A stretch of 64,000 bases of DNA from contig NZ_FWXJ01000004.1 in NCBI RefSeq assembly GCF_900176405.1, forward strand, positions 1-64,000, read 5' to 3'. Position 1 is the first letter of the stretch, and the number at the start of each line of letters is the position of its first letter. Source of the DNA: Polynucleobacter kasalickyi (lineage in GTDB: Bacteria > Pseudomonadota > Gammaproteobacteria > Burkholderiales > Burkholderiaceae). A program made the translations under genes and the position numbers. This document shows positions 1 through 64,000 of this stretch, one piece after another. A model generated the notes under the pieces. It worked only from the letters and a program-made list of their open reading frames with translations. It was not told where the DNA came from and did no database searches.

Positions 1-90
1 TTAAATAACCGACCAAGAAAAAGATTAGGATTTAAAACACCCAACGAAGTATTTATGCAGTCCTTAAAACGTGTTGCACTTCGTACTTGA
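1..90 (+). CDS. IS30-family transposase, C-terminal fragment (cut by window edge)
   Basis: Frame 1 from the first base reads LNNRPRKRLGFKTPNEVF and ends VALRT followed by TGA at 88-90. The string NNRPRKRLGFKTPNEVF is typical of the extreme C-terminus of IS30-family DDE transposases, just after the catalytic glutamate helix. Only 29 residues are inside the window, so it cannot be told whether the element is intact. The end of the gene overlaps the element's terminal repeat, as is usual for IS30. Confidence 0.82.
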   Translation, partial: LNNRPRKRLGFKTPNEVFMQSLKRVALRT

Positions 91-94
91 ATCC
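73..94 (+). repeat. Probable right terminal inverted repeat of the IS30-type element
   Basis: The last codons of the transposase and the bases after them contain TTGCACTT followed by CTTGAATCC, the usual layout of an IS30-family right end. The outer boundary and the target duplication cannot be fixed because the left end lies outside the window. Confidence 0.55.
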
Positions 95-281
95 ATCTGA
101 GTAAATAAAATAAGTTAAACTATCTACAATATAAATATATACTAAATTCTTAAAAAAACTCCTTAAAACCAATAATTTGTATAGTTTTAGTAAGCAATTT
201 TACTTTTTTTCTTCAAGTAAACCTTTGACATTTCACAGATAAATATCTTTTGAACGGCCCAATAAATTGTTTTAGATATTC

Positions 282-878
282 ATGAGCGAAAAAATTAAAA
301 GTATTCTTTCTAAATTATTTCAGGTGTTAAATTCTTCACCTAGCGAGCTATTGCATGGGCGGCGGGTTCAATGGGATTTTGGCCGGTTCAATGATGCAAT
401 GAAATTTAGAGATTCCACTTCCTTATTTCAACCCAACATTGATCCCAATCAAGTCGCTCGTTGGTTACGCGCAGTGTTTTTAATTGCGACAATCAGTCTG
501 ATTGTTGGGTTCTTCTGCAGTATTTTTCAGTTCCCATGGTTACAAAATGGTAAGTCCCAAATGACTTATTATCAAGTCGGCTTGAAAAATGATCCAAGTC
601 ATTTATTTAGTAAAAAAGTCATTCATCTCGATGGTATTAAGATCCAAGGAATCATGATTACTAAGGATCAACCAGATAATGCTCAAGGTTATGTGATTTT
701 CGATATTGACGGCAAAAATATTGGCCCTATTGAAGTTGGGGAGACTTTTGGCAAGGGTTTATTTTTGCAATCAATCACTAATAATTCAGCGACGATTACT
801 TTTCAAGGACAAAAATCAACGATTTACTTGAATTCAAGTGAAAGCAACGTCCCCAATAATAAAGTAGTCTCAAAATAA
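282..878 (+). CDS. GspC-like single-pass membrane protein (orphan)
   Basis: A 198-residue protein with a cytoplasmic N-terminus of about 60 residues, one hydrophobic segment at about residues 63-85, and a periplasmic beta-rich part at about 110-190. The order of parts and the periplasmic pattern (GIMITKDQPDNAQGYVIFDI, then GKG, then a short TITFQGQ strand) resemble the HR domain of type II secretion GspC and related PilP/PulC proteins. No other secretion gene is nearby, so a role in a type II system is not supported by context. It lies between the IS30 end and a Bug receptor gene 16 bp downstream. Hypothetical is the safe label; GspC-like is inferred from architecture. Confidence 0.6.
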   Translation: MSEKIKSILSKLFQVLNSSPSELLHGRRVQWDFGRFNDAMKFRDSTSLFQPNIDPNQVARWLRAVFLIATISLIVGFFCSIFQFPWLQNGKSQMTYYQVGLKNDPSHLFSKKVIHLDGIKIQGIMITKDQPDNAQGYVIFDIDGKNIGPIEVGETFGKGLFLQSITNNSATITFQGQKSTIYLNSSESNVPNNKVVSK

Positions 879-894
879 ACAGGTTTAGTTAAAA

Positions 895-1857
895 ATGTTG
901 AAGAAAATAAATAACCCATTATCGAAACTCTCGCAAATTTTTTGGGTGCTTCTCATGTGCTTTAGTACTTATGTAGAGGCGGCCTATCCAGATAAACCTA
1001 TCCGTTTTATCTCTTCAACAGCAGCCGGGGGGCCATTAGATACGATGGCTCGCACTATGGCAAAAATGTTGAGTGATGAACTGAAACAACCGGTGATTGT
1101 AGAAAATAAACCAGGCGGTACAGGTATTTTGGCGATGAATTATGCCTTGAATCAAGCAGCAGATGGTTATACGATTGTGACTGCTACTGGGTCTACCTCA
1201 TTTATGTTGGCGGAAGGGAACGCATCCTTTACCGAAAATGATTTTATTTTTATTAGTGGTTTGCAATCAGAGCCGACTGCATTAGCCGTCGTCAAATCTA
1301 GCCCCATTAAAAACTTGGAGGATTTTTTACAGTTTGTTAAAAATGAACCAGAAAAAGTGAATATTGCTGGGTATGGCAATGCTGGATTTAATCAACTAGT
1401 GTATTCAAAATTTCAACAGCAAGCAAATTTCAAAGGTGCTTGGGTGCCTTATACAAGTGCTGGACAAGTTGTTTTATCGTTGTTAGGTGGTCAGGTACCC
1501 GCTGCAGTGATTACCCCAAGTTCAGCAATCTCTCAAATCCAAAATGGCGATATTCGCTTATTGGCATTGAGTACAGCTAAAAGAGATTTGTATTTTCCCA
1601 AAGTGCCAACCTTTAAAGAAAAAGGGTTCAATATTGTCGAATCTCTTTGGCGGGGTATTATGGTCAAAAAAGGTACCTCTAATGAAGTGCTGACTAAACT
1701 AACAACTGCGATTGCCAATGTAGAAAAAACACCCGAGTGGCGCAGATTTATGGCGGAAAATGCACAATCTTCGATGAATCTATCCGTTGATCAAATGCAA
1801 GAGTTTGTTAAAAACGAAATTGCTACAAGAAAAGCTTTCTTGAATCAATTAAAGTAA
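895..1857 (+). CDS. Bug/TctC-family periplasmic solute-binding receptor
   Basis: A 320-residue receptor of the tripartite tricarboxylate transporter (TctC/Bug) family, which binds carboxylates in the periplasm. It has a signal peptide ending near VEAAYPDKPIRFI, the opening AAGGPLDTMARTMAKML, the ENKPGGTG turn and the ADGYTI strand that mark the family. Length is normal. No TctA or TctB membrane gene lies beside it. It is convergent with the molybdenum hydroxylase operon and may supply that operon's substrate, but this is inference from position only. The ligand is unknown. Confidence 0.9.
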   Translation: MLKKINNPLSKLSQIFWVLLMCFSTYVEAAYPDKPIRFISSTAAGGPLDTMARTMAKMLSDELKQPVIVENKPGGTGILAMNYALNQAADGYTIVTATGSTSFMLAEGNASFTENDFIFISGLQSEPTALAVVKSSPIKNLEDFLQFVKNEPEKVNIAGYGNAGFNQLVYSKFQQQANFKGAWVPYTSAGQVVLSLLGGQVPAAVITPSSAISQIQNGDIRLLALSTAKRDLYFPKVPTFKEKGFNIVESLWRGIMVKKGTSNEVLTKLTTAIANVEKTPEWRRFMAENAQSSMNLSVDQMQEFVKNEIATRKAFLNQLK

Positions 1858-1870
1858 TCTGCACTATTTA

Positions 1871-1907
1871 GTCGTTATAAGGCTTTTAGATTTTTCCTTA
1901 TAACGAC
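1871..1907. terminator. Bidirectional hairpin between convergent genes
   Basis: A perfect 12-bp inverted repeat (GTCGTTATAAGG at 1871-1882 and its complement at 1896-1907) with a 13-nt loop sits in the 61-bp gap between two convergent genes. There is no clear U tract on either side, so it may need Rho or act as an RNA-stabilising hairpin. Confidence 0.6.
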
Positions 1908-1918
1908 AGCCCCAGTAA

Positions 1919-4213
1919 CTAAGCGTTCAGTAAACCCCAAACTTTGGACGGCGTAAACGGCATTTCTAGATTTGTGATGCCATGACCTTTTAGTGCATCA
2001 ACCATCGCGTTTGACAATGAAGGCAATGATCCAGAGCAACCAGACTCACCAACCCCTTTTGCACCTAAGAGATTGGAAGTAGTTGGTACTTCCACATGGT
2101 CACAAATAAAGTTGGTAATACATCCCGCTTTAGGCAAGGCATAATCCATGAGAGAGCCAGTAAGCAGTTGCCCTGACGCATCGTAAACTGTTCTTTCATA
2201 AAAAGCTTGGCCGATACCTTGTACAACGCCACCATGAATTTGTCCTTCAACCAGTTTGGGCGAGATAATTACTCCCGTATCGTCAACTGCTGTGTAGGAA
2301 ATAATATCTGTCACACCAGTATTGGGATCAATTTCAACTTCGGCAATGTGGCAACCATTCGGGTAAGTTGAACCAGACTGAGCTTCGCCCATGACGCTGA
2401 ATTGATCTTCTGACCATGAGTTTTCACTCATCAAACTAGATAATAATTCGGCAAAGGAAATTGTCTGATGTTGAGTTGCTGCTGACCAGCGGCCATCTGC
2501 AAAGACGATCGCATCAGTCGTTGTCCCAAGCCGAGCGGCAGCCAAAGGCTGAAATTTTTCTACAAACTGTACGCACATATTTTTCACGGCACTGCCAGCA
2601 CCATAGAGCGTCCTAGACCCTCCTGTACTATTGCCAATGACCTTATGATCAGCTTGGCCAGCAGTGTAGGAGATTTTTTCAACAGGATAACCGAGTGTGT
2701 CTGCTGCAATTTGCGTAAAGGATGTTTCATGACCTTGACCAGAAGCGCCAGTAACGCCAAAAATTTGTAATTCACCCTGGGGATTGAATTTACCTTCAAT
2801 TTGGTCTTTAGCAAAATTACCGGCAGCAGAAGATTCAATAAAATAAGCTAAACCTATCCCGCGTAGTTTCCCCATTTCAGCCGATTTCTGCCGTCTTTCT
2901 TCAAACGTTTTGTACTGACTGAGCTCAATAGCACGATCAATGACTTGTATAAAATCGCCGCTATCAATCGTAGTGCCAATGGCGTTGGTGTAAGGAAAGT
3001 CTTGGACTGGTACGAAGTTCTTTTTACGCAGGGCAACTTTATCAAACCCATGCTCATTAGCCGCATGATCCACTAAACGTTCAACTGCATAGGCAATATC
3101 CGGTCTGCCAGCACCTCGGTAAGCTGATACGGGTACTGTATTCGTGTAGTAAAGCTCTGAACTCATGGCTAGAGCTGGTATTTTATAAACACCACCCATC
3201 GTAATGGAGATATTTCTAGTGCCTATAAATGAACCAAAGTAACAGTTGTAAGCCCCAATATCTACTTTGTCTGCAAATCGTATCGCTAGGAAATTGCCAC
3301 TTTCGTCCAACGCAATGGAGCCATTTAGTTCAAGTGCGCGGCCATGCCAGTCAGATAAGATCACTTCAGAGCGACTACCGACCCATTTAATCGGCTTACC
3401 CAAAACTTTAGTTGCTAAGATTGCTAGGGCGTGCTCACTGTAAGCGCCACTTCGAATTCCAAAAGAACCGCCTACATCATGGGTTTCAATCTCAATTTTT
3501 TCGGGGCCAAGTCCAGTAATGTGGGATAAGAAACCATGCATCCCATTGACACCTTGAGTCGGAGCGTGCAGTTTAACAATGTCAGTTGTTGCGTCATAGT
3601 TGGCAACTACTGCTCTAGGCTCCATGGGATTCCCAATCAGGCGTTGACTATGGATGGTTACATGACTTACGAAGGCTGCTTTACGGAAGGCTTCATCTAC
3701 TTTTGCATGATCACCATTGCGGTAAATAATAGATCTGTTATTGTCGGCCGAAGCATGGAGTGTCGCCGCACCTTCGGCAGTTGCACTACTGTAATCTGTC
3801 ACTGCCTCCAGAATGTCATAATCAATCGCGGCAAGCTCCGCTGCGTTTATTGCGTTCTCAAGAGTGTCCGCAATAACCATTGCTACGGGTTGACCCACGA
3901 ACAACACTTTATCCTGCGCCAAAATGGGCATCGGCGCAACGATTTGGGTTTGGCCGTCAGGATTTTGTGCGGTCGTTCCGGTTGGAATTCCTTTATAGTT
4001 TGCTAAAGAAACATCCTGATGCGTTAATACTTTAACCACACCATTCGCCGACTCGACATCAGAAAAGTCCATCGCGTTAATATTAGCGTGCGCATAGGGT
4101 GATCTGATAATGAAAGCAAATAACATCCCATCGTAATACCAATCTGCCGAATATTTGCCATGACCAGTAATGAGGCGCTCGTCTTCTTTTCTTAGTAAGT
4201 GATCATTGTGCAT
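1919..4213 (-). CDS. Molybdenum hydroxylase large subunit (xanthine dehydrogenase/CO dehydrogenase family, form II type)
   Basis: The Mo-cofactor subunit of a three-subunit hydroxylase, 764 residues from the chosen start. That start (MHNDHLLRKEDERLITGHG) is preceded by AAGGA and lies 5 bp after the small-subunit stop; a longer reading would run back into that gene without a better ribosome site. It carries the substrate-loop motif AYRGAGR (about residues 364-370), the form II version; true CO dehydrogenases have AYRCSFR. It also has GGSFGIR and the catalytic glutamate in KGVGESG (about E723). CO oxidation is therefore not supported; aldehydes or N-heterocycles are likelier substrates. Gene order FAD-2Fe2S-Mo matches the coxMSL layout. 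Confidence 0.93.
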   Translation of the reverse strand: MHNDHLLRKEDERLITGHGKYSADWYYDGMLFAFIIRSPYAHANINAMDFSDVESANGVVKVLTHQDVSLANYKGIPTGTTAQNPDGQTQIVAPMPILAQDKVLFVGQPVAMVIADTLENAINAAELAAIDYDILEAVTDYSSATAEGAATLHASADNNRSIIYRNGDHAKVDEAFRKAAFVSHVTIHSQRLIGNPMEPRAVVANYDATTDIVKLHAPTQGVNGMHGFLSHITGLGPEKIEIETHDVGGSFGIRSGAYSEHALAILATKVLGKPIKWVGSRSEVILSDWHGRALELNGSIALDESGNFLAIRFADKVDIGAYNCYFGSFIGTRNISITMGGVYKIPALAMSSELYYTNTVPVSAYRGAGRPDIAYAVERLVDHAANEHGFDKVALRKKNFVPVQDFPYTNAIGTTIDSGDFIQVIDRAIELSQYKTFEERRQKSAEMGKLRGIGLAYFIESSAAGNFAKDQIEGKFNPQGELQIFGVTGASGQGHETSFTQIAADTLGYPVEKISYTAGQADHKVIGNSTGGSRTLYGAGSAVKNMCVQFVEKFQPLAAARLGTTTDAIVFADGRWSAATQHQTISFAELLSSLMSENSWSEDQFSVMGEAQSGSTYPNGCHIAEVEIDPNTGVTDIISYTAVDDTGVIISPKLVEGQIHGGVVQGIGQAFYERTVYDASGQLLTGSLMDYALPKAGCITNFICDHVEVPTTSNLLGAKGVGESGCSGSLPSLSNAMVDALKGHGITNLEMPFTPSKVWGLLNA

Positions 4214-4218
4214 ATTTA

Positions 4219-4674
4219 TTATCCTTGCATTTTCTTCGCTGCTGATTTCACGGCAGCGATGATATTGACATAACCAGTACAACGGCAGAGATTGCCAGCA
4301 AGACCCGCAATAATCTGATCATCCGTTGGATTAGGAAAGTCTTTGAGGAGTTGAACTGTACTCATAATCATGCCAGGGGTACAAAAACCACACTGTAAGC
4401 CGTGCTCTTGTGAAAAAGCTTCTTGCACTGGGTGAAGACCTTGCTGCGCTAATCCTTCGATCGTCGTGATTTCTGAATCAGCTGCTTGCAGAGCAAGAAT
4501 CGTACAGGATTTAATGGAGGTTCCATTCATTTGCACCGTGCAACAACCGCATTGACTGGTATCACAGCCAACGTGAGTACCGGTTAAGTGTAAATGGTCT
4601 CTAATGAGGTCAACCAATAAAGTATTGTCATTCACTGTGACTTCTTGCACAGTACCGTTAATAGTGATTTTCAT
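4219..4674 (-). CDS. Molybdenum hydroxylase small subunit, two [2Fe-2S] clusters
   Basis: A 151-residue iron-sulfur subunit that carries electrons from the Mo site to FAD. The N-terminal plant-ferredoxin-type cluster is ligated by CDTSQCGCC and a later Cys (SIKSC). The C-terminal helical cluster is ligated by QCGFCTPGM and LCRCTGY. All eight expected cysteines are present and the length is usual. It is the middle gene of the operon, 21 bp after the FAD-subunit gene and 5 bp before the large-subunit gene. Confidence 0.95.
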   Translation of the reverse strand: MKITINGTVQEVTVNDNTLLVDLIRDHLHLTGTHVGCDTSQCGCCTVQMNGTSIKSCTILALQAADSEITTIEGLAQQGLHPVQEAFSQEHGLQCGFCTPGMIMSTVQLLKDFPNPTDDQIIAGLAGNLCRCTGYVNIIAAVKSAAKKMQG

Positions 4675-4695
4675 TCTTTAAAAAACCTAAATAAG

Positions 4696-5481
4696 TTATT
4701 GGGTAAATTGGGTGAGGGCTTTTTCTAGCAAGACCTTTGTCATATGGGCACGATATTTTCCAGAAGCATGAATATCTTCAATTAATTGATCATGCTGAAG
4801 AGGGGGCAGCGCCTTCTTTTTACGCAGAGCAAATTCTGCATCCGTCCATCGAAACACGCCGTCGCCAACTCCTGTCACGGCAATAGAAAAATCATCTGGA
4901 CCAAATTGAGCTACAAAAACGCCGACTAAGGCATAACCTGAAGCCGCTTGTTTTAATTTGACATAAGTGCTTTGTAATGGGATTTGAAACTGGACTTCTT
5001 GAATCATTTCCCCATCATTTAAACAAGTCGTATAAAGGCCTAGAAAAAAGTCTTTAGCTGGAATAATGCGCTCATCGGTAACGATATTGGCATTTAGCGC
5101 GAGAGCGGCAGCTGGGTAATCGGCGGAAGGGTCATTGTTTGCGAGAGATCCACCTAAGGTTCCTCTTGCCCTTACCTGGGGATCACCAATCAAATTAGCC
5201 AGTTGCGCTAAGCCCAAAATACTCGAGGAAACCAAAGGATGATTGCTAACTTCTCGATGCTTGGTAGTAGCGCCAATGACTAGTCGCCCATCTTTTGATG
5301 CGATAGCATTTAACTCTTGAAGTTGACCAATATCAATTAAATGACTAGGATTCGCGAGGCGATGCTTCATCGCTGGAAGAAGAGTCATACCACCAGCAAT
5401 AAATTTAGATTCGGAATCAAGGCGAACTTGTTGCTGTGCCTCAAGGATGGATTTAGGGCGAAGATAATTAAAAGGATACAT
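4696..5481 (-). CDS. Molybdenum hydroxylase medium subunit, FAD-binding
   Basis: A 261-residue FAD subunit of the CoxM/xanthine-dehydrogenase middle-subunit family. FAD-binding signatures are visible: AGGMTLLPAMKHR near residue 30, IGATTKH near 69, and RARGTLGGSLANNDPSADYP near 105-124. It is the first gene of the operon, so the promoter should lie in 5482-5638, the divergent gap shared with the acyl-CoA dehydrogenase gene. Confidence 0.93.
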   Translation of the reverse strand: MYPFNYLRPKSILEAQQQVRLDSESKFIAGGMTLLPAMKHRLANPSHLIDIGQLQELNAIASKDGRLVIGATTKHREVSNHPLVSSSILGLAQLANLIGDPQVRARGTLGGSLANNDPSADYPAAALALNANIVTDERIIPAKDFFLGLYTTCLNDGEMIQEVQFQIPLQSTYVKLKQAASGYALVGVFVAQFGPDDFSIAVTGVGDGVFRWTDAEFALRKKKALPPLQHDQLIEDIHASGKYRAHMTKVLLEKALTQFTQ

Positions 5482-5638
5482 AGGTCTCTACTGAATAATA
5501 TTTATCTTTAATCATATCGCAAAAATGCTTTAAAAGTTTATCAAATCTGTTTCAAACTTCTGCAATCGCCAATAGTTGTGAAATTAATGTATAGAATATT
5601 AAACATACCAAAAGCAATCCATCTTTCGAGGCTTATTT

Positions 5639-6802
5639 ATGAATTTTTCACTCAGTCCTGAATTACTCTCTCTACAAGAGAAAGTTAGAGAATTTATCAA
5701 AACAGAAATCATTCCAATGGAGAATGATCCGCGTCAAGATGCTCATGGTCCACACGAATCATTGAAACATGAACTTATCGAAAAAGCCAAGAAAATTGGC
5801 TTACTAACACCACACGGCCCTAAAGAGTATGGTTGCTTAGCACTCAGTCACGTAGAAAAAGCAATTGTTTTTGAGGAGGCTGGCTATTCCACCTTAGGTC
5901 CTATTGCCCTAAATGTGCACGCCCCTGATGAAGGAAATATTCATTTATTGTCAGAAGTTGCGAGCCCTGAGCAAAAAGAGCGTTGGTTGAAGCCCTTAGT
6001 CGAAGGAAAAATTCGTTCTTGTTTTGCCATGACAGAACCAGCCCCTGGTGCCGGGGCAGATCCTTCAATGCTCAATACCACAGCGGTTTTGGATGGAAAT
6101 GATTATGTGATTAATGGTACTAAATGGTTTATTACTGGGGCTGTTGGAGCCTCATTTGCCATTATTATGGCCAAAATGGAAGATGGTAGCGCGACCATGT
6201 TTTTATCGGACATGGACGTCTTAGGTATTAAAGTGGTTCGTCAAATGGAGGCACTAGACTCTTGTTTTACCGGCGGCCATGCTGTCGTAGAGTTTAATCA
6301 ATTGAGAGTGCCTAAGGAAAACGTCTTAGGCGCCGTCGGCAAGGGGTTTCGTTACGCACAAGTTCGATTAGCGCCGGCAAGACTTACGCATTGTATGCGT
6401 TGGTTAGGGCAAGCGAGAAGAGCAAATGATATTGCTGTGGAATATGCCCGTAATCGTCAAGCGTTTGGCCAAGTATTAGGAACCCATGAAGGTGTAGGTT
6501 TTATGTTGGCGGACAATGATATGGACTTACAAACAGCAAGGTTGCATATTTGGCATACAGCTTGGTTACTCGATCAAGGTGAAAAAGGTAATTTTGAATC
6601 GAGCCGTGCGAAAACGATTTGTGCCGAAGCGCAGTGGCGAGTAGTGGATCGTTGTGTACAGATACTAGGCGGGCAAGGGGTTACTGGTGAGACGATCGTG
6701 ATGCGCATCTTTAAAGACCTTAGAGCCTTTAGAATCTATGATGGTCCAAGCGAGGTGCACCGCTGGAGCATGGCAAGAAAGATTCTCAATTTAAAAAAAT
6801 AA
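5639..6802 (+). CDS. Acyl-CoA dehydrogenase family protein (ACAD10/11-like subgroup)
   Basis: A 387-residue flavoenzyme predicted to make an alpha,beta double bond in an acyl-CoA. Family signatures are CFAMTEPAPGAGADPS (FAD site) and the C-terminal RIYDGPSEVHRWSMARKIL. The usual catalytic Glu of IYEGT is Asp here (IYDGPSEVHR), and the alternative Glu of isovaleryl-CoA-type enzymes is also missing (VRLAPARLTH). This pattern is shared with ACAD10/11-like proteins, so the substrate may be unusual. It lies divergent from the molybdenum hydroxylase operon and 30 bp before the dehalogenase gene, probably in one transcript with it. Confidence 0.9.
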   Translation: MNFSLSPELLSLQEKVREFIKTEIIPMENDPRQDAHGPHESLKHELIEKAKKIGLLTPHGPKEYGCLALSHVEKAIVFEEAGYSTLGPIALNVHAPDEGNIHLLSEVASPEQKERWLKPLVEGKIRSCFAMTEPAPGAGADPSMLNTTAVLDGNDYVINGTKWFITGAVGASFAIIMAKMEDGSATMFLSDMDVLGIKVVRQMEALDSCFTGGHAVVEFNQLRVPKENVLGAVGKGFRYAQVRLAPARLTHCMRWLGQARRANDIAVEYARNRQAFGQVLGTHEGVGFMLADNDMDLQTARLHIWHTAWLLDQGEKGNFESSRAKTICAEAQWRVVDRCVQILGGQGVTGETIVMRIFKDLRAFRIYDGPSEVHRWSMARKILNLKK

Positions 6803-6832
6803 TAGTTTTTTGTTTAGCTGCGGAGTCACACC

Positions 6833-7531
6833 TTGTATAAATTAGTTGCTTTTGATGCTTATGGTACGCTATTTGACGTGTATTCGATGGGGCAATTAGC
6901 CGAGGAGCTATTTCCCGGTCATGGAGAGATCATTTCTGTGATGTGGCGTGATCGTCAAATTGAGTACACCAGACTCGTTACGATGAGCGATCCTAATCCT
7001 TTGGGTAGTAAATATTATCTACCTTTTTGGGAAATTACCATTCGCGCTTTACGGTATGTGTGTAAGAGATTGCAATTGAGTTTAACGGCACAAAAAGAAT
7101 TACTTTTAATGACGCAATATGCCAAGTTAAGTGCTTTTGCAGATGCATCCTCCGTGTTGCAAGCGCTGAAGCAAAAAGGCCTTGCGACGGCAATCCTCTC
7201 TAATGGTAGTCGGGAGATGTTGAAAACTGTGGTCAGTAGTAATGGACTAGAGGGCTATCTAGACCAAGTGGTTACCGTGGAAGAGGTGAGGCTGTTCAAA
7301 ACCGCACCACAGAGTTACCAATTATTAATCGATGCATTCTCCATCAAAAAAGAAGAGATTCTCTTTGTCTCTTCTAATGCTTGGGATGTGGTGGGCGCTG
7401 CTTGGTTTGGCTACGATGTATTTTGGGTCAATCGCTCCCAATTACCTTTTGAAGAAATTGGCGAACCACCTCATTACGAAGGGCGTAGTTTGTCGGACTT
7501 GCCCTCAATCTTCCATCAAGAGTCGACTTAA
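6833..7531 (+). CDS. Haloacid dehalogenase, type II (HAD superfamily)
   Basis: A 232-residue cytosolic HAD hydrolase with L-2-haloacid dehalogenase signatures: nucleophile Asp8 in AFDAYGTLFDV, a Ser in LSNGS, a Lys in RLFKTAP, and the subclass motif FVSSNAWDVVGAAWFGY. The expected reaction is hydrolysis of 2-haloalkanoates to 2-hydroxyacids. The start is TTG, chosen because GGAG (6822-6825) stands 7 bases upstream and no ATG fits. Its stop codon overlaps that of the convergent MmgE/PrpD gene: the two TAA triplets share the bases of TTAA. Confidence 0.88.
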   Translation: MYKLVAFDAYGTLFDVYSMGQLAEELFPGHGEIISVMWRDRQIEYTRLVTMSDPNPLGSKYYLPFWEITIRALRYVCKRLQLSLTAQKELLLMTQYAKLSAFADASSVLQALKQKGLATAILSNGSREMLKTVVSSNGLEGYLDQVVTVEEVRLFKTAPQSYQLLIDAFSIKKEEILFVSSNAWDVVGAAWFGYDVFWVNRSQLPFEEIGEPPHYEGRSLSDLPSIFHQEST

Positions 7532-8949
7532 GTTGGTAACGTATTTGTAATAATGGATGTTAGTTGACTAAAATTACTTGCTGTCTCAACTACCCCTTGG
7601 GTTCTTGCCGGGTTGTAACGGGTTAACAATTCAGAGGTCAGTAAGTCTTGAAGATCTTTTAAGTCGTACGGTCGGGTGATACTACCCTGAGGCGCAGCAA
7701 TAAACTTTACAAAAGTTTTGCCGTTCGTCAAGGTAATCGTTAACTTGGCACTGACCGATTCAGTAGAACTAGTCTGTTCCACCTCATCATCAAGAACACA
7801 TTCAACCATCTGCGTTAAACGAATGATTTCGAGATCTGCAAGACCTTGTTCAAAGTCAGTAATGTTGAGGGTTGGATTTAAGTGATGAATGGCATGATGA
7901 AGACTGAGTGCCACCGCAAATGGCGCACTCATTTGAGCAGCTTGTAAATCTGCTGGGTTATTTTGCGTCAGTCTGCCCTGGATCACTTTCGGTATTCCGA
8001 GTGTAATACTTGCAATTGAGGAGCAATCCAAAGTTGTTGCTTCCCCATTACCAGCAGATAGCTCTGAAATAATTAGTTGTGCTGCTTCAATTGCCGATAG
8101 AACCCGCGCACTACAAGCGTGCGGTTTGATCGACACCTCATGAACCACAAAAGTCTTGCCAAGTGTTGCAAAGGCTTGCGTCAAGTTGGACTCATCACTG
8201 TAAGCTTTTGCAAAACCATCTTTGCCTTCTAAAATATCCATTGGCCCAGAAAATCCTGCATCAACGAGCAGGGCGGCCCTTACTCCGGAACTTGCTGCTT
8301 GTGCCGCATGCAGTCTTTTGACGGTTGAGCCTGAGTGAAAAAATTGTACTAAGCCACCCGCAAAGGATGATCCGATACCAAGCGTTTGAGCAATTTTTTC
8401 AATTTGGGTTTCTCGATCCTTTTCAAAGTGAATCAGTTTTGCAGCTGCAATAGCGGCTCCTAAAACGCCACAAGTGGAGGTACTTTGAAAGCCTCTCTTG
8501 AAATGACTTGGTTGAATAGCTAACCCAATCCGAATCATTGCTTCATATCCGCAAAAAACCGCACTGAGAATTTGCGAGCCTGAACGATTTAGACTTTGAC
8601 CAACCGCAAGCGCCGCAGAAAAAACGACGCAACCAGGGTGCAGCATCGAGCCAACATGTACGTCATCCGCGTCAATACTGCCAGAATAGATCGCATTTAA
8701 AAAAGCCGCACTTTGTGAATCAAGCTTTTGGTCAGAAAATAACACCGCACTTTGCCCAAGTTGTGAACTGGCCTTAATAAAGTTTTCAGCCCACTCACTC
8801 CATGGCATCCTTTTACCTACTGAGGCGACACGTAAGTAGTCTAAATAAAAAAGATGTAATTTTTCTTGAACATCGCTCGGCAAATCTTCAAAGAAAGTAT
8901 TTGCTACGAAGGTGGCGAGTTGTAGGGTGGGGGAAGTTGTTGAGTTCAC
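7528..8949 (-). CDS. MmgE/PrpD family protein (copy 1)
   Basis: A 473-residue protein of the family that includes 2-methylcitrate dehydratase PrpD, cis-aconitate decarboxylase and many uncharacterised proteins. Family marks are SGSIDADDVHVGSMLHPGC near residue 90, FQSTSTCGVLGAAIAAAKL and VSIKPHACSARVL. It starts with GTG, whose last two bases form part of the upstream gene's TGA (GTGA overlap), so translation is coupled. The two neighbouring family members align along their whole length and may form a heteromer. The substrate is unknown; a carboxylic acid is likely from the family and the nearby Bug receptor. Confidence 0.88.
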   Translation of the reverse strand: MNSTTSPTLQLATFVANTFFEDLPSDVQEKLHLFYLDYLRVASVGKRMPWSEWAENFIKASSQLGQSAVLFSDQKLDSQSAAFLNAIYSGSIDADDVHVGSMLHPGCVVFSAALAVGQSLNRSGSQILSAVFCGYEAMIRIGLAIQPSHFKRGFQSTSTCGVLGAAIAAAKLIHFEKDRETQIEKIAQTLGIGSSFAGGLVQFFHSGSTVKRLHAAQAASSGVRAALLVDAGFSGPMDILEGKDGFAKAYSDESNLTQAFATLGKTFVVHEVSIKPHACSARVLSAIEAAQLIISELSAGNGEATTLDCSSIASITLGIPKVIQGRLTQNNPADLQAAQMSAPFAVALSLHHAIHHLNPTLNITDFEQGLADLEIIRLTQMVECVLDDEVEQTSSTESVSAKLTITLTNGKTFVKFIAAPQGSITRPYDLKDLQDLLTSELLTRYNPARTQGVVETASNFSQLTSIITNTLPT

Positions 8950-10340
8950 TGAATTAACTTTAATGAAAATAGTGGTTGGATGGATTCAAGTTCACTTAAA
9001 TGGAGTGCGCTTGCTAACCATGTTTCCACGGCTTCACAGCCAAAAGTAGGCGTGGCAATGGATTTAAACCTAAGGGCGACTTCATCCAAAGTAATTGGAT
9101 TGGCAGGACAACCTTTAGGAAACTTAATGAAGTGCTCAAGGACTTGCCCATTCTTCAAGGTGCAAGTAACTCTCGCGGGCACTGATTCCATGGTGGTTTC
9201 CTGTTCAACTTCGGCGTCAACTACGCAATTTGTTTTTAAGGATAAGGCGTGCACATCGGCTTGCTTAAAGCACTCTTCATAATCTTTAATGGCTAAGCTT
9301 AAAGGTTCAGACCGATTTGGTGTTAGTTTTATGGCCATCGCAACTGCAAAGGGCGTACTTAACTGTGCTTGTTGAAAATCTCTTGGTGTATTCGTTGTCA
9401 ATTTACCTACCATTGCGCCGTGAACCCCAATGACGATGGACTCAATTTGATCAATGGTTGCTCCTTGTCTTGCTAACACGGCAGCAGCTTCAATCGCAGC
9501 TTGCATCCGCACGCTACTTGCATGAGGCTTCAAAGAAATAGACTCGGTCGGGAAGTAACTACCCAATTCCCGAACGGCAGTTTCTGCCGAAAAACGATCC
9601 GAAAAAGCGCGAGCGAACCCTTGCGTGCCTTCGATGGCATCGTGTGGACCTGATAATCCAACCTGAGCTAATTGAGCGGCTTCAACGCCATTAGCCGCAG
9701 CTTTGCCAGCATGAAAACGTTTTATATCTGAACCAGAGACAAAAAACTGAGAAAGTCCACAAGCAAAAGTAGCTGCAATACCCAAGGCATTTTGAATTTT
9801 TTCTTCAGGTAACTTTAAGAGTTTTGCACAAGCTGCTGCGGCACCAAAAGCCCCACAAGTTGGAGTACCCTGAAAACCTCTAAGGGAGTGTTCTGGCTGA
9901 ATACTCATGCCGATACGGATGGCAGTTTCATAGCCTGCTACCACCGCTGTCAGTAGTTCTTTCCCCGTGGATTTTTGTAAATAGGCGATGCTCAAGGCTG
10001 CCGGCCAAATACAAATACCAGGGTGAATAATTGCCGCCACATGGGAATCATCCCAGTCCAAGCTACCACAGGCGGTGCCATTAATAAAAGAGGCTTTAGA
10101 CACTTCTGCCATTGCCTCAGAAAACCAAATAGGACTATTTGTATCTGCCGATTGAATTGATTGGTACGTTTGATGAATTGTTTTAGTCCAAGACTGTTCC
10201 ACTCCCACCGAGGCTGAGCGAAAAATATCAATTAATAAAACAGGCATCAAGTCTTGTATATGCTGGGGGATGTCTTCCCAAGTTAAATGAGAGATGAATT
10301 TAGCTAATTGGGCTGTAACAGGAATAGAGTTGGGTTGCAT
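8946..10340 (-). CDS. MmgE/PrpD family protein (copy 2)
   Basis: A 464-residue paralogue of the next gene, with matching blocks: NGTACGSLDWDDSHVAAIIH, FQGTPTCGAFGAAAACAKL and ISLKPHASSVRM. It is the upstream partner of the pair and ends in the shared GTGA. Its ATG has no clear Shine-Dalgarno sequence. It lies 57 bp after a Bug receptor gene on the same strand, so receptor and enzymes are probably co-transcribed, and the receptor may import the enzymes' substrate. Confidence 0.88.
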   Translation of the reverse strand: MQPNSIPVTAQLAKFISHLTWEDIPQHIQDLMPVLLIDIFRSASVGVEQSWTKTIHQTYQSIQSADTNSPIWFSEAMAEVSKASFINGTACGSLDWDDSHVAAIIHPGICIWPAALSIAYLQKSTGKELLTAVVAGYETAIRIGMSIQPEHSLRGFQGTPTCGAFGAAAACAKLLKLPEEKIQNALGIAATFACGLSQFFVSGSDIKRFHAGKAAANGVEAAQLAQVGLSGPHDAIEGTQGFARAFSDRFSAETAVRELGSYFPTESISLKPHASSVRMQAAIEAAAVLARQGATIDQIESIVIGVHGAMVGKLTTNTPRDFQQAQLSTPFAVAMAIKLTPNRSEPLSLAIKDYEECFKQADVHALSLKTNCVVDAEVEQETTMESVPARVTCTLKNGQVLEHFIKFPKGCPANPITLDEVALRFKSIATPTFGCEAVETWLASALHLSELESIQPLFSLKLIQ

Positions 10341-10397
10341 GAGAGACGTGAGGTAGTTATTTAAATAATAGGTGATGAATCAGCTAGAAAGCTCACA

Positions 10398-11411
10398 TTA
10401 ATTCAGACTAAATTTGCCTGAAGAAATAAGCTTGCCCCATTTGTTGAAATCATTCCTTAAATAGTTTTTTAAGTCCTCTGGTGAGCCACCTAAAACCATA
10501 ATTGATTCTTCAGCAAAGCGCGTTTTCGTTTCTTGCTGCTTCAGTATTTTATTCATCGCCTCATTTAACTTTACTTGAATATTTACAGGTAAATTCGCTG
10601 GAGCAAAAACGCCCCACCATTGTAAAGATTCAAAATTGGGTAATCCGGATTCGTTTAAGGTCGGAATTTGAGGGGCAATCTCCATCCTTTTCATGCTCGT
10701 AACACCAAGTGCCTTCAGTTTGCCTGATTTGATGAGTGGACCAACGCTCGCAAAAGCTGCAAATAAACCAGTTACTTGACCTCCAGCTACATCCACCACG
10801 GCGGGAGAAGCACCCTTATAAGGAACATGTAATAATTCAACGCCAGCACTCTGTTGGAAGAGCTCACCAGTTAAATGACTAGAAGTCCCTGGCCCGTTGG
10901 AGGCGAAATTATACTTACCGGGTTGTGCTTTTGCTGCAGCAATAAATTCTTGAACGGTTTTGAAGGGCAGGTTAGGTGTAACCACAAAAACGTTAGGTGA
11001 ATAACCAATTAATGAAATTGGCGTAAAGCTTGTGAAAGGGTCATAGCCAATCTTTTTCATAAAATGTGGATTGATTGACATCGTGCTGCTTGATGTAATT
11101 AATAAGTTATAGCCATCTGGTGGTAACTGAGAAATGTATTTTGCACCAATAGAGCCACCTGCACCTGGCCTATTTTCCACGATGAATGAAACGCCGAGCT
11201 CTTCAGATAGTTTTTGACTCACCAAACGAACTACGACATCAGCTGCCCCACCTGGAGGAAAAGGCGTTGTGACATGCACCGTTTGATTAGGGTATGTTGT
11301 TGGTTCTACAGCGTAAACAGTGGCTAATAGGAAAAATTGAAGAATAAAAAGAGGAATGAAATTCCTGGATTTGGCAATAAATAAAAAATTTTTCAATCGC
11401 AACTCACTCAA
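10398..11411 (-). CDS. Bug/TctC-family periplasmic solute-binding receptor
   Basis: A 337-residue receptor with a signal peptide (about residues 14-36, cleaved near VYAVEP), TTPFPPGGAADVVVRLV, VENRPGAGGSIGAKYI, PDGYNLL and LLHVPYKGASPAVVD, the last being the family's ligand-loop signature. It is first in a probable operon with the two MmgE/PrpD genes. A 28-bp perfect palindrome and a tandem repeat lie 63-118 bp upstream of its start and are candidate control sites. Confidence 0.92.
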   Translation of the reverse strand: MSELRLKNFLFIAKSRNFIPLFILQFFLLATVYAVEPTTYPNQTVHVTTPFPPGGAADVVVRLVSQKLSEELGVSFIVENRPGAGGSIGAKYISQLPPDGYNLLITSSSTMSINPHFMKKIGYDPFTSFTPISLIGYSPNVFVVTPNLPFKTVQEFIAAAKAQPGKYNFASNGPGTSSHLTGELFQQSAGVELLHVPYKGASPAVVDVAGGQVTGLFAAFASVGPLIKSGKLKALGVTSMKRMEIAPQIPTLNESGLPNFESLQWWGVFAPANLPVNIQVKLNEAMNKILKQQETKTRFAEESIMVLGGSPEDLKNYLRNDFNKWGKLISSGKFSLN

Positions 11412-11473
11412 TGGATAAGGTCAAAAAGACTTCAATCATTATAGACAGTTGTGAATTTTAGAAAAGCGTAAAT

Positions 11474-11507
11474 AGTGCCATCCAATTGGTAGTGCCATCC
11501 AATTGGT
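11474..11507. repeat. Tandem direct repeat, two perfect 17-bp copies
   Basis: AGTGCCATCCAATTGGT occurs twice head to tail (11474-11490 and 11491-11507). Each copy contains the self-complementary octamer CCAATTGG. The repeat lies upstream of the minus-strand Bug gene and runs into the palindrome at 11502-11529. Confidence 0.85.
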
Positions 11508-11529
11508 AAAAAAATATTTTTTTACCAAT
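11502..11529. promoter_or_regulatory. Perfect 28-bp palindrome upstream of the Bug gene
   Basis: ATTGGTAAAAAAAT is followed directly by its exact reverse complement, with no loop. Together with the tandem copies it gives three ATTGGT/ACCAAT-type elements within 56 bp. It could be an operator for the Bug-MmgE operon or, because of its A7/T7 runs, a terminator for the cupin gene upstream. Which one cannot be settled from sequence. Confidence 0.55.
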
Positions 11530-11562
11530 CAATGACACTGAAATTTCACCTATTCTGAATAT

Positions 11563-12027
11563 TTAGTAATGTGATTTAAAGCTAATCGCATCACGATAGT
11601 GAATGTCCTCTAGGTCGATATAAGATCTCATAGTTTCTTTATCGACGGTATATTGCATTTTTCGATTCGTTTCATTACATGCGCGAATATCCAGAATCTC
11701 TAAATGTTCCTTTACTTCCCACTCGTGCGCACCAGCTATTCCTGGAGGAGCATAAATAATTGAGCCTGGACCGACTTCGAATTCATCCCCAGCTACATTT
11801 CGTACGGTAGCACTGCCAGCAATCACATAGTAGCAAGCTTCAATGGGGTGCCAATGTAGTTGTTCATAAGTGCCAGGAGCGTAGGTGGCTCTTCCAAGCC
11901 TGACGCGGTCAGTTTGATTGACTTCTGGCCAACCGACTAAGCGCTGATAAGTTTGACCATCCGTAACGCCACGTTTTCCTGGGTAATCTGCTTGATTGTG
12001 AATTTCTAAAGTAGGTTTAAGGTTCAT
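11563..12027 (-). CDS. Cupin-domain protein
   Basis: A 154-residue single-domain cupin. The first motif supplies HWHPIEACYY (His58, His60, Glu63) and the second a histidine at about 101 (GAHEWEV), a normal metal site. There is no signal peptide, so it is cytosolic. Candidate roles are a dioxygenase, isomerase or small sensor of the catabolic operon. It follows the hydroxyisobutyrate-dehydrogenase-type gene by 35 bp on the same strand and is probably the last gene of that operon. Confidence 0.82.
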   Translation of the reverse strand: MNLKPTLEIHNQADYPGKRGVTDGQTYQRLVGWPEVNQTDRVRLGRATYAPGTYEQLHWHPIEACYYVIAGSATVRNVAGDEFEVGPGSIIYAPPGIAGAHEWEVKEHLEILDIRACNETNRKMQYTVDKETMRSYIDLEDIHYRDAISFKSHY

Positions 12028-12062
12028 TTAATATCCTAAAATAATTGGCGATCACTTCCTGA

Positions 12063-12956
12063 TCATTTTTTTTGTGCTGCGACTAACCCGTCGTAAAAAC
12101 AAATCATGGCAGAACTATCTCTATCATGTGCTCCTTTTGACATTTCGGAAGCTAATGCTTGAGCGGCTAGACTAATCACAGGAACCGGGCAATACAACGA
12201 TCCTGCATAAGAAACCATGAGTTGTACATCTTTGTAGTGGGTGGATAAATGACCAATGGGCGGATAAAAATTACGTTCCACCATGCGCGATCCTTTTTGA
12301 TCCATTGATTTGGAATAAGCGGCTGATTTCTTTAATACCTCTAATGCTTTTGCTTGATCAATACCTGCTTGTTTTGCCAAAGTTAAGCCTTCAGCCATAC
12401 CCATCCGGTTAATTGCTAGAACGAGGTTAACCACTAATTTGATCGCTGATCCAGCACCACTTTCGCCCATAAAGACCGACTCACGTCCCATATCGGCAAA
12501 AAGCTCCGACCATTTGTTATACATTGCTTCAGAACCACCGACCATGAACAGAGTATCTTTTGCTTTACACATTTCGCTAGTGCCACTGACAGCAGCATCT
12601 AAGAAATACATCCCCTGACTCGCTATTTTTTCAGCTAGTTCTTTTGACAAGCGAGGATCTGCCGTAGATGTATCAATCATGACCAAGTCCTTCATAGGGC
12701 GCTCAATCAATCGAAGATCCTCGTGAATGACTTGGCTGACAATTTGCGATGTTGGTAATGAAAAAATAATCACATCTACTAGATTGGGTAAGTCGCTGAT
12801 GTTTTTGACTGGTGTCAAACCGCTTGGGAGCAGCGCTTTCATTTGCTCTTCGTTGCGATCATAGCCAAGCACAGTGTGCCCACTAGCCAGTAAATGTTTT
12901 ACCATCCAACCACCCATGAGGCCTAGGCCAATAAAGCCAATTTTTTTAGGAGTCAT
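12063..12956 (-). CDS. NAD(P)-dependent 3-hydroxyisobutyrate dehydrogenase-family enzyme
   Basis: A 297-residue beta-hydroxyacid dehydrogenase. The N-terminal Rossmann motif is IGFIGLGLMGGWMVKHLL. The substrate motif is DAAVSGTSEMCKAKDTLFMVGG, and the catalytic Lys lies in GAGSAIKLVVNLVL. Tartronate semialdehyde, methylmalonate semialdehyde or another 3-hydroxyacid are possible substrates. It lies 9 bp after the MaoC gene in a tightly packed minus-strand operon. Confidence 0.9.
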   Translation of the reverse strand: MTPKKIGFIGLGLMGGWMVKHLLASGHTVLGYDRNEEQMKALLPSGLTPVKNISDLPNLVDVIIFSLPTSQIVSQVIHEDLRLIERPMKDLVMIDTSTADPRLSKELAEKIASQGMYFLDAAVSGTSEMCKAKDTLFMVGGSEAMYNKWSELFADMGRESVFMGESGAGSAIKLVVNLVLAINRMGMAEGLTLAKQAGIDQAKALEVLKKSAAYSKSMDQKGSRMVERNFYPPIGHLSTHYKDVQLMVSYAGSLYCPVPVISLAAQALASEMSKGAHDRDSSAMICFYDGLVAAQKK

Positions 12957-12965
12957 TCTCTTAAT

Positions 12966-13415
12966 TTATACCGGTTTACGTTTCATGAGGAAAGCTTGAA
13001 CACCCTCTTGGACCATTTCATCGTGTTGATTAAATACTTGCAACACACGCTTCATGACGCCACGGTCGGGCTTCGATGTTTCGGATACTTCAGTAACCGT
13101 GACCTTTGCATAAATAGTGTCATTGATCTTGACTGGTTTGGTAAATTTAAGACTTTCAAAACCTAAAAAAGCAATCAAGGTGTCGTCATATAGATGCAGT
13201 TGAAATAACAAGCCAGCAGCCACTGCGTAAATGAGTGGACCGTGTGCGATTCGGGTGCCAAATTGCGTTTTTTTACAATACTCTTCATTGATATGAAGTG
13301 GATTGTAGTCGCCAGAAATCCCTGCAAAATTTACTACGTCAGTTTCCGTTATCGTTCTTGCTGCAGTTGTAAATGATTTGCCAACTTCCCATTCTTCCCA
13401 ATAAAGTCCAACCAT
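12966..13415 (-). CDS. MaoC-family (R)-specific enoyl-CoA hydratase
   Basis: A 149-residue hot-dog-fold hydratase. The catalytic motif GDYNPLHINEEYCKKTQFG (Asp36, His41) is followed by RIAHGPLIYAVAAG. It adds water across a 2-enoyl-CoA. Next to a class III CoA transferase and a CitE-type lyase, a mesaconyl-CoA-like hydratase role is plausible but inferred. It starts 24 bp after the CoA-transferase stop, with AAGGAGAT upstream. Confidence 0.9.
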   Translation of the reverse strand: MVGLYWEEWEVGKSFTTAARTITETDVVNFAGISGDYNPLHINEEYCKKTQFGTRIAHGPLIYAVAAGLLFQLHLYDDTLIAFLGFESLKFTKPVKINDTIYAKVTVTEVSETSKPDRGVMKRVLQVFNQHDEMVQEGVQAFLMKRKPV

Positions 13416-13439
13416 CTGAAATCTCCTTGATAACTAAAA

Positions 13440-14630
13440 TTAATGAATTGCACCAGATGCCCTGAGGCTCGAAATCTGAGCGTCATCTAGGGCTAAAATC
13501 TCTTTTAATACATCGGTTGTATGTTGTCCAAGATCTGGCGCTGGTTGTGCAATGACTTCATTGCTATTGCCCATTTTGACTGGATAGGCAGGCATCTTGA
13601 ATTTACCAACCGCGGGGTGATCACATTCAATCACTGCTTGGTTTTGAATAGCAGGCGGCTCACTAAAAGCTTGATCAAAATGATTAACTGGGCTAGCTGG
13701 AACATCATCCGCGCGGAATTTTTTCATCCAATTCTCAGTGCTATCACTTTGTAGAATTGGGATGAGGAGGGCCATGAGTTCATCACGATGTTTGACGCGA
13801 GTAAAGTTCGTTAAAAAACGCGGATCTTCACCTAGTGATTCAACATTGAGAGATTTACAAAGATTTTTCCAATGACGCTCTTCCCGCGCTGCAATCACTA
13901 CATAGGAATCATGAGTTTCGAAGGCCTGCCAAGGAACAGAATATTCATGCCCAGAACCTGGTGGCTTAGGTAACTCACCATTATTGAGCCACATTGTGCC
14001 CATATAGGTTAACAGGCTTAACATGGCATCAAACATCGCCAATTCTAAATGCTGACCTTTACCAGTTTTTTCTCTTTCATAAAGCGCTGCCAAGATGCCT
14101 TGACTAGAAAAAATACCACCACTTAAATCGGCCAAAGGAATACCTAGCCTGACCGGAGGGCGGTTCGGTTCCCCCGTAATCGCCATATGACCACTGATCG
14201 CCTGAATAATAATATCGAGCGCTGGATAGTCTTTGTAGTCACCTTCTGAACCAAAACCAGTGATTGAACAATGAATGATGCGTGGGTTGACTGCCGCTAG
14301 GACGCTGTAATCAATGCCTAATCGTTGCATTACGCCTGCTCTAAAATTGTCTACAACCACATCAGCATGCTTCACCAACTCCAAAAAGGTAGCTCTACCT
14401 TCAGGATTTTTCATGTCAATTACGACACTTTTTTTGTTTCTATTAAATGTTAGAAAAAGCCCACTATGACCCTTATAGGGTGCCACCGACGGGTTACGTC
14501 CAAGATCACCTGTTGGCGATTCAACTTTAATGACTTCTGCACCTAAGTCAGATAAAATTTGACCGCCATAAGTGCCAGCAATAATTTGGCCTAGTTCAAT
14601 GATGCGAATACCCTTAAGTGACTGTGACAC
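13440..14630 (-). CDS. CoA transferase family III (CaiB/BaiF type)
   Basis: A 396-residue class III CoA transferase that activates a free acid with CoA from a donor. Family marks are RIIELGQIIAGTYGGQILSD at the N-terminus, GDLGRN, FNRNKKSVVIDMK, and the nucleophile region PLADLSGG (Asp168, matching Asp169 of formyl-CoA transferase). The start is GTG, with GGAG six bases upstream inside the acyl-CoA dehydrogenase stop region, so the genes are coupled. It is probably the entry step of the operon's pathway. Confidence 0.92.
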   Translation of the reverse strand: MSQSLKGIRIIELGQIIAGTYGGQILSDLGAEVIKVESPTGDLGRNPSVAPYKGHSGLFLTFNRNKKSVVIDMKNPEGRATFLELVKHADVVVDNFRAGVMQRLGIDYSVLAAVNPRIIHCSITGFGSEGDYKDYPALDIIIQAISGHMAITGEPNRPPVRLGIPLADLSGGIFSSQGILAALYEREKTGKGQHLELAMFDAMLSLLTYMGTMWLNNGELPKPPGSGHEYSVPWQAFETHDSYVVIAAREERHWKNLCKSLNVESLGEDPRFLTNFTRVKHRDELMALLIPILQSDSTENWMKKFRADDVPASPVNHFDQAFSEPPAIQNQAVIECDHPAVGKFKMPAYPVKMGNSNEVIAQPAPDLGQHTTDVLKEILALDDAQISSLRASGAIH

Positions 14631-14639
14631 GCACGACTC

Positions 14640-15782
14640 CTATAAACCTAGTGAACTAGCAATAATATTTTTTTGAATTTCAGAAGTACCGCCACCAATC
14701 GTAGCTAAGCGCGAATCTCTGAAGAACCGTTGCATTGGATATTCCATGCAATAGCCGTAACCACCGAGAATTTGCAGGCACATATCACTAATAGATTTGT
14801 AGGATTCACTGGTATATAACTTTAGAATCGCTGCATCTTGACGAGTATTTTTTCCTTGTTCCATTAACCAGGCATAGCGATATACCATGGTCTGTGCAAT
14901 ATCAAGCATTGATTTCATTTCAGCCAGCTTGTGAGACACCGCTTGAAATTTACCAATAGGTTTACCAAATTGAACTCTGGTTTTTGCATACTCAAGGGCA
15001 ATGTCAAACGCTGAGCGTGCAGCACCAGTTCTAGCCGCGGACAAACATAAACGCTCATAACACAAATAATCATCAGCACCAGTCCAACCATGATCCAATT
15101 TGCCCAGAATCGATGATGCTGGAATATGCACATCACTATAGAGGACTTCGGTAGTACCAATCGCCCGTTGTCCAAGCGTTTGCAATTTTTTTACTTCGAT
15201 ACCAGGTAGTTTGGTATCTACTAAGAAAGTCGTAATACCTTGTTGTTTTCTCTCTAAATTACTGGTTCTTGCGACTAATAAACAATAGTCACTAATATCC
15301 ATCCCGGAGGTATACACTTTCCGACCATTTAGAACATACTCATCCCCGTGTTTAGTGGCCTTCGTCGTGAGAGCACTCGCATCAGAACCTGAATCTGGCT
15401 CTGTTAGACCAAAACAAAAGGACATTTCTCCAGTAATCACTTTGGGGACTAAAGTTTCAATCTGCTCTTTCGTCCCATGTTTCATGACAGCGTAGCAACC
15501 ATAGGTGAGATTACGGAACACCCAAAGTCCCAACTCTTCAAAGTGATAACCTAAAACGTCTAACATCACAGCCAAGTCAGTCGCTGAACCACCAGCACCA
15601 CCAAGAGATTCTGGAGCGATTAAACCTAACCAACCATTTTTGGCTAAAGCATCAAATGCTTCCTGTGGAGGTTTTTGTTGTTCATCACACCGCTGAACAT
15701 ATTCGGGGGTGCAAATATCCTTTAGCAAGGCAGTTAAGTGATGCTGGATATTTTCTTGGTCAGAACTGAGGGCGAAATTCAT
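14640..15782 (-). CDS. Acyl-CoA dehydrogenase (isovaleryl-CoA-type active site)
   Basis: A 380-residue flavoenzyme. The FAD motif is CFGLTEPDSGSDAS. The C-terminal IGGGTSEIQKNIIA has Gly where medium-chain enzymes have the catalytic Glu. The base is instead at about Glu243 (CYERLCLSAARTG), as in isovaleryl-CoA dehydrogenases, which suggests a branched or bulky acyl-CoA. It sits between CitE and CoA-transferase genes. Methylsuccinyl-CoA is one substrate that would fit the neighbours, though the known methylsuccinyl-CoA dehydrogenase is longer. Confidence 0.92.
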   Translation of the reverse strand: MNFALSSDQENIQHHLTALLKDICTPEYVQRCDEQQKPPQEAFDALAKNGWLGLIAPESLGGAGGSATDLAVMLDVLGYHFEELGLWVFRNLTYGCYAVMKHGTKEQIETLVPKVITGEMSFCFGLTEPDSGSDASALTTKATKHGDEYVLNGRKVYTSGMDISDYCLLVARTSNLERKQQGITTFLVDTKLPGIEVKKLQTLGQRAIGTTEVLYSDVHIPASSILGKLDHGWTGADDYLCYERLCLSAARTGAARSAFDIALEYAKTRVQFGKPIGKFQAVSHKLAEMKSMLDIAQTMVYRYAWLMEQGKNTRQDAAILKLYTSESYKSISDMCLQILGGYGYCMEYPMQRFFRDSRLATIGGGTSEIQKNIIASSLGL

Positions 15783-15802
15783 AGATGAGATAATTAACTT
15801 TT

Positions 15803-16678
15803 TTATTGAACGGTAGAAATCAATCGTTTCGCCTGACGATACATTGCATAGTCGACTAACTTATTATTGATCGTGATAGCGGCAACGCCTTTTTGTTCAG
15901 CCGCTTCAAATTCTTTCACAATTAAGTGGTAGTAATCCAGGGTCGCTTGTGTAATTCCATAAGCTTGCTCGACGATGGCAATTTGCTTTGGATGAATAAT
16001 GGTTCTACCTACATAGCCCAGACTAGCTGACATTTTTGATTCAATCATTAAGCCTTCCTCGTCATTCAGGTCTGCAAAAACACCATCAATACTAATGACA
16101 TTCCCAGCTGCTTTTGAATCAAGTAAAACTTTAGAGCGGGCATATAACATTTCAGGGCCATCCACGGACCATCCGCAACCCAGGTCATTTTGTAAATCGC
16201 CGTCTTGGGCTGTTCCCAAGCTAGTCAATTGAATCCTGGAAGTTGCTTTGATAATGTTATAGCAGTTGTACACACCGATAGCTGACTCTATTTGCAGACC
16301 AATTGCAATCCGATTTAGACCACGTTCTTTCTCTAAAGACTCGAGTTGCTGATCGATTTTCTTCATGTCATCTGGTTGCTCAGCTTTAGGAATAAACACC
16401 ATATCTAATCCCGCTACAGCAATCTGGGCAATATCCTCTTCTAGCATGCCAGTATCTGCAGCATTCGTTCGAACCATAACATAAGGTTTATCTTCTCTGG
16501 TCGAATTGTGCAGCTCTGTAATTGCTTCCCGAACCATTTGCCGAGCGAGTGCTTTTGAATCTAATGCAACAGAATCTTCTAAATCGAAGAGGACTGCATC
16601 GACAGGACTAGCCACAGCTTTCGCCATGACTTTTTGGTTAGTGCCTGGTGCAAAAAGGGCAGTTCGAATGATTCTCAT
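15803..16678 (-). CDS. HpcH/HpaI (CitE-type) aldolase/acyl-CoA lyase
   Basis: A 291-residue TIM-barrel lyase of the CitE superfamily. Visible marks are AVLFDLEDSVALDSKALAR, MVRTNAADTGM (substrate Arg), GLQIESAIGVYN (metal Glu), GTAQDGDLQNDLG (metal Asp) and GRTIIHPKQI. Relatives cleave malyl-CoA, citramalyl-CoA or HMG-CoA-like thioesters. After a MaoC hydratase, citramalyl-CoA cleavage to acetyl-CoA and pyruvate is the natural guess. It starts 4 bp after the racemase-like gene. Confidence 0.88.
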   Translation of the reverse strand: MRIIRTALFAPGTNQKVMAKAVASPVDAVLFDLEDSVALDSKALARQMVREAITELHNSTREDKPYVMVRTNAADTGMLEEDIAQIAVAGLDMVFIPKAEQPDDMKKIDQQLESLEKERGLNRIAIGLQIESAIGVYNCYNIIKATSRIQLTSLGTAQDGDLQNDLGCGWSVDGPEMLYARSKVLLDSKAAGNVISIDGVFADLNDEEGLMIESKMSASLGYVGRTIIHPKQIAIVEQAYGITQATLDYYHLIVKEFEAAEQKGVAAITINNKLVDYAMYRQAKRLISTVQ

Positions 16679-16682
16679 AGAC

Positions 16683-17480
16683 TCAAGGTTTTAGTTGTGC
16701 TTGTGAACGGAAACCATAAATTTGTTTCCAACGATTAAGGTCAGGATTCGCAGGTGATTGATACAGTAATTTGCGACTTGCATTTAAGCCAATTGTTTTA
16801 CTTAAATCAGCCATTGCTTCAGTAGTTTTTAGTAAAACTGCGTTGCAATCCATAATTAATGCCCCATCAACTTCAGTAATATTTTCACGGCGAATAATTG
16901 CATTCACGGTGGCGCATGCCGCCAAAATGACTTCAGCTCCCTGACTAGCGAGGCGACGTGATTCTTTTAAAAAGTTATCAGTCATTTGACCTGGGCTAGT
17001 AAATGCTTTTTGTACTTCGGTAAAGTCAATGCCTAAATCTCCAAATGGAATATGTCTAGAACTTAAGCCATATTCAAAAGCCTTGCGATCGTAGTATTGC
17101 GATTGCTTTTTGTGAAATGCAATGCCTGAAAACTTGGCGCCATACATGCACGCCATCAACATACTCGCTTCACCTAAACCTAACACCGGGATTTGCAGAA
17201 TTTCTCTAGCTTCTTGCATCGCAGGATCTAAAAAGCAACCAATGGCAACTGCGTCATAACCTTGCTCTTCAGCTTGCATCATTTTATTTAAAACACCACC
17301 TACGCCATAACTATTCATTGCCACCACAGCGTTGTAATGTAAATCCATCGATCCATCATCCACACCATTCACATGAACTTCTACGTCTGGACGTTTTAAA
17401 TCGTTTAAATTTTTAGTTAAGGTATTTCTATAGTCATCTAAACGATGAATTGCTGTACTACTTTGCCACCATATTTTCAT
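16683..17480 (-). CDS. Asp/Glu/hydantoin racemase-family protein
   Basis: A 265-residue protein with the two-lobed architecture of the Asp/Glu racemase superfamily. The first Cys region is AIGCFLDPAMQEAR and the second is VILAACATVNAII, matching the two catalytic cysteines (maleate isomerase and hydantoin racemase also belong here). In an acid-catabolic operon an isomerase or decarboxylase of a dicarboxylate is as likely as an amino-acid racemase. It lies between the Bug receptor gene and the lyase gene. Confidence 0.82.
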   Translation of the reverse strand: MKIWWQSSTAIHRLDDYRNTLTKNLNDLKRPDVEVHVNGVDDGSMDLHYNAVVAMNSYGVGGVLNKMMQAEEQGYDAVAIGCFLDPAMQEAREILQIPVLGLGEASMLMACMYGAKFSGIAFHKKQSQYYDRKAFEYGLSSRHIPFGDLGIDFTEVQKAFTSPGQMTDNFLKESRRLASQGAEVILAACATVNAIIRRENITEVDGALIMDCNAVLLKTTEAMADLSKTIGLNASRKLLYQSPANPDLNRWKQIYGFRSQAQLKP

Positions 17481-17538
17481 GATTATTCCTAATGAAGAAT
17501 GAAAAATTAATGCTCAAATAATAAATAGAAAACGAGAA

Positions 17539-18504
17539 TTACTCGCCTGTGATGTTGCCTTTTTCAATCACTTCGCGCCAATAAGGTACTTCTCGCTTGA
17601 TACGCGCCAAGGTTTTTTCTGAGTCAAGGGCAGTAGTTGCGAGTCCAGCCTGTTTAAGACTTTCTACAACTTCTGGCCTCTTGAGTGCAGTAAGGCATTG
17701 TTGGCTTAAATAACTAACCACGTCGGGAGGTGTACCAACCGGTGCAAAAATAGTTTGGAAGGTATCAGAAACAGCATTTTCAATCCCAGCATCAGCCATT
17801 AAAGGCACGTTTGGTAAATCTGGCCATGGTTTATCACCAGTCTGCACAATTGCTCTGACTTGTCCTGCTTGTATATTGGAAATGACTGAAGCCAAACTAC
17901 CAAACAGTACTTGTGTTTGGCCACCCATTAAGTCAGTCATCGCTGGACCTGCACCCTTATAAGGGATGTGAGTCATGTTTATTTTTGCTCGAATTTTTAA
18001 TACTTCACCAGCAAGGTGTGGTGTGGTGCCAGTTCCTGGGCTACCAAAACTCACCAAACTAGGATCTGATTTGGCCATCGCAATCAAATCTGCTAAGGTT
18101 TTAATTTTTGAATTGGCTTTGACGACAGCCACATTGGGTGCATCACCAATTTCACAAACTGGAATAAAGTCTTTAATCGGATCGTAAGGGGAGGGCTTTT
18201 TTAAGCTCGGCGTCACTACGTAGACACTTGAGGTGAGCATAATCGTATAGCCGTTTGGTTTCGCATTTTTCACATAACTTGTGGCAACTGCTCCACCGGC
18301 TCCTGGCCGATTTTCAACAATTATTTGGGGGCCATTTGGATTTTTACTCATGGCTAAGGCCACAATCCTGGCAGTAATATCAGTTGCACCACCCGGTGCG
18401 AACGATACAACCATGTTAATAGGGCTTTCAGGGTATGCTGCCAACGCGGGTAGCGCTTGCAAACATAACCCTAAAATTAAAAAGGACCTTTTCAGTCTCA
18501 TCAT
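17539..18504 (-). CDS. Bug/TctC-family periplasmic solute-binding receptor
   Basis: First gene of the 12-18.5 kb operon, 321 residues from the chosen start. ATG at 18504 is preferred because GGAGG ends 6 bases before it; an upstream TTG would place that ribosome site inside the coding region. It has a signal peptide (LILGLCLQALPALAAYPESP), FAPGGATDITARIV, VENRPGAGGAVATSYV, PNGYTI and THIPYKGAGPAMTDLMGG. It probably supplies the operon's acid substrate. The IclR gene on the other strand is its likely regulator. Confidence 0.92.
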   Translation of the reverse strand: MMRLKRSFLILGLCLQALPALAAYPESPINMVVSFAPGGATDITARIVALAMSKNPNGPQIIVENRPGAGGAVATSYVKNAKPNGYTIMLTSSVYVVTPSLKKPSPYDPIKDFIPVCEIGDAPNVAVVKANSKIKTLADLIAMAKSDPSLVSFGSPGTGTTPHLAGEVLKIRAKINMTHIPYKGAGPAMTDLMGGQTQVLFGSLASVISNIQAGQVRAIVQTGDKPWPDLPNVPLMADAGIENAVSDTFQTIFAPVGTPPDVVSYLSQQCLTALKRPEVVESLKQAGLATTALDSEKTLARIKREVPYWREVIEKGNITGE

Positions 18505-18528
18505 TTGTCTCCTCCACAACCTTAACTG

Positions 18529-18542
18529 ATTGCAACCGCAAT
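18529..18542. promoter_or_regulatory. Inverted repeat just upstream of the Bug operon
   Basis: ATTGC-AACC-GCAAT, 25 bp before the Bug start codon and next to its ribosome site. It could be an operator half of the divergent IclR/Bug control region. Five-bp arms are weak evidence alone. Confidence 0.3.
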
Positions 18543-18590
18543 TAGATTGTTGAATTTTGTCTTGTTATATTTATTAATTTGGTTATAATT

Positions 18591-18608
18591 AGTTCTTATA
18601 TGTGAACT
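18591..18608. promoter_or_regulatory. Candidate IclR-type operator in the divergent gap
   Basis: AGTTC-TTATATGT-GAACT, an 18-bp inverted repeat in the middle of the gap between the Bug operon and the IclR gene. GTTC...GAAC arms recall operators of IclR relatives such as PobR/PcaU. One site here could control both directions. Confidence 0.4.
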
Positions 18609-18684
18609 TGTTTATATTCTAGCACTGAAGTTAAATTAAAGTCAATATTTTTTAAATGAATTCAATTGTTGTTATATTTCGTTG

Positions 18685-19467
18685 ATGCTTAACTCATCTG
18701 ATCAAAAATCTTCCTCTTCCATTAAATCCGCTGACCGGGTTTTAGACGTCCTTGAGCTCTTGTGTCGAAGGGGTAATAGTGCTTCGCATACTGATATTGC
18801 TTTTAGTTTAGACATTCCTAAAAGTAGTCTTTCTGGCTTACTAAAGAATCTAATCAGTCGTAATTATTTAGAAAAGAACCATGCTGAGAATACGTATTTA
18901 TTGGGCCCAGCCTTTTACGATCTCATAAAGCAAGGCGAGAATGTAATAAAAATGCCCCAAATTGCACAAGCGCAACTTAATTGGATGACGGAAAAGACCA
19001 AAGAGGCTTCTGCTTTTTATGTGTTTAAGGGGGATCATATTGAGCGCATGTTAGGTGCCGAGGCTAGTTATCCATTAAGTTATCGAATGCCTCCGAATGT
19101 AAAATTTTCCTTGTACTCAGCCGCCGCAGGGAAAGCTGTTTTACATGCACTACCGGAGCTTGAGAGAGAGAATTATCTTCAAAACCTTAAGATAAAGCCA
19201 AATACAGATAGGACCGTTACCACCAAAAAGGAACTAAGAGCTAGGTTGATTGAAGATACTGAAAATGGCGTCACTTTTTCATATGGTGAGAACTCTGTTG
19301 GAGTCATCGCCCTTGCAGTCCCAATTCTTGGCGAGAATCTATATCCCTTGGGGGCTTTGAGTATTGTGGTGCCAGAAGTTCGTTTTAATGCGGAATTAAA
19401 GCAACTATGTATGGAGGTTTTAATGAATGCAGGAAAAAAAATAGAATTTGAGTTGCGCTCGTCGTAA
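18685..19467 (+). CDS. IclR-family transcriptional regulator
   Basis: A 260-residue regulator. The N-terminal winged helix (about residues 14-75) contains SADRVLDVLELLCRRG and HTDIAFSLDIPKSSLSGLLKNL. The C-terminal effector domain contains YSAAAGKAVLHALPE and ENGVTFSYGENSVGVIALAVPI, typical of IclR. ATG at 18685 is chosen; TTG three bases earlier is possible, and no strong ribosome site is seen for either. It is divergent from the CoA-catabolic operon and followed by another Bug receptor gene, and it probably responds to an aromatic or dicarboxylic acid. Confidence 0.92.
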   Translation: MLNSSDQKSSSSIKSADRVLDVLELLCRRGNSASHTDIAFSLDIPKSSLSGLLKNLISRNYLEKNHAENTYLLGPAFYDLIKQGENVIKMPQIAQAQLNWMTEKTKEASAFYVFKGDHIERMLGAEASYPLSYRMPPNVKFSLYSAAAGKAVLHALPELERENYLQNLKIKPNTDRTVTTKKELRARLIEDTENGVTFSYGENSVGVIALAVPILGENLYPLGALSIVVPEVRFNAELKQLCMEVLMNAGKKIEFELRSS

Positions 19468-19548
19468 TTTTGGGGAGTAGATACAAAACGTAGTGTAGAT
19501 TTATATCGTAGTAAACATAATTATTAAAAATTTAAGGAGACTAAAAAA

Positions 19549-20535
19549 TTGAAGAAAACTTTTTGCACGCTGAAAATGGCTTTAGCAACCATCTCTCTGG
19601 GACTTTCATGTCAGTTATTTGCCCAAGAGTCGTATCCGAGTAGACCCATCACTTTCATTATGTCCGTGGAAGCTGGTGCGGACGGTGATGTGCTTGCTAG
19701 ACCACTCATGGAAAGAGTTGGCCGTATTTTAGGTCAACCCATTACCATCATTAATCGACCTGGTGCGGGAAGCGCCATTGGTTACAAAGAGATTAGCTTA
19801 GCTAAACCAGATGGTTATACGATTGGTTGGGGTTCTGCAACGATCGTTACTAATAAACTGCAAGGGATGTCGCCGCTAGATTATCGGAACTTTACACACT
19901 TAGGCTCCTACGCAACATTTTTCCCAATTTTGATTGCTTCAAATAAAAGTAATGTGCAATTTAAAACAGCACAAGAGGCGATTACTTATGTTAAAGCTAA
20001 CCCTGGTAAAGTGAATTTAGCTACAGCGGGTGTTGGCCAAAGTTGGTGGGTGGGTGCTCAAACTCTCCTTACCGGAGCTAATCTAGATATGGCAAGTATT
20101 CCAGTGACCGGTGCTGGCGCAGCAGTTGCTCTGCTAGTCGGTGGTGGTCATGCGGAACTAGGAGTTGCTGGCTTGGGCTCGGCGAGAGCATTATTAGAAG
20201 GTGGACAGGTGCGGTTTTTAGCTTCTTTGGCCGAGTCAGCGCCGCCGCCTCCCTATGAAAAAATGCCGACAATGAAAGAGTTGGGATACCCAGTTACTTG
20301 GGAATCTTTAAATATTATTATTGGTCCTAATGGAATGCCTAAAGACATTGCTAACAAACTAGCTAAAGCCATTGAACAGGCTGCTAAAGAACCAGATTTT
20401 ATTAAGTTTGTGCAAGATCAATATGCAAGTTGGAATTATATGGCTCCAGAAGCTGTCCCACCATTTTTGGACAAGCGTCGTGAAGTTGTAAGAGGTATTA
20501 TGGGTCGTGCAGGTTTGCTCAAAGAGTCCAATTAA
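19549..20535 (+). CDS. Bug/TctC-family periplasmic solute-binding receptor
   Basis: A 328-residue receptor with a signal peptide cleaved near LFAQESYPSRP. It has the variant opening MSVEAGADGDVLARPLMERV, then INRPGAGSAIGYKEI and PDGYTI. It is more divergent than the other Bug proteins here: GGHAELGVAG replaces the usual loop and a PPPPYEKMPTM insert is present. TTG is taken as the start because AAGGAGA lies 8 bases before it. It is alone downstream of the IclR gene and may share the regulator's control. Confidence 0.88.
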   Translation: MKKTFCTLKMALATISLGLSCQLFAQESYPSRPITFIMSVEAGADGDVLARPLMERVGRILGQPITIINRPGAGSAIGYKEISLAKPDGYTIGWGSATIVTNKLQGMSPLDYRNFTHLGSYATFFPILIASNKSNVQFKTAQEAITYVKANPGKVNLATAGVGQSWWVGAQTLLTGANLDMASIPVTGAGAAVALLVGGGHAELGVAGLGSARALLEGGQVRFLASLAESAPPPPYEKMPTMKELGYPVTWESLNIIIGPNGMPKDIANKLAKAIEQAAKEPDFIKFVQDQYASWNYMAPEAVPPFLDKRREVVRGIMGRAGLLKESN

Positions 20536-20545
20536 TCTGGAAGAT

Positions 20546-20577
20546 GGCTATTACATTGGCAGACCAATGTAATAGCC
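20546..20577. terminator. Bidirectional hairpin between convergent genes
   Basis: A perfect 14-bp stem (GGCTATTACATTGG and its complement) around a 4-nt CAGA loop, 10 bp after the Bug stop and 41 bp before the convergent oxidoreductase end. No U tract follows on the plus strand. Confidence 0.65.
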
Positions 20578-20618
20578 GACGCCTTGAGAGCTATTATTAC
20601 CTAGGCACAAGCATCATC

Positions 20619-22307
20619 TTAGTTCGAAGAGTTCTTGACTAATTCATCAGCAATTTTTTCAGCAACCATAATCGTTGGAATGTTCGTATTGCCAGCAATT
20701 AAATTCGGCATGATGGAAGCGTCAACGACGCGTAAGTTTTGTACGCCGTAAACTTTGCCTGTCGAGTCCACAACGGCCATCGGGTCCTCACTATCACCCA
20801 TTCGGCAGGAGCCTACAGGATGAAACATACCCGCAATGTTTTTTTGAACATGTTGTGCTAAATCTTGAGGGTTTTTGATTAGTGCATCTAAATCAATTGC
20901 ATCACCGGTTAATCGGCTTAAAACAAAGTCGCTAATACCTGGCAAAATATTGAGAAGGGTAGCGAGGCGATTAGCTTTCGTGAAATTTTGAGGGTTGTAT
21001 TCGTTCAACTGTCTCAAACGATCTGAAAATCTCACTGGGAATGGCTTGCCCATCATTCTTTTGATTTCAGAGTCAGCCAAAATTTCTACGGCCTTCGTGA
21101 AAGCCATCATCATTCTGGTGATATCCGCAGGATCGCTCAGAAAGTTAAATTCTGTGATGGGGTGGTCTTTACTGTGTGGACTTTGAATGGTCACATGCCC
21201 GGTAGATTTTGGGCGTAATACACAGGGCGCTAAATTACCTATCTGCAGTCCCATCGCGTTCCAAGAAGTCTTACTTTGCACATTTACATACAGATCACCT
21301 GGTGGGCAGTCTGGCAGTTGGGAAGAATAACGTAAGCTTGCACTGGGGTGCGTTCTTAAAGAAGAATCTTGCCGAGCATTTTTTTTGAGATGAAAGCCGA
21401 TAAATAGAATGGGGTGATTTTGTAAGTTTTGTCCTACCCCAGGACGGTTAGCAACAACAGGGATTTGTAAGTTTTGTAAGAGCGAGGCATCGCCAATCCC
21501 AGATCGCATCAATAGTGCGGGTGAAAAAATCCCGCCACTACTCACTAATATTTCGTTTCCCTGATAGGTTATTTCTCCACTTGGGTTTTTGGCGAGAACC
21601 CCAGTTGCTCGCGTCCCATCAAATAGAATCTTTTCTACTTGCGTTTCATGAACCATGGTTAAGTTAGTACGCTGTCTAACTTGAGGAGTGATATACCTGA
21701 GTGCTGTAGATGCTCGTTGATGTGGGGTATTACAAATTGGCGTTGATCCATAGCCATCTCTAAAGTCAGCATTTGGATCACCAATGAGTGGAATATTGTG
21801 CTGTTCAGAATATTTGGCAATCGCTTTTGTGAGTGGTGGCCATTGCTCTTTCGATAGGCGCCGAATTGGGATTGGTCCACTTGTCCCGTGCATCTCATTG
21901 GAAAAATCAATATCAGTCTCTAATTTTTTAAAGTAGGGTAAAACATCTTCCCATGCCCAATTTTTTGCTCCGCAATTAACCCATTCTGCATAATCAGCTG
22001 GAGTTCCCCTAAGAGATACCATGCCCATCAGTGAGCCCCCACCGCCCATAATTTTCCCCTGTGGAAAATTACTCATGCCATTTTCAGCCTTGCGCCATGA
22101 CACCTTGAAGTTAGGCCAGATGTACGACTTGTTGTAATAAGAGGTCGGATAGTTATCTAGGATATCTTCAGGTTCTTTGCCGGGAGGGGTGTCTTTCCCA
22201 GCTTCAATCAGTAGAACTCTAGTATTGGGATTTTCGGTTAATCTCGCAGCTAAAACACAGCCAGCAACTCCTGCTCCAATAATTACATAGTCGTAATGAG
22301 TATTCAT
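20619..22307 (-). CDS. GMC-family FAD oxidoreductase (choline dehydrogenase-like)
   Basis: A 562-residue flavoprotein. It has YDYVIIGAGVAGCVLAARL at the N-terminus (dinucleotide fold), the GMC signature around MGGGGSLMGMVSLRG, and the C-terminal active site MFHPVGSCRMG with GNTNIPT (His and Asn of the GMC catalytic pair). It oxidises an alcohol; the substrate is not visible. ATG at 22307 is chosen because AGGAG lies about six bases upstream; a longer in-frame start would lack this. It is a single-gene transcript with a 348-bp gap upstream. Confidence 0.9.
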   Translation of the reverse strand: MNTHYDYVIIGAGVAGCVLAARLTENPNTRVLLIEAGKDTPPGKEPEDILDNYPTSYYNKSYIWPNFKVSWRKAENGMSNFPQGKIMGGGGSLMGMVSLRGTPADYAEWVNCGAKNWAWEDVLPYFKKLETDIDFSNEMHGTSGPIPIRRLSKEQWPPLTKAIAKYSEQHNIPLIGDPNADFRDGYGSTPICNTPHQRASTALRYITPQVRQRTNLTMVHETQVEKILFDGTRATGVLAKNPSGEITYQGNEILVSSGGIFSPALLMRSGIGDASLLQNLQIPVVANRPGVGQNLQNHPILFIGFHLKKNARQDSSLRTHPSASLRYSSQLPDCPPGDLYVNVQSKTSWNAMGLQIGNLAPCVLRPKSTGHVTIQSPHSKDHPITEFNFLSDPADITRMMMAFTKAVEILADSEIKRMMGKPFPVRFSDRLRQLNEYNPQNFTKANRLATLLNILPGISDFVLSRLTGDAIDLDALIKNPQDLAQHVQKNIAGMFHPVGSCRMGDSEDPMAVVDSTGKVYGVQNLRVVDASIMPNLIAGNTNIPTIMVAEKIADELVKNSSN

Positions 22308-22655
22308 CCTAGTCTCCTTTATTTTTATCATTCTTGAATTTTATGTGATTTTTTGCTCGAACCAAAACTTGAACCCTTCAGGTGGGCATCATCAGGCTAG
22401 TCTGGGACCGATGATTGATTAAAAGTAATTGATTTTCTTTGATTTTTTTCATGGCTCTGTAGTTTTAAAGGAGCGATAACAAACGATAAATTGTATAAAA
22501 ACACCAACTTGGTGAAAAATTAATTTATTTGGTGCGAAATGGGGCTGTTGGTAAATGTTGGTGCATAAATTGAAGTTTTGAAGGGGTGGAATAGCGAATA
22601 ATCACCATATTGATGCTTAATCACATTTGCTTTATTACATGCACAGGAGTTTTTG
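22308..22655. other. Gene-free gap between divergent oxidoreductase and cyanate operon
   Basis: 348 bp with no convincing ORF. The half facing the cyanate operon contains repeated TTGGTG elements, annotated separately. I did not find a sigma-54 GG-N10-GC promoter core. Confidence 0.6.
22502..22564 (+). promoter_or_regulatory. NtrC-like site and two half-sites upstream of the cyanate operon
   Basis: CACCAACTTGGTG (22502-22514) is a 13-bp palindrome in the CACC-N5-GGTG layout of NtrC sites (consensus GCACC-N5-GGTGC). Two TTGGTGC half-sites follow at 22529-22535 and 22558-22564. Nitrogen control of cyanate use is known in other bacteria, so the location makes sense. The outer G and C of the consensus are missing in the full site. 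Confidence 0.4.
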
Positions 22656-24029
22656 ATGAATACTTATCGTCCTTACGATTCTGAACGTCCCTTATTTAGT
22701 AGCCATTGTAGTTGTGGAAGACATGCTTCAGATGCAGAACATAACAACGATTTATCTTTTAAAGTTGATGAAGAAAAAGCCAGTGCAGATTTTGTGGAAG
22801 CAAGCTTAGTGAAGGCCTTATTTCCCCAAGAAAGTCGAAGACGTGCTTTCTTAAAGGCAGTCGGTACTGGTGGTGCAATGAGCGCTTTATCTGGATTTTT
22901 GCCGATTGAAACTTTACAAGCGATGGCACAAGAAAAAGCGCCATTGGAAAAGACTGATTTAAAAATTGGTTTTATTGCCATTACCTGCGCAACACCCTTA
23001 ATCATGGCTGATCCTTTGGGTTTTTATAAAAAGCAGGGCTTAAATGTCACGCTCAATAAAACAGCTGGGTGGGCTTTAATCAGAGATAAGATGCTGAACA
23101 AGGAACATGATGCTTCCCATTTTCTATCACCAATGCCTATCTCTATGTCAATGGGGCTTGGGTCTGATCCGAATCCAATGAGAGTTGCAACTATTCAAAA
23201 CGTCAACGGTCAAGCGATTACTTTGGCAAATAAGCATAAAGATAAGCGTGACCCGAAGATGTGGAAAGGGATGAAATTTGCAGTACCGTTTGAGTACTCC
23301 ATGCATAACTTTTTACTACGATACTATGTGGCGCAAGCAGGACTTGATCCAGATCGTGATATTCAAATTCGTGTAACTCCTCCACCAGAAATGGTTGCAA
23401 ACTTAAGAGCTGGCAATATTGACGGCTTCCTAGGGCCTGATCCATTTAACCAAAGAGCCGTTTTTGATGAAGTTGGATTTATTCATATTCTGACGAAAGA
23501 AATTTGGGATGGTCATCCTTGTTGTGCTTTTGGTACCTCTGAAGAGTTTATTAAGAAAAATCCAAATACATTTGCGGCTCTTTATCGCGCAGTTTTAAAT
23601 GCTTCTACGATGGCACGTGATCCTGCGAATCGGCCGCTGATTGCCAAAGTTATTTCACCGGCAAATTATCTTAATCAACCTGAAACAGTCGTGATGCAAG
23701 TGTTAACAGGTAAGTTTGCTGATGGTCTAGGAAATGTTCAAAATGTACCAGATCGTATCGACTTTAACCCGATTCCTTGGTATTCGATGGCGACTTGGAT
23801 GTTAACCCAAATGCAACGCTGGGGTTATGTGAAGGGGGATGTGAATTACAAAGATATTTCAGAAAAAGTATTTTTGCTGACAGATGCCAAAAAATATATG
23901 AATGAAATTGGAGTTGCAGTCCCAGCAGACGCAAAGTCAGGTTACAAAAAAGTGAAGATTATGGGTAAAGAATTTGACCCTACTCAACCTGCAGCCTATT
24001 TAAAGTCGTTTCCATCAGTTAAAGCATAA
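22656..24029 (+). CDS. cynA: Cyanate/nitrate-type ABC transporter substrate-binding protein (Tat-exported)
   Basis: A 457-residue binding protein of the NrtA/CynA family. ATG at 22656 follows AGGAG by six bases. The N-terminal region carries CSCGRH (residues 18-23) and then a Tat signal, SRRRAFLKAVGTGGAMSALSG (RR near 61). Mature domain marks are DLKIGFIAITCATPLIMADPLGFYKKQGL and NIDGFLGPDPFNQRAVF. It is first of four genes ending in cyanase, so cyanate is the likely ligand; a nitrate or nitrite ligand cannot be excluded by sequence. Confidence 0.9.
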   Translation: MNTYRPYDSERPLFSSHCSCGRHASDAEHNNDLSFKVDEEKASADFVEASLVKALFPQESRRRAFLKAVGTGGAMSALSGFLPIETLQAMAQEKAPLEKTDLKIGFIAITCATPLIMADPLGFYKKQGLNVTLNKTAGWALIRDKMLNKEHDASHFLSPMPISMSMGLGSDPNPMRVATIQNVNGQAITLANKHKDKRDPKMWKGMKFAVPFEYSMHNFLLRYYVAQAGLDPDRDIQIRVTPPPEMVANLRAGNIDGFLGPDPFNQRAVFDEVGFIHILTKEIWDGHPCCAFGTSEEFIKKNPNTFAALYRAVLNASTMARDPANRPLIAKVISPANYLNQPETVVMQVLTGKFADGLGNVQNVPDRIDFNPIPWYSMATWMLTQMQRWGYVKGDVNYKDISEKVFLLTDAKKYMNEIGVAVPADAKSGYKKVKIMGKEFDPTQPAAYLKSFPSVKA

Positions 24030-24043
24030 AGTAAGGGTTAGAT

Positions 24044-24919
24044 ATGAAAAAACTTTCGATCAAAACGAAAGGGTCGATACTTTCGGTATTAATTTTGTTG
24101 TTTATTTTGTTCGTATGGCACATTGCAACTGCACCTAAAAAAGTAGCAGCACCGGTAGCATCTACTACTAGTAGCGAATACCAGGCACTCATGGGGCAAA
24201 GTAGTGATGGTGGCAATAGTATGGACTCCGTGCCGAAGTCTGGCTTTCCAACGCTGACGCAAATGGGACAAACTTTTGTAAAACAGTTATCTCATCCTTT
24301 TTACGACAATGGGCCTAATGACAAAGGTATTGGAATCCAGTTAGCTTATTCTTTAGGCCGTGTGGGTTTAGGGTTCTTCTTGGCAGTATTGGTCGCGATT
24401 CCTTTTGGATTTGTGATTGGTATGTCTCCACTCATCTACCAAGCATTCAATCCATTTATTCAAATTTTTAAGCCGATATCGCCCTTGGCTTGGATGCCAA
24501 TTGCTTTGTACACGATTAAGGATTCATCCATCTCTGGTATCTTTGTGATTTTTATTTGTTCGGTTTGGCCGATGTTACTCAACACTGCCTTTGGTGTAGC
24601 AAATGTTCGTAAAGAACTCATTAATGTCACCAAAACCCTAGAAGTATCTCCTTTAAGAAAAGCATTTTTAGTCATCCTGCCTGCTGCAGCCCCAACCATT
24701 TTGACTGGTATGCGAATCTCGATGGGTATTGCATGGCTAGTCATCGTTGCTGCTGAGATGTTGGTTGGCGGAACTGGTATTGGTTATTTCTTATGGAATG
24801 AATGGAACAACTTAGCACTTTCTAGCGTGATCTTTGCCATTTTGATGATTGGTTTGGTTGGAATGTTGTTAGATATTATCTTTGCACAATTACAGAAGGC
24901 GGTGTCTTATGCAGACTGA
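24044..24919 (+). CDS. cynB: Cyanate/nitrate-type ABC transporter permease
   Basis: A 291-residue inner-membrane permease of the NrtB/SsuC class. It has an N-terminal hydrophobic anchor (residues 11-30), a soluble linker to about 90, then five to six membrane segments. The cytoplasmic EAA-type loop reads KTLEVSPLRKAFLVILPAAAP before TGMRISMGIAWLVIVAAEML. It lies 14 bp after the binding-protein gene, and its end overlaps the ATPase gene by 11 bp. Confidence 0.92.
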   Translation: MKKLSIKTKGSILSVLILLFILFVWHIATAPKKVAAPVASTTSSEYQALMGQSSDGGNSMDSVPKSGFPTLTQMGQTFVKQLSHPFYDNGPNDKGIGIQLAYSLGRVGLGFFLAVLVAIPFGFVIGMSPLIYQAFNPFIQIFKPISPLAWMPIALYTIKDSSISGIFVIFICSVWPMLLNTAFGVANVRKELINVTKTLEVSPLRKAFLVILPAAAPTILTGMRISMGIAWLVIVAAEMLVGGTGIGYFLWNEWNNLALSSVIFAILMIGLVGMLLDIIFAQLQKAVSYAD

Positions 24920-25775
24920 GAATACATTTTTAGCGGTTGAGAATCTCAGCAAGTCCTACAAATCTGATGGTCCTCCGGTATTTGATGGAATTAATTTTAA
25001 TATTGAGCGCGGGGAGTTCGTTTGTATTATTGGCCACTCTGGCTGTGGAAAAACTACGATTTTAAATGTGTTAGCTGGGTTAGAAGATGCAACCACAGGC
25101 TATGCTTATATGCTTGGCCGTGAAATTAAAGGGCCTAGCTTGGATCGGGGCGTAGTTTTCCAAGGCCATGCATTAATGCCTTGGATGACGGTATTGCAAA
25201 ACGTTTGCTTTGCGGTGAAGTCTAAATATCCTGATTGGAATCGGGAGAAGATTGCAACTCATTCTAAAAAATACTTAGAGATGGTTGGTTTAGTCAATGC
25301 AGAAAATAAGAAGCCTTCAGAATTGTCAGGTGGTATGAAGCAGCGTGTTGGTATTGCTCGTGCTTTTGCAATTGAGCCAAAAATGCTTTTATTAGATGAG
25401 CCATTTGGGGCACTTGATGCATTAACTCGCGGTGTGATTCAAGATGAGTTGTTGAAAATTTGTAGTGAAACAGCACAGACTGTATTTATGATTACACATG
25501 ATGTGGATGAGGCCATTCTATTGTCTGACAAGATCATGTTAATGAGTAATGGTCCGAATGCACGTATCGCTGAAATTGTAGTTAATACTCTGCCAAAAGA
25601 CCGTAAAAGAGCTAACTTACATCATGACCCAATGTATTACCCAATGAGAAACCATTTAGTCGATTTTCTGGTCAATCGCTCAAAAGATTTACAGGCTAAA
25701 GGTGCCTCAGGTGGGTTGGATGGTTATCAGCCAGTCATCGTAAGACCCGGCGTTGATGAATCGCATACACACTAA
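24909..25775 (+). CDS. cynD: Cyanate/nitrate-type ABC transporter ATP-binding protein
   Basis: A 288-residue ATPase. Walker A is GHSGCGKT (42-49), the Q-loop lies in VVFQGH, the signature is LSGGMKQR (139-146), Walker B is LLLDEP (160-165), and the H-loop is in MITHDVDEA. ATG at 24909 overlaps the permease stop and gives the standard N-terminus (TFLAVENLSKSYK), so it is preferred to an earlier in-frame start. It is followed 26 bp later by cyanase. Confidence 0.93.
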   Translation: MQTENTFLAVENLSKSYKSDGPPVFDGINFNIERGEFVCIIGHSGCGKTTILNVLAGLEDATTGYAYMLGREIKGPSLDRGVVFQGHALMPWMTVLQNVCFAVKSKYPDWNREKIATHSKKYLEMVGLVNAENKKPSELSGGMKQRVGIARAFAIEPKMLLLDEPFGALDALTRGVIQDELLKICSETAQTVFMITHDVDEAILLSDKIMLMSNGPNARIAEIVVNTLPKDRKRANLHHDPMYYPMRNHLVDFLVNRSKDLQAKGASGGLDGYQPVIVRPGVDESHTH

Positions 25776-25801
25776 TTTGAAATTTTATTTAAGGAGAAAA
25801 C

Positions 25802-26245
25802 ATGGATCGCTCAGTTGTTACACAAAAAATTATTGAAGCAAAAGTTCGCAAAGGGATGAAGTGGAGTGAAATTGCTACTTCGATTGGTGAGTCAAAGGAG
25901 TGGGTCACTGCTGCATGCCTCGGTCAGATGACATTTACTAAGGCGCAAGCTGAAGTGGCTGGTAAATTGTTTGAACTTACTGATGAAGAAATGGCATGGT
26001 TACAAATTGTTCCTTATAAAGGTTCTTTACCTACAGCAGTGCCTACAGATCCACTGATCTATCGTTGGTATGAGATTGTTAGTGTGTATGGCACAACCAT
26101 TAAAGAACTCATTCATGAAGAGTTTGGTGACGGAATTATGAGTGCGATTGATTTCTCGATGGACATTCAGCGTGAACCAGATCCAAAAGGTGATCGCGTT
26201 CAGGTCGTGCTATCTGGTAAGTACTTATCCTACAAAACTTATTAA
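25802..26245 (+). CDS. cynS: Cyanate hydratase (cyanase)
   Basis: A 147-residue cyanase, which converts cyanate plus bicarbonate to ammonia and two CO2. The N-terminal HTH-like part is KGMKWSEIATSIGESKEWVTAACLG. The catalytic residues fall at Arg88, Glu91 and Ser114, with the same spacing as Arg96/Glu99/Ser122 in E. coli. SD AAGGAG lies upstream. It is the last gene of the cyanate uptake operon, followed by a strong terminator. No carbonic anhydrase (cynT) is in the window. Confidence 0.98.
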   Translation: MDRSVVTQKIIEAKVRKGMKWSEIATSIGESKEWVTAACLGQMTFTKAQAEVAGKLFELTDEEMAWLQIVPYKGSLPTAVPTDPLIYRWYEIVSVYGTTIKELIHEEFGDGIMSAIDFSMDIQREPDPKGDRVQVVLSGKYLSYKTY

Positions 26246-26266
26246 GTTTTATTCTTATACTTTAAG

Positions 26267-26293
26267 AGGCCTATTTTTCAATAGGCCTTTTTT
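26267..26293 (+). terminator. Rho-independent terminator after cyanase
   Basis: An 8-bp GC-rich stem (AGGCCTAT and its complement) with a 6-nt loop, followed directly by a run of six T, 21 bp after the cyanase stop. Confidence 0.88.
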
Positions 26294-26561
26294 CATCTTG
26301 AAAGATATTTTTTCTTTTTCAAAAAGTGCCCAAAGAGTTTTTTTACAACTGTTCAATTATGGGTTTAATCTCAATAAATCAATGGGGTAAATAGTTATTT
26401 ACTAGGCCAAGCTTGATGGTCAAGATCATCTACCTTTTTCACAGAAATTAGCCCTTTTTTAAATGGTTTTTATTGATTGCCTTTACAGAGTGAATTTTTA
26501 AGTTTATAGTTGGGGGTAAATAACTTACTAATTGCTTGTTTTTAACTTGGCAGTGGAAATA

Positions 26562-27593
26562 ATGTCTAAACCATCAAAACTTCATCGTCTCATTGCTACC
26601 GTAACTAAAGATGTTATGGAGCATCCCAATGACTTAACCCGTCATTACATGGCTGAATTAGGTATTTCACGCGTTGCCGCAAATAACTATATTAATCAGT
26701 TGGAGGAGCAGGGGTGGATTGCTCGAAGTGGCCCATCTACAAGGCCAGTTTTTAGTCTTGGGTATAAAAGACATGTATCAAAACTTTATGAGATCGATAG
26801 TCTTGAGGAGGACATTGTTTGGATAAAAGACTTTAGGCCGTACTTTAATCTTTCACAAAATGTTTTGAACATTGTAAATCACGGTTTTACAGAGATGCTC
26901 AATAATGCCATTGACCACTCTGGTGGAGGTGAGGTTTTTATTTGGGCTCGTCAAACAGAAACACGTTTTACCTTGGCGATATCTGACAATGGAATTGGCA
27001 TATTTGCAAAAATCGCTTCTGCTCTTAAATTGCCAGATATGCGGCAAGCTCTTTTTGAATTGTCAAAGGGCAAATTTACAACTGACCCAAGTAGACATAG
27101 TGGTGAAGGCGTATTTTTTACTTCTAGGATGTTTGATTGGTTTGAAATAAATGCAAACAATTTAGAGTTTCACCATGATAATAAATTTGAAGAGGATGTA
27201 TTACACGAGGCTAAAGGGATATTTCCGGATGGTACAGTCGTATTTATGAGTATTGCTCTCAACAGTACAAGAACAACGGCTGATATATACGCAGAATACA
27301 CAAATGCTCCCGATGATTTTGATTTTTCTAAAACTGTTGTACCAATGAAGTTGGCTCAATATGGGGAGGAGCATTTGGTTTCAAGATCACAAGCTAAAAG
27401 GCTGATAGCCAGATTTGACAGGTTCAAAAAGGTTGTGCTTAATTTTGATGAAGTACAGGAAATAGGTCAGGCCTTTGCGGATGAAATTTTTAGGGTTTAC
27501 GCTAATAAACACCCTGACGTTGAACTAATCCCAAAAAATATGACTAAGCAAGTTGAAAAGATGTGGTTGAGAGCTGTAGCCCCAAGGATATAA
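26562..27593 (+). CDS. wHTH - HATPase - DUF4325 (STAS-like) regulatory protein
   Basis: A 343-residue cytosolic protein. Residues about 5-60 form a helix-turn-helix (DLTRHYMAELGISRVAANNYI). A GHKL ATPase follows: N-box EMLNNAIDH (111-119), G1 box SDNGIGIF (141-148) and G2 box SGEGVFF (180-186). The C-terminal part from about 275 (SRSQAKRLIARFDRFKKVVL, then FDEVQEIGQAFADEIF) looks like DUF4325, a STAS-like domain. It has no His phosphorylation helix, so it is not a classical sensor kinase; an anti-sigma-type switch in one chain is possible. ATG at 26562 is chosen (GGAAA upstream). It stands alone between large gaps. Confidence 0.75.
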   Translation: MSKPSKLHRLIATVTKDVMEHPNDLTRHYMAELGISRVAANNYINQLEEQGWIARSGPSTRPVFSLGYKRHVSKLYEIDSLEEDIVWIKDFRPYFNLSQNVLNIVNHGFTEMLNNAIDHSGGGEVFIWARQTETRFTLAISDNGIGIFAKIASALKLPDMRQALFELSKGKFTTDPSRHSGEGVFFTSRMFDWFEINANNLEFHHDNKFEEDVLHEAKGIFPDGTVVFMSIALNSTRTTADIYAEYTNAPDDFDFSKTVVPMKLAQYGEEHLVSRSQAKRLIARFDRFKKVVLNFDEVQEIGQAFADEIFRVYANKHPDVELIPKNMTKQVEKMWLRAVAPRI

Positions 27594-28052
27594 GATTTTG
27601 TTATGCTCCCCACGAACTCTTTTATTGCAGATCGTGTTTATTGGTGGATGATTTCGTTTATTTAAATGTGGAGTTTATAGGATCCAATTTCGTGGATTGT
27701 GGGTTCAAATTTGCAATTGATTCATAAGTGCAAAAATTTTTTAATTAGTACCAAGCTACTTGATCTTAATAAGTTAAAAAATTCTCCAGGCTGAGTGCTG
27801 AAGAGGAGATGCTTATTAAAAGTAAAAGGAAAGCCAATATTTTGGAAAAAACCATTGGATTTATTGTGACCAACCTTTATCCAGAGTCTTTCAAAACTAG
27901 TTGAGTTGAACTAGTAATTGTTAAATTATTGAATTCATCAGAATCTCAATAGATCTGTGTCTATTGTTAAAACTCAGAAAACCTATTTAAAAGTTTGTGT
28001 CAATTAAAACACTTAATAAAAAAGTGAAATTGTTACGTTTTGCTCGAGATTG
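27594..28052. other. AT-rich gene-free gap with possible IS remnant
   Basis: About 460 bp with no convincing gene. A 31-codon ORF at 27809 has its purine-rich ribosome site touching the ATG, which argues against translation. The stretch 27701-27733 resembles an IS30-type end (separate entry). Confidence 0.5.
27701..27733 (+). repeat. Possible solo IS30-like terminal sequence
   Basis: Read on the minus strand it is TTTGCACTTATGAATC, then ATTTGAACCC. This shares TTGCACTT...TTGAA(T/C)CC with the IS30 end at 73-94, but with a longer middle. No transposase remnant is next to it. Confidence 0.22.
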
Positions 28053-28087
28053 ATATTGACAGTAACATTAATTACTGTCAATATAAC
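28053..28087 (+). promoter_or_regulatory. MerR-type promoter: perfect palindrome between -35 and -10 boxes 20 bp apart
   Basis: ATATTGACAGTAA (28053-28065) and its exact reverse complement (28072-28084) flank a 6-nt CATTAA centre. Within this, TTGACA (28056-28061) is a perfect -35 box and TATAAC (28082-28087) a 5/6 -10 box. The spacer is 20 bp, the over-long geometry typical of MerR-controlled promoters. It ends 43 bp before the MerR-type gene, so autoregulation is the simple reading. Confidence 0.72.
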
Positions 28088-28130
28088 ACCATTCACTGTA
28101 TTTTAAGCTGACAACACAATAAAGAAACAT

Positions 28131-28997
28131 ATGGGCTATTTTATTGAATCAAATCTAGACTTTGTCGGAAATTCCGAAGATTTGGCTAGGGTGGCAACAA
28201 TTGCTGCACAAGGGCTTTTTCTACCAGGTGATCATGACAAAATTAATGAAAGATTGATTCGTTACTATGTAACTGAGGGCTTAGTAACTCGTCCTAAACG
28301 GATTGGTCGCGATGCCGAGTATGGATATCTTCAACTGTTACAGTTTTTAGCAAGTCGATTTTTGGTAGAGCAGGGTTACCCCCTTGCGAAAGTAGCACCC
28401 TATATTCAAGCATTAGAAAATAAGCAATTAGAGGACTTGGTTGTTCAGCAACATAAACCGAATCTCGCCGAGTTATTAGTTGCCGCCTATCAAACCCCAT
28501 CATTAAAATTGAGGCAATCTAGGCTCTCCGATGAGAAAAAAATTAGCCCGCCAAAGCGCTCCCTTAAAGATTTTTTAGATGACGAAGAAAATGCAGAAAC
28601 ATTAATCCAGCATCAAAAGAAATTCTTCATTTCTGAAAACCAAGGCCAGAAGGAGAAGTCCTTACGCGAAGTGAACGCATTTAACCTAACAACGCTTGAA
28701 GTTTCGATTCAAGAAATCAATAAAAAGATGTTTCAACTCAAAGAACAGTTATATCGTCAACAAAAGGAAAGTCAGTTGGAAATGCGTCATTTACAACAGG
28801 CAATCGATCAAATTCAGTACTCAATAAGTCAAGTTCTAGAAACATCGAATCAAAGATTGTTGAACTTCATGATGGAATTCAAGAAAAATGAACAGAGACA
28901 GGCTCAAGAAATAAGCCTGCTGGCTGAGAAAATCAAATTAATAGAACAGAATTCTTTGCAAAAGAATACTCAACGCAGTGCCGGAGATGACAAATGA
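28131..28997 (+). CDS. MerR-type HTH regulator with long C-terminal coiled coil
   Basis: A 288-residue protein. Residues about 35-95 form a MerR-like winged helix (NERLIRYYVTEGLVTRPKR, then EYGYLQLLQFLASRFLVEQG with a downstream helix). Residues about 185-275 are charged heptad-like helix (EINKKMFQLKEQLYRQQKES and on), probably for dimerisation or partner binding. There is no metal-binding cysteine set, so it is not a metal sensor of the classic kind. The gene lies behind a MerR-type promoter and 236 bp before the VWA gene. The signal is unknown. Confidence 0.75.
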   Translation: MGYFIESNLDFVGNSEDLARVATIAAQGLFLPGDHDKINERLIRYYVTEGLVTRPKRIGRDAEYGYLQLLQFLASRFLVEQGYPLAKVAPYIQALENKQLEDLVVQQHKPNLAELLVAAYQTPSLKLRQSRLSDEKKISPPKRSLKDFLDDEENAETLIQHQKKFFISENQGQKEKSLREVNAFNLTTLEVSIQEINKKMFQLKEQLYRQQKESQLEMRHLQQAIDQIQYSISQVLETSNQRLLNFMMEFKKNEQRQAQEISLLAEKIKLIEQNSLQKNTQRSAGDDK

Positions 28998-29134
28998 TGA
29001 ATCACCGAAGATGACCACTAGCGAAAATGAGTGCTAAGTAAAGGTGTTATCCCAATAACCCTTGTGTAACTTGAAGTAAATAAACGCTTTAGAGATTTAC
29101 AGGTACCAGTAAAAAATAATTAGGTAATTAAAAA

Positions 29135-29152
29135 TTGACTAGCAATAGTCAA
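29135..29152 (+). promoter_or_regulatory. Inverted repeat upstream of the VWA gene
   Basis: TTGACTA-GCAA-TAGTCAA, 7-bp arms, 82 bp before the VWA start. It shares the outer TTGAC...GTCAA half-sites with the palindrome before the MerR gene, so the same regulator may bind both. Confidence 0.45.
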
Positions 29153-29233
29153 GGGGATTTTTTTACCTTAAAAAGTAGTTGAAATTTCACCTCAGTAATG
29201 AAGTTATTTAAAACTCTGTAAGGAAATGAAAAG

Positions 29234-30559
29234 ATGTCAAATCAAAATATTTTTGACGTAATCGTCAACACTCGCAAGGAAGTCATCACCAATTCAATGG
29301 ATTCGCTGGATATTTTATTACGTATCCGCGCCAATGAAACAGCAAAGGCAAAGCGAACTCCACTCGCTATATCCATCGTAATTGATCGATCTGGCTCTAT
29401 GTCTAATGGCAGATTAGAAGAGGCGAAGCGATGTTCCCTTGAATTACTAAATCGATTAGAAGATACCGACAAGATTTCGGTCGTTATATACGATTCAACG
29501 GTTCATGTTTTATTAGAATTAATGAATGTCAATATAGCAAAATCAATCTTACCAAACAAGCTAAGAAAAGTTGATACAGGAGGTTGTACTGATTTGCATG
29601 GCGGCTGGTTAAAAGGTGCAGAAACCTTAGCACCTTTAACAAATAACGATTATGTTTGTAGGGTCATCTTGCTCTCAGATGGTCAAGCAAATGAAGGTTT
29701 GATTAATGAAGATGCAATCGCTGCTCAAGTAAAAGACTTGGCATTAGCCGGAGTGACAACGACAACTGTTGGTATTGGTGAGGGATTCAATGAATCGCTC
29801 ATGACAAAAATGGCCAACGCTGGCCAAGGCAATGCTTGGTATGGGCAGCGCGTTGAAGATCTTAAAGAATCTTTTGAAGCGGAAATTAGTTATTTAAGTC
29901 ATATCATTTGGAAAAATGTCAGAGTAGAAATATCTAGAAACTTGATGCAAGTAAAAGTTCATAATGATTACATTAAAAATGAGCATCAACAGTATTGTTT
30001 ACCCTCTATTGCCATTGGTTCAGAAGTTTGGTTAGCGGTATCGATTCCAATGATTGAGGTGGGGGTGCTGCAGGCGAATGGTAAAAATGTAGATTTTAAT
30101 ATTTGTGCGATTGATGCAGATGATGTTGAACATGCTATGACTGTTCAATTGCCAATCTTAGAGATTGTGAGCCAATCTGAATATTACCAAGCCAGTAGTA
30201 ATCCGATGGTAGTGCAACGTTATCAAGAAATTGAAATTGCAGATATTCAGAAAGAGATCAATCGCTATGTGGAGCGTCGTGATTGGGTTCGTGTAGATAG
30301 CATGATGCAAAATCTACGAGAGCGAGCAAAAGATAACCCTTGGTTAGAAAATACCATCAAGTATATCCAAAAATTAGTCGATCAACGTGACTATAACTCA
30401 GCCAGCAAAGAGCTTCAATACTCTATTCGATTAATGAAAAATCGATTAACAGAGCGAGATGAACAGATGTTTGAAAATAGAAGCTTTGAAGAGAGCAAGC
30501 CACAATTCTTGAGGAGAAAATCTGCGCAAGGAAGAAACAGTCAATCACAAGAGGAATAA
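29234..30559 (+). CDS. VWA-domain protein with intact MIDAS
   Basis: A 441-residue cytosolic protein with no signal peptide. A von Willebrand A domain at about residues 42-215 has the full metal site: DRSGS (Asp51, Ser53, Ser55), GGCTD (Thr119) and LSDGQ (Asp149). A beta-rich part follows to about 330, then a helical, charged tail (YVERRDWVRVDSMMQNLRER and on). Such proteins usually act as scaffolds or substrate adaptors. AAGGAAA lies upstream. It sits between the MerR-type gene and an ADP-ribosylglycohydrolase gene. No MoxR ATPase, the usual VWA partner, is present. Confidence 0.85.
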   Translation: MSNQNIFDVIVNTRKEVITNSMDSLDILLRIRANETAKAKRTPLAISIVIDRSGSMSNGRLEEAKRCSLELLNRLEDTDKISVVIYDSTVHVLLELMNVNIAKSILPNKLRKVDTGGCTDLHGGWLKGAETLAPLTNNDYVCRVILLSDGQANEGLINEDAIAAQVKDLALAGVTTTTVGIGEGFNESLMTKMANAGQGNAWYGQRVEDLKESFEAEISYLSHIIWKNVRVEISRNLMQVKVHNDYIKNEHQQYCLPSIAIGSEVWLAVSIPMIEVGVLQANGKNVDFNICAIDADDVEHAMTVQLPILEIVSQSEYYQASSNPMVVQRYQEIEIADIQKEINRYVERRDWVRVDSMMQNLRERAKDNPWLENTIKYIQKLVDQRDYNSASKELQYSIRLMKNRLTERDEQMFENRSFEESKPQFLRRKSAQGRNSQSQEE

Positions 30560-30600
30560 ATGTTGCGGTTGCAACGAAGTGTGATGCGTTAAAAAATGGG

Positions 30601-30635
30601 AGAAGGTCTTATCAGATTAAAAAATAAGGCCTTCT
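30601..30635 (+). terminator. Hairpin after the VWA gene
   Basis: A 12-bp stem with one G-U pair (AGAAGGTCTTAT with ATAAGGCCTTCT) around an 11-nt loop, 41 bp after the stop. No T run follows, so intrinsic termination is uncertain. Confidence 0.5.
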
Positions 30636-31126
30636 AACGATACATTCTTAAGAAAAATCTTCGGATGAATAAAAAAATAATTAACTTTGACATCAACACT
30701 ATAAAAATCTACCGAAACTTTTAAAGTTAAATAATGGTTTGATTTAAGCTCATTATTTGATCTTGAAGAATTTTAAAATTGAATGAATAGCTTCTGATTA
30801 AGCCCATACTATTGATACAGCATATTTAAAAATATTGAAGTCATGCTGTTATTCGTAATGCTTTGTTTAAACATGAAGAAAGTACATTAAATGCTGAACC
30901 TATATTAATACTTTTAGGTGGTATTTTGATTGATAATCAGAAATATGTTAATTAAATTAGTACTGATGATTTTTAAAAATTGAAGAATAAATGCTTAACA
31001 ACATAACTCAGTTTTTTCATAGTCTTACTAGTGAAAATGAAAAAATACTAATCAATCAAAATTGCATGACATGTAAAAATTCCACTATCAATTAAAACCA
31101 ATAAAAAATATAAATTTGGAAAATAT
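30636..31126. other. Very AT-rich gap, nothing recognised
   Basis: About 490 bp with stops in all frames and only scattered ORFs under 35 codons. No repeat, promoter or RNA gene could be supported. The ADP-ribosylglycohydrolase gene at its end has only a weak GGAAA ribosome site. Confidence 0.5.
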
Positions 31127-32113
31127 ATGAGCAAAAAAATGCAAATTGCATTAGGTGCAATTAAGGGCGCTTTAATTGGTGATGCCGCGGGCTCTGTGAT
31201 GGAGTTTAAGTTTTTAGATCGTCTCCCCAATGACTCAGATGTCGTTAATGCACTTTCTTTAAATGGGGGAGGAGTCTTTAGACTTGCCCCCGGACAAATT
31301 ACAGATGATGGGGAGTTAACGCTCAGCCTTTTGAATTCATTGCGGCAACATCATGGAATATATGTTTCCGATATCGTTGCACATCATTACCTGATGTGGA
31401 TTGATTCAAAACCATTTGATGTGGGTCGGGCAATTAGTGCTGCTCTTTATGTGCACAAAGATCAAAGAAAAATTGATGGATTAGCTAGCGCCCTGCAAAA
31501 GCGAGCACTCCAATTTAATTCTGACTCCAAGGCAAATGGTTGTTTAATGAGAGCAACTCCATTGGGAGTGGCGGCATTTAATATGACAATAGAGAATGCC
31601 ATCAAAATGGTTAAGACAGATGTCAGAATGACCCATCCTCATCTTGATTGTCAGGATGCAACTGTGGCCTATGTTTTGGCGATTCGCCATCTGATGTTTT
31701 TTCCTGAGGATCATCTCGGAGCGGTAACCGTAGCCAAGGACTATTTAACAGATAACAATCCTGATGTGAAATCTTGGTTAGATGCAGCGCTTGAAGGAAA
31801 CTTACCGCAAGCATTTCCTCTGGATGGATTTATTAAAAATGCATTTTCTTATGCTTTTTATCATCTCTCTCAAAACGCTGCCTATGAATTTGCTCTTGCA
31901 GATACTCTAAAGCGTGGAGGAGATACAGATACTAATGCCTGTATTGTTGGCGGTTTGATAGGAGCACTTCGGGGGATTAAACAAATTCCATCTGAGATGG
32001 TCGAAAAGTTAGTGAACTGTGATGTGAAAACAGGGCTAAAGCCAAGAGGTGACAATTTTCATCCGAAAAACGTACAATCCTGGTTACATTTCGTCCCGAC
32101 AGAAGAGAGCTGA
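31127..32113 (+). CDS. ADP-ribosylglycohydrolase family protein (DraG/ARH type)
   Basis: A 328-residue hydrolase expected to remove ADP-ribose from protein or nucleic acid, or to act on a related ADP-ribose compound. Family marks are IGDAAGSVMEF near residue 17, the first metal motif ITDDGELTL (Asp60, Asp61), and the second GGDTDTNACIVGGLIGALRG (Asp266, Asp268, Thr269). All metal ligands appear present, so it should be active. No ADP-ribosyltransferase gene was seen nearby, and no dinitrogenase reductase, which argues against a DraG role in nitrogen fixation. Confidence 0.9.
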   Translation: MSKKMQIALGAIKGALIGDAAGSVMEFKFLDRLPNDSDVVNALSLNGGGVFRLAPGQITDDGELTLSLLNSLRQHHGIYVSDIVAHHYLMWIDSKPFDVGRAISAALYVHKDQRKIDGLASALQKRALQFNSDSKANGCLMRATPLGVAAFNMTIENAIKMVKTDVRMTHPHLDCQDATVAYVLAIRHLMFFPEDHLGAVTVAKDYLTDNNPDVKSWLDAALEGNLPQAFPLDGFIKNAFSYAFYHLSQNAAYEFALADTLKRGGDTDTNACIVGGLIGALRGIKQIPSEMVEKLVNCDVKTGLKPRGDNFHPKNVQSWLHFVPTEES

Positions 32114-32145
32114 AGATGAAGTTGTAAGATGTTTTCATCAGCAAA

Positions 32146-32169
32146 AAAGGGACTCAATAGAGTCCCTTT
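32146..32169. terminator. Bidirectional terminator between convergent genes
   Basis: AAAGGGACTC-AATA-GAGTCCCTTT, a perfect 10-bp stem. On the minus strand it is followed by a T run (the A run at 32143-32148), so it best terminates the deacetylase gene, and it may also serve the ADP-ribosylglycohydrolase gene. Confidence 0.85.
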
Positions 32170-32184
32170 GTGTTTGAGGCAATA

Positions 32185-33099
32185 TTAGTAACTACCTGGA
32201 ATGATACCTGGTGGCAAGCTATAACAGTAATCAGAGATATCCGATGGTTTAGTCACCCACACACGGTCGATATTTGGATGGTTTAAGCAATGCTTTAATG
32301 CCAAACGAAGATTACGTAATCTAAAGGGTTGACCAAATACGTATGGGTGAATGGAGATATTCATCACTAGAGGATGAGCAATACATTGCTCGATCATTTC
32401 ATCAAACTGATCAACAATCATGTCACAAAAATCAGTCGCATCTTGTTTACGATGAATAATAACCTGAGAGTCATTCAGTTCAATTGGATACGGAATTGAT
32501 AGGATGGGGCCACTTCTTGTCTTGATCCAAATGGGTTGATCATCCATTGGCCAGTCCATTAAATACTGAAACCCCGCCTCCTTTAGCAAGTCTGGGGTAA
32601 AAGATGTTTCATAGGCACCTGCCCCCATCCAACCTTTGGGAGCGACACCTTCATGCTTGATAAAAGTATCGACGACTTCTTGAATAATTCTTTGTTCATC
32701 GGCTTGCCACATTCCACGGAGATTTTCCGCGTTAGTGCGACCATGCGCGACAAATTCATCACCACGATTACGAATAGCTGTCATGACCTGAGGTGCATAT
32801 TCATATAACAAACTATTTACGTTGTGTCCGACTGGAATGCCAAGTTCATCAAATAATTCGAAGAAACGCCAAATACCAATGCGGTTCCCATAGTCACGCC
32901 ATGAATAATTTCGATGGGTTTGTGGCTCACCTGTTTTGGCTGGATCATGTCCAAGGCCCGCACCAAATGCAAAGCATTCCACATTCGTAGTGATCGTAAA
33001 AGCTAAACGCTTCCCACCTGGCCAACTATAGTCTTTGCGCTCAGTGAGTGGAACATAATCGTAACGATTGTGTTTAGGTAAGAGTGGTAATGAATTCAT
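32185..33099 (-). CDS. Polysaccharide deacetylase-family protein (PuuE/allantoinase-like)
   Basis: A 304-residue NodB-fold hydrolase. The N-terminal block GGKRLAFTITTNVECF, then NSLLYEYAPQVMTAIRNRGDEFVAHGRTN, and a late SIHPYVFGQPFRLR fit the PuuE group, whose members hydrolyse cyclic amides such as allantoin rather than polysaccharides. There is no signal peptide, in agreement with a cytosolic small-molecule enzyme. A Bug receptor gene lies 9 bp upstream on the same strand, so receptor and enzyme form a two-gene operon and may share a substrate. Confidence 0.85.
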   Translation of the reverse strand: MNSLPLLPKHNRYDYVPLTERKDYSWPGGKRLAFTITTNVECFAFGAGLGHDPAKTGEPQTHRNYSWRDYGNRIGIWRFFELFDELGIPVGHNVNSLLYEYAPQVMTAIRNRGDEFVAHGRTNAENLRGMWQADEQRIIQEVVDTFIKHEGVAPKGWMGAGAYETSFTPDLLKEAGFQYLMDWPMDDQPIWIKTRSGPILSIPYPIELNDSQVIIHRKQDATDFCDMIVDQFDEMIEQCIAHPLVMNISIHPYVFGQPFRLRNLRLALKHCLNHPNIDRVWVTKPSDISDYCYSLPPGIIPGSY

Positions 33100-33108
33100 A
33101 ACATCCTT

Positions 33109-34098
33109 TTAATCAATTTGGGCACCTGAAATTTTTACAGCTTTGGCCATTTTAAGGCTTTCTTCGGCCATTTGATGGCTAAACTCAGTTGGTGTATTCG
33201 TGATGGGATCTGCGCCAAGATTAGTGAAAATTTGTTTCATTTCTGGACTATGTACAGCATTGGCAAAGATACCATTAATTTTCTTCACCAAATCCGCTGG
33301 CATTCCCTTAGGGCCAATGACTCCATTATATAAAACGAAATCGTAGCCGCTTAAACCTGCTTCAGAAAGAGTTGGAACGTCTGGGTTTGAACTAATTCTC
33401 TTTAGAGTAGTTACTCCAAGACCTGTTAGTTTCTTACTTTGTACTAAGGTAATGGCTGGCGGCATACTAGAGAAAGTAAAGGCTACATCACCAGCTAAAA
33501 CAGCTTGCGTAGAAGCTGAACTACCTTTAAATGGCACATGTACCGGTTGAATACCAACCATGCGATTAAAAGTTTCCGCTGCCAAATGAGTAACCGCACC
33601 GTTACCTGAAGAGGAATAAGACAAAGAATCCGATTTTTGTTTTGCTAAGGCAATAAACTCTTTTAAGTTATTTACTTTCAAACTGGGATTAGTAACCAAC
33701 ATCAGTGGCGTGGAGGCAACCAGAGTGATCGGCGAAAAATCTTTAAGCGTATCGTAGGACAATTTTTTATACAAACTCGCATTAATTGCATGGGTCGTCA
33801 TATCTTGTAAAAAAATCGTATACCCGTCCGGGGATGCTTTACTAACAAAGTCAGCAGCAATCGTAGTACCCGCACCAGGTTTGTTTTCCACAATGACAGC
33901 TTGACCCGTTTGTTCTGTAATTTTTGCAGACAAGGCTCTAGCAATTACATCAGAAATACCACCCGTTGCAAATCCGACAATTAAACGAATGGGCTTAGAT
34001 GGATAAGCTGAAACCTCTTCTGCTGAGCAGGGGTTCAACGTCATTAAACCAAGTGTTGTCAAAAAGATGGCTGGTAACTTACTAAAGTAATTTGACAT
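33109..34098 (-). CDS. Bug/TctC-family periplasmic solute-binding receptor
   Basis: A 329-residue receptor with a signal peptide (about 1-26), VGFATGGISDVIARAL, VENKPGAGTTIAADFV, PDGYTI and VHVPFKGSSASTQAVLAGD. It is the first gene of an operon with the PuuE-like deacetylase. AAGGAA lies upstream of the ATG. Its promoter region is shared with the divergent iron-sulfur/Mo hydroxylase genes and contains an NtrC-like palindrome. Confidence 0.92.
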   Translation of the reverse strand: MSNYFSKLPAIFLTTLGLMTLNPCSAEEVSAYPSKPIRLIVGFATGGISDVIARALSAKITEQTGQAVIVENKPGAGTTIAADFVSKASPDGYTIFLQDMTTHAINASLYKKLSYDTLKDFSPITLVASTPLMLVTNPSLKVNNLKEFIALAKQKSDSLSYSSSGNGAVTHLAAETFNRMVGIQPVHVPFKGSSASTQAVLAGDVAFTFSSMPPAITLVQSKKLTGLGVTTLKRISSNPDVPTLSEAGLSGYDFVLYNGVIGPKGMPADLVKKINGIFANAVHSPEMKQIFTNLGADPITNTPTEFSHQMAEESLKMAKAVKISGAQID

Positions 34099-34255
34099 TT
34101 TTTTCCTTAATTTGATTCATGTAGATAGTTGCTAGTTGGTTTGCACTTAGTACTGAAATTTACAGTATCTTCTGATTTTTGGGTAATGTCTCTAGGGTCA
34201 ACGAGCATATTTGGGTGCATCTGAAATTTAAATTGGTGATAGCACCCTATATTTG

Positions 34256-34268
34256 CACCGAATTGGTG
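34256..34268. promoter_or_regulatory. NtrC-like palindrome in a divergent promoter region
   Basis: CACC-GAATT-GGTG, preceded by G, has the same CACC-N5-GGTG layout as the site before the cyanate operon. A further TTGGTG and GCACC pair lies about 20 bp to the left. It is 116 bp before the hydroxylase start and 158 bp from the Bug start. No sigma-54 core was recognised. Confidence 0.35.
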
Positions 34269-34383
34269 AATGATGAGATAGGGTAGTTGTGTTTACCTGT
34301 TCGCTCACGCTTTGGTCAGTACTATTACCAATTGCTGAGGCGGGGCACGGGGAGTACATTCAAAAAATAATAAGGAGACAAAG

Positions 34384-34854
34384 ATGACCCGTTTAATAGT
34401 TAATGGTCGTACGATTGAGGTAAATACGGAGCCAGATACCCCCTTGCTGTGGATCCTGCGTGAACAAATTGGTTTAACTGGAACTAAATTTGGATGCGGC
34501 ATTGCGCAATGTGGTGCATGTTCCGTTCATCTGAATGGTCAGTTAATGCGTTCGTGCATTTATAAAATGTCGATGCTCAAAGATGGCGATCAGGTTACCA
34601 CGATAGAAGGTCTCTCAGAAAGTGCCTCTCATCCTGTCCAAAAAGCTTGGGCTGAGATCGATGTCCCTCAATGTGGTTATTGTCAGTCAGGCCAAATTAT
34701 GGCGGCAGCTGCATTGTTAAAAAATAAACCGAATCCGAGTGATGAAGACATTGACAATCAAATGACGAACATTTGTCGATGCGGCACTTACCAACGAATT
34801 CGTCAAGCAATTCATACGGCGGTAGGTCTCGCAAAAAAAGATAAACAGGCTTAG
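34384..34854 (+). CDS. [2Fe-2S] subunit of IorAB-type molybdenum hydroxylase
   Basis: A 156-residue iron-sulfur subunit like IorA of isoquinoline 1-oxidoreductase. The first cluster is ligated by [15 protein letters not shown] and RSC, and the second by [10 protein letters not shown] and [10 protein letters not shown]. The CQSGQI and CRCGTY forms separate it from the subunit at 4219-4674 and point to the two-subunit class without FAD. SD AAGGAGA. It lies 9 bp before the large-subunit gene. Confidence 0.92.
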
Positions 34855-34863
34855 GAGACTTTC

Positions 34864-37071
34864 ATGACAATCCCAAAAGATTTAGAAAAAGGGCCTGAAG
34901 TGCAAAATCTGCCCCGCAGAAAATTTATTAAAAATTCAACCGTCCTAACCGCAGGATTTGCCTTTGGTTTTCAAATTCCTTTTGCATCAGATGCAAAAGA
35001 TACCGCACTTGAAGTGAATGCCTGGGTAGTGATTGAACCCGATGATACTTGTATCATTCGGATTGCAAGAGTGGAAATGGGGCAAGGAACTTTAACGGGT
35101 TTAGCCCAACTCGTGGCCGAAGAACTCGATTGCGACTGGCAAAAAGTAAAAACAGAAAAAGTATCCTCTAATGAAAATTTAAGCAGAAAAAATGTCTGGG
35201 GCGATATGTTGACCGTTGGTAGTTTTGGTCTTCGTTTCTCACAAGATTATGTTCGTCGAGGGGGTGCCACGGCCAGAGCCCTCCTGCTGCAAGCAGCTGC
35301 CAACGAATGGCAAGTGCCAGTTTCCGAACTAACTGTCACTGAGGGGATTATTCGTCATCCCTTTTCAGGGAAAAGTACCAGTTATGGCAAGGTTGCACAA
35401 GCAGCTGCAAAATTAACCCCACCTGACGCCAAAACAATTGCATTGAAAAACCCTAAGGACTGGAAAATTGTTGGGCAGCCTCTAAAGCGTTTGGATACTA
35501 AAGATAAATTAGACGGCAGTAAAATTTATGCCGTTGATGTGCAATTACCTGGAATGTTAAATGCCATTTACATTTCGGCCCCCGTTTTCGGTACAAAAAT
35601 TAATTCTTTTGATTCTGCTGAGGCATTCAAGATGCCTGGTGTTAAAAAAATTACTCAAATCAACAACGAAGCCTTTGCCGTCATCGCAGACACTTGGTGG
35701 CACGCTAAAGTTGCCAGTGAAAAAGTCAAAGTGACATGGGATGAATCGAATTTAGGTCTGACTAGCGATTCTGTGATTCACGCATACTTAGAAAATGGAC
35801 TTACATCAAACGAAGGTGTTTACGTTTTCCGAAATGATGGTAATGTCGAAAATGATTTATCAAGGGCTGTTAAAAAAGTAGAAGCTACTTATTCAGCACC
35901 TTTTTTAGCGCACGCTACCATGGAGCCTATGAATTGTGTCGCTAAAGTTACCGCCAATAGAGCTGAGATTTGGGTTCCTACGCAAGACCCCCAAGGAGCA
36001 CAATTGGCGATGTCTAAAACGTTGGGCTTACCCTTGGATCAATGTATTGTGAATCGCTATGATCCAGGCGGAGGATTTGGCAGGCGTGGCCGGGTCTCAG
36101 ATTATGTAATTAGTGCTCTGGAAATCGCTAAAGAAATGCCGGGGATTCCGATTAAGATGATCTGGACTCGGGAAGAAGATATGACTCATGGTCAATATCG
36201 TCCAATCACTCAAGCAAAGTTATCAGCGGGTTTAGATGATAAAAATAATCTAACTAGCTTAAAGATTCGTATCTCCGGCCAATCTATTTTTGCTTGGCGT
36301 AATCCGACTGCGAATATGACGGGATTTAAGGATGATTTTCAGTTGCAAGGATTGCATGGCGACCCTAAGAGCGATCAACAACTTTGCTATAAACCGCCCC
36401 ATGTAAAAGTTGAATGGGCAATGAGAAATACTCATGTGCCAGTCGGTACTTGGCGGGGTGTTAACGTCCCACAAAATTCATTTTATGTTGAGGCGTTTAT
36501 GGAGGAGGTTGCTAAAGCCGCTAAGATGGATTCTTATGCGTTTAGAAAGTCTTTAACCCATCATCCCAAACAACTAGCAACGCTTCAATTGGCAGCTGAA
36601 AAAGCCAATTGGGGAAAACCTCTACCTAAAGGTGTCTACCGTGGCATTAGTCAATTCATGAGCTATGGTACTCACTCAGCTTCAGTAGTTGAGCTATCCG
36701 TTGATAAAAAAGGTCAAGTCAAAGTTCACCGTGTCGTTTTAGTGGTTGATTGTGGCTATGCGGTCAATCCTGGACAAATTGAAGCACAAGTTGAAGGTTC
36801 AATAGTCTATGGTTTGAGTGCTGCAATGTGGGGGGAGTGCACCATAGAGCGTGGTCGTGTAAAACAAAAGAATTTTGATACTTATCGTGTCTTAAGACTG
36901 GCAGAGATGCCTAAAGTTGAAACCTATATTCACTCGACGGGAGATAAAATTTGGGGAGGAATTGGTGAACCTACCATTGCGGTAGTAGCACCAGCTGTAG
37001 TAAATGCAATTTACGCAGCAACTGGAAAACCGATTCGTGATTTACCGATTAAAAACAACCCACTCATTTAA
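34864..37071 (+). CDS. Molybdopterin-binding subunit of IorAB-type hydroxylase (Tat-exported)
   Basis: A 735-residue Mo subunit of the IorB class. A Tat signal (RRKFIKNSTVLTAGFAFGF) places it in the periplasm with its small partner. Marks include RVEMGQGTLTGLAQLVAEE near residue 67, DPGGGFGRRG, VPVGTWRGVNVPQN and the late catalytic-Glu region GGIGEPTIAVVAPAV. IorAB enzymes usually pass electrons to cytochromes; no heme-binding CXXCH is present in this chain. The substrate is likely an N-heterocycle or aldehyde. The CysB-like regulator follows 25 bp later. Confidence 0.92.
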   Translation: MTIPKDLEKGPEVQNLPRRKFIKNSTVLTAGFAFGFQIPFASDAKDTALEVNAWVVIEPDDTCIIRIARVEMGQGTLTGLAQLVAEELDCDWQKVKTEKVSSNENLSRKNVWGDMLTVGSFGLRFSQDYVRRGGATARALLLQAAANEWQVPVSELTVTEGIIRHPFSGKSTSYGKVAQAAAKLTPPDAKTIALKNPKDWKIVGQPLKRLDTKDKLDGSKIYAVDVQLPGMLNAIYISAPVFGTKINSFDSAEAFKMPGVKKITQINNEAFAVIADTWWHAKVASEKVKVTWDESNLGLTSDSVIHAYLENGLTSNEGVYVFRNDGNVENDLSRAVKKVEATYSAPFLAHATMEPMNCVAKVTANRAEIWVPTQDPQGAQLAMSKTLGLPLDQCIVNRYDPGGGFGRRGRVSDYVISALEIAKEMPGIPIKMIWTREEDMTHGQYRPITQAKLSAGLDDKNNLTSLKIRISGQSIFAWRNPTANMTGFKDDFQLQGLHGDPKSDQQLCYKPPHVKVEWAMRNTHVPVGTWRGVNVPQNSFYVEAFMEEVAKAAKMDSYAFRKSLTHHPKQLATLQLAAEKANWGKPLPKGVYRGISQFMSYGTHSASVVELSVDKKGQVKVHRVVLVVDCGYAVNPGQIEAQVEGSIVYGLSAAMWGECTIERGRVKQKNFDTYRVLRLAEMPKVETYIHSTGDKIWGGIGEPTIAVVAPAVVNAIYAATGKPIRDLPIKNNPLI

Positions 37072-37096
37072 ATAATAAATAAGCTGCGCTGCTTCT

Positions 37097-38023
37097 ATGA
37101 ATTTACAGCAATTAAGATACTTGTGCGCAGTGGTTGAAACCAAGTTTAATGTCTCGAAAGCCGCTGAGAGACTTTTCACTTCTCAACCAGGCATCAGTAA
37201 ACAAATACAACTTTTAGAGGGAGAGTTGGGCGTTTTATTGCTAGTTCGAAAAGGTAACCGCATCATCGGCTTAACGCCTCCAGGTGAAGAGGTTTATGCT
37301 GTGGCCCAAAGGATGTTAAGTGATGCCCTGAACTTAAAAAGAATCGGCGAAGAATTTTCAGCGAAGAACGAAGGTTCACTGGTTGTTGCTACCACCCATT
37401 TGCATGCTGGCTATGTACTCCCCAAAATCATTAAAAAATTCAGTGAAATGTATCCACAGGTCAGTGTCAATTTAAGACAATCTGATCCCCATCAAATAGC
37501 TCACTGGATTTGTTCTGGTGAAGCAGATATTGGTATTAGTGCCACCTTTGATGAAAGTCCTGAAGAGCTCATTTTATTTCCTTACTCAACGATTGAACGT
37601 TCGATCTTAGTACCGGAGGGTCATCCCTTATCTCAGCTAAAAAAAATCACTCTGGAGAAAATCGCACAATATCCAATTATTTCTTTAGACGCTAATTTTG
37701 CTGGTGGTTCAGGAATCAAACAGGTTTTTGAACGGCATCATTTAAAACCCAATTTTGTCCTAAGTGCCACAGATACAGATGTCATTAAAACCTATGTAGA
37801 AATTGGTCATGGTATTGCCATTATTCCCACGACAGCCTATGACACTATTCGTGATAGTGGCTTAGTCATTTTGGATGCTAGTGAATTGTTTCCAGCGATT
37901 CCAATTTTTATTCAAGTGAGAAGTGGTAAATACCTACGGCATTTTATGGAAGAGTTTATTACGATGGTTTGCCCTAATTGGAATGGTGAGCATCTTAATG
38001 GGGTTCTTTATAACGAGAAGTAA
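37097..38023 (+). CDS. LysR-family regulator (CysB/Cbl-like)
   Basis: A 308-residue regulator. The opening MNLQQLRYLCAVVETKFNVSK and SQPGISKQIQLLEGELG are close to the CysB/Cbl subgroup, including the YLCAVVE and TSQPGISKQI blocks. The effector domain contains LVVATTHLHAGYVLPKIIKKF, as in CysB (TTHTQARYALP there). CysB relatives sense sulfur status, but here the gene sits between a hydroxylase and a Bug receptor, so it may be a local catabolic regulator. No clear ribosome site before the ATG. Confidence 0.9.
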   Translation: MNLQQLRYLCAVVETKFNVSKAAERLFTSQPGISKQIQLLEGELGVLLLVRKGNRIIGLTPPGEEVYAVAQRMLSDALNLKRIGEEFSAKNEGSLVVATTHLHAGYVLPKIIKKFSEMYPQVSVNLRQSDPHQIAHWICSGEADIGISATFDESPEELILFPYSTIERSILVPEGHPLSQLKKITLEKIAQYPIISLDANFAGGSGIKQVFERHHLKPNFVLSATDTDVIKTYVEIGHGIAIIPTTAYDTIRDSGLVILDASELFPAIPIFIQVRSGKYLRHFMEEFITMVCPNWNGEHLNGVLYNEK

Positions 38024-38098
38024 TGTATCAGAATGAAAAGTTCTTTTTCGGTTGATAGATAAAAAGATATGATTTGAAAGAATAATTCAGGAGACTTT

Positions 38099-39070
38099 AT
38101 GAAAGATGCATCTTATTTAATTAATCTTCTCACGAAGAAAGTCGTTTTGATTTTGTGCATGACGTCTTTCATTGCTGTAGCGCAAAATTTTCCAGAAAAG
38201 CCGCTGCGGGTGATTGTTGGACCGGGACCTGACAGTCTAGCAAGGATTACTGGGGAGAAAATTGCGGAGGACTGGGGGCAGGCTGTCGTAGTTGAGGCCA
38301 AACCAGCTGCCGGAGGTATCGTTGCAGGAGATAGTGTTGCAAAGTCATCCCCTGATGGCTATACCTTACTCTTAAGCACAGGTTCATTCACGATTAATAG
38401 TGTTTTGCAACCCAAAATGCCTTACGATTTTCAAAATGATTTAGCCCCTGTAAGTTTGTTGGCTACATTACCCTTTGTCTTAGTTGTTAATGCATCATCC
38501 CCCATCAAGTCCTTGAAAGAGTTAATTGCTAGTGCCAAAACACAGCCAGGCAAATTAAACTATGCCTCTTCAGGGAGTGGCACTCCAGCCCATTTGGCCG
38601 GAGAAATGTTGAAGCAAATGGCGGGTATTGATATTTTGCACATTCCCTATAAAAGTGCTGCGGCTGGCGTTACAGATTTGTTAGGTGGGCAAGTTAATTT
38701 TATGTTTGTACCAGCACCATCTGCATTACCATTTATAAAGTCTAATCAATTAAAGGCTTTAGCAGTTAGTAGTCCTAAAAGATATTCTGTTTTACCAGAA
38801 CTTCCAACGGTGGCAGAAGAAGGCTACCCAAGTTTTGCGATTGTGGGTTGGAATGGGATTCATGTACCAGCAAAAACCCCGAAAAATATCATCGAAAAAC
38901 TCAATAAAGAGTTTGTTAAAGTAATGCACCAAAAAGAGGTGCAAGTTAAAGCAATCGCAGCAGGCTTTGAGCCAATGGGTAGTTCTGTAGAAGAGTTTTC
39001 CCAATTTGTTAAAAGTGATATTAGCCGCTCAAGTGAAGTCATTAAAACTGGCAACATTCAACCTTTTTAA
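38099..39070 (+). CDS. Bug/TctC-family periplasmic solute-binding receptor
   Basis: A 323-residue receptor with a signal peptide ending near IAVAQNFPEKP. It has VGPGPDSLARITGEKI in place of the usual GGxxD opening, AKPAAGGIVAGDSV, PDGYTLL and LHIPYKSAAAGVTDLLGG. The ligand-loop changes (PDSLAR, KSAAA) suggest a ligand different from the other Bug proteins here. AGGAGA precedes the ATG. It is followed by two cupin genes in a probable operon. Confidence 0.9.
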   Translation: MKDASYLINLLTKKVVLILCMTSFIAVAQNFPEKPLRVIVGPGPDSLARITGEKIAEDWGQAVVVEAKPAAGGIVAGDSVAKSSPDGYTLLLSTGSFTINSVLQPKMPYDFQNDLAPVSLLATLPFVLVVNASSPIKSLKELIASAKTQPGKLNYASSGSGTPAHLAGEMLKQMAGIDILHIPYKSAAAGVTDLLGGQVNFMFVPAPSALPFIKSNQLKALAVSSPKRYSVLPELPTVAEEGYPSFAIVGWNGIHVPAKTPKNIIEKLNKEFVKVMHQKEVQVKAIAAGFEPMGSSVEEFSQFVKSDISRSSEVIKTGNIQPF

Positions 39071-39081
39071 GAAAATTTAAA

Positions 39082-39660
39082 ATGACAATTAAGATGCGCC
39101 CCATTAGACGCATAGTAACGGGCAATGATGAGCAAGGCTTATCTGGGGTTCTTTACGATAGTTATGCACCGAATGTGAATGTTGGAACGATTGCTGCTAG
39201 TGCAGGCATGACGGACATCTGGGTTTATGAAAATTTGCCTGCAATTGTAGATGGAGCCCGCGATGATGGTAATTTACCTTTTTCATTTGATCCACCTGCT
39301 AATGGTGGACATTTACGAATTGTTCAATCGGCAAGTAAACCAGAGAATTATGATCCTGCTCTAGATACTACGGCGGTCCCTTTGCATGAACCTAGACTCA
39401 GAAAAAATGGTCACACCTGGGATCGTGGTGGGCAAAATGCCTATAGTTCACCGATTCATCAATCAGCAACGATTGATTATGGTGTTTTATTAAGTGGTAA
39501 ACGGACTTTAATTTTAGATGATGGCCATCGCGAGTTGTTGCCTGGGGATGTTGTCGTTCAACTCGCCAATTGGCATGGATGGACCAATCCTAGTGATACA
39601 AGTTTAATGGCATTCATCATGATGGGTGGCGTCGGCAAACCAAAGAAAGAGGAAGTTTGA
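39082..39660 (+). CDS. Cupin-domain protein (first of a pair)
   Basis: A 192-residue protein with a C-terminal cupin-type beta barrel (TIDYGVLLSGKRTLILDDGHRELLPGDVVVQLANWHGWTN, in parts). The first-motif histidines are weak. Its N-terminus MRPIRRIVTGNDEQGLS is repeated in the next protein (RRIVTIDNDQDRS), so the two are tandem paralogues. It lies 11 bp after the Bug receptor gene and 1 bp before the next start. Function unknown; such pairs accompany aromatic and heterocycle catabolic genes. Confidence 0.8.
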   Translation: MTIKMRPIRRIVTGNDEQGLSGVLYDSYAPNVNVGTIAASAGMTDIWVYENLPAIVDGARDDGNLPFSFDPPANGGHLRIVQSASKPENYDPALDTTAVPLHEPRLRKNGHTWDRGGQNAYSSPIHQSATIDYGVLLSGKRTLILDDGHRELLPGDVVVQLANWHGWTNPSDTSLMAFIMMGGVGKPKKEEV

Positions 39661-39661
39661 G

Positions 39662-40189
39662 ATGGTACGAAGAATCGTAACAATCGATAATGATCAAGAT
39701 CGATCTTTTGCTTTAGCAGATGATCATCTCCAGAATCCTTTATTAGACCCCGCGCGACCAGGGTTTTTTAGACAAAAAATTTGGTTAACTGACTCTAGTC
39801 CAGCGGTTATTCATGATCTTGCATGGATTGATGATGTGCCGGAATTGCTTGAACCTTTAGCTGGCGGCAGTATTTTTCATATTTATCAATTTCCACCTGA
39901 TAGGGTATGGTTAGAGAATATTGACGCCAAAAAAATTGCAAGTTTCTATAAGTCGGTGAACGCCGAACATGCTATGCAGACGGAGCAGAATTTACATCCC
40001 TATTTACAAAAGACACAAACTTTAGACCTTTGTGTCATTTTAAAAGGTGAAATCAGTCTCATCTTAGATAAGGAAACTGTTGTATTGCATGAGGGAGATA
40101 CGGTGGTTCAAAGAGCAACGCGCCATGCCTGGAGCAATCACTCTTCAACACCCTGTGTAATCGCTATTTCATCGCATTGCGCGAAATAA
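39662..40189 (+). CDS. Cupin-domain protein (second of a pair)
   Basis: A 175-residue paralogue of the preceding protein, with the matching C-terminal barrel LDLCVILKGEISLILDKETV and GDTVVQRATRHAWSNHS. ATG at 39662, one base after the upstream stop with AGAGGAAG before it, gives the aligned N-terminus MVRRIVTIDND; a longer frame start inside the previous gene is not needed. It converges with the SMP-30 genes, with 4 bp between stops. Confidence 0.8.
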   Translation: MVRRIVTIDNDQDRSFALADDHLQNPLLDPARPGFFRQKIWLTDSSPAVIHDLAWIDDVPELLEPLAGGSIFHIYQFPPDRVWLENIDAKKIASFYKSVNAEHAMQTEQNLHPYLQKTQTLDLCVILKGEISLILDKETVVLHEGDTVVQRATRHAWSNHSSTPCVIAISSHCAK

Positions 40190-40193
40190 ACAG

Positions 40194-41069
40194 TTAGATA
40201 GTCACTCGATAGATACAACGATCGCTACTCGTAATATAGAGTAAGTTCGGATTTGTTTGACTGAAGGTGATTCGTTGTGGAACACCATGGTGAAATGGAA
40301 TACCCTCTATCAGATTGCCATCTTGGGAAAAGATATAGATGGCTGGTGTCATACCGGACTCTAAATCTCCAGCACTAGCGAAGATATTGCCAACTTGATC
40401 TTTGCATAGGCCATGAATTCCACCATGGATAAGTTTCCCATCACTGCCAAAGCTATGTAAAACCCGATATTTTCCTAACTCGCCATTTGCTAGGATAGGA
40501 TAAGCTCTCAACTCTCTATTTTTTGAAACAGTACTGGGATTTTCAGAAACATAAAGGGTTTTCTCATCTGTTGATAAGAGAATCGCTTTAGGAACTTCAG
40601 TATCAAAACTCATTCTTCGAATCGTCCAATGACCAATCTGATCTTTCTCTAGACGCATAATGGATGCGTGCGGCAATGGCGGAAAAATTTGTGGACCAAA
40701 TGCTTGTGTACCACTATGTGGGTCAGAAAACCAAACGCGATTTTTTGAGTCGATCGACAAATCATAAGGATGGTTATGAATTAATCCTTCAAAACGCGTT
40801 GCGGTAACATTCGCGCTACCATTCGGTTGTAATTGGATAATCCTTCGACCACCTTCTTGACAAACAAAAATACTACCATCCTTGGCTAGTGCCATCCCGT
40901 TCATGCGCCCAGTATAGGCTCGAAACGTATTGGTGGAATTTGTGCTTGGATGCCACTGTTGTAGAAGTAGTTCATCCATTAAGCTAAATAAAAGGGTATC
41001 TTCATACCAAAGAATCCCACCTAAGTTGCTATTAAATGGCCCTGCTATTTTTTCAAATGTACGATTCAT
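40194..41069 (-). CDS. SMP-30/gluconolactonase-family lactonase (copy 1)
   Basis: A 291-residue six-bladed propeller protein of the SMP-30/LRE family, which hydrolyses sugar or other lactones using a divalent metal. Blade marks include GMNGMALAKDGSIFVCQEG, HPYDLSIDSKNRVWFSDPHS and GLCKDQVGNIFASAGD. There is no signal peptide. AGGAAC lies upstream of the ATG. It follows a second SMP-30 gene by 12 bp and is last in a three-gene operon with the ThDP enzyme. Confidence 0.85.
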   Translation of the reverse strand: MNRTFEKIAGPFNSNLGGILWYEDTLLFSLMDELLLQQWHPSTNSTNTFRAYTGRMNGMALAKDGSIFVCQEGGRRIIQLQPNGSANVTATRFEGLIHNHPYDLSIDSKNRVWFSDPHSGTQAFGPQIFPPLPHASIMRLEKDQIGHWTIRRMSFDTEVPKAILLSTDEKTLYVSENPSTVSKNRELRAYPILANGELGKYRVLHSFGSDGKLIHGGIHGLCKDQVGNIFASAGDLESGMTPAIYIFSQDGNLIEGIPFHHGVPQRITFSQTNPNLLYITSSDRCIYRVTI

Positions 41070-41081
41070 AGTTTATTGTTC

Positions 41082-41975
41082 CTACCAAGTTTCAATGCCA
41101 GCAACTTTTAAACGCGTACGATATACATTGTTAAAAGTTGTTACGTACAAAGACTGCCAATCGCTGTCTCCCCAGGCCATATTGGTACAGTGGCCATGAA
41201 TCTTTAATTTTCCTAATAGTTTGCCAGCAGGACTAATCACATGAATTCCACCTGGTCCAGTACAGTAAACATTTCCTAGACTGTCCACTTTCATTCCATC
41301 GGCTACCCCATCTTCATCACCTGAAAGTTGGTAAAACAATTTACCTGGCCCCATGCTGCCATCAGCCTTTACTTCAAAAGATCTAATTTGAGCAAGTTTG
41401 GTGTCATTCACATAGAGTAATTTTTCATCTGGAGAAAATGCTAATCCATTTGGATAAGTACAGTCCTCGATTGCGAGACTTACTACCTGGCCATCTGGAG
41501 ATAGTCGGAACACTCCTTGAAAATCAAGGTAACGTTGGACGTCTTGAGCAACCATCCCAGGGATCACGAGACCACCAGCAGAATCTGTCCAATAGATGGA
41601 GCCGTCGGATTTCACGACAATATCATTCGGACTATTAAATTTCTTGCCATCATAATGTGAGGCAACTGTAGAAATTCTGCCATCAGTTTCAAAACGAAGT
41701 ATTTGACGATTACACCAGCCAGCGACTAATAAACGTCCCTGTAGATCAAAGGTCATACCGTTCATATGACCAGACGGATTTAATACGATTTCTTTACCAA
41801 CACCAGGCTTCCATTTCCAAACCTTACTGCCGATGATGTCCACGAAATATAGTTGTTGAGTTCTTTTGTCCCAAACAGGACCCTCGGCAAAAGTGAATCC
41901 CTGAGCAATATTATCTAAGGTCGGGTGGGGATCAATAATATCTAAAAATTCAGGGGAGCAAATTTCAATATCCAT
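41082..41975 (-). CDS. SMP-30/gluconolactonase-family lactonase (copy 2)
   Basis: A 297-residue paralogue of the next gene. It has the metal-site Glu region GFTFAEGPVWDKR near residue 29, GHMNGMTFDLQGRLLVAG, KFNSPNDIVVKSDGSIYWTD (the Asn/Asp metal ligands of SMP-30) and TYPNGLAFSPDEKLLYVND. The start at 41975 follows AAGGAT and overlaps the upstream ThDP gene by 11 bp; an earlier start would overlap far more. This copy keeps the full metal motif, so it is the better candidate for an active lactonase. Confidence 0.9.
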   Translation of the reverse strand: MDIEICSPEFLDIIDPHPTLDNIAQGFTFAEGPVWDKRTQQLYFVDIIGSKVWKWKPGVGKEIVLNPSGHMNGMTFDLQGRLLVAGWCNRQILRFETDGRISTVASHYDGKKFNSPNDIVVKSDGSIYWTDSAGGLVIPGMVAQDVQRYLDFQGVFRLSPDGQVVSLAIEDCTYPNGLAFSPDEKLLYVNDTKLAQIRSFEVKADGSMGPGKLFYQLSGDEDGVADGMKVDSLGNVYCTGPGGIHVISPAGKLLGKLKIHGHCTNMAWGDSDWQSLYVTTFNNVYRTRLKVAGIETW

Positions 41976-43683
41976 AGGTATCCTTTGGTGTCCAGGCTTT
42001 TTTAGCAAATGCTTGTACATCACTAATAACATCAATCACAACAGGTTTATTAAGAGTAAAGGCGTGTTGTAAAGTTTCTTCTAGTACATTTGGATCAGTA
42101 ACTCGAATACCTACACAGCCTAAAGATTGCGCTAACTCGGCAAAATTAATCGTTTCAAATTGCCATAATGCTTTCAAGTCTGCATTACTCGCTGCTTCCT
42201 TACTTCCGTACGCACTATCCCATAAGGGAATTTCTTGGTTGAGGGCACCATTATTGTTGACGACAACAACGAGATTGATGTTGAATCTAGCAGCTGTCTC
42301 CAACTCCGCAATATGATAGTAAAAAGCACCATCGCCAGTGAAACAAACGACTGTTTGATCGGGCAGTGCACATTGCACGCCCATGGCTCCTGGGAATCCC
42401 CAGCCCATCGATCCAGCACAACGTATATAGGATTGAGTAGCGTGTTGAAGTTGCACCATCGCACCTGTCCACATCCCAGAATGTCCAGTATCCGAAACAA
42501 CGACACCATCTTTTGGCAAAGTATTAGAAATTGCCTGACAAATACGTTCTGGTCGAATGGGAGTATTATTCGAATTTAATAATGCAGAAAAATCATCGCG
42601 CCATTTTTTTACTAAAGATTGGGTATGTTCCACCCAAGGGGCGAAGCTTTTAATGCTGGAACTAGAAAATTTTGGACCATTTAAATAGTCGATTAACTGT
42701 TGTAAAACAGCCTTTGCATCGCCATTCAACGATACTGAGTTAGGGTAGTTGCGGCCTAGTTCAACCCCTTCAATGTCGAGTTGAATAACTGGAGTTCCGG
42801 TTGGTGGAACGGCCCAATCGACCGTAGTTTGACCACCGGTTTTACTACCGATAAAAAACACTAAATCTGCTTCACAAACTGCTTTGTTGGCACATTCTCT
42901 AGAGTAGGATCCAACCACACCAACTGATAATGGATGACTATCAGGAATAACTGCTTTGCCGTTAAGTGAACAAGCGACTGGAATACCAAATTGCTCAGCG
43001 AAGGCAATTAACTCTGCTTGTGCCCCAGAGGAGATGACACCACCACCAGCAACAATAATGGGTTTAGAGACTTTTTGTAGGAGTTCTATACTTGCTGCAA
43101 TATCTTCATCAGAGGCTTTGGGACGAAAGGCAGGAGTTTTAGAAAATCTTTTTTCTGTTAGTGGATTGAAATCGCTTGTGCCATTCGCAATTTGACCATG
43201 AGGTCCTTTAATCTGTAAATGGACGGGGCCAGGTGTGCCTGAAGTTGCACTTCTGAAGGCTTGACGAATTAAATCGGGCATTCTAGAAATGTCGTCAATT
43301 CGGGCATTAAATTTAGTTACGCTATCAAATTGACTAAAGTCTTCAACTTCTTGATAGCCATTTTTATAATGCGCATTGGTTGGAGGCCCACCTGTAATAG
43401 CAATCAGAGGTGCTGATGCCATATAAGCATCGCGTAGGCCAGCTGCAAGATTGGAGCCACCAATTTGTTGTGACATGCAAATACCTGGTTTACCACTTGC
43501 TCTTGCATAGCCATCGGCCATATAGGCAGCTGATTTTTCGCCATGGGTCATGACGCGTTTGATACCCATGTTTTCCATTTCGGCGAGCCCACCTAGCATA
43601 ATCGCTGGGATATAAAAAACATGGCTTACATCGTAATCTCTTAGCATCTCAGCAAATAAGCGTGAGCCTGTCATTTGCGTCAT
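41965..43683 (-). CDS. Thiamine-diphosphate-dependent enzyme (acetolactate synthase/decarboxylase-like)
   Basis: A 572-residue ThDP enzyme. The catalytic Glu lies at about 49 (THGEKSAAYMADGYAR), and the cofactor motif is GDGAFYYHIAELETAARFN ending in VVVNNNG. The fold is that of acetolactate synthase, benzoylformate decarboxylase and oxalyl-CoA decarboxylase. With two lactonases downstream, a 2-keto-acid decarboxylase or carboligase in sugar-acid or aromatic-acid catabolism is likely. SD AGGAG six bases before ATG. First gene of the operon. Confidence 0.92.
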   Translation of the reverse strand: MTQMTGSRLFAEMLRDYDVSHVFYIPAIMLGGLAEMENMGIKRVMTHGEKSAAYMADGYARASGKPGICMSQQIGGSNLAAGLRDAYMASAPLIAITGGPPTNAHYKNGYQEVEDFSQFDSVTKFNARIDDISRMPDLIRQAFRSATSGTPGPVHLQIKGPHGQIANGTSDFNPLTEKRFSKTPAFRPKASDEDIAASIELLQKVSKPIIVAGGGVISSGAQAELIAFAEQFGIPVACSLNGKAVIPDSHPLSVGVVGSYSRECANKAVCEADLVFFIGSKTGGQTTVDWAVPPTGTPVIQLDIEGVELGRNYPNSVSLNGDAKAVLQQLIDYLNGPKFSSSSIKSFAPWVEHTQSLVKKWRDDFSALLNSNNTPIRPERICQAISNTLPKDGVVVSDTGHSGMWTGAMVQLQHATQSYIRCAGSMGWGFPGAMGVQCALPDQTVVCFTGDGAFYYHIAELETAARFNINLVVVVNNNGALNQEIPLWDSAYGSKEAASNADLKALWQFETINFAELAQSLGCVGIRVTDPNVLEETLQHAFTLNKPVVIDVISDVQAFAKKAWTPKDTYGY

Positions 43684-43753
43684 TTTGACTCCTAAAAATA
43701 GTTATGCTTCAATCATACTAAAATTGAATTTATAGGTATAGGAACTCTTAGTT

Positions 43754-43784
43754 ATAGAACTATATTTGTTGAATATGGTTCTAT
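43754..43784. promoter_or_regulatory. Inverted repeat in the divergent ThDP/DUF4387 gap
   Basis: ATAGAACTATA (43754-43764) and TATGGTTCTAT (43774-43784) match as arms with one mismatch, and ATAGGAAC occurs once more just to the left. A shared operator for the two divergent operons is plausible. No regulator gene is adjacent. Confidence 0.4.
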
Positions 43785-43856
43785 GCTAACTAATGAATCA
43801 GCTATTTTTGCCATGATAATATAAGGTATTAAAAAATTATTAGGAGATAGCAATTC

Positions 43857-44162
43857 ATGAAGTTAATGGATATTGCCAAAGTGATTCGTAGTAAAAATGC
43901 AGGTCCTCGATGCACTACTTTAGATATTATGTTTGCTAATGCAGAAGACTTTGAGCGTGCTTGTTCTAGTAAAAATTTGAGCAAAAAATCGATATCTGAA
44001 CTATATGGTGTTGAGGAAGGTCAAATTAAAGAAATTCAATACCCTATTTCAAATGCAATTAAATTTAGCATACCGCGTAAAGTTACAGCCGGCGATCCTG
44101 GCGACAAGGATGTGTATGGAGCTCAACAACATGCCAGATTATTTCATCTTGAGATTGATTAA
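43857..44162 (+). CDS. DUF4387 protein (AtuA partner)
   Basis: A 101-residue cytosolic protein. The opening MKLMDIAKVIRSKNAGPRCTT, ITFDI-like strand (TLDIMFANAEDFERA) and HARLFHLEID end are the DUF4387 pattern. It is almost always encoded next to AtuA-type proteins, as here, and probably forms a small subunit with it. AGGAGA lies 9 bases upstream. Confidence 0.88.
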   Translation: MKLMDIAKVIRSKNAGPRCTTLDIMFANAEDFERACSSKNLSKKSISELYGVEEGQIKEIQYPISNAIKFSIPRKVTAGDPGDKDVYGAQQHARLFHLEID

Positions 44163-44203
44163 TTTTTATCTAGAATGAATTTCTAAATAACTGGAAAGTA
44201 AAT

Positions 44204-45601
44204 ATGAGTGCTACTGGAAAATTAATTCAAGAATTTGCTGGCAGACCAGCTTATCGGCCCTTAAAAATTGTAGGTGCTTCTGGTCAATTAGGCTATGGCA
44301 TTCCCACACCGGCCTTTCAACGAGGTCTTGATAACTGTCCTGATCTCATTGGTTGCGATATGGGCTCTATCGATATTGGTCCTTATTATTTGGGTAGTGG
44401 TCAAATGGCGACTGCGAGAGAGTCAACTAAAAGAGACTTGCGAAAAGTTCTTCTTGGAGCAAGAAAGCTCGATATCCCATTGATCATTGGATCGGCTGGA
44501 TCAGCTGGTGCTAAGCCACACTTAGATCAAACAATTGAATTAGTTCGTGAAATTGCCAAAGAAGAAGGGCTCTCTTTTCGACTAGCCATCATTCCTGGGG
44601 ATATTCCTAAATCAATCGTGGAAAGAAGTATTTTGCGCCGTGAAATTATTGGTGTTGATGGCATGCCTGATTTATCAATAGAGGAATTAACGCTCACTAC
44701 CAACTTAGTTGGTCAAATGGGCTTAACCGATTTTCAAACAGCACTTGAATTAGATGTCGACGTATTGATTGCAGGTCGTGCATGTGATACGGCTATTTTT
44801 TCAGCCTTACCCGTTTTACTTGGGTTTGATATTGGTCTTTCCATTCATATGGCAAAAATAATCGAATGTGCTTCTTTATGTTGTACGCCTGGTGGAAGGG
44901 ACTCAATTTTAGCCACATTAGATAAAGACTATTTTGAACTTGAAAGTATGGCGCCTCAGCGTAAAGCTCTACCAATATCGATAGCTGCACATAGTCTTTA
45001 TGAACAAAATGACCCTTTTACAATCATTGAGCCTGAAGGCTATGTCGATTTACATTTAGCAAAATATGAACAAATTTCAGATCGTTCCAGCAGAATTAGT
45101 GGCGCAAAGTGGGTAGAGGCAAAGAAAAAAACGATTAAGCTAGAAGGCTCCTCAAAAGTGGGTGAACGTGCTGTTTTATTATGTGGTGCTGCTGATCCGA
45201 AGTTTATTGCGAATCAGGAGATGATTCTTCATGAAGTTGAAAAAATTGTTGAGGAATTGGTTTGCGAGGATACGCCCAAAGACTATCAACTTTACCCAAG
45301 AATTTATGGAATCAATGGTGTCACCGATCGACCTCTTCAAGCATCGGTTCCAGATGAAGTCTTTTTAATGATTGAATGTATCGCTCCAACTTTGGAAAGG
45401 GCATCTGAAGTAGTTCGTACTACCAAACAATATTTACTTCATTACGGCTATCCTAATCGCCTATCAACGGGAGGAAATATTGCCTTCCCATTTACACCAC
45501 CAGAAATATCCGTTGGTACAGCCTATAAATTTAATGTTTACCATATTATTGATATTCATGGTGATGAAAATTTGTTTCAACCTACTGTCATTGAATTGTG
45601 A
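44204..45601 (+). CDS. AtuA/DUF1446-family acyl-CoA-pathway protein
   Basis: A 465-residue protein of the acyclic terpene utilisation AtuA family. It contains GCDMGSIDIGPYYLGSG, IIGSAGSAGAKPHLDQTIEL, ADVLIAGRACDTAIF-like DVLIAGRACDTAIFSALPVL and HSLYEQNDPFTIIEPEG. The biochemical role of the family is not established; members sit with acyl-CoA or 3-hydroxy-acid catabolism genes. It lies 41 bp after its DUF4387 partner. It ends 14 bp before the convergent Bug gene. Confidence 0.88.
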   Translation: MSATGKLIQEFAGRPAYRPLKIVGASGQLGYGIPTPAFQRGLDNCPDLIGCDMGSIDIGPYYLGSGQMATARESTKRDLRKVLLGARKLDIPLIIGSAGSAGAKPHLDQTIELVREIAKEEGLSFRLAIIPGDIPKSIVERSILRREIIGVDGMPDLSIEELTLTTNLVGQMGLTDFQTALELDVDVLIAGRACDTAIFSALPVLLGFDIGLSIHMAKIIECASLCCTPGGRDSILATLDKDYFELESMAPQRKALPISIAAHSLYEQNDPFTIIEPEGYVDLHLAKYEQISDRSSRISGAKWVEAKKKTIKLEGSSKVGERAVLLCGAADPKFIANQEMILHEVEKIVEELVCEDTPKDYQLYPRIYGINGVTDRPLQASVPDEVFLMIECIAPTLERASEVVRTTKQYLLHYGYPNRLSTGGNIAFPFTPPEISVGTAYKFNVYHIIDIHGDENLFQPTVIEL

Positions 45602-45615
45602 CAGCAATAGGATGT

Positions 45616-46584
45616 TTATTCTGCCTTAATGCTGTTTTCTTTGATCAGCTTGGTATACATCGCCAGTTCCGATTTAATTTGTGCTGAGAACTCCTCGGGA
45701 GTATTGCCGATGAGTTCGTTACCCCCGTCATTTACTAATCGCTTAATGACCTCAGGATTTTTTATAACTTTAGCGATTTCCGTTTGTAATTTTTGGATAA
45801 TCAATGGGTCTGTTTTTGCTGGAGCAAACATTCCCTGGAATTGACTAATGTCATAGTCCTTAAAACCCAACTCAGCTAAGGTTGGTACATTAGGCAGATT
45901 GGTTGCTCTTTTGGCACTAGTAACTGCAAAGACCCTCATTTTGTTGCTTTTGATCATAGGTAGGGCTGTCACAACAGCTTCAAATGTAAACGATAATTGA
46001 CCACCCAAAAAGTCAGTCCATATAGCAGCACCCCCTTTATAGGGTACATGAATTAGTTTTGTGCCGGAGACTTGTTCTAACCGAACGCCTGCTAAATGAC
46101 CACCTCCTCCAATCCCTGTCGAGCCATAACTAATGGTTTCTGGAGCATTTTTCGCAACATTGATGAGATCTTTCATATCCTTAATAGGTGATTCTTGTCG
46201 AACAGCAACGGCATATTGAAATACGGTTAGGTTACTCACTGGTGCTAGATCTTTAACTGGGTCATAGGTCATTTGTGGATAAAGTGCCGGCGCTATGACG
46301 ATTGGTCCGCTAGCCGCAACAACTAGGGTATAGCCATCGGGTGGAGCTTTAGCCACCATAGCAGTTCCGATCATGCCATTAGCACCAGGGTAGTTTTCTA
46401 CCACAATCGATTGACCAAGATTTTCTGAGAGTTTTTGACAAATGACGCGAGCGGTTATGTCCGCAGCCCCACCAGCAACATAAGGAACAATTACTTTGAT
46501 CGTACGATTAGGGTAATTGGACTGCGCAAAAAGATTGAATGATAAATTACTAAGTAGTAATAATAAGATGAATTTATAAATCAT
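45616..46584 (-). CDS. Bug/TctC-family periplasmic solute-binding receptor
   Basis: A 322-residue receptor with a signal peptide cleaved near LFAQSNYPNRT. It has VPYVAGGAADITARVI, VENYPGANGMIGTAMV, PDGYTLV and IHVPYKGGAAIWTDFLGG. ATG at 46584 is preferred because GGAGAC then has a normal spacing; an ATG one codon earlier is nearly touching it. Convergent with AtuA and divergent from the cyclase gene, so it may belong to the cyclase regulon. Confidence 0.92.
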   Translation of the reverse strand: MIYKFILLLLLSNLSFNLFAQSNYPNRTIKVIVPYVAGGAADITARVICQKLSENLGQSIVVENYPGANGMIGTAMVAKAPPDGYTLVVAASGPIVIAPALYPQMTYDPVKDLAPVSNLTVFQYAVAVRQESPIKDMKDLINVAKNAPETISYGSTGIGGGGHLAGVRLEQVSGTKLIHVPYKGGAAIWTDFLGGQLSFTFEAVVTALPMIKSNKMRVFAVTSAKRATNLPNVPTLAELGFKDYDISQFQGMFAPAKTDPLIIQKLQTEIAKVIKNPEVIKRLVNDGGNELIGNTPEEFSAQIKSELAMYTKLIKENSIKAE

Positions 46585-46657
46585 CATGTCTCCAATGTAA
46601 TAATAATTACTTCAATATTAAACGCTAAACTTCAACAAATCAAATGAGGAATGAATC

Positions 46658-47680
46658 GTGAACCAACGCTGGAAGGTGAGGCCCGAAGGGTCAAATTGGG
46701 GAGACTTTGGAGAAGATGATCCCTATGGGCGCATTAATTTAGTTACCCCTGAGAAACGTCTTGCAGCAATCAAGGAAGTGATAACTGGGATCACTTTTTG
46801 CCTAAGTCTGCCTTTAGATCGGCCTGGTGGAATGGTTTTAAATGATCATCGCAAGGCTCCAGAATTTCATCAGGTTTTTAGACACGGCCATAAAGTATTT
46901 AACTTAGAAATGGAAAAGTTTGATCAACGCATCGTCGATGTAAGTTCAGATGAGGCGGTCATGCTATATAGTCAATATTCAACACAATGGGACGCTCTTG
47001 CTCACAAAGGTTCTCAGTTCGATGTGGATGGTAATGGCATAAAGAAGAAAGTTTTTTATAACGGTTGGCAAATCGTTGATGACAATAACCAAGGAACACA
47101 AGGAGAACTCGGGGCTTATCATCTCTCTATTGCGAATTTGGCTGAGAAAACAGTGCAGGGTAGAGGAGTGATGATTGATTTTCAAAAGCACTTTGGTTAC
47201 GAAAGAGTTTTTGTAAACTTTGCAATGCTTCAAGATATCTTTAAAAAGGATAATATCGTTGTTGAGGAAGGTGATATTGTTTGTTTAAATACGGGGTTGG
47301 GTGAGTTAATCATGAATAGTCCAGCTAGTGGTCCAGATCCCTCCATTAAAACAGCTTGTGCCGTTTTGGATGGTGCTGATCCGCAAATTTTGCAGTGGAT
47401 TACTGATAGTGGTCTAGTGGCAATTGCCTCTGATAATCTTGCCATAGAGTCTTCATCCACTCTTGGTATTCGTCACCATATTGGCGATTGTGGTTCGATG
47501 TTGCCAATTCATGAGCACTGTTTATTTAAATTGGGGATTCATTTAGGAGAACTATGGTACCTAACAGAGTTAGCCAATTATTTAAAGGAACATCAACGCT
47601 CTAGGTTTTTATTAACAGCTCCACCGCTTCGTCTGCCAGGTGCTGCCGGTTCCCCCGTCACCCCAATTGCGACAGTTTAA
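46658..47680 (+). CDS. Cyclase-family metal hydrolase (kynurenine formamidase-like)
   Basis: A 340-residue protein. The metal-binding core is YSTQWDALAHKGSQFD, a variant of the HxGTHxDxPxH motif of the cyclase/arylformamidase family. Later blocks are VVEEGDIVCLNTGLGE and IGDCGSMLPIHEHCLFKLGIHLGE. The start is GTG at 46658, with GAGGA seven bases upstream; the nearby ATG is out of frame. It likely hydrolyses an amide or lactone in a ring-cleavage route. Convergent with the amidohydrolase operon. Confidence 0.87.
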   Translation: MNQRWKVRPEGSNWGDFGEDDPYGRINLVTPEKRLAAIKEVITGITFCLSLPLDRPGGMVLNDHRKAPEFHQVFRHGHKVFNLEMEKFDQRIVDVSSDEAVMLYSQYSTQWDALAHKGSQFDVDGNGIKKKVFYNGWQIVDDNNQGTQGELGAYHLSIANLAEKTVQGRGVMIDFQKHFGYERVFVNFAMLQDIFKKDNIVVEEGDIVCLNTGLGELIMNSPASGPDPSIKTACAVLDGADPQILQWITDSGLVAIASDNLAIESSSTLGIRHHIGDCGSMLPIHEHCLFKLGIHLGELWYLTELANYLKEHQRSRFLLTAPPLRLPGAAGSPVTPIATV

Positions 47681-47692
47681 GTGACGGATGGT

Positions 47693-48574
47693 TTAAACAG
47701 GATTACTGAATTGGTAAAGTTGAGCTGGATTCTTGACTAGAATTTTTTGCATCAAGGTTTCGCTTTCAGTCCAATCGATCAGTAAGTTGGCAAGATGACC
47801 ATCATTGGCTAGCATGTTTTTTGCGCTAACATGTGGCCAATCGGTGCCCCACACAAGTCGATCAGGCATGATTTTCATCATCTGTTGTGCAATTAGAGCG
47901 ACATCGCGATGTAAGGGGAAGTCAGCTGATGAGAAATAGTTTGCTGATAACTTAGCCCACACATGATCATATGAAAATAATCGCATTAAAGCATGATAGC
48001 CTTCTGAATCTTTACCAAGAGAAGCATCTACACAACCATAATGATCAATCACTATTGGTATCGGTAGTCTAACTAATTCGTCAATAATTTCTGGTTGATT
48101 ACGCACATTCACAAAAAACTGTAGATGCCAATTCATTTCCTTCAATCTTGGCGCAAGTACTCTAGCATCTTCCAGAGTTAATCCTGATGTTGCAGAGGCC
48201 GTGTTGACGCGTATGCCACGAAAGCCTAAATCATGAAGTCTGAATAATTCTTGATCGGAAATGGCAGAATTCACAACAGCAACTGCTCTTAACTCAAATA
48301 ATCTGGATTGAAGCGCTTCTTCAATCAACAGATTATTCGTACCATAAACACTTGGTTGTACTAAAACTGCGCGCTCACAACCAATTTTTTTTAACATCTT
48401 AATGTAGTCTTCTAGAGGATTAAGATGTGGAATAAAGTGGGTCTCCGCCTTCATTGGATATTGATGAAGTGGCCCAAAAATATGGGCGTGGCTATCACAT
48501 GATAACTTTGGGAATTGTTTTTTAGGTTCCCAAGTATCTGCTATTGGCGGCGCTACATTTGGTTCTAATGCCAT
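47693..48574 (-). CDS. Amidohydrolase-family protein (LigI/2-pyrone-4,6-dicarboxylate lactonase-like)
   Basis: A 293-residue TIM-barrel hydrolase. The metal site opens with LSCDSHAHIFGP, followed by GIRVNTASATSG, IPIVIDHYGCVD and RLVWGTDWPHV, the arrangement of the LigI lactonase group. A lactone from aromatic ring cleavage is a likely substrate, inferred. Starts 4 bp after the PEP-mutase-family gene, so the two form an operon. Confidence 0.87.
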   Translation of the reverse strand: MALEPNVAPPIADTWEPKKQFPKLSCDSHAHIFGPLHQYPMKAETHFIPHLNPLEDYIKMLKKIGCERAVLVQPSVYGTNNLLIEEALQSRLFELRAVAVVNSAISDQELFRLHDLGFRGIRVNTASATSGLTLEDARVLAPRLKEMNWHLQFFVNVRNQPEIIDELVRLPIPIVIDHYGCVDASLGKDSEGYHALMRLFSYDHVWAKLSANYFSSADFPLHRDVALIAQQMMKIMPDRLVWGTDWPHVSAKNMLANDGHLANLLIDWTESETLMQKILVKNPAQLYQFSNPV

Positions 48575-48578
48575 GACT

Positions 48579-49472
48579 TTAACTTGCTTGTCTTTTTTCT
48601 ACAGTATTTGCTTCAATTTCGTAAAATTCTGTCAGGCTGATGATGTCTTCCACATCCTGACGCGCCGTCACAAATTCAGCATTCGATAAACCTGTATATT
48701 GTCCAGTCTCACGTAGCTCACTTAACATTTGCTTCATAAAGTGAAATGCACTACACAACACTACTTGGGCTTCAATACAAGCAACATATCCCATTTCAAT
48801 GAGTTCTTGACGACTAAACAAAGGTCTACCATCTCGATTGCCACGACTTTGTACATAAATCAGCGGGATTTTGCAGCGTTTGGGTGCTTGAACTGCATCA
48901 TCTAAATTTCGAGGAAATAACAAACCCAAATCTGCCCCTACATCAGCTGCTGCGTTAATTCGAAAAACTGCTTCGTCTAAGCCCGCTGAGCGACAAGTAT
49001 CTGTCCTTGCAATAATTACAAAATTTGGATCTAACCGATCTCTTTCTTTACAAGCGTAAGAAATTTTTTCGATATATTCTTCTCTAGAAATTCCATGAAC
49101 AACGTACTTGTGATAATGTGCGCGCTTTGGAAATACTTGGTCTTCTATGTGGATACCAGCTACCCCGGCACGAATAAATTCACTAACGGTTCGCATGGTA
49201 TGAAGTGAATCACCCCAGCCTGCCCCAGCGTCTGCGATGAGCGGAATATTGACTTTGCCAGTAATGTCTTGAGCCATTTTGACTTGTTCGGTCATTGTCA
49301 TTAAAGGCTCAGTAATTGCTGACGCAGCTCCAGAGACATAGCCTCCAATAAATACTGCTTCGAATCCAAGTGACTCAACTAGTCTTCCTTGTAATGGATC
49401 TGAAACAGAGGGTAAGTGTAGAAAGGTTTTCTTTTCAAGCAGCTTACGCAATTGCAAAGTTGTATTTGACAT
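48579..49472 (-). CDS. Isocitrate lyase/PEP mutase-superfamily protein
   Basis: A 297-residue TIM-barrel protein. It has GGYVSGAASAITEP, VNIPLIADAGAGWGD, GIHIEDQVFPKRAHYHK and VIIARTDTCRSAGLDEA. Relatives include methylisocitrate lyase, oxaloacetate decarboxylase and dimethylmalate lyase. Two departures are seen. The KKCGH loop of true lyases is PKRAHYH, without Cys, and the Asp-x-Asp metal pair is Asp-Ala-Gly. The reaction is therefore uncertain. First gene of the operon with the LigI-like hydrolase. Confidence 0.85.
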   Translation of the reverse strand: MSNTTLQLRKLLEKKTFLHLPSVSDPLQGRLVESLGFEAVFIGGYVSGAASAITEPLMTMTEQVKMAQDITGKVNIPLIADAGAGWGDSLHTMRTVSEFIRAGVAGIHIEDQVFPKRAHYHKYVVHGISREEYIEKISYACKERDRLDPNFVIIARTDTCRSAGLDEAVFRINAAADVGADLGLLFPRNLDDAVQAPKRCKIPLIYVQSRGNRDGRPLFSRQELIEMGYVACIEAQVVLCSAFHFMKQMLSELRETGQYTGLSNAEFVTARQDVEDIISLTEFYEIEANTVEKRQAS

Positions 49473-49537
49473 AGTGTGTATTTTGAATATTAATTATTTT
49501 TTAAATAAAGCCTTAAGAACTTAGTCTTTATGAAAAG

Positions 49538-49951
49538 TTATTTAATCGGCGAAAATTCAGTTGGTTCCATAAATACGGACTGTGTCTTAACGACAATCGG
49601 GCCATTTGCCATCGAGGCTTCTCGTGCAGCCATCCACTCGGGGTCTTTTTGAAAAGCTTCCCAATTTTTTTTCGCCTGTTCGCGACTTGCATGCGAAACG
49701 ATATAAATTAAGGTATTAGGTTGATCGGTTGGTATCCAATAACCGATATTAGTGATACCGTGTCTTTCAAAAAAACGTGTAGTATGATTTTTAAAGCGTG
49801 CAACTACATCGCCCAATCTATTTTCGTGACTAGTGTAGGTTCTAAGTTCAAAGACGCGTTGTTGGTTGCTGGTTTGTGCAAATACGCTTGTAGAAGTCAG
49901 TGCAGAAATGCACAGACTAATGCTAAGTAATACCTTTAAAAGTGATTTCAT
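49538..49951 (-). CDS. NIPSNAP-family protein with signal peptide
   Basis: A 137-residue protein. A cleavable signal (about 1-25, LTSTSVFAQTS) is followed by a single ferredoxin-like NIPSNAP domain: VFELRTYTSHENRLGDVVAR, FFERHGITNIGYWIP and REQAKKNWEAFQKDPEW. The domain's function is unknown, and export to the periplasm is unusual but seen in relatives. It stands upstream of the PEP-mutase-family gene on the same strand, 65 bp away, so co-transcription is possible. Confidence 0.85.
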   Translation of the reverse strand: MKSLLKVLLSISLCISALTSTSVFAQTSNQQRVFELRTYTSHENRLGDVVARFKNHTTRFFERHGITNIGYWIPTDQPNTLIYIVSHASREQAKKNWEAFQKDPEWMAAREASMANGPIVVKTQSVFMEPTEFSPIK

Positions 49952-50020
49952 AATCTGTTGTCTCCAGAAAAATTGTTTTATTTATTTTTACAACTCAATC
50001 CATTCTAACGAAAAATTAAC

Positions 50021-50440
50021 ATGATGGGCATTTATCGAGCATTCAAAGAGTACGTTAATAAAATAATTCGATTTAGTAAATTTAAGGTGTATGTCTTATG
50101 GTTCGCCTTAAAAAGCCCGCATACCCCTAAATTTATTAAATTTTTTGGATTTATCGTTCTTGTTTATGTATTAAGTCCAATTGATTTAATTCCTGACTTT
50201 ATCCCGATACTTGGATATTTGGATGAATTAGTTTTAGTGACCATGATGGTAAGTCTTTGCCTCTATTTTATTCCTGTGGATGTAATGGATGAATCCATTG
50301 GGATGGCTAAAGATCTCATTCAAAAACAACAGCGTTTACCGAAACAGACTTTAGGCATCTTCCTCATTTTAATGATTTGGGTTGGGGTTATTTGGTATAT
50401 CGCCAGCCAAACGAATGCTCTAGAATATTTCAATAAATAA
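50021..50440 (+). CDS. YkvA-family (DUF1232) membrane protein
   Basis: A 139-residue inner-membrane protein. The DUF1232 core is VYVLSPIDLIPDFIPILGYLDELVLV (in parts), with hydrophobic segments at about residues 43-58, 65-90 and 118-135. Function unknown; relatives are small and widely distributed. It ends 18 bp before the TonB-receptor start and may be co-transcribed with it. Confidence 0.85.
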   Translation: MMGIYRAFKEYVNKIIRFSKFKVYVLWFALKSPHTPKFIKFFGFIVLVYVLSPIDLIPDFIPILGYLDELVLVTMMVSLCLYFIPVDVMDESIGMAKDLIQKQQRLPKQTLGIFLILMIWVGVIWYIASQTNALEYFNK

Positions 50441-50458
50441 AAATTGATGGAGGCTCGT

Positions 50459-52798
50459 TTGATACAACCTAAAAATGATGGTGATGATTTTTCTTTGCCT
50501 GAATTAAGGCTTAAGCCAATTTTTTTGCTGTTATCGATGTTGCCAATCTTGGCTCAAGCACAATCTCTTTCTAATCCCCAATTCGTGCCTCAGCAAAGCT
50601 TGCCTCAGATTGATATTATTGCGACTACCCCAATGGGTAGTTCAGGCATTCCCCTAGATCGATTTGCAGGCAATGCCCAAATTATTGGGAACAAAGATAT
50701 TTCCATAGACTCTATTAGTGTTGCGGAGACTTTAAATGATCAAGGAAATTCCATCTTTATCAACGATACCCAAGGTAACCCTTTTCATGTGGACTTAAAC
50801 TATCGTGGTTTTACCGCCGCTCCGACTCTAGGGACTCCGCAAGGACTATCTGTATTTTTAGATGGCATCCGTATGAATGAACCCTTTGGTGATGTCATGG
50901 CTTGGGATTTAATCCCACATATCGCCATCGCCAACTTATCTTTAATTCCAGGGTCAAATCCCGTATACGGTATTAATACCTTGGGTGGTGCAATTGCATT
51001 AGAGACCAAATCAGGTTTTAGTTATACACAAAATGAAGCCAAGGTATCAACGGGTTCTTATGGACGTGCCTCATTGGATGCGCAAACAGGGGGTAATAGT
51101 GATGGCAATGCCTATTATTTAGGCTTCACGAGCTTCAATGAAGATGGTTGGGCCATGAATACACGTAGTCAGATTAGACAAGCTTTTACCAAGTTTAGTC
51201 ATCGCAGTGAAGATGTTGGATTAGATGTCTCGATGATGTATTCGGATAACAATCTACGAGGAAATCAAACAGTCCCCTTATCAAATCAAAATCAAGCTGA
51301 ATTAGGTTACAGTCATCCGGACTATATGAGTAGTCAAAACTTGATGTTGAATGTAAAAGGAACTTTTAATGTAGATACTTTTAACAATGTTGAAGCCTCT
51401 GTTTATTATCGAAAAATTAATCGAAGCATGTTCAATAGTAATATTTTTGCCTGGCTAAAAGATCCAGCAACCAACAATACTGAAAATTGTTATCTGACGG
51501 TAGACTGTCCCGCATCTAATATCTTAACTAGTGTTTCTCAAAATATTGTAGGTATGAACTTTGAGTGGTCGAATAATCAGCCCATCGGGGAGTTGAATCA
51601 AGTGTTTACGATTGGCGGAAACTTGGAGTATGGCAATACTGCGATGTCCAATTTAGGTCAAAATTCATTTATTAACACTCAAAATAATAACGAGTCAATT
51701 GGCCTTGGGCCTCAACTTGCCCAAGCACAAATTGATTCAAAGAATCAACGTTTTGGCATGTACCTAGCAGACATTATTAGTCTGAACGATTCGCTGAACC
51801 TGAATGTATCGGCAAGATATGATTATGCAAAAATTAGTTTAAGTGGCGCTTCCTGTACAGATGTCAATTTATGTAATAACTTAGAATTGATTCCTGGCGT
51901 AAACAATGGCGTGAGTGATGTTTCAGGCACGCATACCTACCAAAGAATTAATCCGGCGGTTGGTTTGAATTACCAAGTGAATCCAGCGCTTACAACTTTT
52001 ATCAGTTACTCCGAGGGCTTTAGAACCCCATCGGCCATTGAGCTTGCTTGCGCAGATAGTTTGAATCCTTGTAGTGGGATTCCCAATTCATTTGCTAGCG
52101 ATCCAGAATTAAAGGCAGTAGTTTCTAGAACAATAGAAATTGGCTTTAGAGGCAAAGTTTCTGATGCTTTGTCCTGGCGTGCTGCAGTTTTTAATAGCGA
52201 CCTAACCGATGACATCATTTTTAATCAAACCAATGCGAATCAAGGATATTTTGCCAACGTAGGCAGTACCCGTCGAAGTGGGTTAGAAATAGGTTTTAAT
52301 GGTAATCAACAAAAGTGGGATTATGCGGTAACCGGGAGTTATGTCGATGCAACTTTTCAAAGCCCTTTTAATCCAGCGAACGCCAATAATAGTAGTTGTA
52401 TTGCGCAAGGCGGTTGCAGTGCTGTGAATGTTCAGCCAGGAGCGCATATCCCTAATATTCCGGCACTGATGTTCAAGGCAAAACTTTCCTATCAATTCGC
52501 CCCTTCTACTAAATTGAGTACACAGATTCTTGCGCAGGGCCCTTCTTATGCAAGAGGCGATGAAACGAATACAGATATCAATGGACAGGTACCAGGCTAT
52601 ATGGTTGCGAAGTTATCAGCAACGCATCAATTAGATAAACATTTGATGTTGTTTGGTAGTGTCAATAATTTATTAGATCATCGGTATTCTAATTTTGGAA
52701 ATTTAGCGACCAATAATATTGGTAGTGGCAATGCAGAGCAATTTCGTAGTTTTTCATCTGGTCGGAGTATCGTACTAGGTATTAATGGAAAATTTTAA
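50459..52798 (+). CDS. TonB-dependent outer-membrane receptor
   Basis: A receptor of about 780 residues. An N-terminal signal (LLLSMLPILAQAQS) precedes the plug domain (VAETLNDQGNSIFINDTQGN, GLSVFLDGIRMNEPFGDVMA, GINTLGGAIALETKSG), and a 22-strand-type barrel ends in the outer-membrane signature IVLGINGKF. TTG at 50459 is preferred because GGAGG (50449-50453) precedes it by five bases; ATG at 50447 is the alternative and would put that site inside the gene. Position before PQQ dehydrogenase genes suggests uptake of a metal complex, perhaps a lanthanide, as inference. Confidence 0.9.
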   Translation: MIQPKNDGDDFSLPELRLKPIFLLLSMLPILAQAQSLSNPQFVPQQSLPQIDIIATTPMGSSGIPLDRFAGNAQIIGNKDISIDSISVAETLNDQGNSIFINDTQGNPFHVDLNYRGFTAAPTLGTPQGLSVFLDGIRMNEPFGDVMAWDLIPHIAIANLSLIPGSNPVYGINTLGGAIALETKSGFSYTQNEAKVSTGSYGRASLDAQTGGNSDGNAYYLGFTSFNEDGWAMNTRSQIRQAFTKFSHRSEDVGLDVSMMYSDNNLRGNQTVPLSNQNQAELGYSHPDYMSSQNLMLNVKGTFNVDTFNNVEASVYYRKINRSMFNSNIFAWLKDPATNNTENCYLTVDCPASNILTSVSQNIVGMNFEWSNNQPIGELNQVFTIGGNLEYGNTAMSNLGQNSFINTQNNNESIGLGPQLAQAQIDSKNQRFGMYLADIISLNDSLNLNVSARYDYAKISLSGASCTDVNLCNNLELIPGVNNGVSDVSGTHTYQRINPAVGLNYQVNPALTTFISYSEGFRTPSAIELACADSLNPCSGIPNSFASDPELKAVVSRTIEIGFRGKVSDALSWRAAVFNSDLTDDIIFNQTNANQGYFANVGSTRRSGLEIGFNGNQQKWDYAVTGSYVDATFQSPFNPANANNSSCIAQGGCSAVNVQPGAHIPNIPALMFKAKLSYQFAPSTKLSTQILAQGPSYARGDETNTDINGQVPGYMVAKLSATHQLDKHLMLFGSVNNLLDHRYSNFGNLATNNIGSGNAEQFRSFSSGRSIVLGINGKF

Positions 52799-52819
52799 AA
52801 CCCTTACTTGGAAGTTCCC

Positions 52820-53767
52820 GTGAAAAAAAATATCCTTATTACAACACTACTTTTTTCAAGTTGCGTTTCACTTTTCTCCCAAGCTGCACCACTCGCCTTT
52901 GTTTCCAATGAAGGCTCTGGTAACGTAAGCGTTATCGATTTAACCACTAATTTGGTCGTCAACACCATTGATCTCTCTGGTAAGCCGAGAGGTATTTATG
53001 CATCGCCAACGAGTCCATTTGTTTACGTAACTGAGTTTACGAAAGAACAGTTATTGCGTGTAGACGTGCCAAGCCAAAAAATTGTTCAGAAAGCAGCGCT
53101 CGGTAAATCTCCCGAAGCGATTTATGTCTCGAATGACGAAAAATGGATTACGGTTGCCAATGAAGATAGTAATAGTGTTTCTTTAATCGATGCCAAAACT
53201 CTTAAAACAGTAATTGAAATTCCTGTGGAAGGTAAAAATCCTGAACATGCGGTGATGTCTCCGAACAACCAATGGATCTATGTTTCGGCAGAAGATGCTG
53301 ATAAGGTCGATGTGATTGATGTCGCTACTAGCAAGCAAGTTGCTCAAATTCAAGTAGGTAAAAGGCCTAGAGGAATAGGCTTTACTCCTAATGGAAAAAC
53401 AGCAATCGTTGCTTGTGAAATCGAAAGCAAAACTTATCTAATTGATGTGGCGACTAAGTCTGTAAAAGGTGTCGTCGATACAGGACTTCGTAGTAATGGT
53501 GTGATGGTTCACCCCAATGGTCAAGTTGTCTATATCTCTAATGGTGGCGATGGCACTGTGGCGGTAGTCGATATAGAAAAACAAGTAGTGTTAAAAACAA
53601 TCACTGTTGGTAAAAGACCGTGGAATATGGCGATGACACCAGACCAGAAAAAACTTCTCGTGGCGAATGGACGAAGCAACTCGGTATCTGTGATTGATTT
53701 GGAGTTGAATCAGGTTGTCAATGAAATTGCTGTTGGAAACTTGCCTTGGGGAGTTGCGATTAAATAA
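52820..53767 (+). CDS. YVTN-type beta-propeller periplasmic protein
   Basis: A 315-residue protein. The signal peptide (LITTLLFSSCVSLFSQAAP) is followed by seven repeats of the form GxxPxxxxxSPxxxxVYVxxxxxxxVxVID, for example SNEGSGNVSVIDLTTNLVV and GKRPRGIGFTPNGKTAIVAC. Similar propellers accompany PQQ-dependent catabolism genes. GTG at 52820 is the start, with GGAAG five bases before it. It begins 21 bp after the TonB receptor gene, so uptake and propeller genes are probably co-transcribed. Confidence 0.87.
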   Translation: MKKNILITTLLFSSCVSLFSQAAPLAFVSNEGSGNVSVIDLTTNLVVNTIDLSGKPRGIYASPTSPFVYVTEFTKEQLLRVDVPSQKIVQKAALGKSPEAIYVSNDEKWITVANEDSNSVSLIDAKTLKTVIEIPVEGKNPEHAVMSPNNQWIYVSAEDADKVDVIDVATSKQVAQIQVGKRPRGIGFTPNGKTAIVACEIESKTYLIDVATKSVKGVVDTGLRSNGVMVHPNGQVVYISNGGDGTVAVVDIEKQVVLKTITVGKRPWNMAMTPDQKKLLVANGRSNSVSVIDLELNQVVNEIAVGNLPWGVAIK

Positions 53768-53769
53768 TC

Positions 53770-54303
53770 TTAAAACCACATCCGGCTGAGAATATTTTTC
53801 TTATCTAGCAAAACATGCTTTATCACTGCGAGTAAGTGGATAGCGATTAGAGATAGTAAGATAATGACGCTGATTTCATGAACTTCTTTCATGATTTCTT
53901 TGAGTCCATCATTGGCCATGAAAAACTTAGGTAATTCAATACCAAAATATTTAATGGGGTATTTAGAAAAAGAAGAGCCTAAAAAACCACTTAGTGGTAC
54001 ACAAATCATCGCAATATACAAACTAAGATGTCCCAATTTGGCTAGTTGCTTTTCTTGCGGTTTTAAAAATTCAGGTAATGTGGGTGGACGATGGATCAGT
54101 CGCCAAATAATTCTTAAAACAATAAAAACACCAATCGTAATGCCCACTGATTTATGCACATTAAACCAACCTGCCCTTAAACCGGGTGGTGACTTTGGTA
54201 ATTCAGTCATCCAGTAACCTAATGCAATTTGAGTAAAAATAGCCATACCAATCAGCCAATGGAGAATGACAGATCCAGCATGGTAGCGTTTTTCGTTGTT
54301 CAT
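53770..54303 (-). CDS. Cytochrome b561
   Basis: A 177-residue di-heme membrane cytochrome. Four to five hydrophobic segments carry the candidate heme histidines at about 15 (LHWLIG), 50 (VHKSVG), 142 (VHEIS) and 156 (AIHLLAVIKH). It moves electrons between the quinone pool and periplasmic carriers, or handles superoxide. It lies between the propeller gene (convergent, 2 bp apart) and the PQQ dehydrogenase gene upstream on the same strand. Confidence 0.92.
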   Translation of the reverse strand: MNNEKRYHAGSVILHWLIGMAIFTQIALGYWMTELPKSPPGLRAGWFNVHKSVGITIGVFIVLRIIWRLIHRPPTLPEFLKPQEKQLAKLGHLSLYIAMICVPLSGFLGSSFSKYPIKYFGIELPKFFMANDGLKEIMKEVHEISVIILLSLIAIHLLAVIKHVLLDKKNILSRMWF

Positions 54304-54373
54304 TGTTTTAATCAGGTGTAGAAATAAATTGGCAGGTAAAGAGCCAGTATGATGACTGGCTCTTCATCCTACT

Positions 54374-56068
54374 TTAATCTTTCATGATGGCAAAAGTCCA
54401 GACAGATGCACCAGGTTGAACCTTACCCGCTGTCTCACGACGTAGCGAGGTTCCTGTAGCTAGACCAGATAGCACAGTGACATACTGACGACCAGCAAGC
54501 GTGTAAGTAATCGGTTGGGCATTGATCGCGGAACCGGTTTGGAACTCCCAGAGTACCTTACCCGTCTTTTCATCTACCGCCATAAATTCACCTGATAACT
54601 TGCCTGTAAACACAATGCCACCACCGGTCACTAAAGTACCCGACCAAATCGGGAATTCCACTTGTGGAATTCTCCAATCCGCTTTCACTGATACTGGATC
54701 TAGAGCACCAAAATAACCCCAGGGTAATTTTGGATCACGAGCTTTAGTGCTATTGGTTGCACCCATGTAGCGCTCACCTGGCTTGTAGTTCGGCATATCT
54801 TTGTTATTTAACTGGTAAATCGCTGTTTCTTCTTGCATTGGTAAGAACACTTTTTGTGTGTTCGGGTTATACGCCATTGGTGACCAGTTTTTACCACCTG
54901 TCCAGCGAGGTTGTAATTCAACTTGCTCTCCAGCACGAATTCTGGCGGCAACATCTGTTTCTTCCACTCTGCCAGTGTTTGGATCAATCGTTGGTTTAGC
55001 CCAGTTGACAGGGACATACGCATGACCAGAAATTAACTTACCATTGGTGCGGTCAAGGACGTACATGAAACCGTTACGATCGGCATGTAATAAGGCTTTT
55101 CTTTTCTGACCAAAAATGGTCATATCAGCTAAGATGTTTTCATTCACACCATCATAATCATAGGTTTCTGCGGGAGTCCACTGATAATGCCATGCAATTT
55201 CACCTGTTTTAGGGCGAATCGCAATCACAGAGGCAACGTAAAGGTTATCGCCTGGACGCCACTTGCTATTCCATGGCCCACCATTGCCAGTTCCCCAGAA
55301 TGTTAAATCGAGTTCAGGGTCATAAGAACCTGTAATCCATGTGGAACCACCCCCACGTAAATAGGAGTCATCATTTGGCCAAGTTTCACTACCTTTTTCG
55401 CCTGGGGCGACGGTTGTGAAACGTCTCCATAATTCTTTACCTGTTTGTGGATCATAACCTGCCACGAAACCACGCACACCGTATTCCCCACCGGTCATCC
55501 CCGTCATGAGAACGCCATTGGCGACGGTCGGAGCACTGGTAATCGAATAACCATCTTTCCATTCAGCAACTTTGGTACGCCATAATTGCTTACCTGTTTT
55601 TGCATCTAAGGCTTTGATGTAAGAATCGAGTGAGGCGACAAAAACTTTGCCATCGTAAATTGCCACGCCACGATTGGATAAGCCACAGCAAACAATTCTT
55701 GCTGCTTCTCTTTCCCAATCAATCGGAGTTGCCCAAATTTGACGACCCGTTTTAATATCAATGGCAACCGTTTGTTGAACGTTGGTGACATACATCACGC
55801 CGTTGTAAATCATCGGCTGTGCTTGTTCTCCCACGTTATTATTTAGAGAGTGACTCCAGACAGGAACCAACTTTTTAATATTTGCTTTATTAATTTGTTT
55901 GAGGGGGCTAAAGCGTTGTTGATGATAGCCCATGCCGTAGGTTAATACGTTATCGGTATTGCCACCTTTATTGCCATCAGCAATCAATTCTTGCTGGGTT
56001 TGTGCTTGAGTTATTGACCAGTTGAATATGGTGCAAAAGCCAAGCAAAAGATACATCGATCTTTTCAT
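54374..56068 (-). CDS. PQQ-dependent alcohol dehydrogenase, lanthanide-type signature (copy 1)
   Basis: A 564-residue periplasmic quinoprotein with a signal peptide. Key residues from the chosen start: vicinal disulfide Cys127-Cys128 (VCCG), metal ligands Glu195 (GGEYGVRG) and Asn262 (TGNGGPW), catalytic Asp304 in YDYDGVNEN. The second Asp, Asp306, fills the position that is Ala in Ca-type MxaF and Asp in lanthanide XoxF/ExaF. ATG at 56068 is chosen for spacing to GGAGAC. It lacks a heme motif, so electrons go to a separate cytochrome c. Confidence 0.93.
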   Translation of the reverse strand: MKRSMYLLLGFCTIFNWSITQAQTQQELIADGNKGGNTDNVLTYGMGYHQQRFSPLKQINKANIKKLVPVWSHSLNNNVGEQAQPMIYNGVMYVTNVQQTVAIDIKTGRQIWATPIDWEREAARIVCCGLSNRGVAIYDGKVFVASLDSYIKALDAKTGKQLWRTKVAEWKDGYSITSAPTVANGVLMTGMTGGEYGVRGFVAGYDPQTGKELWRRFTTVAPGEKGSETWPNDDSYLRGGGSTWITGSYDPELDLTFWGTGNGGPWNSKWRPGDNLYVASVIAIRPKTGEIAWHYQWTPAETYDYDGVNENILADMTIFGQKRKALLHADRNGFMYVLDRTNGKLISGHAYVPVNWAKPTIDPNTGRVEETDVAARIRAGEQVELQPRWTGGKNWSPMAYNPNTQKVFLPMQEETAIYQLNNKDMPNYKPGERYMGATNSTKARDPKLPWGYFGALDPVSVKADWRIPQVEFPIWSGTLVTGGGIVFTGKLSGEFMAVDEKTGKVLWEFQTGSAINAQPITYTLAGRQYVTVLSGLATGTSLRRETAGKVQPGASVWTFAIMKD

Positions 56069-56266
56069 CATTGTCTCCATTTGGGTTGTGATTTATTAAT
56101 TATTTTTATTATTTCGCCAATGTAGCCTAATCACCCCTCTAATGTCTATAGGTTTTTACACCACTAAATATATACCCTAATAGACACTTTCTGAAAAAGA
56201 CGTATTGTAGATACCTTAGGAGACAACGAATAATCATCGAGAACATCGAAGTCATTACTCGAGAAC

Positions 56267-57616
56267 ATGAACATGAAAATTACAAAATTCCCAAGGTCTA
56301 TAAATAACGACCACCAGAAAGACATTGTATTGTCGCAGGCTGATTTAGCAAAGCCTGTAAAAACTTCGGAAACCCCCAATAAAGAATTAGACCGCAGAAA
56401 ATTTATGCAGACTAGTTTTTTAGCGTTGGCAACTACGCCTGTCATGGCACTTGCTGATGAGTCGGTTAAAAATGACTTTCCAGCTTGGTCAACTACTCTA
56501 GGCAAAGGGTTAAATGAATATGGACAACCTTCCAAATTTGAAGCAGGTACCAAAAGAGGGATTGCGAAGGCTTATGGCGATTTAGCGCCTGGTACTGGTT
56601 CAGCAAGAACTCCAATTGAAAAGTTAGAGGGAATTATTACGCCGAGTGGCCTTCATTTTGACCGCAGTCATAATGGCACTCCAGAGATTGATCCGTCGAA
56701 ACATCAATTGAGTATTTATGGTTTGGTTGATAAGCCACTCAACTTTTCGGTAGAGAATTTATTGAGATACCCCATGATCTCGAGAACTTACTTTGTGGAG
56801 TGCGCGGGTAATAGCGCTGCGAATATCATTGCGCCACAACCTATTCAAGCTACTGCGGGTACCTTACATGGCCTCATTTCTTGTAGTGATTGGACTGGTA
56901 TACCGTTATCAGTACTTTTAAAAGAAGCGGGTGTTAACCCTGCTGGAAAGTGGATTGTGGCAGAGGGTGCTGATGCTGCTGGTATGAGCCGTAGTTTTCC
57001 GATGGAAAAAGCCATGGATAATGCCATGATTGCGTTGTATCAAAATGGCGAGAGAGTTAGACCTGAACAGGGTTACCCAATGCGCTTATTATTGCCGGGT
57101 TGGGAAGGCAATATGAACGTGAAGTGGTTAAGAAGCTTGAAAGTAACTGCTGGACCAACCCACACCAAAGATGAAACCTCAAAATATACTGATCCTTTAC
57201 CGAATGGTAAAGCACGACAATTTACTTTTGAATTAGGCGTTAAATCGATTATTACTAAACCTTCCGGCATGATGAAATTGCCGAGTAAAGGTCTATATGA
57301 AATCAGTGGTATTGCATGGTCGGGAGCTGGTAAAGTTGCTCGCGTGGAACTTTCTACCAACGGTGGCAAAGATTGGTTTGATGCAGAGTTAGATGGACCT
57401 AGTCAAGCTTTCTGCTTAGTGCGATTCAGAGCACCTTGGACTTGGAATGGCGAACCAGCCTTTCTCCAAAGTAGAGCGATTGATGAACACGGTAATGTTC
57501 AACCAACCCGTGCAGCCTATAAAGCAAATAATGCAGTAGATGGTCGTTATCACAATAATACGATTGTTACTTGGGCGGTATTAGCCGATGGGAGTGTACA
57601 AAATGCGTATTTATAA
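56267..57616 (+). CDS. soxC: SoxC-like sulfite/sulfane dehydrogenase (molybdoenzyme)
   Basis: A 449-residue Mo-cofactor protein of the sulfite oxidase family. A Tat signal (DRRKFMQTSFLALATTPVMA, RR at 43-44) exports it. The Mo-ligating Cys is at about 179 (YFVECAGNSAAN), followed by a C-terminal dimerisation domain (GISGIAWSGAGKVARVELST-like). In Paracoccus SoxC works with cytochrome SoxD. The next gene encodes a cytochrome c and overlaps by 14 bp. No other sox gene is in the window, so the electron source may be sulfite rather than the full Sox cycle. Confidence 0.88.
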   Translation: MNMKITKFPRSINNDHQKDIVLSQADLAKPVKTSETPNKELDRRKFMQTSFLALATTPVMALADESVKNDFPAWSTTLGKGLNEYGQPSKFEAGTKRGIAKAYGDLAPGTGSARTPIEKLEGIITPSGLHFDRSHNGTPEIDPSKHQLSIYGLVDKPLNFSVENLLRYPMISRTYFVECAGNSAANIIAPQPIQATAGTLHGLISCSDWTGIPLSVLLKEAGVNPAGKWIVAEGADAAGMSRSFPMEKAMDNAMIALYQNGERVRPEQGYPMRLLLPGWEGNMNVKWLRSLKVTAGPTHTKDETSKYTDPLPNGKARQFTFELGVKSIITKPSGMMKLPSKGLYEISGIAWSGAGKVARVELSTNGGKDWFDAELDGPSQAFCLVRFRAPWTWNGEPAFLQSRAIDEHGNVQPTRAAYKANNAVDGRYHNNTIVTWAVLADGSVQNAYL

Positions 57617-58154
57617 GAAAAGTGTATTGTCTTTATTTATTTTGGGATCAATGATTGCTTGTTCTACTTCTACCGTCAAGCAAAGTCCTCATCTTGGTCA
57701 AGCAATGACGGCGTCTGATATTAAAAAAGTTGACATTAGTATTGGCCCTGATGGTGTTGGCTTACCTGTTGGTTCTGGGAATGCTAAAACTGGACTTAAA
57801 GTATATGAAGCTCAATGTTTATCATGTCACGGTGCTAAAGGACAAGGTAAGCCAGTGGATGCGTTGGTTGGTGGCATCGGTAGTTTGAGTTCCGATAAGC
57901 CGGTAAGAACTGTCGGTAGCTTTTGGCCTCATGCCTCTACCTTATTTGATTACACAAGAAGAGCGATGCCACTCCAAAGTCCTAAATCCCTAACCAATAA
58001 TGAAGTGTATGCCGTGAGTGCCTATATTTTATTTTTGAATGGCATCATTAGCGAAGATTATGAATTAAATCAGGGAAATTTAGCGCAAGTAAAAATGCCT
58101 AATCGGGATGGAATGATCGATTTTTCAAAAGAAAAATCAGTTGTATATAAGTAG
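57603..58154 (+). CDS. Lipoprotein cytochrome c, SoxD-like partner
   Basis: A 183-residue protein. The signal has a lipobox-like end (LGSMIAC, Cys20), so it may be anchored to the outer face of a membrane. Heme motif CLSCH (Cys72, Cys75, His76) with a later Met (AMPLQ) as the probable sixth ligand. The rest resembles the C-terminal domain of SoxD. ATG at 57603 follows GGGAG by eight bases and overlaps the SoxC-like stop, which implies coupled translation. Confidence 0.85.
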   Translation: MRIYKKSVLSLFILGSMIACSTSTVKQSPHLGQAMTASDIKKVDISIGPDGVGLPVGSGNAKTGLKVYEAQCLSCHGAKGQGKPVDALVGGIGSLSSDKPVRTVGSFWPHASTLFDYTRRAMPLQSPKSLTNNEVYAVSAYILFLNGIISEDYELNQGNLAQVKMPNRDGMIDFSKEKSVVYK

Positions 58155-58275
58155 TAATCATTTAGTTTTGTTATCTGTAGTAGTCATTATTAAAAACGTC
58201 CAAAGAGGCGAAGTTTGGTGATGTATTCAACGTAGCGAATGCATTGTTATCAAAAAATTTAAAGGAGACAAATCC

Positions 58276-59967
58276 ATGAAATCATTTGGATTTAAATATG
58301 GCATCCAATGGGTGGCTTCAATTGCTGCTTTAGCGATGACGTCAGTAACGTTTTCGCAATCTTTACAAGATTTAAAAAACGACCCCAATAATGCTGAAAA
58401 TGTTCTGACCTATGGCATGGGTTATAAACAACAGCGTTATAGTGATTTGTTACAAATTAATAAAGATACAGTCAAACGTTTAGTGCCAGTATGGAGTACT
58501 TCACTGGGTAGTAATTACGGTGAGCAAGGACAACCCTTGGTATACAACGGTGTCATGTATCTGGTGAATGCCGAATATACTGTCGCAATTAATATTGAAA
58601 ACGGTCAACAACTTTGGCGCACCAAAGTGGATTGGGATCCAAATACACCACGTGTAGTCTGTTGCGGTATTACGAACAAGGGCCTGGCGATTTATAACGG
58701 GAAAGTTTTCCGCGGCACGCTAGATGCGCACATGGTAGCGCTGGACCAAAAAACAGGTAAACAAGTTTGGAAAACGAAGATTGCGAATTGGCAAGAAGGT
58801 TTCACCATTACTTCAGCGCCATTGATTGCCAATGGCGTTTTAATTACTGGTATTTCAGGTGCTGAGTTTGGTGTTCGTGGTTTTTTAGACGGTCTTGATC
58901 CTGAAACTGGTAAGCAATTATGGCGTAAATATACTATTCCAGCTCCCGGTGAAAAAGGGAATGAAACATGGCCAAAGGGGGATGCCTATTTACGCGGTGG
59001 TGGATCAACTTGGATTACTGGTTCTTACGACGCTGATTTAGATACCGTCTATTGGGGTGTTGGTAATGCTGGTCCTTGGGCGCCAAGTGGCAGACCAGGT
59101 GATAACCTTTACACAGCATCAGTCCTTGCGCTAAATCCAAAAACTGGTGATATCAAATGGCATCGTCAGATTGTACCGAACGAAATGTTTGACTTAGATG
59201 CCGTCTGGGAATGGATTGTTGGTGATATAAAGTACAAGGGAGCGAATCGAAAAGTCATCATGCACTTATCGCGTGGTGGATTCTTATACGTGGTAGATCG
59301 CACCAATGGCGAATTACTCTCGGCTAAACCTTTTGAGAAAATCAATTGGGCTACCCATGTCGATATGAAAACAGGTCGCCCAGTTGAGTCTGAGGTGTCT
59401 AAAAAAGTTCGTGCTGGTGAGCAAATTGAATTATGGCCAGGTCAATGGGGAGCTAAAACGTGGGGGCATGCGGCGTTCAACCCGATGGATGGACTGATTT
59501 ATACCAATACGACCCATGCATCTCGCTTAGTGAAGTTTGAGCCCGTTGAGTATAAGGTCGGACAACGTTATGTGGGCTTACAAAATGCTCCAGCACCAAG
59601 AGATCCTAAAGAACCTATTGGTCATATGGAAGCGATTGATCCAATCACTGCAAAAGCGAAATGGCGTGTACCGTTAATGGATATTCCAAATTACTCTGCC
59701 GTACTAGCGACAGCAGGTGGTTTGATGTTTACAGGTAAAGAAACCGGTGAACTCGTCGCCTTAGATATGCAAACTGGCAAACAATTGTGGGAGTATAAAA
59801 CGACCTCAGGCATTAATGCACAACCAATTACTTACTTACATCATGGCAAACAATATATCGCTGTGCAGTCTGGGATTGGTGGCGTTAACGTGGTTAGAAT
59901 GGGACCTCAACTGAAAGACATCCCACGGGGTGGCTCAGTTGTTGTTTTTGCTTTAATGGATAAATAA
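58276..59967 (+). CDS. PQQ-dependent alcohol dehydrogenase, lanthanide-type signature (copy 2)
   Basis: A 563-residue periplasmic quinoprotein with signal peptide ending near TFSQS. Disulfide Cys129-Cys130, ligands Glu197 (GAEFGVRG) and Asn264 (VGNAGPW), catalytic Asp306 and extra Asp308 (FDLDAVWE). The DLD form with Trp/Glu after it differs from the DYDGVNEN of XoxF, so this is a divergent clade. GGAGA precedes the ATG. It lies 10 bp before a third copy, and both are followed by a cytochrome c gene. Confidence 0.92.
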   Translation: MKSFGFKYGIQWVASIAALAMTSVTFSQSLQDLKNDPNNAENVLTYGMGYKQQRYSDLLQINKDTVKRLVPVWSTSLGSNYGEQGQPLVYNGVMYLVNAEYTVAINIENGQQLWRTKVDWDPNTPRVVCCGITNKGLAIYNGKVFRGTLDAHMVALDQKTGKQVWKTKIANWQEGFTITSAPLIANGVLITGISGAEFGVRGFLDGLDPETGKQLWRKYTIPAPGEKGNETWPKGDAYLRGGGSTWITGSYDADLDTVYWGVGNAGPWAPSGRPGDNLYTASVLALNPKTGDIKWHRQIVPNEMFDLDAVWEWIVGDIKYKGANRKVIMHLSRGGFLYVVDRTNGELLSAKPFEKINWATHVDMKTGRPVESEVSKKVRAGEQIELWPGQWGAKTWGHAAFNPMDGLIYTNTTHASRLVKFEPVEYKVGQRYVGLQNAPAPRDPKEPIGHMEAIDPITAKAKWRVPLMDIPNYSAVLATAGGLMFTGKETGELVALDMQTGKQLWEYKTTSGINAQPITYLHHGKQYIAVQSGIGGVNVVRMGPQLKDIPRGGSVVVFALMDK

Positions 59968-59977
59968 TCGAAAGACG

Positions 59978-61651
59978 ATGATGAAAAAAATATTTACTAC
60001 TCTTGCGATCGTTTGCTCAATCAGTTTAAGTGCCTTTGCACAGACTAATCAGGATTTGATCGCTAACGGAAAAACGGGCTCCACGGATGAGGTTCTTACC
60101 TATGGTATGGGGTATAACCAAAATCGATATAGCCCTTTAAGTCAAATTAATAAAAATACCGTTAAAAAACTCGTGCCGGTATGGAGTGTCGGCATGGAAA
60201 ACGATACGGGCGAACAAGCACAGCCAATGATTCATGATGGCGTGATGTATGTCAGTGATGCGAAGTGGACGATTGCCATTGATGCTGTATCTGGTAAGCA
60301 GTTATGGAGAACACCGGTTGACTTTGATCCAGATACCCCTAGGGTCGTCTGTTGTGGTATTTCCAATAAAGGTGTTGCGCTTTATAAAGGCATGGTCTTA
60401 AGAACCACTTTAGATGCCCATGTGATGGCACTTGATCAAAAAACAGGTAAGCAAATTTGGAAGCAAAAGGCAGCAGATTGGAAACAAGGCTACTCCTTAA
60501 CTGCAGCACCACTTTTAGCTAATGGCGTTTTGATGACCGGTTGTTCTGGTGCTGAGTTTGGTGCGCGTTGTTTCATTGATGGTTGGGAACCTGAAACGGG
60601 TAAACATTTATGGCGTCGTTGGACCATTCCAGGACCTGGCGAAAAAGGTCACGAAACTTGGATTCCATCCGAATCTTATAAGAATGGTGGCGGAAGTGCT
60701 TGGATCACAGGTTCTTACGATCCGGAATTAGATCTTGCCTATTGGGGAACTGGTAATGCTGGACCATGGAATCCTACCAACAGAAAGGGAGATAATTTAT
60801 ATTCTGCTTCGATTTTGGCGATTCGTCCAAGTACTGGAGAGATTGTTTGGCATTATCAAGCTGTCCCTAACGATGTTTTTGACTGGGATACCGTCTTCGA
60901 ACTAGTTCTAGCTGATATTAAAGTTGAAGGCCAAAATAGAAAAGTACTCATGCAACTTAATCGTAATGGCTTTTTGTATGTATTAGATAGAACCAATGGT
61001 AAATTGATTTCTGCTAAGCCTTACGAGAAAGTGACTTGGGCTACCCATGTAGATATGGCAACAGGGCGTCCCGTAGAATCTGAAGACACCAAAAGGTTAA
61101 GAGCTGGCGAGAAAATTGAGATGTGGCCTAGCGTTCGCGGTGCCAAAAATTGGCCGCACGTTGCCTTTAATCCAAACACAGGGTTAGTGTATGCCACAAC
61201 CAATCACGCCTACTCAAACTATCGATTTGTGCCACTGGCAGAATTTAAGCCAGGATTTAGATATCAAGGGGTTGAGAATTCTTATTCTCCAATTAACCCA
61301 GATACAGTAGCGGGTCATATTGAGGCGATTGATCCGCTAACTGCAAAACCTAAATGGCGTTTGCCGTTAATTGGCCAGGTAGGTGGTGCATCGATCATTG
61401 CAACCGGTGGCGGTTTATTATTTACCGGCAAACATACTGGTGAGGTGATCGCCATTGACTCCGATAAAGGTGAAATTGTTTGGGAGTTTAAGACACCTTC
61501 AGGTATCAACTCCAATCCAATCACTTGGTCAAAAAATGGTAAACAATACGTTACCATCTTATCGGGTCTAGGCGGGGTTGTTTCAGGAACTAGGGGCTTA
61601 CCTGATATTCCTAAAATGGGCTCAATTTGGACTTTTGCTTTAATGGAGTGA
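59978..61651 (+). CDS. PQQ-dependent alcohol dehydrogenase, lanthanide-type signature (copy 3)
   Basis: A 557-residue paralogue of the preceding gene with signal peptide (SISLSAFAQ). Disulfide Cys125-Cys126, ligands Glu193 (GAEFGARC) and Asn260 (TGNAGPWN), catalytic Asp302 and extra Asp304 (FDWDTVFE). Here GVRG is GARC, so a free Cys is placed beside the metal ligand. It is co-transcribed with copy 2 and with the small cytochrome c 7 bp downstream, the likely electron acceptor. Confidence 0.92.
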   Translation: MMKKIFTTLAIVCSISLSAFAQTNQDLIANGKTGSTDEVLTYGMGYNQNRYSPLSQINKNTVKKLVPVWSVGMENDTGEQAQPMIHDGVMYVSDAKWTIAIDAVSGKQLWRTPVDFDPDTPRVVCCGISNKGVALYKGMVLRTTLDAHVMALDQKTGKQIWKQKAADWKQGYSLTAAPLLANGVLMTGCSGAEFGARCFIDGWEPETGKHLWRRWTIPGPGEKGHETWIPSESYKNGGGSAWITGSYDPELDLAYWGTGNAGPWNPTNRKGDNLYSASILAIRPSTGEIVWHYQAVPNDVFDWDTVFELVLADIKVEGQNRKVLMQLNRNGFLYVLDRTNGKLISAKPYEKVTWATHVDMATGRPVESEDTKRLRAGEKIEMWPSVRGAKNWPHVAFNPNTGLVYATTNHAYSNYRFVPLAEFKPGFRYQGVENSYSPINPDTVAGHIEAIDPLTAKPKWRLPLIGQVGGASIIATGGGLLFTGKHTGEVIAIDSDKGEIVWEFKTPSGINSNPITWSKNGKQYVTILSGLGGVVSGTRGLPDIPKMGSIWTFALME

Positions 61652-61658
61652 GTATTTA

Positions 61659-61982
61659 ATGTATTTTAAAAAAATAACAACCGTAGTTGTATTCAGCACC
61701 CTAGCCTGTGGTTTTGCTATGGCACAAGAGGAAGTGTTTTCAAAAGAATCGATTGAGAAGGGAAGGGCAATTTATGCACAAAATTGCTCTCCCTGTCATG
61801 GTCCTCAGATGGCAGATCCTCAGGGCGCATTTGATTTAAGAATCTTTCCACCTGAACAAAAAAATCGATTTTTTTATTCGGTGACAAATGGTAAGAATGG
61901 AATGCCACCCTGGGGTGGTCTCTTCAATAAAGAAGAAATCGCCACCTTATGGGCTTATGTAATGGCTGGTGAAAAAAAATAA
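61659..61982 (+). CDS. Small periplasmic cytochrome c
   Basis: A 107-residue class I cytochrome c. Signal peptide (TLACGFAMAQ), heme motif CSPCH (43-47), probable axial Met in GMPPWGG. It is the last gene of the PQQ dehydrogenase operon and the simplest electron acceptor for copies 2 and 3. A near-perfect palindrome follows 69 bp downstream. Confidence 0.92.
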   Translation: MYFKKITTVVVFSTLACGFAMAQEEVFSKESIEKGRAIYAQNCSPCHGPQMADPQGAFDLRIFPPEQKNRFFYSVTNGKNGMPPWGGLFNKEEIATLWAYVMAGEKK

Positions 61983-62051
61983 GAAGAGATGTTTGCGATT
62001 CTCTTCATAGCAGAAATATGAAAGAGTATTTTTCTCTGAAGTTCTGAAAAG

Positions 62052-62090
62052 ATTGACCATCATTCGGTAAATTACGGAATGATGGTCAAT
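62052..62090. terminator. 39-bp near-perfect palindrome between the cytochrome and bchI genes
   Basis: ATTGACCATCATTC at the left and its exact complement at the right enclose GGTAAATTACG, itself a GTAA/TTAC inverted repeat. Only one G-G mismatch breaks the symmetry. It could terminate the PQQ operon, although no long T run follows (GTCTCTTTCT), or be an operator for bchI. Confidence 0.5.
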
Positions 62091-62224
62091 GTCTCTTTCT
62101 ACATACTGACCCGGTTGTTTTAAACCGAATCTTTAAGAACTCTGTACGCTATTTTTAAAGAAACTTTTTGAAGTTAGTATGATTTTGATTATTATGTATC
62201 TAATACAACATCAGAGACACACCT

Positions 62225-63247
62225 ATGTCATTTAGTTTTCCCTTTTCAGCCATTGTTGGCCAAGATGAAATGAAACTGGCCTTAATTCTTTCAACAATCG
62301 ACCCTAATATAGGCGGGGTCCTGATGTTAGGAGATCGAGGAACCGGAAAGTCGACCGTCGTTAGATCGCTTGCCGCACTCTTGCCACCTATCAAGGCAGT
62401 CAGTCTTTGTAAATACCATTGCGATCCTGCATTGAGTGTTTTATGCAGTGAATGCGAAGATAAGAAACGTAACGGGATTAAATTAAAAGTAGATGTGATT
62501 AATACACCCGTCGTGGACCTGCCACTTGGGTCTACGGAGGATCGCGTGGTTGGATCCATTGATCTAGAAAAAGCATTATCGCAAGGTGTTAAATCTTTTG
62601 AGCCTGGATTACTGGCGAAGGCAAATCGTGGCTTTTTATACATTGATGAAGTAAATCTTTTAGAAGACCATTTGGTAGATTTGTTAATTGATGTGGCAGC
62701 TTCCGGAGAAAATGTGGTTGAGCGGGATGGATTAAGTGTGAAACATCCAGCGAAATTTGTGTTGATTGGTAGTGGCAATCCTGAGGAGGGTGAGTTGCGT
62801 CCACAACTACTTGATCGATACGGTATGTCCGTTGAAGTCCGAACCCCTACTGACGTGTTACAGAGAATTGAAATTATTAAGCGTCGGGAAGCGTTTGAGC
62901 GCGATCGAGAGCAATTTATTGCAAAATGGGCAGAGCAAGATTTAGAGATACAAAAGCACATTGTTCAATCTAAAAAAAGATTAGAACGTGTTGAAATCAG
63001 TGATGAATTATTAATAAAAGCCTCGACACTCTGCGCACATTTGGGTGCTGATGGTTTGCGAGGTGAATTAACCATGATGCGGACGATGCGGGCTTTAGCT
63101 GCTTATCAAGGTAAAAAGCACGCAGATATTCAGCATTTGAAGGCAGTAGCCCCCTTGGCGTTAAGACATCGTTTACGGCGTGATCCACTAGACGATACAG
63201 GATCTTCAGCGAGGGTTGAACGAGCAATCGAAGAAATCATTCAATGA
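62225..63247 (+). CDS. bchI: Magnesium chelatase ATPase subunit I
   Basis: A 340-residue AAA+ ATPase of magnesium chelatase, which inserts Mg into protoporphyrin IX for bacteriochlorophyll. Walker A is GDRGTGKST (36-44), Walker B is LYIDE (138-142). BchI-specific blocks are VVDLPLGSTEDRVVGSIDLEKAL, EPGLLAKANRGFLYIDEVNLL and GSGNPEEGELRPQLLDRYGM. A Cys set at 62, 66, 74 and 77 is usual in BchI. It overlaps bchD by 4 bp (ATGA). Confidence 0.95.
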   Translation: MSFSFPFSAIVGQDEMKLALILSTIDPNIGGVLMLGDRGTGKSTVVRSLAALLPPIKAVSLCKYHCDPALSVLCSECEDKKRNGIKLKVDVINTPVVDLPLGSTEDRVVGSIDLEKALSQGVKSFEPGLLAKANRGFLYIDEVNLLEDHLVDLLIDVAASGENVVERDGLSVKHPAKFVLIGSGNPEEGELRPQLLDRYGMSVEVRTPTDVLQRIEIIKRREAFERDREQFIAKWAEQDLEIQKHIVQSKKRLERVEISDELLIKASTLCAHLGADGLRGELTMMRTMRALAAYQGKKHADIQHLKAVAPLALRHRLRRDPLDDTGSSARVERAIEEIIQ

Positions 63248-64000
63248 AAACTGAACAAGCCGTTCAGGTTTGGCAAGATGCCTTATTGATTGCACAATTG
63301 CTCTCAGTTGATCCGCATGGCTTTGGAGGTGTTTGGGTAAAGTCTTCTGCGAGTGATGTGCGCAATCGTTGGTGGCAATTTACTCAAGAGTTATTTGGTA
63401 AGTCTAGGATTGTGACTGTTCCGTCGAGTGTTGACGATGAAGCTTTATTGGGCGGTATTGACCTTTCCAAAACGCTCGAGCATGGATCTCCCGTTTATCA
63501 ACTAGGCATCTTAGAAAATCAACAGATCCGATTATTAAAACTGACAATGGCTGAGCGCTTACGATCTGCCTCTGTTAGTTATATAACCCAGTCTTTTGAC
63601 GCTTCCTCTAGTAACTATGGGATGGCAGTGTTTGATGAAAGTACCCCGGATGAAGCTGGGGTTGCCCAAAAAATTTTAGACCGGTGTGCATTTCAAATAC
63701 GGTTTGATGGACTGTCTTATTTTGTCATCGATCCAATCGAAGCCAATACACTCCCAAGCATTGAGAAGATACAACAAGATTATCAACAGCTTGTGATTGC
63801 AACTGAAACTATCGAAAGTATTGTTCGTACTGGGCTCGCATTTGGTATAACTTCAATTCGAGCTGTTTTATTTGTGGTGAAGACGGTACGAGCGTTGACT
63901 GCCATACGCGGCGTTGACGTTCCTACTGTAGAAGATATTCAAACTGCCATTCGACTGGTATTTACCCACCGAATCACTGCTTTACCAAGCATGCCTGAGG
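63244..64000 (+). CDS. bchD: Magnesium chelatase subunit D, N-terminal part (runs off window)
   Basis: 252 codons of an open frame starting at ATG in the bchI stop. It shows the degenerate AAA+ domain of BchD: DPHGFGGVWVKSSASDVRN in place of a Walker A, then VPSSVDDEALLGGIDLSKTL and MAVFDEST. The usual acidic/proline linker and VWA-type C-terminus lie beyond the edge. Gene order bchI-bchD is standard in photosynthesis clusters of proteobacteria. Confidence 0.9.
   Translation, partial: MKTEQAVQVWQDALLIAQLLSVDPHGFGGVWVKSSASDVRNRWWQFTQELFGKSRIVTVPSSVDDEALLGGIDLSKTLEHGSPVYQLGILENQQIRLLKLTMAERLRSASVSYITQSFDASSSNYGMAVFDESTPDEAGVAQKILDRCAFQIRFDGLSYFVIDPIEANTLPSIEKIQQDYQQLVIATETIESIVRTGLAFGITSIRAVLFVVKTVRALTAIRGVDVPTVEDIQTAIRLVFTHRITALPSMPE

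Follow-up and report, generated by a model that had tools for sequence, protein, structure and literature searches.

Do four consecutive genes of signalling type in Polynucleobacter kasalickyi, set among genes of ordinary metabolism, form one system, and which of them belong to it? The initial annotation of this DNA (64,000 nucleotides, hereafter the window) had proposed a single set combining a regulator, a scaffold and an enzyme that erases ADP-ribose marks. Its description of the locus at 26562-32113 was sound (Table 1): the four open reading frames are intact, consecutive and on the same strand, they carry the domains that had been called, over the Pfam cut-offs except for a weak HTH in the first gene, and the gaps between them, put at 236-567 bp, measure 537, 236 and 567 bp in order. 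The stretch is AT-rich, as had been noted, with a GC content per kb of 0.33-0.39 at 26-32 kb and 0.38-0.47 in the rest of the window, except for its first kb (0.333). The surroundings are likewise the ordinary catabolic ones described, 9 of the 10 flanking genes falling into transport or catabolic families (Pfam scan, E 1e-8; GMC oxidoreductase, NMT1/ABC transport, cyanate lyase, TctC, Fer2 and molybdopterin subunits, LysR), and only the one at 32185-33099 went without a family match in that scan. PADLOC returned weak scores only on the locus.

Table 1. Features of the locus, in window coordinates
Feature	Position	Strand	Remarks
wHTH-HATPase-DUF4325 protein, outside the module	26562..27593	+	insertion in this lineage
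Predicted MerR operator, perfect inverted repeat, 13-nt arms, 6-nt spacer	28053..28084	.	
MerR-like HTH protein, 288 aa	28131..28997	+	HTH at residues about 13-99
MerR-vWA intergenic spacer, non-coding and conserved	28998..29233	+	TTGAC-N8-GTCAA dyad inside
vWA protein, 441 aa	29234..30559	+	vWA domain, beta-sandwich, C-terminal helix bundle
ADP-ribosylglycohydrolase (ADPRH), 328 aa	31127..32113	+	PF03747, metal motifs present

The HATPase-DUF4325 gene

The HATPase-DUF4325 protein has its two named domains over the Pfam cut-offs (HATPase_c, 28.7 bits; DUF4325, 53 bits) and a weak HTH (MarR_2, 17.5 bits, below the cut-off of 27). A stress module of all four genes, to which their consecutive same-strand arrangement would lend itself, now appears hardly credible, and the claim of one co-occurring set fails, as this gene does not keep its place beside the others. 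G463 and G556 lack it at the locus and retain the other three genes, and in L153 and L154 the same locus holds instead an opposite-strand ORF of 119-123 aa, that of L154 being a DUF1810 gene (Pfam). In G544, where the contig ends inside MerR and the upstream side is unseen, a genome-wide search found no copy. Among 186 genomes, 25 carry the gene, and vWA is present in 2 of those 25 (p = 0.85). Copies with 88% identity exist in G492 and G493, in the latter among different neighbours; the protein query P0001 had no plasmid match. The absence at the locus in relatives and the low co-occurrence with vWA led us to reject this gene as a member of the module.

A MerR-vWA pair across bacteria

The vWA protein scores 58 bits with Pfam VWA, over the cut-off, and the MIDAS that had been called intact is so, with its motif pieces at residues 51 (DRSGS), 115 (TGGCTDLHGG) and 146 (LLSDG); the tail PxFLRRKxxQGR is kept in most relatives. 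The protein is predicted to have the build of ArnB, that is, a vWA domain with intact MIDAS, a beta-sandwich and a C-terminal helix bundle. The gene is rare, since vWA was found at E 1e-50 in 4 of the 398 genomes of a phylum sample (G000 included). Query P0003 alone gave no matches in genome contigs and alignment A1 did; the phage records held no vWA match.

In all 8 genomes with the MerR gene, vWA is present and always adjacent, against 23 of 186 genomes that have vWA (Fisher test, p = 1.6e-8, a value that ignores kinship). Among 80 named vWA loci, 18 have MerR beside vWA and 62 have no MerR neighbour. The two genes often overlap or abut, and the pair was seen in 6 of 7 plasmid regions read, from 43 records with a match. 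Longest-ORF gene maps are poor in high-GC genomes, and the profiles were therefore run on all frames. In Deinococcus deserti a PTP gene lies downstream of the pair, and on the Synechocystis plasmid pSYSA the MerR gene (SGL_RS00905) is directly upstream of the vWA gene slr7060, with CRISPR genes nearby. The conserved neighbourhood that had been envisaged is real for MerR-vWA, which was found in six phyla; the order MerR-vWA-ADPRH is that of a single clade in the genus. No description of the pair was found in the open-licence PMC literature searched; it is not in section 3.8 of PMC9503650, where both text matches to "MerR" are the author name Merrill.

The candidate operator and the MerR-vWA spacer

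With 25.9 bits for MerR_1 against a Pfam cut-off of 21.6, the MerR-like protein has an HTH of the MerR type, and its C-terminus is predicted to form a helix of about 108 residues (176-283). The inverted repeat upstream of its gene (core TTGACA-N14-TGTCAA, 28056-28081) overlaps TTGACA-N20-TATAAC, which we take to be a long-spacer promoter of the MerR type. Judging by the sequence, the MerR protein would bind the predicted dyad and set the level of the operon. Of 10 betaproteobacterial loci, 8 have the dyad TGACA-N14-TGTCA 5' of MerR (the exact form is missing in G244 and G494), as against none of 9 vWA loci without MerR. Outside Betaproteobacteria it was absent from all 22 MerR-vWA loci that could be tested (L091, with too little upstream sequence, excluded), the start codons used there being estimates outside the genus; the operator is therefore not part of the cross-phylum pair. 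Dyad and long-spacer promoter occur together in the window, G463, G556 and G524, the other loci having 17-bp spacers or no dyad. We regard as improbable the alternative that the MerR-like protein is a protein partner of CbpM type without DNA binding, the dyad serving another regulator. The arrangement exceeds chance as regards the MerR-vWA pair, kept far beyond the window, and the dyad, kept within Betaproteobacteria.

A wider MerR regulon was considered and rejected. The exact dyad occurs once in the genome, upstream of MerR, and in the absence of a second exact site no wider regulon is seen; dyads with at most one mismatch are as frequent as a control pattern (8 vs 7 per strand).

The spacer between MerR and vWA is 80.6-81.8% identical to that of three relatives, compared with 70-71% for both neighbouring genes, and near-full-length matches to it are found in 4 species of its own clade only (186 genomes). 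It may be a leader, a promoter or both. A known RNA (no Rfam match over the cut-off) and a hidden ORF (none common to the relatives, where no frame stays open as it does in the window) were rejected as candidates; the spacer has no unusual folding (z = -0.89) and no covariation among four sequences.

The ADP-ribosylglycohydrolase and its link to the pair

ADPRH scores 167.6 bits with ADP_ribosyl_GH (PF03747), over the Pfam cut-off. Its metal motifs are present, as had been claimed, at residues 59 (TDDG) and 264 (GGDTDTN), the first departing from TDDT, the common motif of the family, which DraG shows at this place. It shares PF03747 with the ADP-ribosyl-arginine hydrolases DraG and Tri1, and DraG is the nearest PDB sequence (2woc, 6.4e-21), but it lies far below both NCBIfam cut-offs (DraG TIGR02662, 93.3 bits, cut-off 337; Tri1 ADP-ribosylarginine hydrolase NF041672, 55.5 bits, cut-off 490). 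No ADP-ribosyltransferase or sirtuin was found in the four genes (Pfam, E up to 1) or the 10 flanking genes (E up to 1e-8), and a genome-wide search for DRAT, with nitrogenase control of the DraG/DraT kind in mind, had no match; the control genomes were equally silent, which leaves that search uninformative. ADPRH occurs in 35 phage records, all below 60% identity, with 27-29% in the eight listed.

Within the genus, ADPRH adjoins the pair in four species only, all of one clade. Among the 10 ADPRH carriers of the genus, 6 have vWA, in all cases within 5 kb (p = 2.8e-4, kinship again ignored); this linkage may be plain inheritance, since the region around ADPRH is also syntenic in the same species. 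When 15 syntenic proteins were compared with G463, the lowest identities were those of MerR, vWA and ADPRH (63-73% vs 83-99%); silent-site identity is low (25-43%) in the module as well as in the two flanking genes that were measured. Elsewhere, ADPRH lies beside MerR-vWA in L066 and L074, near kin with vWA proteins 93% identical, whose ADPRHs are among the profile seeds and are also matched by P0004 alone; the L066 copy is Tri1/DraG-like, with 350.9 bits for NF041672, likewise below the cut-off. A vWA-Macro fusion with MerR upstream is found in two phyla, on Synechocystis pSYSA and in a member of the Trueperaceae (L095); in L055 Macro and MerR are separated by a further gene. All 120 listed of the 1,486 slr7060 relatives carry Macro (PF01661), the fusion query favouring fusions. 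An ADPRH or Macro domain is at most 3 kb from, or within, the vWA gene at 4 of 18 MerR-positive loci against 0 of 62 MerR-negative ones (p = 0.0019), with the loci mutually related and L066 and L074 close kin; the other 14 of the 18 have no ADP-ribose domain nearby.

Is ADPRH, then, a partner or a neighbour? MerR-vWA alone could be functional, as a two-gene switch like archaeal ArnA-ArnB. ADPRH would then be an unrelated neighbour, perhaps engaged in salvaging nucleotides or ADP-ribose, and the cases elsewhere would reflect a general adaptor put to use independently. The pair is found at 18 of 80 loci vs 2 with adjacent ADPRH, the 567-bp vWA-ADPRH spacer is only 37-41% conserved with no dyad copy, and the gene setting is catabolic; G541, which lacks vWA, has a related ADPRH (48%) next to a sugar-type ABC transporter, an arrangement that fits a metabolic role. 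This explanation is a serious one that we nevertheless find somewhat doubtful, as the paired vWA carries a fused ADP-ribose domain in two phyla, such domains are enriched with the pair, and ADPRH evolves fast at the protein level, like the pair. The chances seem to us about even that MerR-like protein, vWA protein and ADPRH make up one regulated module, in which an adaptor guides an ADP-ribose-removing enzyme to modified targets. The proposed set of regulator, scaffold and eraser survives to this extent: the spread of the pair and the 4/18 vs 0/62 contrast speak for it, while the HATPase gene has dropped out and adjacent ADPRH is limited to one clade.

A possible mechanism

In the three-gene module, the vWA adaptor, of ArnB-like build, would be under the control of a MerR-type regulator and would deliver the eraser to modified targets: (i) MerR, bound to its dyad, would set the operon level, (ii) its long coiled coil would sense the state of the vWA partner, (iii) the vWA MIDAS would hold a peptide of the modified protein, and (iv) ADPRH, elsewhere the Macro domain, would strip the ADP-ribose. 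Tags from phage or rival transferases are a possible trigger, which would fit the published ARG-centred model, and the system might perhaps serve to clear them.

A bolder version, which we consider rather unlikely, would make MerR-vWA an unrecognised cross-phylum bacterial counterpart of ArnA-ArnB, ancestrally handling ADP-ribosylated proteins: the adaptor would take modified clients, an exchangeable eraser (ADPRH or fused Macro) would remove the tag, and MerR would read adaptor occupancy and switch the operon on, giving immunity against ADP-ribosylating phages or toxins.

Most of the means by which bacteria would counter ADP-ribosylation by phages or rivals exist as predictions, and this locus is a compact example of three genes, whose operator is predicted, whose adaptor can be folded and whose enzyme can be checked; SGL_RS00905 and slr7060 offer the same pair, Macro-fused, in a laboratory cyanobacterium. 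Bacterial vWA proteins of ArnB/Sec23-24 type would be tied to a partner of DNA-binding type, and adaptor recognition would become directly testable.

Comparison with known systems

ARG-centred systems, as presented in parts of PMC9503650, are predicted to undo viral ADP-ribosylation (the authors call them mostly predicted), with a Nudix- or WYL-HTH regulator in >42% of cases and a coupled phosphatase in little over 55%. The locus resembles the systems of those parts in its ADPRH without a neighbouring ADP-ribosyltransferase among the scanned genes, its vWA gene (a predicted peptide-binding chaperone there, a MIDAS vWA here), its HTH regulator, its fast evolution and Macro as an accompanying domain. 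It differs in that the regulator is a MerR protein with a coiled coil, neither Nudix nor WYL, that no phosphatase is among the scanned window genes, and that vWA and MerR are the stable core here and the ADP-ribose enzyme the variable part.

With the ArnA-ArnB regulators of the archaellum and DNA damage, going by portions of PMC6509490, PMC12852372 and PMC10470591, it has in common the vWA, beta-sandwich, helix bundle, MIDAS and a regulatory partner; this partner is, however, a MerR-coiled coil protein, not a zinc finger-FHA protein, and Pfam found no FHA or Ser/Thr kinase domain in the four genes and 10 flanking genes. Slr7060 is, in a passage of PMC10989914, a YfbK-like vWA protein, and its gene too has MerR directly upstream; unlike the window protein, it carries a fused Macro (YmdB-like) domain, with no separate ADPRH in that role. 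That paper asks about RNase III regulation, and the passage does not mention MerR.

The intact-MIDAS vWA, as a proposed peptide binder, also recalls the MoxR-vWA ternary conflict systems outlined in part of PMC7159879, from which the locus differs in having no MoxR AAA+ gene among the scanned window genes. In G052, a distantly related vWA gene that has no MerR does have a MoxR-type gene nearby.

A MerR-vWA pair as the conserved core

The window covers bases 1-64000 of its contig, in a genome that comprises 2.91 Mb in 37 contigs. The four open reading frames, intergenic gaps and motifs described in the initial annotation were all found again in the window sequence, and its observation is confirmed. 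Its interpretation of the four genes as one module is partly supported, and extends to three of them: those for a MerR-like protein with a C-terminal coiled coil (MerR), a vWA protein and an ADP-ribosylglycohydrolase (ADPRH). Two related genomes, G463 and G556, have the cyanase gene, these three genes and the gene at 32185-33099 in the same order, but the place of the remaining gene, HATPase-DUF4325, is taken by an opposite-strand ORF of 119-123 aa (DUF1810 in G556, according to Pfam). A further genome, G544, retains MerR, vWA and ADPRH on a contig that stops within MerR. HATPase-DUF4325 is present in 25 of the 186 genomes of the genus and vWA in 23, with vWA in 2 of the 25 HATPase-DUF4325 carriers; this, together with its absence from the locus in G463 and G556, rules it out as a module member. 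The gene is sporadic and probably mobile; 88% identical copies occur in genomes G492 and G493, and that of G493 has different neighbours.

MerR was detected in eight of the 186 genomes (E 1e-8), with vWA adjoining it in all eight. Longest-ORF maps of G120, G495 and G435 show MerR and vWA sharing 8 bp. MerR had no match in the 15 remaining genomes with vWA, several of whose vWA genes are broken or at contig ends. We also surveyed named genomes with a vWA alignment; among the loci fetched, the best 80 of 428 confirmed candidates, 18 have a MerR-like gene immediately 5' of vWA. Their record titles point to Alpha- and Betaproteobacteria, Verrucomicrobiota, Cyanobacteriota, Chloroflexota, Acidobacteriota and Deinococcota, for some through the family name, and many are metagenome bins. 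The pair was seen in six of seven plasmid regions read, picked out of 43 matching records (Synechocystis, Picosynechococcus, Cyanobacterium, Meiothermus and two Deinococcus); in the seventh, from D. ficus, vWA lacks the MerR pairing. The vWA gene is rare: the order yielded it in 13 of 399 genomes (threshold 1e-25) and a phylum sample in 4 of 398 (threshold 1e-50). That MerR-vWA is a conserved unit is well supported.

The vWA copies of G017, G019, G475 and G442 (loci L030, L033, L167 and L169) are broken or partial, which suggests repeated decay within the genus. In Picosynechococcus the pair is followed by a nucleotidyltransferase-DUF86 pair, of toxin-antitoxin type. A distant vWA relative in G052 (34% over the vWA domain) has no MerR; after it come a two-component pair and a MoxR-type AAA+ gene.

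Coordinates of the features discussed (window positions unless a fetched locus, L, is named)
Feature	Position	Remark
HATPase-DUF4325	26562-27593 (+)	
Inverted repeat	28053-28084	perfect, 13-nt arms; ends 46 bases 5' of MerR start codon
MerR	28131-28997 (+)	
MerR-vWA spacer	28998-29233	236 bp
vWA	29234-30559 (+)	
ADPRH	31127-32113 (+)	
Leaders of MerR-less vWA genes	L156:8075-8215; L029:9016-9154; L035; L036; L155; L157; L168; L030; L169	
Synechocystis pSYSA region	L235:5339-9354	pSYSA 48790-52805
Picosynechococcus region	L236:4267-6927	
Deinococcus deserti region	L239:3872-6493	
G052 vWA relative	L032:8575-13436	

Predicted control of the pair

The inverted repeat 5' of MerR is a predicted operator. 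Ten betaproteobacterial MerR-vWA loci were tested, and eight have its core dyad, TGACA-N14-TGTCA, 5' of MerR (the window, G463, G556, G495, G435 and G524 in the genus; G120 and L044 outside it); G494 has a variant with a mismatch, and none was found in G244. It overlaps TTGACA-N20-TATAAC in the window, G463, G556 and G524, and a spacer of 19-20 bp is a hallmark of MerR-type promoters. Six copies occur in the 526,634 bp of loci that were fetched, for the most part from the genus, and all lie at MerR promoters; in the window genome the exact site occurs once. Neither the nine MerR-less vWA loci, checked over 600 bp upstream, nor the 22 testable MerR-vWA loci from other groups, plasmids among them, have the dyad.

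The MerR-vWA spacer is 80.6-81.8% identical to that of relatives, and the flanking genes are less conserved (70-71% nucleotide identity; 34-40% at fourfold sites); a check for an ORF, Rfam family or fold signal found none. The vWA-ADPRH spacer shows 37-41% identity. The vWA genes of MerR-less species have another conserved 5' leader, of about 110 nt, reaching the start codon, with a hairpin covering the ribosome-binding site and an alternative hairpin (z = -2.7, -1.6 and -4.4 in three leaders folded); covariation is slight (1 of 33 pairs), and Rfam returned nothing at the gathering cut-off for six loci. Since a conserved spacer accompanies MerR and a different leader its absence, vWA expression seems to be held under one or other control.

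Probable association with ADP-ribose

ADPRH occurs in 10 of the 186 genomes, six of which also have vWA; the two genes adjoin in four species, which form a single clade, and lie about 4.6 kb apart in G542 and G574. MerR, vWA and ADPRH show faster change at the protein level, having the three lowest identities to G463 among 15 syntenic proteins. In two Chloroflexota loci, L066 and L074, ADPRH follows MerR-vWA, that of L066 scoring 351 bits to Tri1, an ADP-ribosylarginine hydrolase. The vWA protein of Synechocystis pSYSA (slr7060) bears a C-terminal Macro domain (1.8e-38); its gene is overlapped on the upstream side by MerR, with csx2 and RAMP-type CRISPR genes on the downstream side. Macro is present in all 120 listed of 1,486 slr7060 relatives, the query being itself the vWA-Macro fusion. 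The MerR-paired vWA protein of Trueperaceae L095 is likewise Macro-fused. L055 has a Macro gene some 1.75 kb 5' of MerR, with other ORFs intervening. Among the best 80 of 428 candidates, ADPRH or Macro is fused or within 3 kb at 4 of 18 MerR-positive loci versus 0 of 62 MerR-negative ones, an ADP-ribose domain lying beyond 3 kb in MerR-negative L049 and L112. Of the co-occurrence of MerR, vWA and ADPRH in distant taxa to which the initial annotation had looked for support, the widely recurring pair and, in part, the ADP-ribose domain stand. The link of MerR-vWA to ADP-ribose is probable.

The folds of the module proteins are predicted. The MerR protein would bind the dyad and control the operon, the vWA protein may be a metal-dependent peptide-binding adaptor from whose clients ADPRH would strip ADP-ribose, and the MerR coiled coil could tie adaptor state to transcription. 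This mechanism is disfavoured by the 14 of 18 pairs with no ADP-ribose gene, the poorly conserved vWA-ADPRH spacer, the lack of the dyad outside Betaproteobacteria and a related ADPRH that adjoins a transporter in G541. A defence role of MerR-vWA-ADPRH is speculative. The nearest published idea is the ARG-centred system (PMC9503650). Such systems are predicted to reverse ADP-ribosylation by viruses, and vWA is seen there as a chaperone; the regulators described are Nudix or WYL, whereas that of the present module is MerR. A gene for a dual-specificity-type phosphatase comes after MerR-vWA in Deinococcus deserti, which calls to mind the phosphatases of ARG-centred systems.
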